From positions 1 to 33,591 of the forward strand of contig JAEEWC010000035.1 of assembly GCA_016287155.1 (NCBI GenBank): a DNA stretch of 33,591 nucleotides. The letters run 5' to 3'. Positions 1-33,591 of this stretch are shown piece after piece (within the stretch, counting starts at the first letter, position 1; the number at the start of each line of letters is the position of its first letter). The translations under genes and the position numbers were made by a program. The notes under the pieces are model-generated. The model did no database searches. It was not told the origin of the DNA and saw nothing but the letters and a program-made list of their open reading frames with translations. This stretch comes from Clostridia bacterium. Lineage in GTDB: Bacteria; Bacillota; Clostridia; Christensenellales; UBA3700.

Positions 1-1635
1 AGATATGATTGGATGAGAATCTTGCAATTCTTGTAATACTTCAACATTAGTTGAATATCCAGTCTTTGTTTTAGCCTTTTTAGAATCAAGGCCAAGTTCT
101 TCAAATAATACATGTGCTAATTGGCGTGGAGAATTAATATTAAACTCCATTCCAGCAGCATCATATATTTGTTGAGTTAGGCTTGCAAGTTCCCCTTTAT
201 ATTTAGTAGATAGTTCTTCAATCTTTTGTCTATCTACACTAAAGCCAGCTTGTTCCATATCAAATAGAACTTTAATTAATGGCTTTTCAATATCAAAGTA
301 TAGTGATTCAAGTTTCTTTTCTTTCATTAATTGAAGCACTTGTTCTTCAATATGCAAAATAGCTGCAGATTGAGAATTAATAACAATACCAAATGTATCA
401 ATTAAATCTTTTAATGACTTTATGTTTCTATTGGCATCTAACACATATGCCATAACCAAAATATCGTCATAATTTTGAATCTTAATATCTTGATGCTTTA
501 ATTCATACATGAAATTCTTAACATCAAAGATAATCTTTTTAATTGATGAATCTTCAAATATATCTTTGAATTCATATAAGAATGCATCAAAGAAAATACC
601 TTCTAATAAATTGTCTGATAATTGGATTTGATAAGCGTTATTTTTATTAGTTGAGATTTCGATATTTTCATTTATAGCAAGCGAGAACTTCTTTGCCCTA
701 AAGATTTCATCTTTTACTTCCTTTAGCCCATCTACACTTACAATGTTTTTAATATCGATTTTAATCTCTTCGTGCTTTTCTCCACCGCTTAAAGACATCT
801 TCTCGATAATCTTGTTTAATTCTAAATCTTTCAATACATCAAACAATTTTGGGGCATATTCACCAGAAAATTTTGCTGATTCTAAATCAAATGAAATTGG
901 AGTATCTATTTTGATTGTGGCTAGTTTATAAGACAAATAAGCCAATTCTTTATTTAGCTCAAGTTTTTCCTTAAGCTTGCCCTTTATTTCGTCTATATGC
1001 TCATATACGCCATCTAAAGTTTGATACTTTTCTAATAAATCCTTTGCAGTCTTTTCGCCAACACCTGGAACGCCTGGAATATTATCTGAAGTATCTCCCA
1101 TTAGTGATTTTAAATCAACAATTTGAGATGGAACCATATTCCATGTTTCTTTTAAATATTGAGGGGTGAATGCTTCGATTTCTGAAACGCCTTTTCTTGT
1201 TAATAAAACTGTTGTTGAATCATCGACAAGTTGTAGAGAGTCTCTATCCCCTGTTACGATGTATGTTTGATCTTTATAAGTCTTTGCAATTGTTCCGATG
1301 ATATCGTCAGCTTCATATCCATCCATCTCTAGAATTGGAATGTCCATTGCTCTAAGAACTTCTTTCATTGGTTCGATTTGAGCTCTTAGTTCATCTGGCA
1401 TTCCCTTTCTTTGAGCTTTGTACTCTTGATACATTTGCTTTCTAAATGTTGGCGCATGTCTATCAAAAGTAGCAATGATATAATCTGGCTTATATTCATC
1501 AATTAGTTTTAGAAGCATATTCATATAACCAAATATCGCGCCAGTAAATTGGCCTTTTCTATTAGAAAAGTTTGGCAAAGCGTAAAACGCTCTATTGATT
1601 AAAGAATTAGAATCTAATACTAATATTTTTCCCAT
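1..1635 (-). CDS. polA: DNA polymerase I, N-terminal 545 residues (cut by window edge)
   Basis: DNA polymerase I fills gaps and removes RNA primers in replication and repair. Only residues 1-545 are inside the window; the gene continues past base 1. The 5'-nuclease domain is clear: it begins MGKILVLDSNSLINRAFYAL and has GDRDSLQLV and GDTSDNIPGVPGVGEKTA, the metal-binding and helix-hairpin-helix parts. The middle 3'-5' exonuclease-like domain has lost the catalytic DxE of motif I (the region reads FSLAINENIEIS), so proofreading is probably absent, as in several Firmicutes PolI proteins. The polymerase domain starts with SPRQLAHVLFEELGL. The start ATG overlaps the icd stop codon (TAATG), so translation is probably coupled to icd. 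I have not seen the polymerase active site because it lies outside the window. Confidence 0.96.
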   Translation of the reverse strand, partial: MGKILVLDSNSLINRAFYALPNFSNRKGQFTGAIFGYMNMLLKLIDEYKPDYIIATFDRHAPTFRKQMYQEYKAQRKGMPDELRAQIEPMKEVLRAMDIPILEMDGYEADDIIGTIAKTYKDQTYIVTGDRDSLQLVDDSTTVLLTRKGVSEIEAFTPQYLKETWNMVPSQIVDLKSLMGDTSDNIPGVPGVGEKTAKDLLEKYQTLDGVYEHIDEIKGKLKEKLELNKELAYLSYKLATIKIDTPISFDLESAKFSGEYAPKLFDVLKDLELNKIIEKMSLSGGEKHEEIKIDIKNIVSVDGLKEVKDEIFRAKKFSLAINENIEISTNKNNAYQIQLSDNLLEGIFFDAFLYEFKDIFEDSSIKKIIFDVKNFMYELKHQDIKIQNYDDILVMAYVLDANRNIKSLKDLIDTFGIVINSQSAAILHIEEQVLQLMKEKKLESLYFDIEKPLIKVLFDMEQAGFSVDRQKIEELSTKYKGELASLTQQIYDAAGMEFNINSPRQLAHVLFEELGLDSKKAKTKTGYSTNVEVLQELQDSHPIIS

Positions 1636-2834
1636 TATAAATTTTCAGCTATCTTCTTTAGGAAGTCTTCAGTTAATAACTTATGAACTTCGTTTTCTCC
1701 CTTGTATAAAGCAGCTAAATCCCCTGTCATATAACCATCTTCGATAGTCTTAATTGTTGCCTTTTCTAGTCTGTTTGCGAAGTCTTGTAATTCTGGAAGG
1801 TTATCTAATTCGCCTCTCTTTCTTAAAGCACCGCTCCAAGCATAGATTGTAGCAACTGGGTTTGTAGATGTAGCTTCACCGTTTAGGTACTTATAGTAGT
1901 GTCTTGTAACTGTACCATGTGCAGCTTCAAATTCATATTTTCCTGTTGGAGAAACTAAAACTGAGCTCATCATAGCTAGCGAACCAAAAGCTGTAGCTAC
2001 CATATCACTCATAACGTCTCCATCATAGTTCTTACATGCCCAGATCATGCCGCCCTTTGATCTTACGATTCTAGCAACAGCATCATCAATTAAAGTATAG
2101 AAATATGTAATTCCTGCCTTCTCGAATTTTTCTTTATATTCGTTTTCGAAGATTTCATTGAATAAATCTTTGAATCTATGGTCATATGTCTTAGAAATTG
2201 TATCTTTTGCGTTGAACCATAAATCTTTCTTTGAATCTAAAGCATAGTTAAAGCAAGCTCTAGCAAATGATGAGATAGATGCATCTACGTTATGCATTCC
2301 CATTACTACACCACCAGATTTCTTGAAGTCGAAGATTTCGATTTCTCTTGTTCCATCTTCATCTTCTAAAACAAGTTTAGCCTTACCGCCCTTTTTAACA
2401 TATCCTTCAACATCTTTATAGATATCTCCGTAAGCATGACGTGCGATAACGATTGGTTGTTCCCATGTTGGAATATATGGAACAATTCCCTTTACCATGA
2501 TTGGAGCTCTAAATACAGTACCATCCATAATTGCTCTGATTGTACCGTTTGGGCTCTTCCACATTGTAGATAGGTTATATTCTTGAACACGTTGTGCGTT
2601 TGGCGTAATTGTTGCGCACTTAACAGCAACGCCATATTCGTTAGCAGCGTTTGCTGAATCTATTGTTACTTGATCTTTTGTTGCTTCTCTGTTTGGAAGT
2701 CCTAAATCAAAATAAATTGTCTTTAAATCAACATATGGAAGAATAAGAATATCTTTAATCCACTTCCAGATGATTCTTGTCATTTCATCGCCATCCATTT
2801 CAACGATAGGCGTAACCATTTTAATTTTTGCCAT
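1635..2834 (-). CDS. icd: NADP-dependent isocitrate dehydrogenase, eukaryotic-like type
   Basis: Oxidatively decarboxylates isocitrate to 2-oxoglutarate with NADP, feeding glutamate synthesis. The 399-residue protein matches the homodimeric, eukaryotic-like subfamily II of IDH rather than the E. coli type. Visible motifs are MWKSPNGTIR (substrate binding), ARHAYGDIYK (substrate Arg), YDHRFKDLF, the metal-binding IDDAVA and NYDGDVMSD segments, and AAHGTVTRHY, where the Arg-His pair is associated with NADP preference. An AGGAG Shine-Dalgarno lies 7 bases before the ATG and a strong promoter lies upstream (2865-2893). It is followed by polA with a one-base stop/start overlap. No other TCA-cycle gene is in the window, so a biosynthetic role is likely (inference). 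Confidence 0.96.
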   Translation of the reverse strand: MAKIKMVTPIVEMDGDEMTRIIWKWIKDILILPYVDLKTIYFDLGLPNREATKDQVTIDSANAANEYGVAVKCATITPNAQRVQEYNLSTMWKSPNGTIRAIMDGTVFRAPIMVKGIVPYIPTWEQPIVIARHAYGDIYKDVEGYVKKGGKAKLVLEDEDGTREIEIFDFKKSGGVVMGMHNVDASISSFARACFNYALDSKKDLWFNAKDTISKTYDHRFKDLFNEIFENEYKEKFEKAGITYFYTLIDDAVARIVRSKGGMIWACKNYDGDVMSDMVATAFGSLAMMSSVLVSPTGKYEFEAAHGTVTRHYYKYLNGEATSTNPVATIYAWSGALRKRGELDNLPELQDFANRLEKATIKTIEDGYMTGDLAALYKGENEVHKLLTEDFLKKIAENL

Positions 2835-2864
2835 TTATAAACTCCTAAAATTTAATTCTAAAAT

Positions 2865-2893
2865 ATTATATTATAAATATTTATATAATTCAA
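2865..2893 (-). promoter_or_regulatory. Sigma-A type promoter of icd-polA
   Basis: On the minus strand TTGAAT (2893-2888) and TATAAT (2870-2865) are separated by exactly 17 bases. The predicted start leaves an untranslated leader of about 25 bases carrying the AGGAG of icd. Confidence 0.75.
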
Positions 2894-2901
2894 TTCGTGA
2901 A

Positions 2902-2919
2902 GGAAAAGTTATCTTTTCC
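2902..2919 (-). other. Small hairpin at the rimI stop codon
   Basis: GGAAAAG (2902-2908), loop TTAT and CTTTTCC (2913-2919) form a perfect 7-bp stem spanning the rimI stop codon. No T-run follows on the minus strand, so it is not a convincing terminator; it could slow ribosomes or protect the 3' end. Low confidence in any function. Confidence 0.3.
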
Positions 2920-3343
2920 ACATAATCAAAGCATCTTCAGAATTTTTATAATAATTCTTTCTAACGCCTTCAACTTTAAATCCGAATTTCTCATAAAGGC
3001 CAATAGCTTTATTGTTGTTCTTTCCAACCTCTAAAGTTAGGGCTTTTACTTCAAACTTTTCGGCTCTTTCAATTAAATCTTCAAACAATTTAGTTCCTAA
3101 ACCTTGAGATTGATATTCTCTTTTAATTGCTATGTTATTTATATATCCTTCATCGCAAATCTTTTGGAAAGAATAATAGCCGATAACTTCATCGTCTTTT
3201 AACATAACTCTAAATATAATGAATTGTTGTCTGATTAATCCTAATAAAGATTCTTTTGACCAAGGAACAATTATTTCGCTTTGCTCGATATTAAAAATGT
3301 CATCAATATAGTTTTCTTGAACGTTAACTATATTAATCTCCAT
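2909..3343 (-). CDS. rimI: Ribosomal-protein alanine N-acetyltransferase RimI (GNAT family)
   Basis: GNAT acetyltransferase of 144 residues; RimI acetylates the N-terminus of ribosomal protein S18 using acetyl-CoA. The acetyl-CoA loop is visible as REYQSQGLGTKLFEDLI (Q-x-x-G-x-G type), followed by ALTLEVGKNNNKAIGLYEKFGFKVEGVRKNYY, the usual C-terminal half of the fold (broken here by the wobbling spacing typical of the family). The gene starts inside the end of tsaB with an 11-base overlap. The tsaE-tsaB-rimI order is a common arrangement in Firmicutes and supports the RimI label over a generic GNAT. A different protein substrate cannot be excluded. Confidence 0.9.
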   Translation of the reverse strand: MEINIVNVQENYIDDIFNIEQSEIIVPWSKESLLGLIRQQFIIFRVMLKDDEVIGYYSFQKICDEGYINNIAIKREYQSQGLGTKLFEDLIERAEKFEVKALTLEVGKNNNKAIGLYEKFGFKVEGVRKNYYKNSEDALIMWKR

Positions 3344-3914
3344 CTCTATCCCTCTCTGCTTGAGACTTTCTTAAATACAAAGGCTCTAAAACTGTAAATT
3401 CGCCTTTGTTTGCTTTAGCAAGTGTAATATCTATTAGGTTTTGAGGAATTGCTTCACTCTCTTTAAAATAGATTGGTAAATTGTCTTTTTTGATATCATC
3501 TATAAACTTGCAATCTACATCGCTCATCTTATCCCAAGAGCCATTAAATGTAGCTACATAATAGTTATCATGAAGCGCATCAATTGCTGTATGGAAGTTG
3601 CCATCTTTACCATATGCCATTTCTTCTAGCGCATTAATTGCTACGCAAGGTTTATTCATAGCAAAAGATAAAGCCTTCATTGTAGCTATACCAATTCTAA
3701 TACCTGTAAATGATCCAGGACCTATAACGCAAGAAAATACATCAATATCTTTAATAGATAAATTTAAATCATTTAGAACTTCTTCAATATATGGCATTAC
3801 AAGCGCATTGTGCTTTTTACCACTCTCTTGAGAAATTTTAAAACTTGTTTTATTTCCATCAAAAGCAACTACTACTAACTTTGATGCTGTTACGTCTATT
3901 GATAAAATCTTCAT
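3333..3914 (-). CDS. tsaB: tRNA t6A biosynthesis protein TsaB
   Basis: Non-catalytic ASKHA-fold partner of TsaD and TsaE in making N6-threonylcarbamoyladenosine at position 37 of ANN-decoding tRNAs. The 193-residue protein opens with MKILSIDVTASKLVVVAFDG (degenerate phosphate-1 segment) and has the family signature IGPGSFTGIRIGIATMKALS at about residues 64-83. Its ATG overlaps the tsaE stop by four bases (ATGA), and rimI starts inside its 3' end, so the three genes are translationally coupled. TsaD and TsaC are not in the window and must be elsewhere. The protein is somewhat shorter than the roughly 230 residues of many homologues. Confidence 0.94.
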   Translation of the reverse strand: MKILSIDVTASKLVVVAFDGNKTSFKISQESGKKHNALVMPYIEEVLNDLNLSIKDIDVFSCVIGPGSFTGIRIGIATMKALSFAMNKPCVAINALEEMAYGKDGNFHTAIDALHDNYYVATFNGSWDKMSDVDCKFIDDIKKDNLPIYFKESEAIPQNLIDITLAKANKGEFTVLEPLYLRKSQAERDRDGD

Positions 3915-4312
3915 TTAATTTCAATCTTCCTTGATGTATCATCAATTACTTCTATGTTAATTATAATAGGATTTTTAATATTTTCGAACTTATTCCATTC
4001 GATAACACAAACACCACCTTCCATTCCAAGATAGTCGTTTAATCCTAATTCATACAATTCATCAGCTTCTTCTACTCTATACATATCGAAGTGGTAAAGA
4101 TTCAATCTTCCATTGTATTCTTTCATGAATGTAAATGTAGGAGAAGTAACGACATCGTCAATCCCTAAAGCCTTTGCAATTCCTTTAGTGAAAGTTGTCT
4201 TGCCAGCACCCAAGTCTCCATTCAACAAAATAATCTCTTTACCTTGTAATTTATCGGCTACTTGCTTCGCAATTTTATGTGTTTCTTCTACGCTGTGAAC
4301 TATGTATTCCAT
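3911..4312 (-). CDS. tsaE: tRNA t6A biosynthesis ATPase TsaE
   Basis: Small P-loop ATPase that drives cycling of the TsaB-TsaD complex during t6A synthesis. The 133-residue product has the Walker A GDLGAGKTT (about residues 32-40), TSPTFTF and YHFDMYR, all typical of TsaE. I start it at 4312 (MEYIVHSVEETHK). A longer in-frame reading to 4405 would run across the promoter and into the riboswitch on the other strand, and adds a sequence unlike the family. No Shine-Dalgarno precedes 4312; instead a TATACT -10 box ends 7 bases before the ATG, suggesting a leaderless mRNA. First gene of the tsaE-tsaB-rimI operon. Confidence 0.94.
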   Translation of the reverse strand: MEYIVHSVEETHKIAKQVADKLQGKEIILLNGDLGAGKTTFTKGIAKALGIDDVVTSPTFTFMKEYNGRLNLYHFDMYRVEEADELYELGLNDYLGMEGGVCVIEWNKFENIKNPIIINIEVIDDTSRKIEIK

Positions 4313-4319
4313 AGTCAAT

Positions 4320-4348
4320 AGTATATAATACTTGACATTGCAAATCAA
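4320..4348 (-). promoter_or_regulatory. Promoter of tsaE-tsaB-rimI, predicted leaderless
   Basis: TTGATT (4348-4343), 17-base spacer, TATACT (4325-4320), then 7 bases to the tsaE ATG. The expected transcription start falls at or one base before the ATG. Its -35 lies inside the spacer of the divergent ribU promoter. Confidence 0.65.
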
Positions 4349-4359
4349 ATTGTTATAAT
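4332..4359 (+). promoter_or_regulatory. Promoter of the FMN riboswitch-ribU transcript
   Basis: TTGACA (4332-4337), 16-base spacer ending in TGT, and TATAAT (4354-4359): consensus -35, consensus -10 and an extended TGn. The predicted start near 4366 is about 11 bases before the riboswitch. Confidence 0.8.
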
Positions 4360-4376
4360 TGAAACGAACAAAAAAA

Positions 4377-4495
4377 ATTCTTTGAGGCGGAGTGTAAGTC
4401 TCCACCGGTGGTTAAAGTCCACAAACGCCGCACCAAACGGCGCCGATCTAGTGAAATTCTAGTACCGACAGTAATAGTCTGGATAGGAAAGGAAT
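4377..4495 (+). promoter_or_regulatory. FMN riboswitch (RFN element)
   Basis: The conserved RFN blocks are readable in order: GAGGCGGAGTGTAAGTCTCC, ACCGGTGGTTAAAGTCCAC, a variable CGCCGCACCAAACGGCG hairpin, GATCTAGTGAAATTCTAGT, ACCGACAGTAATAGTCTGGA and TAGGAAAGGAAT. The closing stem P1 pairs 4377-4383 (ATTCTTT) with 4489-4495. The 3' strand of P1 contains the purine-rich AGGAAAGG that is the ribosome binding site of ribU, and there is no separate terminator hairpin before the gene. FMN binding should therefore mask the Shine-Dalgarno, giving translational control (inference from the pairing). Confidence 0.95.
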
Positions 4496-4498
4496 AGT

Positions 4499-5203
4499 AT
4501 GAAAGTATCAAGAACACGTTATTTAACTTTAGTTGCAATTTTTTCAGCAATTTCATTTGGATTAATGTTTTTGGATTTTGCAATCCCAGCCGTTATCCCA
4601 TCATTTGTTAAAATGGATTTTTCAGAGCTACCAGCTTTGATTGCTTCTTTTGCGCTTGGCCCTTCTGCTGGCGTATTAGTTTGCTTGATTAAAAATCTAA
4701 TCCATCTATCTATTACAACAACATCTGGGGTCGGCGAACTTGCAAACTTCTTAATTGGTGCTGCTCTAGTATTCCCTGCTGGTATGATATATAAATATCG
4801 TCATAACAAGTTATATGCTATTATTGCATGTTTCGCAGGGGCAATCATAATGGGTCTAGCATCTTATCCAATCAACCTTTGGATTACATATCCATTCTAT
4901 TATAACTTCCTTCCAAAGGAAGCCATCATTAGCATGTATCAAGCTATATTAGGTTGGGTAGATTCAATTGAATTATCTCTATTAGTATTCAATCTTCCAT
5001 TCACAATAGTTAAGGGATTAGCTGTAGCAATAATTACAGTTTTAATTTATAAGCCACTATCTCCTATCATCCATGGTTATGGAAAGTTCGCTATAAAGAA
5101 GAAAGCTCCTGAATTTGAAGAAGCTGAGCCAAGCGAAACTAATGAAGAGATTAAAGATACTGTAGAAGACGTTGTCGTAGACGCGCCTGAAAATAAAGAA
5201 TAG
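4499..5203 (+). CDS. ribU: Riboflavin ECF transporter substrate-binding subunit RibU
   Basis: Integral membrane S-component of an energy-coupling-factor importer for riboflavin; it must share an EcfA/A'/T module encoded elsewhere. The 234-residue protein shows about six hydrophobic segments and the family segment VKMDFSELPALIASFALGPS with VCLIKNLIHL. The FMN riboswitch directly upstream, whose 3' arm holds the ribosome binding site, confirms the substrate class. The start is 4499, four bases after the riboswitch. The last ~40 residues form an acidic cytoplasmic tail (EEAEPSETNEEIKDTVEDVV) not needed in most RibU proteins; similar charged tails occur on other membrane proteins here. Confidence 0.95.
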   Translation: MKVSRTRYLTLVAIFSAISFGLMFLDFAIPAVIPSFVKMDFSELPALIASFALGPSAGVLVCLIKNLIHLSITTTSGVGELANFLIGAALVFPAGMIYKYRHNKLYAIIACFAGAIIMGLASYPINLWITYPFYYNFLPKEAIISMYQAILGWVDSIELSLLVFNLPFTIVKGLAVAIITVLIYKPLSPIIHGYGKFAIKKKAPEFEEAEPSETNEEIKDTVEDVVVDAPENKE

Positions 5204-5246
5204 GATTTAAATTATCCTAGACTATATGCCTTAAAAGAAAAAACGA

Positions 5247-5276
5247 ATGGCTCTGCAAAAGCAGGGCCATATTTGT
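5247..5276. terminator. Bidirectional intrinsic terminator between ribU and the lipoprotein operon
   Basis: ATGGCTCTGC (5247-5256), loop AAAA, GCAGGGCCAT (5261-5270): 10-bp stem with one G-T pair. On the plus strand it is followed by ATTTGTTATT; on the minus strand the tail is TCGTTTTTTCTTTT, so it works best for the lipoprotein genes and serves both directions. Confidence 0.85.
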
Positions 5277-5278
5277 TA

Positions 5279-5842
5279 TTAAGATATCGCAACTGAACCA
5301 GTATTGATTTCTTTAATGCTCTTAACATTCTTAATATCTTCTTTGTATATTTCAAGAATACTTATTCTATATTCATTATCAACCACACGCAATGTTTCTC
5401 TTCTCTCTGGGATTCCATTAACATATATTATTGTTTGGCTTCCAACCGGAATAGTTGCTACAAACAAAGTATCATCATCGCGCTTAAGATTTATTATCTT
5501 TCCATAATATGTGAATCGTTGTAGCCATGATATCATAACAAGGCTGTAAGCTTTGAAATATTCGTCATCATATCTTTCCAAATCATTAAAATGATAGTAT
5601 GCATTTGGATCATCTGGATATCTTCCATCTTTGATGGTAAATGCTTTATCAAACTCGTCTTTTGTTGATATTAGAATAATGCTTTCTTGAATATCGAATG
5701 GAATGTCGAATGTTTTTAATGTGTCGTATTTAACAAATTCCAAATCCACAGTGTGGACTACTTCTTTAGAAGCGCATCCGCTAAAAGCAAATATAATTAT
5801 CACTATACAGCATACGATAAATAACACTCTTTTTAGCACCAT
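5279..5842 (-). CDS. Lipoprotein of unknown function, paralogue 1 of 3
   Basis: I do not recognise a named family. The 187-residue protein has a lipoprotein signal: positive start MVLKR, a hydrophobic stretch and the lipobox FSGC, giving a mature N-terminal Cys at about residue 23. The mature part shares with the next two genes the segment F-D-I-P-F-D-I-Q-E-S-I, then IKDGRYPDDPNAYY, then YDDEYFKAYSLVMISW. It is rich in aromatic and acidic residues and seems to be a compact beta-rich domain attached to the outer face of the membrane (inference). Its ATG overlaps the end of the second paralogue by 10 bases, with GAGGGTG as ribosome site. It ends at the shared terminator. Confidence 0.85.
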   Translation of the reverse strand: MVLKRVLFIVCCIVIIIFAFSGCASKEVVHTVDLEFVKYDTLKTFDIPFDIQESIILISTKDEFDKAFTIKDGRYPDDPNAYYHFNDLERYDDEYFKAYSLVMISWLQRFTYYGKIINLKRDDDTLFVATIPVGSQTIIYVNGIPERRETLRVVDNEYRISILEIYKEDIKNVKSIKEINTGSVAIS

Positions 5843-6351
5843 ACAACACCCTCGCTTTTACCAATCTCTATCTTTTTTACATTTTCTACATCGTGTTTAT
5901 CTACTTCAATAAAAGCAATCCTATATCTATTTACATAATAGCTTGGGGTTGAACAACCAGTATAACTCTCATTTAAATATAGAGTATCCCCTTCACATTC
6001 AAAATCTATAGTAGTTGTTCCCCTATATTTTGTATAAAATATATGAAGAAGTATACTATGCGTTTCAAAATACTCCTCATTATAGTTATCAACTTCCCCT
6101 AGAGTATATAATACATTTGGATCATCTGGATATCTAACATCTTTAATGATAGTAGCATTATTTAACTCTTCTTTTGTTGTTACTAAAATGTTGTCATCTT
6201 GAATTTCAAATGGAATATCATATATTCCCAACACGTCGCAATGAACTTTATATCTCTCAATGGTCGCTGGCTCTTCACTAGATGAACATCCACTAAAAGA
6301 AACTATCAATATAACTATACAAAATATAACCAATACTACCTTTTTTAGCAA
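5833..6351 (-). CDS. Lipoprotein of unknown function, paralogue 2 of 3
   Basis: The 172-residue product has a signal peptide and lipobox FSGC followed by SSSEE. It shares with its neighbours the order DIPFEIQDDNILVTTKEEL, then IKDVRYPDDPN, then YNEEYFETHSILLHIF. The likely start is a TTG codon seven bases inside the end of paralogue 3, with GGGGAG placed seven bases upstream, so it is translationally coupled. It ends in EGVVWC, close to the RGVMLC end of paralogue 3; both keep a C-terminal Cys that paralogue 1 lacks. It is the most divergent of the three in the RYPDDP region (GR changed to VR). Function unknown. Confidence 0.85.
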   Translation of the reverse strand: MLKKVVLVIFCIVILIVSFSGCSSSEEPATIERYKVHCDVLGIYDIPFEIQDDNILVTTKEELNNATIIKDVRYPDDPNVLYTLGEVDNYNEEYFETHSILLHIFYTKYRGTTTIDFECEGDTLYLNESYTGCSTPSYYVNRYRIAFIEVDKHDVENVKKIEIGKSEGVVWC

Positions 6352-6923
6352 AGCATAACTCCCCTTTGATCTACACGCTCAATGTTTTTAACAATTATTG
6401 TCTCTTTTTTAGATAATTCAAGAAAGTCTATCTTATATTCATTAACTATTTTGCTTGCTTCTATCATTGATGGATTATTTATTGATATCATACTATTAAT
6501 AAAGCACAAAGTATTTCCCCTACATTCTAGTTGTATTTGTAATCTTGAGCTTGCACGCCACTTACGCCAAGAATACATCAAAATACTATGAGTCTCGAAG
6601 TACTCATCGTTATATTTATCTAGATTTTCTAAAGTATAATAGGCATTTGGATCTTCTGGGTATCTTCCATCTTTTATAGAAGATGCTTTTTCTAATTCTT
6701 CTTTTGAGTTAATCAATAATGTTATACTATCTTGAATATCAAAAGGGATATCGAACGATTCTATCTTTCTATATTCAAAATTAAAATCTTCATACTCTAT
6801 TTCAATTGATTCAGTTCCAAAATCTATATTCTTTTTTTTATCCGTATTATTTGAATTGCAGCCACATAAAACTGCGCATAATAAAATTAAGATAACCAAC
6901 AAGATATAGAAGTTCTTTTTCAT
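6345..6923 (-). CDS. Lipoprotein of unknown function, paralogue 3 of 3 (first in operon)
   Basis: The 192-residue product begins MKKNFYILLV with lipobox LCGC and a short Asn/Lys-rich linker (NSNNTDKKKN) that would hold the folded part away from the membrane. The mature core has SFDIPFDIQDSITLLINSKE, IKDGRYPEDPNAYYTLENLD and YNDEYFETHSILMYSW, the same three blocks as its two neighbours. A GGGGGAT ribosome site lies before the ATG. It is the promoter-proximal gene of a three-gene operon that seems to have arisen by tandem duplication. No catalytic motif is evident; binding of a ligand or a partner protein is the most that can be guessed. Confidence 0.87.
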   Translation of the reverse strand: MKKNFYILLVILILLCAVLCGCNSNNTDKKKNIDFGTESIEIEYEDFNFEYRKIESFDIPFDIQDSITLLINSKEELEKASSIKDGRYPEDPNAYYTLENLDKYNDEYFETHSILMYSWRKWRASSRLQIQLECRGNTLCFINSMISINNPSMIEASKIVNEYKIDFLELSKKETIIVKNIERVDQRGVMLC

Positions 6924-6966
6924 TTATCCCCCATTGAAACTTCTTTTTAATTTAGTTCTTATTTAA

Positions 6967-6995
6967 ATTATAAAAGTAAGATATTAAATAAAACA
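6967..6995 (-). promoter_or_regulatory. Probable promoter of the lipoprotein operon
   Basis: TATAAT at 6972-6967, 17 bases downstream of a weak TGTTTT at 6995-6990. The -35 overlaps the T-rich tail of the pdp terminator, so arriving polymerases and new initiation may interfere. Confidence 0.45.
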
Positions 6996-7021
6996 TAAAC
7001 GGCTCTGAATCACCAGAGCCG
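6985..7021 (-). terminator. Intrinsic terminator after pdp
   Basis: CGGCTCTG (7000-7007), loop of six, CAGAGCCG (7014-7021), followed on the minus strand by TTATGTTTTATTTA. It ends the long gene block that runs leftward to pdp. Confidence 0.8.
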
Positions 7022-7027
7022 CTAAAC

Positions 7028-8308
7028 TTAATTCTCGATTGCTAATATCATCTGAGGTTTTGGAGGTATATCATCCTCTATCTTAATTGATTCGAATGTC
7101 TTTAGAATTGCAGCGTTATTTACATCCTTAGAATATATCTTTGCAATAACATCGCCTTTCTCTACTGCTGAGCCTATTTGAACTTTTAGTTCAACCCCAC
7201 AATACAAATCAATTGAATCTGTCTTTTTCAATCTACCACCGCCAAGCATTGTTACTGCACCAGCAATGCCCATTGGCTCAATATCTGTTACATATCCAGA
7301 TTTATTTGCAATAACATCTAATACATAATTTGAATGAAGTAGATGTTCTTTATCTAAGCAAGTTATATCCCCGCCTTGTGCACTTATCATCTCTTTGAAC
7401 TTCTCTAATGCTTTACCATTATCAATTACTTCTTCGCACTTTTGATAAGCATCTTTAATACCCATAGATTTTAATAATTCTGCAGCAAGAGTTAGAGCTA
7501 CTTCGTGTAGATTATTCTTTGTTCCAGTCAATACATTTAGTGCGCCATATACTTCAAGAGAGTTTCCGATGAATTCATCTAATGGATAGTCCATATTAGT
7601 AACTATTGCTACAACGTTCTTGTTTGCCCTCTTACCAATCTTAACCATTTCCTTTGCTAATTGCTTAGCTGCATTTAAATCTTTCATAAATGCGCCTCTT
7701 CCGCACTTAACATCAAGGACAATGTTCTTAACACCAGAAGCTAACTTCTTAGACATAATTGATGAAGCAATTAGCCCTACATTATCTACTGTTTCTGTAA
7801 CGTCACGAAGTGTATATAATCTCTTATCTGCTGGGCACATATCCTTAGATTGAGATATAACAGCAAGACCAATCTTTTCAATTTGCTTCTTAAATTGATC
7901 TTTATCCAAATTGATATTAAATCCAGGGATTGATTCTAATTTATCTAGCGTACCACCTGTATGACCAAGTCCACGACCAGATGCCTTTGCACACTTAAAT
8001 CCAAGTGCTGCAAAGATAGGAGCAACAACAAATGTTGTTGAATCGCCAACTCCACCAGATGAGTGCTTGTCTACAGATAAATCATAGAATTCAGATAAAT
8101 CAACAACTGTACCACTATTTATAATGGCTTGAGTTAAATTGTATGTTTCGTCTTCGTTGAATCCAACTAAACAAATAGCCATAAGTAGCGCAGAAGATTG
8201 GTAGTCCTCTATTTCTCCACTCATGACTCCGTTAATCCAGAAATCGATTTGTTCTTTTGTTAGTGCTTTTCCACTCTTTTTTGTGTTAATTATTTGTAAG
8301 ATATTCAT
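7028..8308 (-). CDS. pdp: Pyrimidine-nucleoside (thymidine) phosphorylase
   Basis: Splits thymidine, uridine or deoxyuridine with phosphate into base and (deoxy)ribose-1-phosphate. The 426-residue protein has the family signature SGRGLGHTGGTLDKLE near residues 110-125, the phosphate-binding KHSSGGVGDSTTF upstream of it, and a C-terminal lipoyl/biotin-like barrel domain (VQIGSAVEKGDVIAKIY). Firmicutes usually have the broad-specificity Pdp rather than strict DeoA, so that name is preferred; the sequence alone does not settle specificity. It lacks a Shine-Dalgarno and has its own -10 box six bases before the ATG, so it can be made apart from rsfS, whose stop lies 38 bases upstream. One typical Lys (usually KTT/TTT region) is written STT here. 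Confidence 0.94.
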   Translation of the reverse strand: MNILQIINTKKSGKALTKEQIDFWINGVMSGEIEDYQSSALLMAICLVGFNEDETYNLTQAIINSGTVVDLSEFYDLSVDKHSSGGVGDSTTFVVAPIFAALGFKCAKASGRGLGHTGGTLDKLESIPGFNINLDKDQFKKQIEKIGLAVISQSKDMCPADKRLYTLRDVTETVDNVGLIASSIMSKKLASGVKNIVLDVKCGRGAFMKDLNAAKQLAKEMVKIGKRANKNVVAIVTNMDYPLDEFIGNSLEVYGALNVLTGTKNNLHEVALTLAAELLKSMGIKDAYQKCEEVIDNGKALEKFKEMISAQGGDITCLDKEHLLHSNYVLDVIANKSGYVTDIEPMGIAGAVTMLGGGRLKKTDSIDLYCGVELKVQIGSAVEKGDVIAKIYSKDVNNAAILKTFESIKIEDDIPPKPQMILAIEN

Positions 8309-8314
8309 ACAATT

Positions 8315-8342
8315 ATTTTAACACAAGAAATATGGTTATTAA
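8315..8342 (-). promoter_or_regulatory. Promoter of pdp, predicted leaderless
   Basis: TTAATA (8342-8337), 16-base spacer ending TGT, TAAAAT (8320-8315), six bases to ATG at 8308. The extended TGn partly makes up for the weak -35. The expected start is the A of the ATG. Confidence 0.5.
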
Positions 8343-8346
8343 ATAT

Positions 8347-8688
8347 TTAAATATTTTTAATATTATTACCGTTATCCCACAATTCGTCGAATTGGTAAGT
8401 TTGTCTTGTTTCATCATGGAAGATATGTACAATTACATCACCAAAGTCAGCAACAGCCCATCTTCCCTCTTGCTTTCCTTCTTGTCTCATCATATTAACG
8501 CCAAGTTTTTCCATCTCTTCATCCAAGTAATCTACAAGAGCTTTAACTTGAGTTGTAGAACGTCCAGAACATACAACGAAATAATCAGCAAGTGAGCTTA
8601 ATCCTTCAAGATCAATTATTCTAATATTTGATGCCTTTTTATTCTCCAAAATATTTGTAATATTTTTTACTAGTTCTTTCTCGTCCAT
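8347..8688 (-). CDS. rsfS: Ribosomal silencing factor RsfS
   Basis: Binds ribosomal protein L14 and blocks joining of the 30S and 50S subunits when nutrients are short. The 113-residue length is normal. Family segments are DLEGLSSLADYFVVCSGRST, QVKALVDYLDEEM, GRWAVADFGDVIVHIFHDET and YQFDELW. An AGAGGT ribosome site lies four bases before the ATG. It follows nadD-yqeK directly, the usual neighbourhood of rsfS (nadD-yqeK-rsfS) in Firmicutes. Confidence 0.96.
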   Translation of the reverse strand: MDEKELVKNITNILENKKASNIRIIDLEGLSSLADYFVVCSGRSTTQVKALVDYLDEEMEKLGVNMMRQEGKQEGRWAVADFGDVIVHIFHDETRQTYQFDELWDNGNNIKNI

Positions 8689-8696
8689 GTTTACCT

Positions 8697-9818
8697 CTAT
8701 ATATTCAAATAATATTTAGCACACTCAATTGTTAGCGGATAAATATTATCTCCTTTTTCTTTTCTTAAATAATCATATTGCTGTTTAACTATAGTTAAAA
8801 AGCCGTGTTCAAATCCTTTATCCATTTCCTTTCTTAGTGGGATTATGAAATCTTCCTTTCTTCCCTCGTCTAATAAATCTGCTGAATAAATTAACTTTTC
8901 AAATATAGTCATATTTGGCTTTCCTGTTGTATGACAACGAATAGCACTTAATATCTCTTCATCTTTTATATCAAATTCTCTTTGAGCAACTACTGCCCCT
9001 AAGAATTGATGTTCAACTGGTGTTCCAATACTATCTTTTGGAGTATCACCTTTATCGTATGTTGGATCCTTTTCGATTTGCTTTGCACAATCGTGCAATA
9101 ATCCAGCTAATAATACCTTGTTATTATCTAGTCCTAAATGATGCTTATCGTTCAAATATAAAGCATATTTGGCTACGCCAAGTGAATGATAGAATCTATG
9201 TTCATTAATCATTCTAGATAGCTTTCTAATATATGGTTCATAATCCGAATATAATGCGTTTTCGTAGATGTATCTTTTTACCTTTTCATCAACTGGCACA
9301 TCATATCCAAGAGCGATATCATATCTAATTAAAGATGATGAGATGTCTTTTGGTTCATAATCCAAAACTTTTATCTTTGCGCCCTTATCTTCCCAGAACT
9401 TTTTAGCAGCTTGAAATTCTTCATTTCTATCCCCTCTTTTAAATACCCAAATTGGGCACATCTTTATAATTTCTTCAGGGTTTTTCCAAGTATGGAAATC
9501 GATTAAAGAATCTCCTCCCATAATGAAGACTACATCGCCATATTTTTTAATTAGTTTTGGAAGTGTTTGATAAGTGTAATGAATCTCATTATCTATATCT
9601 TCAATATTATCTATGATAATATTTCTCTTTCCCAAAAGTGCTATATTTAGCATATCCATTCTTTGGGCAAAAGAAGTTGTACAAGTATTTTTATGTGGTG
9701 GATTTTTTGATGGCACACACACTATAGTATCAAGGCCCTCATCAAGTGCCTTTTGCATCATGTTAATATGCTCAATGTGTGGTGGATTGAACGCCCCACC
9801 AAAAATTCCAATACTCAT
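8697..9818 (-). CDS. nadD-yqeK: Fused nicotinate-nucleotide adenylyltransferase and YqeK-type HD hydrolase
   Basis: Two enzymes that are usually separate neighbours are one 373-residue chain. Residues 1 to about 190 are NadD, which makes deamido-NAD from nicotinate mononucleotide and ATP: GIFGGAFNPPH at the N-terminus and DISSSLIR near 160. The usual HxGH reads HIEH, keeping both His but replacing Gly. Residues from about 200 are a YqeK HD domain (HRFYHSLGVAKYAL, LLAGLLHDCAK, VEHQFLGAVVA, IRCHTTG), a family shown to hydrolyse Ap4A symmetrically. The start overlaps the yhbY stop by one base (TAATG), so no separate Shine-Dalgarno is needed. No frameshift or stop separates the halves. Confidence 0.93.
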   Translation of the reverse strand: MSIGIFGGAFNPPHIEHINMMQKALDEGLDTIVCVPSKNPPHKNTCTTSFAQRMDMLNIALLGKRNIIIDNIEDIDNEIHYTYQTLPKLIKKYGDVVFIMGGDSLIDFHTWKNPEEIIKMCPIWVFKRGDRNEEFQAAKKFWEDKGAKIKVLDYEPKDISSSLIRYDIALGYDVPVDEKVKRYIYENALYSDYEPYIRKLSRMINEHRFYHSLGVAKYALYLNDKHHLGLDNNKVLLAGLLHDCAKQIEKDPTYDKGDTPKDSIGTPVEHQFLGAVVAQREFDIKDEEILSAIRCHTTGKPNMTIFEKLIYSADLLDEGRKEDFIIPLRKEMDKGFEHGFLTIVKQQYDYLRKEKGDNIYPLTIECAKYYLNI

Positions 9819-10105
9819 TACAATAAGTGCTTAAAGTTTTCCTTTTTAGATACTCTATATAATGTAATTTTAAATCCTAAAACTTGAACTACTTCGGCAC
9901 CCGTTTCTGAAGCTATATCATTAGCAACTGCCTTAGCGTCTAATTCTGAATTTTGAAGTACAGATACCTTTATCATTTCTCTTGCTTCTAATTGATCATT
10001 AATTTGTGCAATTAAAGTATCTGTAATACCATTTTTACCAACTTGTGCAGTTGGTTCCATTTTCATTGCAATTCCTCTTAGTTTTGCTCTTTCTTTACTT
10101 GTCAT
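9818..10105 (-). CDS. yhbY: Ribosome assembly RNA-binding protein YhbY (CRM domain)
   Basis: Single CRM-domain protein of 95 residues that associates with pre-50S particles. It starts MTSKERAKLRGIAMKMEPTA followed by VGKNGITDTLIAQINDQLEA, which contains the GxxG-like loop (GKNG) of the fold, then REMIKVSVLQN. It begins just after obg (GGAG at the obg stop serves as its ribosome site) and overlaps the next gene by one base. Obg, YhbY and RsfS in one operon point to a ribosome-assembly cluster. Confidence 0.95.
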   Translation of the reverse strand: MTSKERAKLRGIAMKMEPTAQVGKNGITDTLIAQINDQLEAREMIKVSVLQNSELDAKAVANDIASETGAEVVQVLGFKITLYRVSKKENFKHLL

Positions 10106-10107
10106 AT

Positions 10108-11364
10108 TTACTCCACAAAATCGAATTCGATATCTGAAATTCTTACAGTATCTCCTTCTTCACATCCTTCATCTTTTAATGCTTGAATAACTCCCTTCTC
10201 TAAAAGTTGCTTTTGGAAATATCTGTTTGATTCGAAATCGCTCAAAACAACATTTCTTACAAGAGAATCTACAAGTGGGCCAACAACTTCAAAGAAACCT
10301 GCACCATCTGTTAAAATCTCGAATGATGAATTGTCTCTTACCTTTTCTGTTGTCTCAATATGTACTGGCTCAATTTCTGGTAATAAATCTAGTTCCTTAG
10401 AAATCTCATTTAAAAGAGCTTCTAAGCCTTGGTGAGCTACAGCTGAAAGTCTAAAGACTTTCTTTCCTATCTTCTTCTCAAATTCTTCAATTTGTTTTTC
10501 ATCTTCTACTAAATCACACTTGTTTGCTGCAACGATTTGTGGAAGCTCACTTAATGATTTACTATATTTCTTCAATTCACGATTGATAATCTCATAATCA
10601 GAGAATGGATCTCTTCCTTCGCTTCCAGAGATATCTACTACATGAACAATTAATCTTACACGTTCAACGTGTCTTAAGAAGCTATGTCCAAGTCCTGCAC
10701 CATCTGATGCGCCTTCGATTAATCCTGGGATATCTGCCATAACAAATGATTTGTCATAATGCTTAACAACTCCAAGGATTGGAGATAATGTCGTGAAATG
10801 ATAATTTGCAATTTTTGGTTTTGCAGCGCTAACTACACTTAAAAGTGTAGATTTACCTACATTTGGGAATCCAACAAGACCAACATCGGCAATTGTCTTT
10901 AATTCTAGCGTCAATGGGATTTCTTTTGTCTTTTCTCCCTTTTGACAGAACTTTGGTGCCTTTCTTTGTGGTGTTGCGAATCTTGCATTTCCCTTGCCTC
11001 CAAGACCGCCGGCTTGAGCTACGAATCTTGAATCTTTATAGAACATATCTGCGATAATCTCGCCAGATTCTTTGTCTCTAATAATTGTGCCTCTAGGAAC
11101 TTTAATTATTAAATCCTTACCATTTTTACCCCTGCAGTTCTTTGACGCGCCATTTGCCCCATTTTCGGCTCTAAAGTGCTTTGCATATTGGAAGTCAACT
11201 AAAGTTGAAGAACCATCATCTACAACGAAGATGATTGAACCGCCATTACCGCCATCGCCACCATCTGGGCCGCCCATATCTACATATTTTTCTGTATGGA
11301 AAGAAACGATGCCATCGCCACCGTCACCTGCTTTTATAAAAATTGAAGCTATATCTAAAAACAT
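10108..11364 (-). CDS. obg: Ribosome-associated GTPase Obg (ObgE/CgtA)
   Basis: GTPase needed for late 50S assembly and linked to stress signalling. From the ATG at 11364 the protein is 418 residues. The glycine-rich Obg fold is residues 1-160 (AGDGGDGIVSF, GGPDGGDGGNGG), the G domain has GFPNVGKST (165-173), DIPGLIEGASDGAGLGHSFL and ANKCDL, and the C-terminal OCT domain ends in EGDTVRISDIEFDF. I choose the ATG at 11364 because GAGGA sits seven bases before it; a GTG seven codons upstream is in frame but would overlap nth and lacks a ribosome site. It follows nth by two bases. Confidence 0.97.
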   Translation of the reverse strand: MFLDIASIFIKAGDGGDGIVSFHTEKYVDMGGPDGGDGGNGGSIIFVVDDGSSTLVDFQYAKHFRAENGANGASKNCRGKNGKDLIIKVPRGTIIRDKESGEIIADMFYKDSRFVAQAGGLGGKGNARFATPQRKAPKFCQKGEKTKEIPLTLELKTIADVGLVGFPNVGKSTLLSVVSAAKPKIANYHFTTLSPILGVVKHYDKSFVMADIPGLIEGASDGAGLGHSFLRHVERVRLIVHVVDISGSEGRDPFSDYEIINRELKKYSKSLSELPQIVAANKCDLVEDEKQIEEFEKKIGKKVFRLSAVAHQGLEALLNEISKELDLLPEIEPVHIETTEKVRDNSSFEILTDGAGFFEVVGPLVDSLVRNVVLSDFESNRYFQKQLLEKGVIQALKDEGCEEGDTVRISDIEFDFVE

Positions 11365-11366
11365 AC

Positions 11367-11999
11367 CTATTTCCTCGATGTGCACATATCATTTAATAGA
11401 CAGTTGGCACAATCTGGCTTTTGAGCCTTACATGTGTATCTTCCCAAGAATATTAAAAGATGATGCATTCTTGCCCACTTTTCCTTTGGAAAGATTTTCT
11501 TTAGAGCCATTTCAACTTCATATGGATCATCGCTTTTAACGAATCCTAACCTATTTGAAACTCTCTTTACGTGTGTATCTACAGCTATTGCATCTTGCTT
11601 GAATATCTCAGCACAAATTACATTCGCTGTTTTTCTACCAACTCCAGCAAGAGTTGTTAACTCCTCTATTGTTGATGGAACTTCACCATTAAAGTTCTCG
11701 ATTATTCCCTTTGCACAAGCAATAATATTTTTTGCTTTATTCTTATAGAATCCGCAAGGTTTAATCAATTCTTCAAGTTCGCCCTGTTCTATAGAAGCGA
11801 AATCTTGAGGTGTTCTATATTTTTTAAATAATTCATTTGTTACTATATTTACGCGCCTGTCCGTGCATTGCGCAGATAATATAACAGCAACTAATGCCTC
11901 AAAAGGAGTTTCAAAGTCTAGTTCACAATGCGCCTCAGGATGCATCTTCTCTAGTCTTTGAATAATCTTTTCGATTTCCTCTTGAGTGTATTTAGTCAT
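11367..11999 (-). CDS. nth: Endonuclease III (bifunctional DNA glycosylase/AP lyase)
   Basis: Removes oxidised pyrimidines and cuts at abasic sites in base-excision repair. The 210-residue protein has the helix-hairpin-helix LAGVGRKTANVI with the catalytic Lys at 123 and VDTHVKRVSNRLG with the catalytic Asp at 141. The four cysteines of the [4Fe-4S] loop are at 190, 197, 200 and 206 with the standard C-x6-C-x2-C-x5-C spacing. Its ATG overlaps the dapL stop by one base. A repair enzyme between lysine synthesis and ribosome assembly genes is more likely explained by operon packing than by shared function. Confidence 0.97.
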   Translation of the reverse strand: MTKYTQEEIEKIIQRLEKMHPEAHCELDFETPFEALVAVILSAQCTDRRVNIVTNELFKKYRTPQDFASIEQGELEELIKPCGFYKNKAKNIIACAKGIIENFNGEVPSTIEELTTLAGVGRKTANVICAEIFKQDAIAVDTHVKRVSNRLGFVKSDDPYEVEMALKKIFPKEKWARMHHLLIFLGRYTCKAQKPDCANCLLNDMCTSRK

Positions 12000-13177
12000 T
12001 ATAGTAATTCAACAATTCTCTTTGTTGCTTCGATAGTTGTTTCTCTATCGCCAAATGCTGTTAATCTGAAGTATCCTTCTCCGTTTTCACCAAAACCAGC
12101 GCCTGGAGTACCAACAACGCCCTTTTCGTTTAAAAGCTTATCGAAGAATTCCCAAGACTTCATTCCATTTGGACACTTCATCCAAATATATGGAGAGTTT
12201 TCACCGCCTACGCAGTAAACGCCCTTTTCAACTAAAGCCTTCTTGATGATTCTTGCATTTTCTCTATAATATTCAAGATTTGCTTGGATTTGCTTTTGTC
12301 CTTCTTCTGTGAATACAGCTTCAGCAGCTCTTTGAATAATATATGGAGTTCCATTGAATTTTGTAGATTGACGTCTATTCCATAAAGCATTAGCTTTAAC
12401 ACCATTGAATTCTAATTCTTTTGGTACGATTGTGTAACCACATCTTGTACCTGTGAATCCAGCTGTCTTTGAGAAAGAACAGATTTCGATTGCGCAAGTT
12501 CTTGCTCCTTCAATTTCGAAGATTGAATGAGGAAGAGATTTGTCTTGAACGAATGCTTCATATGCAGCGTCGAAGATGATTAATGCCTTTTGGCTATTAG
12601 CATAATCTACCCATGCCTTTAATTCTTCTTTTGTATATACAGATCCTGTTGGATTGTTTGGAGAACAAATATATATAACATCAGCTTTATAAGAAGCATC
12701 AGGCATTGGCTTGAAACCATTTTTGTCGTTCCCTGCGCATGTGTCAATTTTTCTTCCAGCCATAACGTTTACATCAACATATGCTGGGTAAACTGGGTCT
12801 GGAATTAATACCTTGTTGTCTGGAGCCATAATATCTAAGATATTACCTAAGTCACTCTTAGCGCCATCAGATACTATGATTTCATCTCTATCTAGAGTAA
12901 CGTTTAATCTTCCATAGTATGCTTGGATTTTTTCTCTTAAGAAATCATATCCAAGTTCTGGGCCATATCCTCTAAATGTTTCCTTCTTTCCCATTTCATC
13001 TACAGCCTTATGCATAGCTTCGATTACAACTGGAGCTAGAGGAAGAGTTACGTCTCCGATACTTAATTTATATACCTTTACTCCTGGGTTTGCAGCTTGG
13101 TATTCTCTAACCTTTCTTGCGACTGTTGAGAAAAGATAACTATCTTTTAATTCTAAAAAATGTTCGTTTAGTCTCAT
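11999..13177 (-). CDS. dapL: LL-diaminopimelate aminotransferase
   Basis: PLP enzyme that makes LL-diaminopimelate directly from tetrahydrodipicolinate and glutamate, bypassing the acylated DapD/DapC/DapE steps of lysine and peptidoglycan synthesis. The 392-residue protein starts MRLNEHFLELKDSYLFSTVA and has KLSIGDVTLPL, the substrate loop FRGYGPELGYDFLR, the PLP-contacting SPNNPTG and the Schiff-base Lys237 in CSFSKTAGFTGTRCGY. These are close to the DapL class and separate it from AspC-like aminotransferases. It starts two bases after purA. Other lysine genes are not in the window. Confidence 0.94.
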   Translation of the reverse strand: MRLNEHFLELKDSYLFSTVARKVREYQAANPGVKVYKLSIGDVTLPLAPVVIEAMHKAVDEMGKKETFRGYGPELGYDFLREKIQAYYGRLNVTLDRDEIIVSDGAKSDLGNILDIMAPDNKVLIPDPVYPAYVDVNVMAGRKIDTCAGNDKNGFKPMPDASYKADVIYICSPNNPTGSVYTKEELKAWVDYANSQKALIIFDAAYEAFVQDKSLPHSIFEIEGARTCAIEICSFSKTAGFTGTRCGYTIVPKELEFNGVKANALWNRRQSTKFNGTPYIIQRAAEAVFTEEGQKQIQANLEYYRENARIIKKALVEKGVYCVGGENSPYIWMKCPNGMKSWEFFDKLLNEKGVVGTPGAGFGENGEGYFRLTAFGDRETTIEATKRIVELL

Positions 13178-13178
13178 A

Positions 13179-14450
13179 TTACATCACCAAATATGCGTCT
13201 CTGTCTGCGCCTACTGAAACATATGTAATCTTACATTCTGTAGCCTTTTCGATGTACTTAATGTAATCATATGCTTCCTTTGGAAGGTCTTCTGGCTTTC
13301 TGCAATTAGAAATATCACACTTCCAACCTGGTAAGTATTCAATTACTGGAGTAGCAATTCTTAATTCTTCGCCACGTGGGAAATCTGTTGTGATCTTATC
13401 ACCAACTTTGTATGCTGTACAAACTGGAATCTTATCCATATAAGATAGAACGTCCATCTTTGTTAGAGCGATTTCATCAGCGCCTTGGCACATACAACCA
13501 TATTTAGAAGCAACAACGTCAAATCCGCCTACTCTTCTTGGTCTACCTGTAGCTGCACCGTATTCGCCACCTGCATCTCTTAATTCCTTAGCTTCATCGC
13601 CAAACATTTCAACTGTGAATGGTCCTTCACCTACACATGTTGAATAAGCCTTCATAATACCAATAGTCTTTGTTAACTTTAGATTTGGAACGCCAGCACC
13701 GATTGGAGCATAAGCTGCGATGTTGTTTGATGAAGATGTGTATGGATTTATACCATAGTCGATATCTCTTAGAGCACCAAGTTGTGCTTCAAATAAGATA
13801 TTCTTACCCTTCTTTGCTTCATCGTTTAAGAACTTAGACATATCTACGATAAATGGTTTTAATCTATCTCCGTATGTCTTTAGATAATCCATGATTTCTT
13901 CCTTAGTTACAGCAGGAGCGCCATAAACCTTAGTGATTGTTAAATTCTTCCATTCAAGTAAGCTTTCAACTCTCTTTTCTAAAGCTTCTGGGTAGAACAA
14001 GTCTCCCATAGAGATAATCTTCTTAGCATACTTATCACTGTATACTGGAGCAATACCTCTTCTTGTTGATCCAAATTTAGCTGCGCCTAGTCTTTCCTCT
14101 TCTAAGCAATCTAATTGAACGTGATATGGCAATACGATAACTGCTCTATCACTGATTTTTAAATTTTCTGGAGTAATCTTAACACCAGCTTGAATTAATC
14201 TATCCATTTCTCCGCAAAGGTGCTTGATATCGATAACCATACCATTACCCATAACGTTGATGTTATCTTCTCTTAAGATACCTGATGGAAGTAAGTTCAA
14301 AATGAACTTTCCTAAATGATTAATTACTGTGTGTCCTGCGTTGTTACCACCTTGGTAACGGCAAACGATGTCATAGTCCTTAGAGATAAGGTCTACCATT
14401 CTGCCTTTTCCTTCGTCGCCCCAGTTAATTCCTACAATTGCTGTTAACAT
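13179..14450 (-). CDS. purA: Adenylosuccinate synthetase
   Basis: Joins IMP and aspartate using GTP, the first committed step from IMP to AMP. The 423-residue protein has the P-loop-like GINWGDEGKG with Asp12 and Lys15, the catalytic His40 in GGNNAGHTV, the IMP-loop region FGSTRRGIAP and the base-binding TGRPRRVGGFD. The AGGAG ribosome site is placed well before the ATG. With guaA just upstream, both branches from IMP are in one block. Length and all visible active-site segments look normal. Confidence 0.97.
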   Translation of the reverse strand: MLTAIVGINWGDEGKGRMVDLISKDYDIVCRYQGGNNAGHTVINHLGKFILNLLPSGILREDNINVMGNGMVIDIKHLCGEMDRLIQAGVKITPENLKISDRAVIVLPYHVQLDCLEEERLGAAKFGSTRRGIAPVYSDKYAKKIISMGDLFYPEALEKRVESLLEWKNLTITKVYGAPAVTKEEIMDYLKTYGDRLKPFIVDMSKFLNDEAKKGKNILFEAQLGALRDIDYGINPYTSSSNNIAAYAPIGAGVPNLKLTKTIGIMKAYSTCVGEGPFTVEMFGDEAKELRDAGGEYGAATGRPRRVGGFDVVASKYGCMCQGADEIALTKMDVLSYMDKIPVCTAYKVGDKITTDFPRGEELRIATPVIEYLPGWKCDISNCRKPEDLPKEAYDYIKYIEKATECKITYVSVGADRDAYLVM

Positions 14451-14483
14451 AATTTATTCTCCTAATTTTAATTTTTTCTTTTT

Positions 14484-14732
14484 TTAACCTTGAAGACCTC
14501 TAGATTGTCTATCCATGTCTTCTACGACTATGTCGTAAATTTCTCCTAATGTTGAGCAGTATTCTAAAACTTGCCATGGCTCGTCTGTGTGGAAATGAAT
14601 TTTAATTAAATCCGAATCTCCTACAACTAATAGGCATTCACCATCTAAATCGTTTTCGAAATAGTCGATGATTTCTTGTTGGTCAAGATCCTTACCCTCG
14701 ATTAGTAGTTGAGTATCATACTTATGTACCAT
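14484..14732 (-). CDS. Orphan FakA/YloV middle-domain mini-protein
   Basis: An 82-residue protein that matches only the middle part of FakA (YloV, the fatty-acid kinase ATPase subunit): YDTQLLIEG, a short variable loop, GECLLVVGDSDLIKIHFHTD, EPWQVLEYCSTLGEIYDIVV and a closing EDMDRQ. The N-terminal DhaL kinase domain and the C-terminal domain that FakA would have are both absent; the gene has its own AAGGAG ribosome site and clean start and stop, so it is not a decayed remnant at the ends. The conserved HFHTD suggests a metal- or phosphate-binding surface (inference). Its place between guaA and purA hints at a link to purine nucleotides. Function unknown. Confidence 0.85.
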   Translation of the reverse strand: MVHKYDTQLLIEGKDLDQQEIIDYFENDLDGECLLVVGDSDLIKIHFHTDEPWQVLEYCSTLGEIYDIVVEDMDRQSRGLQG

Positions 14733-14744
14733 ATTATTCTCCTT

Positions 14745-16277
14745 TTATTCCCATTCAATTGTTGCTGGTGGTTTAGAAGTAATATCGTATACTACACGAT
14801 TTACATGCTTAACCTCATTAACAATTCTGGTTGAAATTTTTTCTAACACATCATATGGTATTCTAGCCCAGTCAGCTGTCATACCATCTACGCTTGTTAC
14901 GGCTCTTAGAACTACTGTGTAATCATATGTTCTAGAATCGCCCATAACGCCTACACTTCTCATGTTTGTGATAACTGCAAAGTATTGCCAAATTTCGCTA
15001 TCTAAACCATTCAAAGCTACTTCTTCTCTTAAGATATAGTCTGCATCCTTTAGAATGTCTAACTTCTTCTTTGTAATATTACCAATTACTCTAATTGCTA
15101 GACCTGGACCTGGGAATGGTTGACGCATAACGATTTCTTTTGGAAGACCAATTTCAAAACCTACACGTCTTACTTCATCCTTGAATAAGCTTCTTAAAGG
15201 TTCAACTAATTCCTTAAAATCTACAACTGATGGTAAACCACCTACATTGTGGTGAGACTTAATAGTAGCACTTTGTCCCAAACCTGATTCAATAACGTCT
15301 GGGTAAATTGTACCTTGTACCAAGAAATCTACCTTACCAATCTTCTTAGCTTCTGCTTCGAAGACTTCAATGAAGTCTTTACCAATAATCTTTCTCTTCT
15401 TTTCTGGTTCTTTAACACCAGCTAAATCTCCTAAGAACTTCTTTGAAGCATCAACCTTAATTAGGTTCATACCCATATCTTCTTTGAAGACCTTCATAAC
15501 TTGTTCAGCTTCGCCCTTTCTTAATAGACCGTGATCTACGAAGATACATGTTAATTGAGCGCCAACAGCCTTGTGTACAAGTGTTGCAGCAACAGCACTA
15601 TCTACACCGCCTGAGAATGCACATAGAACTTTCTTATCTCCAATCTTTTCTTTTAAAGCCTTGATTGTTTCTTTAGCGAAGTTGTCCATAGTCCAATCAC
15701 CATGTAACTTACATACTTCGTATAAGAAGTTCTTTAACATATTAATACCATCGATTGTATGAACTACTTCTGGGTGGTATTGAACACCATAGATGTTTCT
15801 TGCTGTATTTTCCATAGCAGCAACTGGACATGTAGCAGTATGAGCTACAATCTTGAAACCATCTGGTAACTTGTTAATATAATCTGTATGGCTCATCCAT
15901 ACTTGATTTGATTTCTTTAAATCCTTGAATAGTAAAGAGTCTGCGAATGTTGCTTTTTGCTTTCCATATTCTCTTGTTTCTGCGTGCTTAACTTCACCAC
16001 CTAATGTATAGGCGATTAATTGACATCCATAGCAGATACCTAGAATTGGGATGTTTAATTCAAAGATCTTTGGATCAACGTGTGGTGCTTTTTTATCATA
16101 AACACTGTTTGGTCCGCCTGTGAAAATAATACCTTTTGGATTAATTTCTTTGATCTTTTCGATTGAGATATTAGATGGATGCATTTCGCAATAAACATTT
16201 AAATCTCTTACTCTTCTTGCAATCAATTGGTTGTATTGGCCACCAAAGTCCAATACTAATACTTTTTCGTTCTCCAT
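14745..16277 (-). CDS. guaA: GMP synthase (glutamine-hydrolysing)
   Basis: Amidates XMP to GMP with glutamine and ATP. The 510-residue protein has the class I glutamine amidotransferase domain (nucleophile Cys82 in GICYGCQ, His168 and Glu170 in YHPEV), the ATP-pyrophosphatase P-loop FSGGVDSAV near 221-229 and the C-terminal dimerisation domain ending [12 protein letters not shown]. It starts three bases after the P-type ATPase stop, using an AGGA that lies in the last codons of that gene, so the two are likely co-translated. No separate promoter is visible in the 3-base gap. Confidence 0.97.
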
Positions 16278-16280
16278 AAA

Positions 16281-19202
16281 TTATTTTGTCCTATTTAGAA
16301 TTTTTTTAGCACGTTTAATATTTCTATTAAAGAATGCCTTTACTTCCTTGATTAAGTTTGTTATCGCCTCTATCTCTACACGCATAAATAGCATTGTAGG
16401 AACTACGCATACTAACGCGATGACTAGTTTTATTGTCATATTCGATGTCAATGGATACAAGCTGAATATTGAAGCCATGAACGATGTCGTGATACACCAT
16501 ATGAATGCAACTAACATAATTGCCATCAAGAATATTCTTTCCTTTGTGTATGGTAGACATACTTGCATCAATACGATAAATGAAACTGTCGCATAGATAT
16601 ATGTAGCCATTGTTGCAACTTGGCTTGATACGTTATAACCGATGTTGCTGTATGTGTAACTGATTAAAAATACTAATAAAGATATTGTAAAACCAGCAGG
16701 CAGTGCCTTTTTAAAGACTTTGGATAGGAATCCACCAGTAACTCTTTGGTTGTTTGGTTCTAGAGCCAAGAAGAATGATGGAACACCTACGAACAATGCA
16801 CTAACTAATGTTAAATGAATTGCTTCGAATGGATAGCTTAAGCTAAAGATGATACATAGTACTGTCAATAGCGCGCTAAACGTTGTTTTTACTAAGAATA
16901 GTGAGGCTGCTCTTTCGATGTTATTAATAACACGTCTACCTTCGCCTACAACTGATGGAAGTGATGCGAAGTCACTATCTAGTAAAACTAATTGAGCAAC
17001 AGCTCTTGAAGCTTCAGAACCAGCCGCCATAGCAATTGAACAATCTGCTTCTTTTAGCGCCATAACGTCGTTTACACCATCTCCTGTCATACCAACAGTG
17101 TGGCCCTTAGATTTTAAAGCTTGAACTAATTGCTTCTTTTGCTTTGGAGTTACACGACCAAATATTGTGTATTTATCACAAGCGTCGTATACCTTCTCTT
17201 CTGTATCTAATTCTGTAGCATCGATATATTTGTCTGAGCCATCAAGACCAGCTCTTTCAGCAACTTTTGAAACAGTTACTGGGTTATCACCTGAGATAAC
17301 CTTTAGAGTAACTCCTTGCTCAGCGAAATATTCAAATGTTGCTTTTGCATTTTCTCTAATCTTATCGCTAAGTACGATTAGGGCTACGATTGTCATATTA
17401 TGAGGATTCATCTCCTCAGTTAACTTTTCTTTTGATGTAACAAGCGCTAAGACTCTGAAGCCTTCTTTTGCAAAGCCTTCACATTGTTCCTTAACTTCGT
17501 TAAATCTATCCTTTAATACGAATTCTGGAGCACCTACAATGAATGTTCCATTAATTCCAAAGTTAACAGCTGACCACTTTCTTGCAGATGAGAATGGGAT
17601 TGTTTTTATAACTTCAAATTCTGTATCTTGCTTATAGTGTGCTTGGAATGCTTCAAATGTAGCATTGTTTGGTCCAAGTGCCTTAACCATATTTCCTACG
17701 ATATCTTTAATTTGACCGTATTTTTCTGAGAATACTAATTCTTTTTCAACTTGCATTGAACCTTCAGTGATTGTACCTGTCTTATCTAAACATAGTGTAT
17801 CTACTCTGGCTAGTGTTTCAATTGAATACAAATCTTGTACAAGTGTGTTCTTTCTTGCAAGCTTATAAACACCGGCAGCTAAAGCTACAGATGTTAATAC
17901 GATAAGTCCTTCTGGAATCATACCGATAATTGATGATACTGTTCTTGTAACTGTATCTGATAAAACGTGATCGAATACTTGGTAGTTGTTTAAGAACATT
18001 AAAATACCAAGTGGGAAGATTAGAATTGTAACGATTCTAATAATCCAGTTGATAGATTGCATCAACTTTGATTTTGTCTTTTTAAACTTCTTAGCTTCTG
18101 CCAACAATTTAGCTGAATAAGAATTTTCACCAACGGCTGTTACTCTACATGTAGCTTCGCCGGCTTGGATAGTTGAACCTGAATATAGTTCATCTCCACT
18201 CTTTTTATGGATATCATCTGATTCACCGGTCAATAGAGATTCGTTAGCATCACATTCACCGCCTACAACGACACAATCTACAGGAACTTGAGCTCCTTGC
18301 TTTAGAATGATAATATCGTCAAGCGCGATTTGATCGGCTGGAATTGAGAATCTTGATGATACGCTATTTCTATTACGTATTACATCAACAGTTGGCGCTG
18401 TCATAATTGACATCTTTTCCAAAGTCTTTTTAGATCTAACTTCTTGGAAGATACCAATAATCATATTTGCAAATACGATTGCTAAGAATAATGCGTTCTT
18501 TAATTGTCCAAATACTAACACAGCACAACCTAAGAAGAAGTTGATGATATTGAATAGTGTTAGAACGTTTGATCTAAAGATAGCAAAATACGACTTTGTA
18601 ACTACACTCTTTTGTGTGTTTACATAGCCTTTATCTATTCTCTCTTGAAGTTGTGCTTCTGTTAAACCAACTTCAGGATTTGTATCTACTCTATTTAGAG
18701 GAGATTTTAAATATTCTTTTGAAAGTTTTTTCTTCTTTTCTTTTACAGGAGCATCTTGTTTTGGAGCAGTAATAACTTCCTCATCTTGAGCAGGTTCTTG
18801 AGGAATAATTTCAACATTCTCTTGAGGGATAGGAGCATTTATCGTCTCTTGAGGTGCTTCGTACTTCAAATCCATAGTTTCTTGCACTGGAGCCTCTAGA
18901 ACAGGAGCCTCATTTACTTCAACTGGCTTTTGTTCTATTTTCCCCTCAACTTTCTTTGTAGATTTTTTTGGCACACTCTTTTTTGGTTCAGCCTTTTTAA
19001 CTTCTGCCTTTATTGGCTCTGTCTTTTCAACCTCTTGCTTTTTTGGTGCTGCCTTTGGTGTTTCCTTCTTTGGAGTTGCCTTTTTAGGTGCACTAGCTAC
19101 AGGTTCTTTTTTCTTCGCTGGTTCCTTTTTCTCCGTAGCCTTTTTAGCTTGTGTTGTCGCTGCTACGATTGTGGTCTTATTTTTGTCTGTTGTTTTGCTC
19201 AT
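16281..19202 (-). CDS. P-type cation ATPase (CtpE-like) with long Lys/Pro-rich N-terminal extension
   Basis: Membrane pump that moves a cation using ATP. The catalytic part has TGES (about 325-328), the phosphorylation site CLDKTGTIT with Asp473 and TGDGVNDV, plus about ten hydrophobic segments. Membrane motif IIGMIPEGLIVLTSVALAAG has PEGL, as in the CtpE group, for which calcium uptake has been reported in mycobacteria; calcium is therefore a guess. Residues 1 to about 165 are a low-complexity tail of KK, EP, AP and KKE repeats. The start at 19202 has AAGGAG six bases upstream; a 12-codon upstream extension lacks one and overlaps the promoter. It heads the long purine/ribosome block. Confidence 0.9.
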   Translation of the reverse strand: MSKTTDKNKTTIVAATTQAKKATEKKEPAKKKEPVASAPKKATPKKETPKAAPKKQEVEKTEPIKAEVKKAEPKKSVPKKSTKKVEGKIEQKPVEVNEAPVLEAPVQETMDLKYEAPQETINAPIPQENVEIIPQEPAQDEEVITAPKQDAPVKEKKKKLSKEYLKSPLNRVDTNPEVGLTEAQLQERIDKGYVNTQKSVVTKSYFAIFRSNVLTLFNIINFFLGCAVLVFGQLKNALFLAIVFANMIIGIFQEVRSKKTLEKMSIMTAPTVDVIRNRNSVSSRFSIPADQIALDDIIILKQGAQVPVDCVVVGGECDANESLLTGESDDIHKKSGDELYSGSTIQAGEATCRVTAVGENSYSAKLLAEAKKFKKTKSKLMQSINWIIRIVTILIFPLGILMFLNNYQVFDHVLSDTVTRTVSSIIGMIPEGLIVLTSVALAAGVYKLARKNTLVQDLYSIETLARVDTLCLDKTGTITEGSMQVEKELVFSEKYGQIKDIVGNMVKALGPNNATFEAFQAHYKQDTEFEVIKTIPFSSARKWSAVNFGINGTFIVGAPEFVLKDRFNEVKEQCEGFAKEGFRVLALVTSKEKLTEEMNPHNMTIVALIVLSDKIRENAKATFEYFAEQGVTLKVISGDNPVTVSKVAERAGLDGSDKYIDATELDTEEKVYDACDKYTIFGRVTPKQKKQLVQALKSKGHTVGMTGDGVNDVMALKEADCSIAMAAGSEASRAVAQLVLLDSDFASLPSVVGEGRRVINNIERAASLFLVKTTFSALLTVLCIIFSLSYPFEAIHLTLVSALFVGVPSFFLALEPNNQRVTGGFLSKVFKKALPAGFTISLLVFLISYTYSNIGYNVSSQVATMATYIYATVSFIVLMQVCLPYTKERIFLMAIMLVAFIWCITTSFMASIFSLYPLTSNMTIKLVIALVCVVPTMLFMRVEIEAITNLIKEVKAFFNRNIKRAKKILNRTK

Positions 19203-19220
19203 CGCTTGCTCCTTATGTGA

Positions 19221-19243
19221 CGCGTATAATATTAACATACGCG
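19221..19243. promoter_or_regulatory. Candidate operator: perfect dyad around the -10 of the P-type ATPase promoter
   Basis: CGCGTAT (19221-19227) and ATACGCG (19237-19243) are perfect inverted repeats with a nine-base centre that contains the -10 box. A dimeric repressor bound here would block the promoter. The GC-rich arms stand out in an AT-rich intergenic sequence. No regulator gene is next to it. Confidence 0.5.
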
Positions 19244-19257
19244 CGAAATAATGTCAA
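19229..19257 (-). promoter_or_regulatory. Promoter of the P-type ATPase-guaA-purA block
   Basis: TTGACA (19257-19252), 17-base spacer ending TGT, TAATAT (19234-19229). Consensus -35 and extended -10, about 20 bases of leader with AAGGAG before the ATG at 19202. Confidence 0.8.
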
Positions 19258-19274
19258 AAACTATGTTTTATTAA

Positions 19275-19700
19275 CTACAATAATTTGTCGATTGCCTCCA
19301 AATAGCCATCGAATCCTTTGCCCTTTATTTGTTCGATACATGCTGGTGCGATTACTGAATTCTTTCTGAACTCTTCTCTTGTGTTAATGTCAGATATATG
19401 AACCTCAACTGTCTTTATGTTAACGCCTTTAATTGCGTCGTGAATTGCGTATGAATAATGCGTAAATGCGCCAGGATTTATGATGATGCCATCATATTTC
19501 TTGAAATAGCATTCTTGGATACAATCTACTATATCGCCTTCGTGGTTTGATTGGAAAAAGTAAACATCTACGCCCTTTTCTTTAGCGTATGTACCAATAT
19601 AGTTTATTAAATCTTCATATGTCTTGTTTCCGTACACCTCTGGTTCTCTTATCCCAAGCATATTAAGATTAACGCCATTAATGACCATTATCTTTTTCAT
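19275..19700 (-). CDS. aroQ: Type II 3-dehydroquinate dehydratase
   Basis: Dehydrates 3-dehydroquinate to 3-dehydroshikimate, step three of the shikimate pathway, by the type II anti-elimination route. The 141-residue length is normal. Visible residues are Arg18/Tyr23 in GIREPEVYG, the segment IINPGAFTHYSYAIHDA with His81, and the catalytic His101 in VEVHISDINTREEFR. It overlaps the aroE-aroK stop by four bases (ATGA), so the three activities come from one two-gene operon. No terminator is visible between it and the P-type ATPase promoter, so some read-through is possible. Confidence 0.96.
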   Translation of the reverse strand: MKKIMVINGVNLNMLGIREPEVYGNKTYEDLINYIGTYAKEKGVDVYFFQSNHEGDIVDCIQECYFKKYDGIIINPGAFTHYSYAIHDAIKGVNIKTVEVHISDINTREEFRKNSVIAPACIEQIKGKGFDGYLEAIDKLL

Positions 19701-20989
19701 TTCAAAACCTCCACAATTTTCTTTGTATCCAAATCCAATTCACCATAAGGAACTGCCCAATCGCAAATTCTTAGATAAATTGGATAACGCTCATTATACA
19801 TTTGAATTAGATCTTCCTTTCCCTTAATTGATGGGTGTGCATCCAAATCAATTGATGATAGGATTCTATCTAAAGACCTATCTCTTAAAATTAAAATGCC
19901 TGACAATTTCATTGTCAAAACGTTATATTCGTTCAAAACAGCACCGCCGCCTAGCGCTACTATTTTATCTTTCATAAATGCAATCTTTTGAATGGCTTTT
20001 GTTTCCCATTCTCTAAACACTTCTTGTCCCTCAGCTAAAAGCTCAGATAACTTCTTTTTAGATATCTTTTCGATATATTCATCAAGGTCGATAAATTCTC
20101 TATTTAGAGCTTTAGATAAACTCTTGCCAAGTTCAGTTTTACCGCATCCCATCATACCTGTAATGTAGACATTACCATGAGCTTTCTTTTGCTCGATGAT
20201 AGAAATCTCTTTATATACTCTAGATATCATGGAATCCATTTTGATTCCTTGCCAATATCCTTGAGATGTAATACCTTGAGATACAAGCATATATAGACCT
20301 GGGATACACTTCTTACCCATCTTTACGCCAATTTGCATAAGCTTTGTGAAGATTGGGTTATAAACAAGGTCAATTATATATTCATAATTTTCAACGATTG
20401 ATTTATCTACGATACACTTATCTACATTTGGATACATTCCAACTGGAGTTGTGTTGATTAAAACATCACCACGTAAAAATGGTAATTGGTCATAATCTAT
20501 AACCTTTGCACCCTCAATTGTATCCTTGTCTATATTTCTTGCTACAACGTAGATTTCTTTTGCTTTATCTTTTAGATAATAAACAACGCTTCTTGCTGTA
20601 CCACCAGAGCCCATAATAACAAAGACCTTATTTCTTGGCTTGATACCATTTCTAGATAACAATTCTTTAAAGCCCTCAGCATCTGTGTTATAGCCGATTA
20701 ATTTGCCGTTAATGTTGTTTATTGTATTTACTGAGCCAATTGCTCTAACCTCGTCAGATACTTGATCTAAAAGCGAGATAATTCTAACTTTGTATGGAGA
20801 AGATACATTCGCGCCCTTAAAGCCGATTAATAAATCATGGATATCTACATTGTTAAATTCTTCTACTGAAACGTTTACTTTCTCGAAATCCCCATCAAGC
20901 GAATAAATATTGAAAAACATATTATGAACTTCTGGAGCAAGAGAGTGTTCTAGATTGTTACCAATAACGCCATATTTAATCACGCGCAA
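19697..20989 (-). CDS. aroE-aroK: Fused shikimate dehydrogenase and shikimate kinase
   Basis: One 430-residue chain carries steps four and five of the shikimate pathway. Residues 1 to about 265 are AroE: GVIGNNLEHSLAPEVHN, NVSSPYK with the catalytic Lys67, GYNTDAEGF with Asp103, and the NADP-binding GSGGTARSV (128-136). From about 272 it is AroK: Walker A GMMGCGKT (278-285), the shikimate-binding IDLDEY and FREWE, and GGGAV (347-351). No stop or frameshift lies between. The start is uncertain: TTG at 20989 is four bases from GAGG, while GTG at 20983 is ten bases from it and gives the usual MIKYGVIG opening. Confidence 0.94.
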   Translation of the reverse strand: MRVIKYGVIGNNLEHSLAPEVHNMFFNIYSLDGDFEKVNVSVEEFNNVDIHDLLIGFKGANVSSPYKVRIISLLDQVSDEVRAIGSVNTINNINGKLIGYNTDAEGFKELLSRNGIKPRNKVFVIMGSGGTARSVVYYLKDKAKEIYVVARNIDKDTIEGAKVIDYDQLPFLRGDVLINTTPVGMYPNVDKCIVDKSIVENYEYIIDLVYNPIFTKLMQIGVKMGKKCIPGLYMLVSQGITSQGYWQGIKMDSMISRVYKEISIIEQKKAHGNVYITGMMGCGKTELGKSLSKALNREFIDLDEYIEKISKKKLSELLAEGQEVFREWETKAIQKIAFMKDKIVALGGGAVLNEYNVLTMKLSGILILRDRSLDRILSSIDLDAHPSIKGKEDLIQMYNERYPIYLRICDWAVPYGELDLDTKKIVEVLK

Positions 20990-21005
20990 AATACCTCACG
21001 CATTT

Positions 21006-21036
21006 ATTATAAACTAAATATTTAAGTTTTTGTGAA
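21006..21036 (-). promoter_or_regulatory. Possible promoter of aroE-aroK-aroQ
   Basis: TATAAT at 21011-21006 with TTCACA at 21036-21031, a long 19-base spacer. The -10 is perfect; the -35 pairing is uncertain. Confidence 0.45.
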
Positions 21037-21049
21037 AAAGTTTAATTTT

Positions 21050-22414
21050 TTAAGAAATTTTTTCTTGCATATGCTTTTTGACGTCTTTAAAGTAGACATA
21101 CATACCAAGTCCAAGCGAGATTGTTCCACCTACAACCCAGCTCATTGGCACAGCGTAAAATACGCTATTTTGTCCCCATACGCCATTTAGAGAATATGCA
21201 AATATAACTCTTAGAGCAATCGTTAAGAATGTTTGAGTAAAGAAGCACTTTAGCCAGCCAAGCCCACGCATAAATGCCTGATTTTGGAAAATAAGCGTAG
21301 CAAATGTATAGCCATATGCCATATACATTGTGTATGTAACGCCAGCTTCTATTGCTGCTGTTGATTCACTATCTATGAATATATGAACAAGTGGCTTTGC
21401 TAAGAATACCCCAATTAAGGTTATAACCACTGAATTTATTGCCGTTACTATGTAAGTTGATTTATATCCCCTTGCAATTCTATCGTATTTTTGAGCACCA
21501 AGGTTTTGAGAGAAGAATGTTGTCACCGCATTTGTGTAGCCTCTAAATACGATTAAAAGCAATGCATTAATCTTTTCACCTACATTTGCCCCTGCTATAA
21601 AGTCGCTACCATATGTGTTAACTAATCCTTGAACGCAAATTCTTGCAATGTATACAAATGATTGTTGAAGCGCAACTGTTGATGAATATGACAAAACAGA
21701 TTTTGCCATTTGCTTATCAAATACCAAATCTTTGAAAGATAATTTTAAAATCTCAAGTTTTCTATTCGTGTATCCTATTACCATTACAACAGATAACCCT
21801 TCTGCAATGATTGTGGCAAGCGCTGCACCCATAACTCCCATCTTTAGTCCAATAACGAATAATAAATCCAAGATTGCATTAATTGCTGTAGCAATAACTA
21901 AGAAAATTAGAGGCGTTAATGAATTGCCAATTGAACGAATAGCATAGGTATAGAAATTATAGATGAAGGCAAATATATTCCCTGCAAATATGATGTAAAG
22001 ATAAATTGCTGTATCTTCTAAAATTTCTTCTGGAGTGTTTAAAAATCTCAAAAATGGTTTACAAGCAATAATGGCAATTGTAGATACTAAGATTGTAAAT
22101 CCAAGACCAATTATTAAAGCCGTAGATAAAGATCTCTTTAGCCCTACCTTGTCTCCCATTCCAAAATATCTTGCAAAAACTATAGAACTTCCAATAGCAA
22201 AGCCAGTAATCATGTATAAGAATAAATTCATAATTGGCGTTGCTACTCCAATTGCAGCTAAAGCGTTTGTAGATACAAATCTACCTAATATGATGCTATC
22301 TACTGCGTTATAGAGTTGTTGAAGCAAATCTCCTAGAATAAAGAACAAGGAAAAGCCTAATATAACTTTCCCCTCATTTCCCTCTAAAAGATTCGATTTT
22401 GCATTAATCTTCAT
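21050..22414 (-). CDS. MATE family efflux transporter
   Basis: Twelve-helix multidrug/toxin exporter driven by a cation gradient, in the plasma membrane. From the ATG at 22414 it has 454 residues. The N-terminal half shows FFILGDLLQQLYNAVDSIIL and GRFVSTNALAAIGVATPI, and the second half the matching IARICVQGLVNTYG and GANVGEKINALLLI, as in the two pseudo-symmetric MatE domains. Substrate cannot be told from sequence. I choose 22414 because a promoter with a -10 seven bases upstream makes a longer TTG-started form (22450, lying in the -35 box) impossible on that transcript. There is no Shine-Dalgarno, so the message is probably leaderless. Confidence 0.92.
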   Translation of the reverse strand: MKINAKSNLLEGNEGKVILGFSLFFILGDLLQQLYNAVDSIILGRFVSTNALAAIGVATPIMNLFLYMITGFAIGSSIVFARYFGMGDKVGLKRSLSTALIIGLGFTILVSTIAIIACKPFLRFLNTPEEILEDTAIYLYIIFAGNIFAFIYNFYTYAIRSIGNSLTPLIFLVIATAINAILDLLFVIGLKMGVMGAALATIIAEGLSVVMVIGYTNRKLEILKLSFKDLVFDKQMAKSVLSYSSTVALQQSFVYIARICVQGLVNTYGSDFIAGANVGEKINALLLIVFRGYTNAVTTFFSQNLGAQKYDRIARGYKSTYIVTAINSVVITLIGVFLAKPLVHIFIDSESTAAIEAGVTYTMYMAYGYTFATLIFQNQAFMRGLGWLKCFFTQTFLTIALRVIFAYSLNGVWGQNSVFYAVPMSWVVGGTISLGLGMYVYFKDVKKHMQEKIS

Positions 22415-22421
22415 ACAAATA

Positions 22422-22450
22422 ATTATAGAATTATTTAGGAATTTTAACAA
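22422..22450 (-). promoter_or_regulatory. Promoter of the MATE exporter, predicted leaderless
   Basis: TTGTTA (22450-22445), exactly 17 bases, TATAAT (22427-22422), then TATTTGT and the ATG. The start should fall at the base before or the A of the ATG. Confidence 0.7.
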
Positions 22451-22487
22451 TTAGAATTTAAATATTAAAAATATGGACAAAATATAA

Positions 22488-23615
22488 CTATTGATATAGT
22501 CCAAATATCATGTTTTGAACGTGAGAAAAACTATTAACAGTAAAAATTATTTCTTCCTCGCCTTCCTCGTTTTCAACTACCTCTTCTGTATAGTCAGATT
22601 GAGACACATATGAGCCTGTTCCTGATTGAGAATTAGATTTTAAATACCAAGAATTAATTGTTTCTCCAAGATTAGATAAAGTGCCTTTTATACTCCAGAA
22701 TTCTGAAGAGATAAATCTATCCATTTTAGCGCATGCTGGGATATCTAAAACAAATCCTGCGTTTACTAAAATTAAAGCATTGTTAATATATCCATATGTA
22801 TATAAATAGCCAACATATCTTAGGTATGAATCTTGAGAATTTAGAAGGATATAATAAGCAAGTTCATTTGCATCAGCTTCCCTCATTACTCCCTTAGTAT
22901 GGGCTAATTCATGTGCAATAGTTATGCACTTATTGTGCATAGGCATTTGGTAATTATACCCAGGTTCTACTGTTGTGCCAAAGGTTATTCCAGCAATTGA
23001 GAATGCACTCATTAAATATGAAGAAGCAACTTTCTTTGGCGTTGCTGTATATGAGCAATAATAATCACTTGTTAGTTGTCTATCGTATTCTTCTTGGATC
23101 TTTTTTATAAGCTCTTCATCTGTGTATGGACAGATAGTTGCGCCATATTCTGTAAATTGTTGTTGAGATGCTACAGAATGGAAATCTAAAAAGTATCTAA
23201 CAGCAACATCTAATACCTCATCTTTATCCATAACCTCCTCTACTTCATACACATCTAATTTCTCTCTATTGTACATAATAGAAACAGTAGATACATAAAT
23301 TGCAGAAAACATGGAAATAATTAAACAAATAGAAGCAATTAGTCTAATTCCAAGTTCGTTATTTTTATGGACAAAATAGTATATTGCGAAAATTAATAAA
23401 GCTAATAATATAGCTGCCCAGATAAAAGCGGATACTTCAAATACATCAAATTCTACATAATTGAATATTGGACCTACAATTTTTGCCCAATTAAAGTAGA
23501 TATGACGGGTCAACCACTCTGACGCAGCCTCGTCTCTCGAGATAAAAAACATAGCGATTGCAAGCACTATGAATACTGCAGTCGCTATGAATTGATTTCT
23601 CGAAGATTTAGTCAT
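22488..23615 (-). CDS. DUF3810-type membrane metalloprotease-like protein
   Basis: From the ATG at 23615 it has 375 residues: three membrane segments near 10-25, 62-82 and 92-113, then a large soluble domain with the zinc signature HELAH at 235-239 and READANELAYY after it, which can supply the third ligand. This layout fits DUF3810, a family thought to be membrane metallopeptidases without a proven substrate. A Glu/acidic stretch (EEVVENEEGEEEII) lies near the C-terminus. It begins four bases after the pgi stop with no clear Shine-Dalgarno, so coupling to pgi is likely. An ATG 13 codons upstream, inside pgi, is the other possible start. Confidence 0.8.
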   Translation of the reverse strand: MTKSSRNQFIATAVFIVLAIAMFFISRDEAASEWLTRHIYFNWAKIVGPIFNYVEFDVFEVSAFIWAAILLALLIFAIYYFVHKNNELGIRLIASICLIISMFSAIYVSTVSIMYNREKLDVYEVEEVMDKDEVLDVAVRYFLDFHSVASQQQFTEYGATICPYTDEELIKKIQEEYDRQLTSDYYCSYTATPKKVASSYLMSAFSIAGITFGTTVEPGYNYQMPMHNKCITIAHELAHTKGVMREADANELAYYILLNSQDSYLRYVGYLYTYGYINNALILVNAGFVLDIPACAKMDRFISSEFWSIKGTLSNLGETINSWYLKSNSQSGTGSYVSQSDYTEEVVENEEGEEEIIFTVNSFSHVQNMIFGLYQ

Positions 23616-23619
23616 CGAA

Positions 23620-25035
23620 TTACAAGATGTATTTATCTTGCTTTTGTGGAGCATTTGCTAATTCTGCTCTCTTATCGTCGTAACCTGGACGGCCAAGTAA
23701 AGCATATGTAGCGTTCTTACCTTCTTCAACTCCTGGTTGATCGAAAGTATCAATGTTAATCATTGCACCAGCATAAGCTGTTTGTAACATGAATAGATAC
23801 ATTAATTGTCCAAGTGTGAATTCATTTAGGATTGGAAGCATAATTGTGTAATTTTGCTTTCCAGCCTTTGTAATAGCATATTCTGTAGCCTTTCTTTCAG
23901 CTTGGATTAATTCGTTCATTGTATGTCCGCATAGGAAGTTAACGTTTGGATATTCCTTGCAGCCATCTGGAATCTTAACTTCTGTTCTGTATTCGTCAAC
24001 ACCGATAAATGTAATAACCTTATCGAATGGACCAGCTGTATATAATTGAACTTGAGAGTGTTGATCTGTAACACCTAGAGACTTAACTGGAGTTTGACCC
24101 TTGTTGCAAGGTGTTCCATCAAGTTCTACATTCTTACCTAAAGATTCAGCCCATAGTTGGCAATACCAGTCAGCGATGTATTTTAATCCATCAGCATATG
24201 GCATCATAACACCGATATTCTTTCCTTCTTCCATAGCAATAACTTGAAGTGTTGCAAGGATTAGGGCTGGGTTCTTCTTTAAAGAAGCTGAGTTACATGT
24301 TTCATCCATGAATCTAGCGCCTTGAAGCATTCCCTTAATGTCAATACCTGTAACAGCAGCAGCAAGAAGTCCTACTGGAGATAATTCACTGAATCTACCG
24401 CCTACACCATCTGGGATGTAGAATGTCTTGTAGCTTTCTGCCTTAGCAATCTTAATTAGGTTACCCTTTTCTAAAGATGTTGTAGCAATGATATGATTCT
24501 TAGCATCTGCACCTAGCTTTTCCTTTAATATAGCGCTGATGATTAAGTATTGTGTCATTGTTTCTGATGTTGAACCAGACTTTGTAATTACGTTGAACAT
24601 TGTCTTTTTAACATCGATAACATCTAAAAGTGCTGCCATTCTTTCTGGATCTACGTTATCTTCAACATAGAACTTTGGTCCCTTTCTTAATCTTCTTGGT
24701 AAATCATTGTAATGTAAATGATTGATAGCTTGGAATGTAGCGATTGGGCCTAGTGCTGAACCACCAATACCTAATACTACGAAATATTCATAATTCTTTC
24801 TAATTTCTTTAGCTGTTTGAATGATATCTTCAACAACGGCATCTTGCTTATATGGAAGGTCTGCCCATTCCATCATATTCTTGCCCTTTCCAGCTTCAAC
24901 TGCATCAAAAGCAGCCTTTGCCTTGTCAGCCATACCATTAAACTTCTTGTCAGAAATACCCTTGTCGCCTAATGTAGCTTCCATCATGTTGTTGTAATCA
25001 ATTCTGATTTTCATTGTCTTTTTGCTATAACGCAT
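23620..25035 (-). CDS. pgi: Glucose-6-phosphate isomerase
   Basis: Interconverts glucose-6-phosphate and fructose-6-phosphate in glycolysis. The 471-residue protein has the two SIS domains: VVLGIGGSALGP, NVITKSGSTSETMTQYLI (phosphate binding), the GGRFSELSPVGLL segment holding the active-site Arg and Ser region, and DQHSQVQLY with the catalytic-region His. The start at 25035 is fixed by GGAGG six bases upstream; the family homology begins a few residues later. It is 22 bases after the isomerase-like gene and directly before the DUF3810 gene. Confidence 0.96.
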   Translation of the reverse strand: MRYSKKTMKIRIDYNNMMEATLGDKGISDKKFNGMADKAKAAFDAVEAGKGKNMMEWADLPYKQDAVVEDIIQTAKEIRKNYEYFVVLGIGGSALGPIATFQAINHLHYNDLPRRLRKGPKFYVEDNVDPERMAALLDVIDVKKTMFNVITKSGSTSETMTQYLIISAILKEKLGADAKNHIIATTSLEKGNLIKIAKAESYKTFYIPDGVGGRFSELSPVGLLAAAVTGIDIKGMLQGARFMDETCNSASLKKNPALILATLQVIAMEEGKNIGVMMPYADGLKYIADWYCQLWAESLGKNVELDGTPCNKGQTPVKSLGVTDQHSQVQLYTAGPFDKVITFIGVDEYRTEVKIPDGCKEYPNVNFLCGHTMNELIQAERKATEYAITKAGKQNYTIMLPILNEFTLGQLMYLFMLQTAYAGAMINIDTFDQPGVEEGKNATYALLGRPGYDDKRAELANAPQKQDKYIL

Positions 25036-25057
25036 ATGTATCCTCCAAAATGAGTTA

Positions 25058-25873
25058 TTATTTTTTCGCTTTATCTAAGCAGACTTTTAAAAAGTCGTAG
25101 CTTTCTTTTAAATCATCAAAAGACTTGTAGTCCTTTGAATATACTTCCATTAAAACACTGCCATCAAATCCCATGTCAAGCAATATCTTAAACAATTCTA
25201 CAAAATCTACGCATCCGCGTCCAGGAATTGTAGTAATTCCATCTAAATCATAGTCGCAAACATGCACCGTTTTAACTAAATTGCCCATCTTAGATAAGAA
25301 ATCTTTGTATGTATATCCAGCTTGGCGTGCTTGCTTAATATCTAAAACCGTAGATATTTCAGGACAAAGTGGAGCTAACTTTTCAATGAATTCTGGGAAA
25401 TGATAATATGTCCAGTGAACATTTTCATAACAAAATTCAATTCCATAGCCTTTAGCTATTTCGTGAAGTTCGTTATAAATTCTAGCGATTCTTTCAAAAT
25501 TCATATTAGCAACAGATGTTTTCTTTAAAATTGTTGCCCCGTGGAATGTATAATATTTTGCACCAAGTTGTTGCCCCACATTTAGAATATTATTGAATGT
25601 AATTAAGGCATCTTCTCTCGCTCTTGAGCCTTGAGAGAATAAATCTGGTTCAAATTGATTTGTTAAAGAATGGATTGAATGTAATTCGAAATTATGAATT
25701 TCGCGAGCCTTTGCCATACTATCTTTTAAAACCTTTGCAAATTCATCGCAATATTGAGATCTTGTTTCAAAGAAAATCTCGCAAGCATCGGCACCTAAAG
25801 TCGCAACTTTTTCAAGTGCGTCCTCTACATGAAGTAATGGGAAATATGATGCTGTCGATACTCCTAATTTCAT
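25058..25873 (-). CDS. Sugar phosphate isomerase/epimerase (xylose isomerase-like TIM barrel)
   Basis: A 271-residue TIM-barrel protein of the AP endonuclease 2 family. It opens MKLGVSTASYFPLLHVEDAL, with strands ending in ELHSIH, YYTFHGAT, IEFCYENVHW, STVLDIKQ, TVHVCDYD and SVLMEVYS. These carry His, Glu and Asp residues in the usual metal-binding places of this barrel family. The exact substrate cannot be read. It precedes pgi, which favours a sugar phosphate substrate over a DNA repair role (inference). No Shine-Dalgarno; a TATAAT lies ten bases before the ATG, leaving a leader of about four bases. Confidence 0.85.
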   Translation of the reverse strand: MKLGVSTASYFPLLHVEDALEKVATLGADACEIFFETRSQYCDEFAKVLKDSMAKAREIHNFELHSIHSLTNQFEPDLFSQGSRAREDALITFNNILNVGQQLGAKYYTFHGATILKKTSVANMNFERIARIYNELHEIAKGYGIEFCYENVHWTYYHFPEFIEKLAPLCPEISTVLDIKQARQAGYTYKDFLSKMGNLVKTVHVCDYDLDGITTIPGRGCVDFVELFKILLDMGFDGSVLMEVYSKDYKSFDDLKESYDFLKVCLDKAKK

Positions 25874-25883
25874 AACGATAGTT

Positions 25884-25912
25884 ATTATATCATCTTGATT
25901 AAAAAAGTTTAA
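25884..25912 (-). promoter_or_regulatory. Promoter of the isomerase-pgi-DUF3810 operon
   Basis: TATAAT at 25889-25884, preceded by TGA (extended -10), with a weak TTAAAC at 25912-25907, spacer 17. Ten bases separate the -10 from the ATG, so the untranslated leader is about four bases. Confidence 0.6.
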
Positions 25913-25991
25913 GTAATTTATTAAATTAACTCGCTAAAATTGAACTATATATATGTATTAGTAAAATCTTTATAAAAGACAAAAAATATAT

Positions 25992-26021
25992 TTGCGTGTA
26001 TATGTGACACAATGGTATTAT
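25992..26021 (+). promoter_or_regulatory. Promoter of the RND/MMPL exporter
   Basis: TTGCGT (25992-25997), 18-base spacer ending TGG, TATTAT (26016-26021). The gene start at 26059 then has a leader of about 30 bases with GAGGAAGAGGAAA. Confidence 0.55.
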
Positions 26022-26058
26022 GTATTGTGAATCAAAATCAAATATGAGGAAGAGGAAA

Positions 26059-28788
26059 ATGGCAAGTTTAAAAAATTGGTTTGAGAATGTCAAAGAAAAA
26101 GCCAAGAACAACCAAGCTCTACCAAAATTCTCAAATTGGATTGTTAATCATAAGGTTATCGTTATTTCAATTTTTGCAGTTTTGATGATTTTAGCTGTTG
26201 TAGGTAATTTCTTTGTTAAGAAGGAAAGTGACGTTATTTCTTATCTAGATAACGACACTGTAACAAAACAAGGCTTAGCTACCCTTCAAGAAGAATTCAA
26301 TATTATTGGTGACTTCTCAATGGGTATTTCTTATATCTCTCTAGATCAAGCAAAAGCAATCGTTAGAGATATCGAGAAAGAAAATGAAAAATTGGACAAA
26401 GATGGCCAACCTTCATTAAGAATTAACAAGATGGTATGGATTGGTACATTTGACTCATTAGATTCTTTAAAGAATATCGGTCAAGGTTTAAGACCATCAT
26501 TATCAGATGATGATATTGATGCAATCAAAGAAAGCTTGGCCAAGAAGTTTATTATCTCGACAGAATATAATGGAACAAATGTAGACACATACATCATTTC
26601 TGTTTACTTCACTACACCAAACTCTGCAGATGAAACAGCTAACGCTATTGGTGTTATGGAAAACATCGTAAGAACAAAATTACAAGAATACATTAACACT
26701 GGCGCATGTGATGCTCCTTCTGTTGATGCTGCTTATTCATTTACTGGTTCTGCTCAAAACTCTAAATCACTACTTGAATCTTCTGTTGGTGATATGCCAA
26801 AGTTCGTTATCATTGCGGTTATCGCCGTATTTGTTATCCTTCTTTTGACAACAAAGAGCTATCTAGAACCATTAATTTTCTTAGCAACACTTGGTATTTC
26901 AATTTTATTGAATATGGGTACAAATATTATCGCCGGTAAGCCAGTTGGTACTGTATCATCAATTACAGCATCGTGCGCGACGATTCTACAACTTGCCGTA
27001 GCTATGGACTATGCTATCTTCTTAATGCATACATATTATGAAGAATTAAGAACAACTCCAGATCCAAAGCAAGCTATGGTACAAGCTCTTCCAAAAACAA
27101 TTAAATCTGTCGTTGCTTCATCACTAACAACCGTTGGTGGATTTATTGCCCTATTCTTTATGAAGTTTGGTATCGGTTACGATCTTGGTTTCGTATTAGC
27201 AAAAGGTGTAATTTTATCTCTAATTACAGTTATCTGCCTACAACCAGTAATCATCCTATTCTTCAGCAAGTGGATTGCAAAGTCTGAACATAAGTGGAAG
27301 CCACTTACTCCAAGACTAAAGTTCGATTCAAAAGTAATTACAAAGAAAGGTGTTTGTATTCCAATCATCGTTATTTGTATCGGTTTATTAATTCCTGCTG
27401 CTATGTTCCAAAACAAAGTTGATTTAACATTCATCACTGTTACAGCAGAAAATCCAAATCCAAATGTAGCTGAAGTTGCACTAGAATCTTCTTCTAACCA
27501 AGTTATCGTTATGACACCATATATCCTTGATGATAACGATCCTCAATATGAATTTGTTCAAAAGGCATATACAATTGGTTATACAAAGGCTACAGCATTT
27601 GATGCTAACGCAAAATATTACGTACAAGATGACACTACATATAAGATGAGTGAAATTGCTGTTACAAGCGATACATTTGTTGAAAACAAATATTATGTAA
27701 GAGACGAATCATGCAACACAATTTCAGATGTATTCTCAATCTCTACACTTCTAAACGAAAATCAATTACACGAATTAATTAATCTTACTGGATTTGTAAA
27801 GACTCAAGTATATTCTCAATTAATGAGAAACTTCATCTCTAATGTATTTGATGCAACAAAGAAGCCATCTACACCAACAGCTGGTAAAGATAAATCTATT
27901 CACTATCTTCTATACACAATGACTATCGTTGGTGAAAAGGAAGACGTTCATAGCTTTAACACAGTATCTGCAATTCAAGCAGCAGCTGAATCTACATTTG
28001 ATGGCGAAGCTTATACTGATGCTCAATTAAAGATGACAGGTAACGTTGTTGCCGCAAAAGAATTAAGCGAAGTTACACCAAACGACTACAAGTTAGTTAA
28101 TATCTTGTCAGTTGCAATTATCTTCTTAATCTTATTATTCACATTCAGATCATTCTTCTTATCTGTAATTTTGGTAATGGTTATTGAAACTGGTATTTGG
28201 ATTAACTTAAGTATTTCATACTTCTTCCATCAACAATTGCACTTCATGGCATACTTAATTGTATCTGCGATTGCTCTTGGAGCTACGGTTGACTACGCTA
28301 TCCTACTTACAAGTAAGTATCAAGAAGAAAAGGTTAATGGCGCTACTGGACAAGCTGCAATTAGAAATGCAATTTATAGAGCTGCTCCTGGTGTATTAAC
28401 ATCTGGTTCAATATTCTTTGTAGCATGTCTTGCTGTTGAATTAGTATCTACAAACGTTATCGTTCAACAAATTACACAACTTCTTGCTAGAAACGCTGTA
28501 TTTAGCGCTGTATTAGTATTCACGTTCTTACCTTCTATTCTTTCTATTAAAGAAAGAATCTACAAAGGTATTATGATTAAGATGGGTAAAGGAAATCCAG
28601 ATGAAGGCAAATCTAACGAAAGTATTTATGCCGTATCTTCTAAGGATCTAGAGAAGTTCAAAGAATCTCACCCAGAAGCTGTTGAAGTTGCCGTAGAAAA
28701 TGCACTAGGCGGCGAAGATGTAGTTATTGACGCTAAAGTTGAAACTGAAGTTAAAGACGAAGTTGTAGACGAAAAGAAAGATAACTAA
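26059..28788 (+). CDS. RND superfamily exporter with two MMPL domains
   Basis: Large polytopic exporter of 909 residues (start 26059, chosen for AGAGGAAA just before the ATG; the open frame to 26020 lies within the promoter). Order: short cytoplasmic N-terminus, one helix (about 29-49), an extracytoplasmic domain, MMPL block 1 (about 245-430), a second outside domain, MMPL block 2 (about 678-850) and an acidic cytoplasmic tail. Each block has a helix with an Asp-Tyr pair, AMDYAIFL (Asp317) and TVDYAILL (Asp745), matching the proton-relay pair of MmpL proteins. Outside domain 2 holds a duplicated unit near 511-560 (FDANAKYYVQDDTTY, then DTFVENKYYVRDES). Substrate unknown; lipids or drugs are typical. 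Confidence 0.92.
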   Translation: MASLKNWFENVKEKAKNNQALPKFSNWIVNHKVIVISIFAVLMILAVVGNFFVKKESDVISYLDNDTVTKQGLATLQEEFNIIGDFSMGISYISLDQAKAIVRDIEKENEKLDKDGQPSLRINKMVWIGTFDSLDSLKNIGQGLRPSLSDDDIDAIKESLAKKFIISTEYNGTNVDTYIISVYFTTPNSADETANAIGVMENIVRTKLQEYINTGACDAPSVDAAYSFTGSAQNSKSLLESSVGDMPKFVIIAVIAVFVILLLTTKSYLEPLIFLATLGISILLNMGTNIIAGKPVGTVSSITASCATILQLAVAMDYAIFLMHTYYEELRTTPDPKQAMVQALPKTIKSVVASSLTTVGGFIALFFMKFGIGYDLGFVLAKGVILSLITVICLQPVIILFFSKWIAKSEHKWKPLTPRLKFDSKVITKKGVCIPIIVICIGLLIPAAMFQNKVDLTFITVTAENPNPNVAEVALESSSNQVIVMTPYILDDNDPQYEFVQKAYTIGYTKATAFDANAKYYVQDDTTYKMSEIAVTSDTFVENKYYVRDESCNTISDVFSISTLLNENQLHELINLTGFVKTQVYSQLMRNFISNVFDATKKPSTPTAGKDKSIHYLLYTMTIVGEKEDVHSFNTVSAIQAAAESTFDGEAYTDAQLKMTGNVVAAKELSEVTPNDYKLVNILSVAIIFLILLFTFRSFFLSVILVMVIETGIWINLSISYFFHQQLHFMAYLIVSAIALGATVDYAILLTSKYQEEKVNGATGQAAIRNAIYRAAPGVLTSGSIFFVACLAVELVSTNVIVQQITQLLARNAVFSAVLVFTFLPSILSIKERIYKGIMIKMGKGNPDEGKSNESIYAVSSKDLEKFKESHPEAVEVAVENALGGEDVVIDAKVETEVKDEVVDEKKDN

Positions 28789-29402
28789 TCTATCTTATTA
28801 TCATTAGAATTCTCAGCATCTACTTCAATGGTAGGTGCTGATTTTTTATTGGCATTAACGTAGTTAGTATATTTTTTCTTTGCAATCTTATATGTTGTCT
28901 TAGCGCCAAATTTTAATGCACTAGACCCTGCTGAGAATGCCATACTAATTAGTGTGAAATAAATTTTAATCAAGTTAATAATTAGCGAGAATATTGATAC
29001 AATCCATGTCCAAGCATTTGCTGCCTCGTTACTAAAGGTCGAGCAAATGGCGATAATCGCAACAACAGTACTTATTACAGTTATTGTTCTTTTAAAGAAT
29101 TTAAAGGCCTTCATTGGCTTTTTAAGGCGTTTCTTCGCCGTCTTTACTGACGAAGATAGAAGGCCAAACACAACAAGAATAATTGTATATAGCGATACTG
29201 CGATTAAAAGAAGAATAGAAATTGGATAATCTAAACCATGCTTTGCAATTGTTATAGATGCATATACTACGTAGTAGATATACGCAATAAGTGTTGTTAT
29301 AACATAAAGTTTGTTGAAAAACTTTGCAATTGGAGATAGTGGCCTTTGTTTTTTCTCTACCACTTGTTCTTGATTATTTGTATCTTTCTTCTTGAATATC
29401 AT
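28785..29402 (-). CDS. Small integral membrane protein of unknown function
   Basis: Not recognised. The 205-residue protein has four hydrophobic segments (about 32-50, 60-82, 105-122 and 128-155) with Lys-rich loops between 85 and 103 (SSSVKTAKKRLKKPMKAFKF), so it is a four-helix membrane protein. Both termini are charged: an N-terminal KKKDTNNQEQVVEKKQRPL and a C-terminal tail ending ENSNDNKID. AGGAG precedes the ATG. Its stop overlaps the end of the RND exporter by four bases, tail to tail, and its last 20 codons also encode the exporter's terminator. It follows the C39-like gene by 10 bases and is probably co-transcribed with it. Confidence 0.8.
   Translation of the reverse strand: MIFKKKDTNNQEQVVEKKQRPLSPIAKFFNKLYVITTLIAYIYYVVYASITIAKHGLDYPISILLLIAVSLYTIILVVFGLLSSSVKTAKKRLKKPMKAFKFFKRTITVISTVVAIIAICSTFSNEAANAWTWIVSIFSLIINLIKIYFTLISMAFSAGSSALKFGAKTTYKIAKKKYTNYVNANKKSAPTIEVDAENSNDNKID
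28813..28847 (+). terminator. Intrinsic terminator of the RND exporter, inside the convergent gene
   Basis: TCAGCATCTAC (28813-28823), seven-base loop, GTAGGTGCTGA (28831-28841): 11 paired bases with one G-T, followed by TTTTTT. It lies wholly within the coding region of the 205-residue membrane protein on the other strand. Confidence 0.88.
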
Positions 29403-29412
29403 GTTTTAGCTC

Positions 29413-30078
29413 CTAAATTGCGTAATATATCGTATTTTTATCAAACATACCAAATGCAAAACCAAAATTCAAGAATCCTGGCATATTTTCGTATGCCTTA
29501 AATGACATTCTATTCACGAATTCATCTAAATTTAAAATTTCAATATATCCATATGGGTTAAATATTGTTACGCTATCATTTTTAATATCTAAAGCACTAA
29601 TTACTGAAAAATGAAGAGTCCATTCTCCTTCGTATTGTGCTGCCCACTCAACAACAACTGGATTTCCATTTTTTAAAGAATCATATATCTCTTTTAACAT
29701 AACGTCAGTCTTTAGATATGTTTTGATCTTAAAATCCTTTGTTGAAATTGATTCGTTTATCTCATTTAAAAAGCCTTTTGATGATGAAGTCGAAATTGAC
29801 GCATTTTTAGCATTTAAATCATCTTCCGTCACTTTATTTCCATAATATTCAGAAACCATCTCTATTGAGGCATATCCGCATGATATATGTTGCTTAACCA
29901 AACGCAAGCCCTCTACTTTGACTCTTTCTGAATAATTCACATCATCTTTCAAATATGAATAATCTGACTCAATGCTAGCAGTTTTAATTCCTAGAATAAT
30001 AAATGGCAACACCATAACAAGCAGAATTGCGCCTATAATTGATGAGCAAATAATAATAGTAAGTTTTTTCTTATTCAT
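29413..30078 (-). CDS. Membrane-anchored C39-like (papain-fold) cysteine peptidase domain protein
   Basis: 221 residues: a short positive N-terminus, one membrane segment (about 7-30) and an outside domain. The domain has the C39-like core: HISCGYASIEMVSEYYG with Cys67 as candidate nucleophile, NPVVVEWAA, then TLHFSVISALD with His156 and IFNPYG with Asn174, in the order Cys-His-Asn/Asp of papain-fold enzymes. It resembles the Peptidase_C39_2 group more than bacteriocin exporters, because no ABC domain is attached. GGGGG before the ATG is the ribosome site. Adjacent to a four-helix membrane protein of unknown role. Whether it cuts a leader peptide, a cell-wall peptide or nothing is not known. 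Confidence 0.8.
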   Translation of the reverse strand: MNKKKLTIIICSSIIGAILLVMVLPFIILGIKTASIESDYSYLKDDVNYSERVKVEGLRLVKQHISCGYASIEMVSEYYGNKVTEDDLNAKNASISTSSSKGFLNEINESISTKDFKIKTYLKTDVMLKEIYDSLKNGNPVVVEWAAQYEGEWTLHFSVISALDIKNDSVTIFNPYGYIEILNLDEFVNRMSFKAYENMPGFLNFGFAFGMFDKNTIYYAI

Positions 30079-30094
30079 ATTGCCCCCTTATTAC

Positions 30095-30122
30095 TATTAT
30101 AATATGCAAATATGCTAAATCA
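30095..30122 (-). promoter_or_regulatory. Promoter of the C39-like/membrane-protein pair
   Basis: TTGATT (30122-30117), 16-base spacer, TATAAT (30100-30095), followed by a GGGGG ribosome site before the ATG at 30078. Confidence 0.65.
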
Positions 30123-30129
30123 AGTATGA

Positions 30130-30161
30130 TATAGATAAAATAAAGAGGCATCTAGCCTCTT
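30130..30161 (-). terminator. Intrinsic terminator after yerC (end of ABC transporter operon)
   Basis: AAAGAGGC (30141-30148), loop ATCTA, GCCTCTTT (30154-30161), followed on the minus strand by ATTTTATCTAT. It sits just after the yerC stop at 30165. Confidence 0.85.
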
Positions 30162-30164
30162 TAA

Positions 30165-30425
30165 TTAGTTTATAAACTTTTTATAACCTTCGCCCATTTT
30201 CAAGCTTTTAGACACTCTAGATAACGTCTGATTGGCGATTCCTGTCTTTTCTTGAATCTGAACGTAAGTGTTTCCTTCTTTTAAAAGCTTTGCAGCTTCG
30301 ACTCTTTGAGATAAGTTTTCAAGCTCTTTATATGTCAACAAATCTTCAAAGAAGATTTTGCAATCTTCTTTTGATTGAAGCTTTAAGATAATATCGTACA
30401 ATTCTTCAATTGATTCGTTAGACAT
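30165..30425 (-). CDS. yerC: YerC/YecD family TrpR-like DNA-binding protein
   Basis: An 86-residue TrpR-superfamily protein. The helix-turn-helix is seen as LSQRVEAAKLLKEGNTYVQI followed by QEKTGIANQTLSRVSKSL. TrpR itself is a tryptophan-bound repressor; the ligand of YerC is not known. It overlaps the end of the ABC transporter ATPase gene by eight bases (ATGTCTAA), so it is made together with the transporter. That placement suggests it controls, or senses the cargo of, the amino-acid transporter (inference). A terminator follows. Confidence 0.92.
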   Translation of the reverse strand: MSNESIEELYDIILKLQSKEDCKIFFEDLLTYKELENLSQRVEAAKLLKEGNTYVQIQEKTGIANQTLSRVSKSLKMGEGYKKFIN

Positions 30426-31329
30426 TTGGTTCGTCCTTTATTACGTCTTGAACATCATCAAAAGTATTATTCTCTTTGCTCTTTTGTAAGAAAGCAATAG
30501 TCTTATCTGACTTTGGATGATCAAATACTTGTCTTGGTGTTCCCATTTCTTCTACTATACCATTTGCCATGAAAATAACTTTATCTGATACTTTCTTAGC
30601 AAATTCCATTTCGTGTGTAACGATAATCATAGTAGAACGTGTTGTTTCTTTTAATTCTTTAATAACTTTTAATACTTCACCTGTTAATTCAGGATCTAGA
30701 GCTGATGTTGGTTCATCGAAACAAAGAATGTTTGGACGCATTGCAAGCGCTCTTGCAATGGCAACTCTTTGACATTGCCCACCAGATAATTGACATGGAT
30801 AATTGTTCATTTTATCTTGAAGTCCAACTCTAATTAAAAGTTCCTTTGCACGCTCTTTATTTTCATCAAATAAATACTTCTCGTATTTACGTGTCTCTTT
30901 TAGTACGTATTTTATGCGCTTAAACAAAGGCATATCCATTGCTGCGATTTTAATTTCTTTCTTCTTTGCTTTAACTAAGCTTGCTGCCATTTGATTTGGC
31001 GCTAACATTACATTCTCTAGTGCTGTATATTGTGGGAATAGATTGAATTGTTGGAATACCATACCAAAGTTCAATCTTCTTGTTCTAATTTCTTGGGCTG
31101 TCTCATTTTTGAATTCTTTTGCATCAAAAATTACATCACCATTCAAAATGATTCTTCCTTCATCTGCAGTTTCTAGGTAATTTATACATCTAAGCAAAGT
31201 AGTTTTGCCAGATCCAGATGAACCAATAATAGATAATACTTCGCCTTGATTGATATCAAAATCAATGCCCTTTAATACTTCAGTATTACCAAATGATTTT
31301 CTAATTCCTCTAACTTCTAAAAATGCCAT
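30418..31329 (-). CDS. Amino-acid ABC transporter ATP-binding protein with an extra insertion
   Basis: Powers amino-acid import. The 303-residue ATPase has Walker A GSSGSGKTT (37-45), Q-loop VFQQFNLFPQ, signature LSGGQCQRVAIARAL (181-195, with Cys where Gln is common), Walker B ILCFDEPTSALDPEL and the switch HEME. Between LENVMLAPNQ and AKELLIRVGL lie about 45 extra residues (about 115-160), including KAKKKEIKIAAMDMP and LFKRIKYVLKETRKYEKYL, basic and likely helical. Usual GlnQ-type proteins have about 240 residues and lack it. It falls in the helical subdomain that faces the permease. It overlaps yerC, and the permease lies seven bases upstream. Confidence 0.93.
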   Translation of the reverse strand: MAFLEVRGIRKSFGNTEVLKGIDFDINQGEVLSIIGSSGSGKTTLLRCINYLETADEGRIILNGDVIFDAKEFKNETAQEIRTRRLNFGMVFQQFNLFPQYTALENVMLAPNQMAASLVKAKKKEIKIAAMDMPLFKRIKYVLKETRKYEKYLFDENKERAKELLIRVGLQDKMNNYPCQLSGGQCQRVAIARALAMRPNILCFDEPTSALDPELTGEVLKVIKELKETTRSTMIIVTHEMEFAKKVSDKVIFMANGIVEEMGTPRQVFDHPKSDKTIAFLQKSKENNTFDDVQDVIKDEPNV

Positions 31330-31336
31330 ACTTCAC

Positions 31337-31990
31337 CTACACTCTAAAATAACTCAATCTCTTCTCTAAATATCCGAATAATAGAGTTAAAATACCTACG
31401 AATATTAAGTAGAATAAACCTGTGAAGAATAGTGGCCAGATAATAGCATATGTAGCAGTGATTTCTTGGGCTGCTTTTATAATTTCGGCAACCATAATAA
31501 CTCTAGCTAAAGCTGTATCTTTAACTAATGTTGTAATTTCATTACTCATTGGAGGAACTATTCTCTTTATAACTTGCTTCAAAATAATTTTGAAGAATAC
31601 TTGCGCTTTTGTCATTCCAAGTACTTGTCCAGCCTCATATTGGCCACGAGAGATACTCTCGATTCCTGCTCTGAAGATTTCACTAAAGTAACAAGCATAA
31701 TTAATTACGAACGCAATAACAACCGCTGTTAATCTAGATCTCATAGGTGTATCGAAAATTAAACCTGGAACATAGAATACGACAATTACTTGTAGCATTA
31801 GAGGTACACCTCTAATAATCCAAATAAATATCTTAGTAAATATCTTTAATGGCTTAAACTTACTCATTGATCCAAATGAAATCAATAGACCAAGAGGTAA
31901 AGCCATAACTAAAGTTAGCGCGAACAATAAACATGTCGTGCCAAATCCTGATAATAATTTTAATAGTACTTCTGTAAAAGTTATAGTCAT
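31337..31990 (-). CDS. Amino-acid ABC transporter permease (HisM/GlnP family)
   Basis: Membrane channel subunit of the amino-acid importer, 217 residues with about five helices. The start is MTITFTEVLLKLLSGFGTTC; next come IIRGVPLMLQVIVVFY and the EAA loop FRAGIESISRGQYEAGQVLG, through which it contacts the ATPase. One permease gene is present, so a homodimer is expected. The ATG follows a hairpin that lies between this gene and the binding protein, and no Shine-Dalgarno is visible between hairpin and start. Confidence 0.94.
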   Translation of the reverse strand: MTITFTEVLLKLLSGFGTTCLLFALTLVMALPLGLLISFGSMSKFKPLKIFTKIFIWIIRGVPLMLQVIVVFYVPGLIFDTPMRSRLTAVVIAFVINYACYFSEIFRAGIESISRGQYEAGQVLGMTKAQVFFKIILKQVIKRIVPPMSNEITTLVKDTALARVIMVAEIIKAAQEITATYAIIWPLFFTGLFYLIFVGILTLLFGYLEKRLSYFRV

Positions 31991-32003
31991 AATAAATGTA
32001 AGA

Positions 32004-32022
32004 CTTGGGACAAAGTCCCAAG
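32004..32022 (-). other. Hairpin between binding-protein and permease genes
   Basis: CTTGGGAC (32004-32011), loop AAA, GTCCCAAG (32015-32022): perfect 8-bp stem without a T-run. Such a hairpin at this place often protects the upstream message from 3' decay, so that more binding protein than permease is made (inference from other ABC operons). Confidence 0.65.
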
Positions 32023-32039
32023 CCCTACTCCTTTAAATC

Positions 32040-32876
32040 TTATTTTGTTTGTTCCATTACTGTTGAACCAGCTTTAACAATAGCTACTTGCTTATTCTTT
32101 AAATATGAAGCAGACATACTCATTTCTTCAGCTCTTGCTGCTGTATATGTCATACCATTCCAAATAGCATCAATGCTTTTCCCGTCTAATTCTAATACTT
32201 TAGAATCCCAGTCAATTTCTTGGAACTTAGCTGTAACACCTAGCTTTTCGCAAACTGCCTTAGCAACATCTGTGTCGAAACCAACTAATTCATCATTTCC
32301 ATTCTTGTATGAGATAGGAGCGAAAATTGTGTAACCAACAATAAATTCACCCTTTCCAATAATGTAGTTATAACCAGTTTTATCTAATGTTTCATCAACT
32401 GATGGTTCTTCAAATGTAACTAATGCGTCTGTTAAACCATATACAGCTGCGATTTCAGCGATCTTGCCTTCTTCTTGTAAATCATATAAAGCCTTGTTGA
32501 TCTTTTGTGTAAGATATACATCTTCTTTTCTTAAACCTACTGCATATGTTTCTTCTTCTGCTTCAATATCTACGATTTCAAGCTTTCCGTTGAAAGAAGA
32601 ACCTGGTGTATTGATATAATAATTAGCCATGATTGAGTCAATAATACCAATATCTGCTGTTTGCGCTAAAATTTCTGTTAAAACGTCCTTTTGAGATAAA
32701 GCAGATACATAATTTCCTAATTTTCCTAAATCGTCAGCATATTTTTGTGCGACTTCTTCACCAGCTGAACCAGCTTCAGCCATGATTGTAACAGTTGGTA
32801 AGTTACAAGCAACAGCTCCAACCACCATAACAATAAGAATTGCTACTGTTAAAATTGTTAAAATAATTTTCTTCAT
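32040..32876 (-). CDS. Amino-acid substrate-binding lipoprotein with circularly permuted SBP_bac_3 fold
   Basis: From the ATG at 32876 (AAGGAG seven bases upstream) it has 278 residues, starting with a lipoprotein signal (AVAC, Cys24). The order of the two lobes is reversed compared with GlnH-type proteins. Residues 28-149 look like lobe II: AGSAGEEVAQKYADDLGK, TEILAQTADIGIIDS (ligand Asp80), YAVGLRKEDVYL, INKALYDLQEEGKIAEIAAV. Residues 177-268 look like the N-terminal lobe I: EFIVGYTIFAPISYKNGN, LVGFDTDVAKAVCEKLGV, IDAIWNGMTYTAARAEEM (ligand Arg248), KQVAIVK. The linker 150-176 joins the old C- to the old N-terminus. Both halves are in one frame and the length is full. First gene of the ABC operon. 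Confidence 0.88.
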   Translation of the reverse strand: MKKIILTILTVAILIVMVVGAVACNLPTVTIMAEAGSAGEEVAQKYADDLGKLGNYVSALSQKDVLTEILAQTADIGIIDSIMANYYINTPGSSFNGKLEIVDIEAEEETYAVGLRKEDVYLTQKINKALYDLQEEGKIAEIAAVYGLTDALVTFEEPSVDETLDKTGYNYIIGKGEFIVGYTIFAPISYKNGNDELVGFDTDVAKAVCEKLGVTAKFQEIDWDSKVLELDGKSIDAIWNGMTYTAARAEEMSMSASYLKNKQVAIVKAGSTVMEQTK

Positions 32877-32910
32877 AAAAATACTCCTTACATTATTTTT
32901 TACGTTATAC

Positions 32911-32939
32911 ATTTTACTCTATTACGATAGAGTTGTAAA
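32911..32939 (-). promoter_or_regulatory. Promoter of the amino-acid ABC operon with an operator-like palindrome in the spacer
   Basis: TTTACA (32939-32934), 17-base spacer, TAAAAT (32916-32911). The spacer is almost all taken by ACTCTAT, four bases, ATAGAGT (32916-32933), a perfect 7-bp dyad that a dimeric repressor could bind. The predicted start is near 32904 and the leader has AAGGAG. Confidence 0.65.
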
Positions 32940-32960
32940 GTGAAATCGATAAAAAATATA

Positions 32961-33591
32961 TTATATTAAATTTATGACTATTTGATTTAAAACATTTAGA
33001 TATTCTTCTTTAATAGAAATATTGTTATTTGAAATATTTAATTGATCCTTGTGCAAATCAAGCCCAGATTTATGGGTCTTTATAAAATCCTTGTTAAATT
33101 TTGATTTGTAATCAGCCAAATTTATGCCTTGATTCGTTCTAAGCGCTAGCATGATATATTCTTCTTCAGCCTCATTTTCATCAAGTGTCGCTTCATTTAC
33201 ATGTGGAAGCACACCATTATCTAAGTCTTTATAATACTCATCAAAAGTTTCTTTGTTATAAAATCTCTCGTTTGAAATTAGCGAGTGAGCACCAAGTCCG
33301 ATGCCAATATATTCATCTCTTGTCCAATATTTTGAATTGTGTTTTGCCTCAAATCCAGGGACTGAAAAGTTAGAAACTTCATAGCGAACAAAACCTTTTT
33401 CTTTAAGCAATTTGGCTGCATAATCAAATAGTTCAACCTTCTCATCATCTAACGAAACTGTGATCTCATTTTTCTCAACTTGGGCTTTTAATTTTGTTCC
33501 ATCCTCAAGCGATAGCATGTATGTCGAAATGTGCTTAACATCATGTTTCAAAACTTCATCAATGAAAAATTTTACGTCGTCTTTTGTTTGA
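32961..33591 (-). CDS. hemW: Radical SAM heme chaperone HemW, C-terminal part (cut by window edge)
   Basis: About 209 C-terminal codons of a HemW-type protein (formerly HemN-like coproporphyrinogen oxidase), which delivers heme to target proteins. The visible part has HISTYMLSLEDGT, YEVSNFSVPGFEAKHNSKYW, the family block EYIGIGLGAHS, and the HemN C-terminal domain EEEYIMLALRTNQGINLADY. The N-terminus with the radical SAM CxxxCxxC is outside the window. The frame stays open to base 33591, so a start near 33551 would be an artefact: that codon is a TTG inside the family alignment. The stop is 22 bases before the next operon's -35 box. Confidence 0.9.
   Translation of the reverse strand, partial: QTKDDVKFFIDEVLKHDVKHISTYMLSLEDGTKLKAQVEKNEITVSLDDEKVELFDYAAKLLKEKGFVRYEVSNFSVPGFEAKHNSKYWTRDEYIGIGLGAHSLISNERFYNKETFDEYYKDLDNGVLPHVNEATLDENEAEEEYIMLALRTNQGINLADYKSKFNKDFIKTHKSGLDLHKDQLNISNNNISIKEEYLNVLNQIVINLI

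Follow-up and report, generated by a model that had tools for sequence, protein, structure and literature searches.

Circular permutation of an SBP_bac_3 lipoprotein and repeated changes of segment order among its relatives in Clostridia

Introduction

In the window, by which we mean the whole analysed stretch of 33,591 nucleotides of a Clostridia bacterium, one gene encodes an SBP_bac_3 lipoprotein in circularly permuted order. This order is confirmed, and in the lineage of Clostridia concerned the order has changed repeatedly between native and permuted, at four loops. Based on the evidence given below, it is highly probable that the protein is a working lipid-anchored binding protein for polar amino acids, which was permuted by tandem duplication, fusion and trimming, with this process having been repeated at the four loops in the lineage; no binding or transport data are available, and all named permuted loci come from metagenome-derived or uncultured assemblies.

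In most descriptions, natural circular permutations are rare and ancient, each being a single event between distant relatives. Here, one family contains many independent permutations, native and permuted versions stand with closely related permeases, and precursor stages are visible, so that the origin of a permutation, the tolerated cuts, the continuity of the hinge and the position of the anchor in ABC import become directly testable. Moreover, since annotation by profile sees only part of such proteins, others may have been overlooked.

Results

Segment order of the window protein

The features of the gene and its operon are collected in Table 1. Along the chain, the signal peptide with Cys24 is followed by lobe II, the C-terminal part of lobe I, the linker and the N-terminal part of lobe I, which is not the canonical SBP_bac_3 order of lobe I, lobe II and lobe I C-terminus; the native C-terminus is represented by the segment of about residues 102-149. 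Cys24 is invariant in the alignment of 39 permuted relatives.

Table 1. Positions in the window of the permuted gene, its parts and its operon partners
Feature	Position	Strand	Remarks
Circularly permuted SBP_bac_3 lipoprotein gene	32040..32876	(-)	278 aa; ATG at 32876, stop 32040-32042; type C cut
Signal peptide and lipobox, residues 1-24, lipid-anchor Cys24	32805..32876	(-)	from sequence; lobe II starts within a few residues
Lobe II segment, about residues 27-101	32574..32798	(-)	mid-chain in native proteins
Ligand Asp80 codon	32637-32639	(-)	in lobe II segment
Second lobe crossing and lobe I C-terminal helices, about residues 102-149	32430..32573	(-)	lobe assignment is an inference
Linker, about residues 150-176	32349..32429	(-)	from comparison with native relatives L011, L015 and L020; pLDDT 96-98 in the AlphaFold2 model
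N-terminal part of lobe I, residues 177-270	32067..32348	(-)	now C-terminal; ends at hinge strand
Ligand Arg248 codon	32133-32135	(-)	in lobe I N-terminal part
Cognate polar-amino-acid ABC permease (BPD_transp_1)	31337..31990	(-)	adjacent in relatives
Cognate ABC ATPase	30418..31329	(-)	insert between Q-loop and signature motif
YerC/TrpR-like regulator gene	30165..30425	(-)	operon end; often conserved with operon

The initial annotation had claimed that the two lobe segments are reversed, and two kinds of comparison bear this out. In the phmmer search against the PDB, residues 178-273 match positions 20-116 of the 4ohn chain (i-E 1e-18) while residues 63-146 match positions 162-243 of the same chain (i-E 4e-8). 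The same reversed order is obtained on 3hv1 and AncQR with the second stretch scoring weaker, this stretch being significant on 4ohn and 3hv1 and weak on other PDB chains. The other comparison used a doubled profile, that is, the native-order alignment written twice (2 x 238 columns, 476 in all), which crosses the window protein in one stretch, from column 116 to column 347. Such a single run is the signature of circular permutation, and with 232 of the 476 columns it amounts to the equivalent of a single domain, not to two complete ones. No residual overlap of the two ends of note was seen in the permuted proteins in the doubled-profile alignment. Pfam SBP_bac_3 (PF00497) gives 97.1 bits against a cut-off of 26.4 and covers only residues 185-272. 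Irrespective of the order, membership in the family is supported by the score, by both lobe segments, by the two-lobed alpha/beta fold and by the ligand Arg and Asp. The E-values exclude a chance resemblance, as do two orthologs, 73% and 49% identical, that share the order.

The claim that the first half (residues 28-149) represents lobe II stands only in part. Residues 63-146 fall inside SBP_bac_3, and the objection that the first half might lie outside the family is thus removed; about residues 102-149, by contrast, are inferred from the elements of the AlphaFold2 model and the known domain layout of the family to belong to lobe I. The two ligand residues were rightly said to be kept, Asp80 and Arg248 both being present. 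The proposed linker does join the old ends, as it consists of the native C-tail (YGLTDAL) and the native mature N-terminus (GYNYIIGKGEF), with the correction that it is not a floppy segment but a confidently modelled one (Table 1).

It is also conceivable that an assembly or binning error swapped the halves of a normal gene, given that the draft genome of the window consists of 179 contigs and is 83% complete. The same order is nevertheless present in G002 (73% identical) and G004 (49%), which were recovered in public contigs of separate projects (SVHF01000023 and DFIJ01000062), and dozens of independent genomes contain the other cut types, in part on contigs of >300 kb. Moreover, the reading frame continues through the linkers and signal peptides, and selection acts on the gene. 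With congeneric genomes from independent assemblies sharing the order, we reject an artefact, whose probability we regard as negligible, and the swap by sequencing or assembly that had been named as a possible refutation did not materialise.

Predicted structure

With the alignment of 39 collinear permuted proteins as the input, AlphaFold2 predicts one confident structure for the window protein (pLDDT 93.4, pTM 0.84, no segment below 50), in which the two halves complement each other to complete the lobes, contrary to what would have refuted the permutation. Pieces of the model superpose on T. maritima ArgBP and related ArgBP- and GlnBP-type structures over about 82-84 columns at 1.1-1.2 Å, with 30-35% identity. 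Another permuted SBP_bac_3 lipoprotein, with the type E cut defined below, is encoded in the genome of the window by a paralogous operon (L037, G000 contig C81:4608-5489), and for this paralog the pLDDT is 93.7 and 182 columns superpose at 2.3 Å. Note that Foldseek keeps the sequence order, and thus the superpositions cover the largest collinear pieces and are not a permutation-aware comparison of the whole chain. The whole-chain Foldseek matches (OpuAC, EgtUC and ATP-phosphoribosyltransferases, TM 0.4-0.5) are not taken as relatives and probably arise from the pseudo-symmetry of the lobes.

In this class of binding proteins the lobes are known to be joined by a two-strand hinge. The last long strand (residues 259-268) and the first strand (residues 29-34) of the model are consecutive in the native protein, from which we infer that both chain ends would lie at the hinge. 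With the ends located there, one of the two hinge strands would be cut, so that a single covalent strand would connect the lobes at the hinge where the native protein has two, and the lipid anchor would sit on lobe II, as inferred from the elements of the model together with the known hinge. The breakpoint itself falls at the crossing between the lobes, as had been claimed, both in the doubled profile and in the model.

Cut types among the relatives

Related proteins were taken from the family, order, class and phylum and from named contigs, and were classified by the doubled profile. The main set comprises 241 distinct proteins, 107 native and 134 permuted. The permuted ones are cut in the turn following the first strand (type B, 24 of the 241), at the first hinge crossing (type C, that of the window, 43), after the first helix of lobe II (type D, 43) or before the second hinge strand (type E, 24). 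It is noted that permuted queries were used to collect the sample, and the proportions are thus not prevalence. Within each type the start and end columns mostly agree to a few residues, forming tight clusters at four loops, all of which fall outside the helices and strands of the AlphaFold2 model of the window protein. A permuted protein is present at the main operon in about 30 of 46 genomes of the family (our own count, a few of them assigned by match order alone).

Several unusual arrangements were also observed. At L282:2725-4335 one frame of 537 aa encodes a type C permuted binding protein and its ABC permease as a fusion; at L206:2742-5753 three type D permuted genes are adjacent, of which two have diverged strongly and may have changed in function; and at L251:4824-7386, in a MAG labelled Spirochaetales, three native SBP genes are adjacent.

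Number of origins

For the tree of origins all sequences were rotated back to the native order, and a careful tree of 81 representatives was built. It requires 12 changes between native and permuted, at least 11 of which are forced by well-supported branches, and 20 changes when the cut types are counted; these counts do not separate gains from reversions to the native order. In the AU test, placing all permuted rows in one clade is rejected (p 7e-8), and so are a single clade of type C (p 1e-4), a single clade of type E (p 3e-7) and one origin within the main paralog group alone (p 6e-5). For the permease tree, on which the rotation has no influence, 23 changes between native and permuted are required.

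G001 (L044) and G003 (L070), which belong to the same genus as the window, have operons of other lineages, with native-order SBPs, between the same neighbours at the HemW-MMPL locus; this suggests that operons are replaced at a fixed site. A permutation in place at the window's own locus within the genus is not claimed; the SBP and permease trees put G001 and G003 in other operon lineages.

Operon and function

The SBP-permease-ATPase-YerC operon, which the initial annotation had described as intact, is so in the window, and its order recurs in the relatives. With the SBP adjoining a matching permease and ATPase (30418-31990), it qualifies as a PAAT ABC importer operon. All NCBIfam equivalog models score below their cut-offs, so that no substrate is assigned. 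The function of the window protein and any benefit of the moved lipid anchor are inferred, without binding or transport data.

That the gene is decaying or non-functional, the permutation merely being tolerated before loss, we consider very improbable. It could be upheld only by the absence of expression or binding data, while the comparison with the ortholog at 73% identity gives dN 0.17 and dS 0.72, i.e., dN/dS 0.24, and the predicted fold is of high confidence. The ligand residues are conserved too, with Asp in its column at 95-100% throughout the permuted classes and Arg in its column at 67-93%, versus 74% for Arg in the native proteins; and the placement before the permease is conserved, with a permease ORF lying no more than 600 bases downstream in 222 of the 241 relatives.

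Two further observations concern individual relatives. The ligand Arg is lost in several permuted and native proteins (L005, L008, L081 and others), e.g., in TLTDEVMNGM, and the loss of this carboxylate-binding residue suggests, from the sequences, that they may have changed ligands. Lysine-rich inserts whose length varies greatly are present in the cognate ABC ATPases (window 30418-31329, L066:4825-6453, L068:487-2130, L072:5530-7119 and L053:5585-6877), located between Walker A and the Q-loop, where some exceed 200 aa, and between the Q-loop and the signature motif.

Discussion

Proposed pathway of the permutation

The best-supported route is duplication, in-frame fusion and trimming at both ends, which for the window protein itself is inferred. 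In this route, the SBP gene would first be duplicated in tandem and the two copies would then be fused in frame. The first copy would subsequently lose its 5' part and the second its 3' part, leaving the signal peptide before lobe II, while the two-lobed clamp and the ligand site would stay standard after the permutation. If two copies are fused head to tail, a linker made of the native C-tail followed by the native N-terminus is to be expected, and the linkers of the permuted proteins are indeed composed of the native C-tail (YGLxxxL) and then the native mature N-terminus (SDWxYI..G). Stages of the kind required still exist: in L291 two native SBP genes, 50% identical, lie a few bases apart with a stop between them, and L280:2680-4263 encodes an in-frame lipoprotein of 528 aa with two full SBP_bac_3 domains, 79% identical, before the permease and ATPase. 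In L251, L205, L210 and L206, several SBP genes stand side by side, be they native, permuted or a mixture of both. It is noted that the tandem pair and the fused dimer belong to distant relatives, outside the direct line of the window protein.

Alternatively, the swapped parts could have come from two different genes by domain shuffling with convergence, rather than from one gene rotated onto itself. The two parts do differ in conservation, e.g., with 52% versus 38% identity to the native L011, but stronger conservation of lobe I is the general rule. The native relatives matched by the two parts are the same and belong to one subfamily, the junction sets the native C-tail and the native N-terminus back to back, and a fused self-tandem exists in a relative (L280). 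We thus hold shuffling to be improbable here and prefer the rotation of one gene by duplication, fusion and trimming.

Possible selection on the anchor position

A question of another kind is whether selection, and not only frequent tandem duplication, explains the number of permutations, with the anchor moved to lobe II or to other loops improving the docking or lowering the strain. The cuts recur at only four loops, the events are many and separate, and the distance from the anchor to the fold is short in the permuted forms (medians of 2-5.5 residues versus 7 in the native ones); in Tp0684, which is also a tethered lipoprotein, an adaptation of the anchoring was suggested by its authors (PMC4990184). 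However, the permeases served by native and by permuted versions are closely related, the restriction to four loops may reflect no more than the tolerance of cuts there, and switches back to the native order are not excluded. This adaptive explanation is possible but rather unlikely. Equally tentative is the wider proposal that in animal-gut Clostridia a recurrent SBP permutation, with a dozen or more independent events at four loops and with tandem and fused stages extant, has the anchor position under selection that tunes the contact with the permease.

Comparison with known systems

The canonical SBP_bac_3 proteins (GlnH, ArtJ, HisJ, 4ohn and TmArgBP) have homologous parts, the ligand Arg and Asp, two lobes and a permease with an ATPase in common with the window protein. 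They differ in having the native segment order with the termini on lobe I, whereas in the window protein the termini are predicted at the hinge and the anchor on lobe II.

It is known from engineered periplasmic binding proteins that such folds tolerate new termini. The laboratory-permuted or split proteins, such as the halves of ribose-binding protein and the biosensors, are engineered, whereas the window protein is natural.

In the tandem SBP_bac_3 proteins, GlnPQ SBD1-SBD2 (PDB 6h30) and BvgS (PDB 4q0c), the permuted profile runs across the junction of the two domains, which thus presents an arrangement that can yield a permuted protein by cutting; GlnPQ and BvgS keep two complete domains, while the window protein has one. 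Among the best 60 listed PDB matches of each of two permuted profiles, only these two span the junction and there is no solved structure of a permuted SBP_bac_3 protein.

The initial annotation knew of no described example of the arrangement. This holds for SBP_bac_3, for which no report of a natural permuted protein was found in the open-licence PMC papers searched, but does not hold for ABC binding proteins as a whole, since Treponema pallidum has a natural permuted one of a different fold class, Tp0684 (TpMglB-2), for which glucose binding and closure were shown (PMC4990184). Tp0684 and its relatives ("Type Ic / Cluster Bc") are the closest described case, being likewise naturally permuted, lipid-tethered and located beside transporter genes, and for their own protein the authors considered domain shuffling between two genes (PMC4990184). 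Tp0684 has the Type I (Cluster B) sugar-binding fold, one permuted topology and a permuted part little similar to native sequences. By contrast, the proteins studied here have the Type II SBP_bac_3 fold, with all parts clearly homologous, cuts at four different sites and numerous origins; the window protein in particular shows no Type I fold or MglB homology, its sequence and fold matches being SBP_bac_3 and other Type II folds. With a natural permuted ABC binding protein already known, the new element is that the permutation is repeated and takes place at multiple sites.
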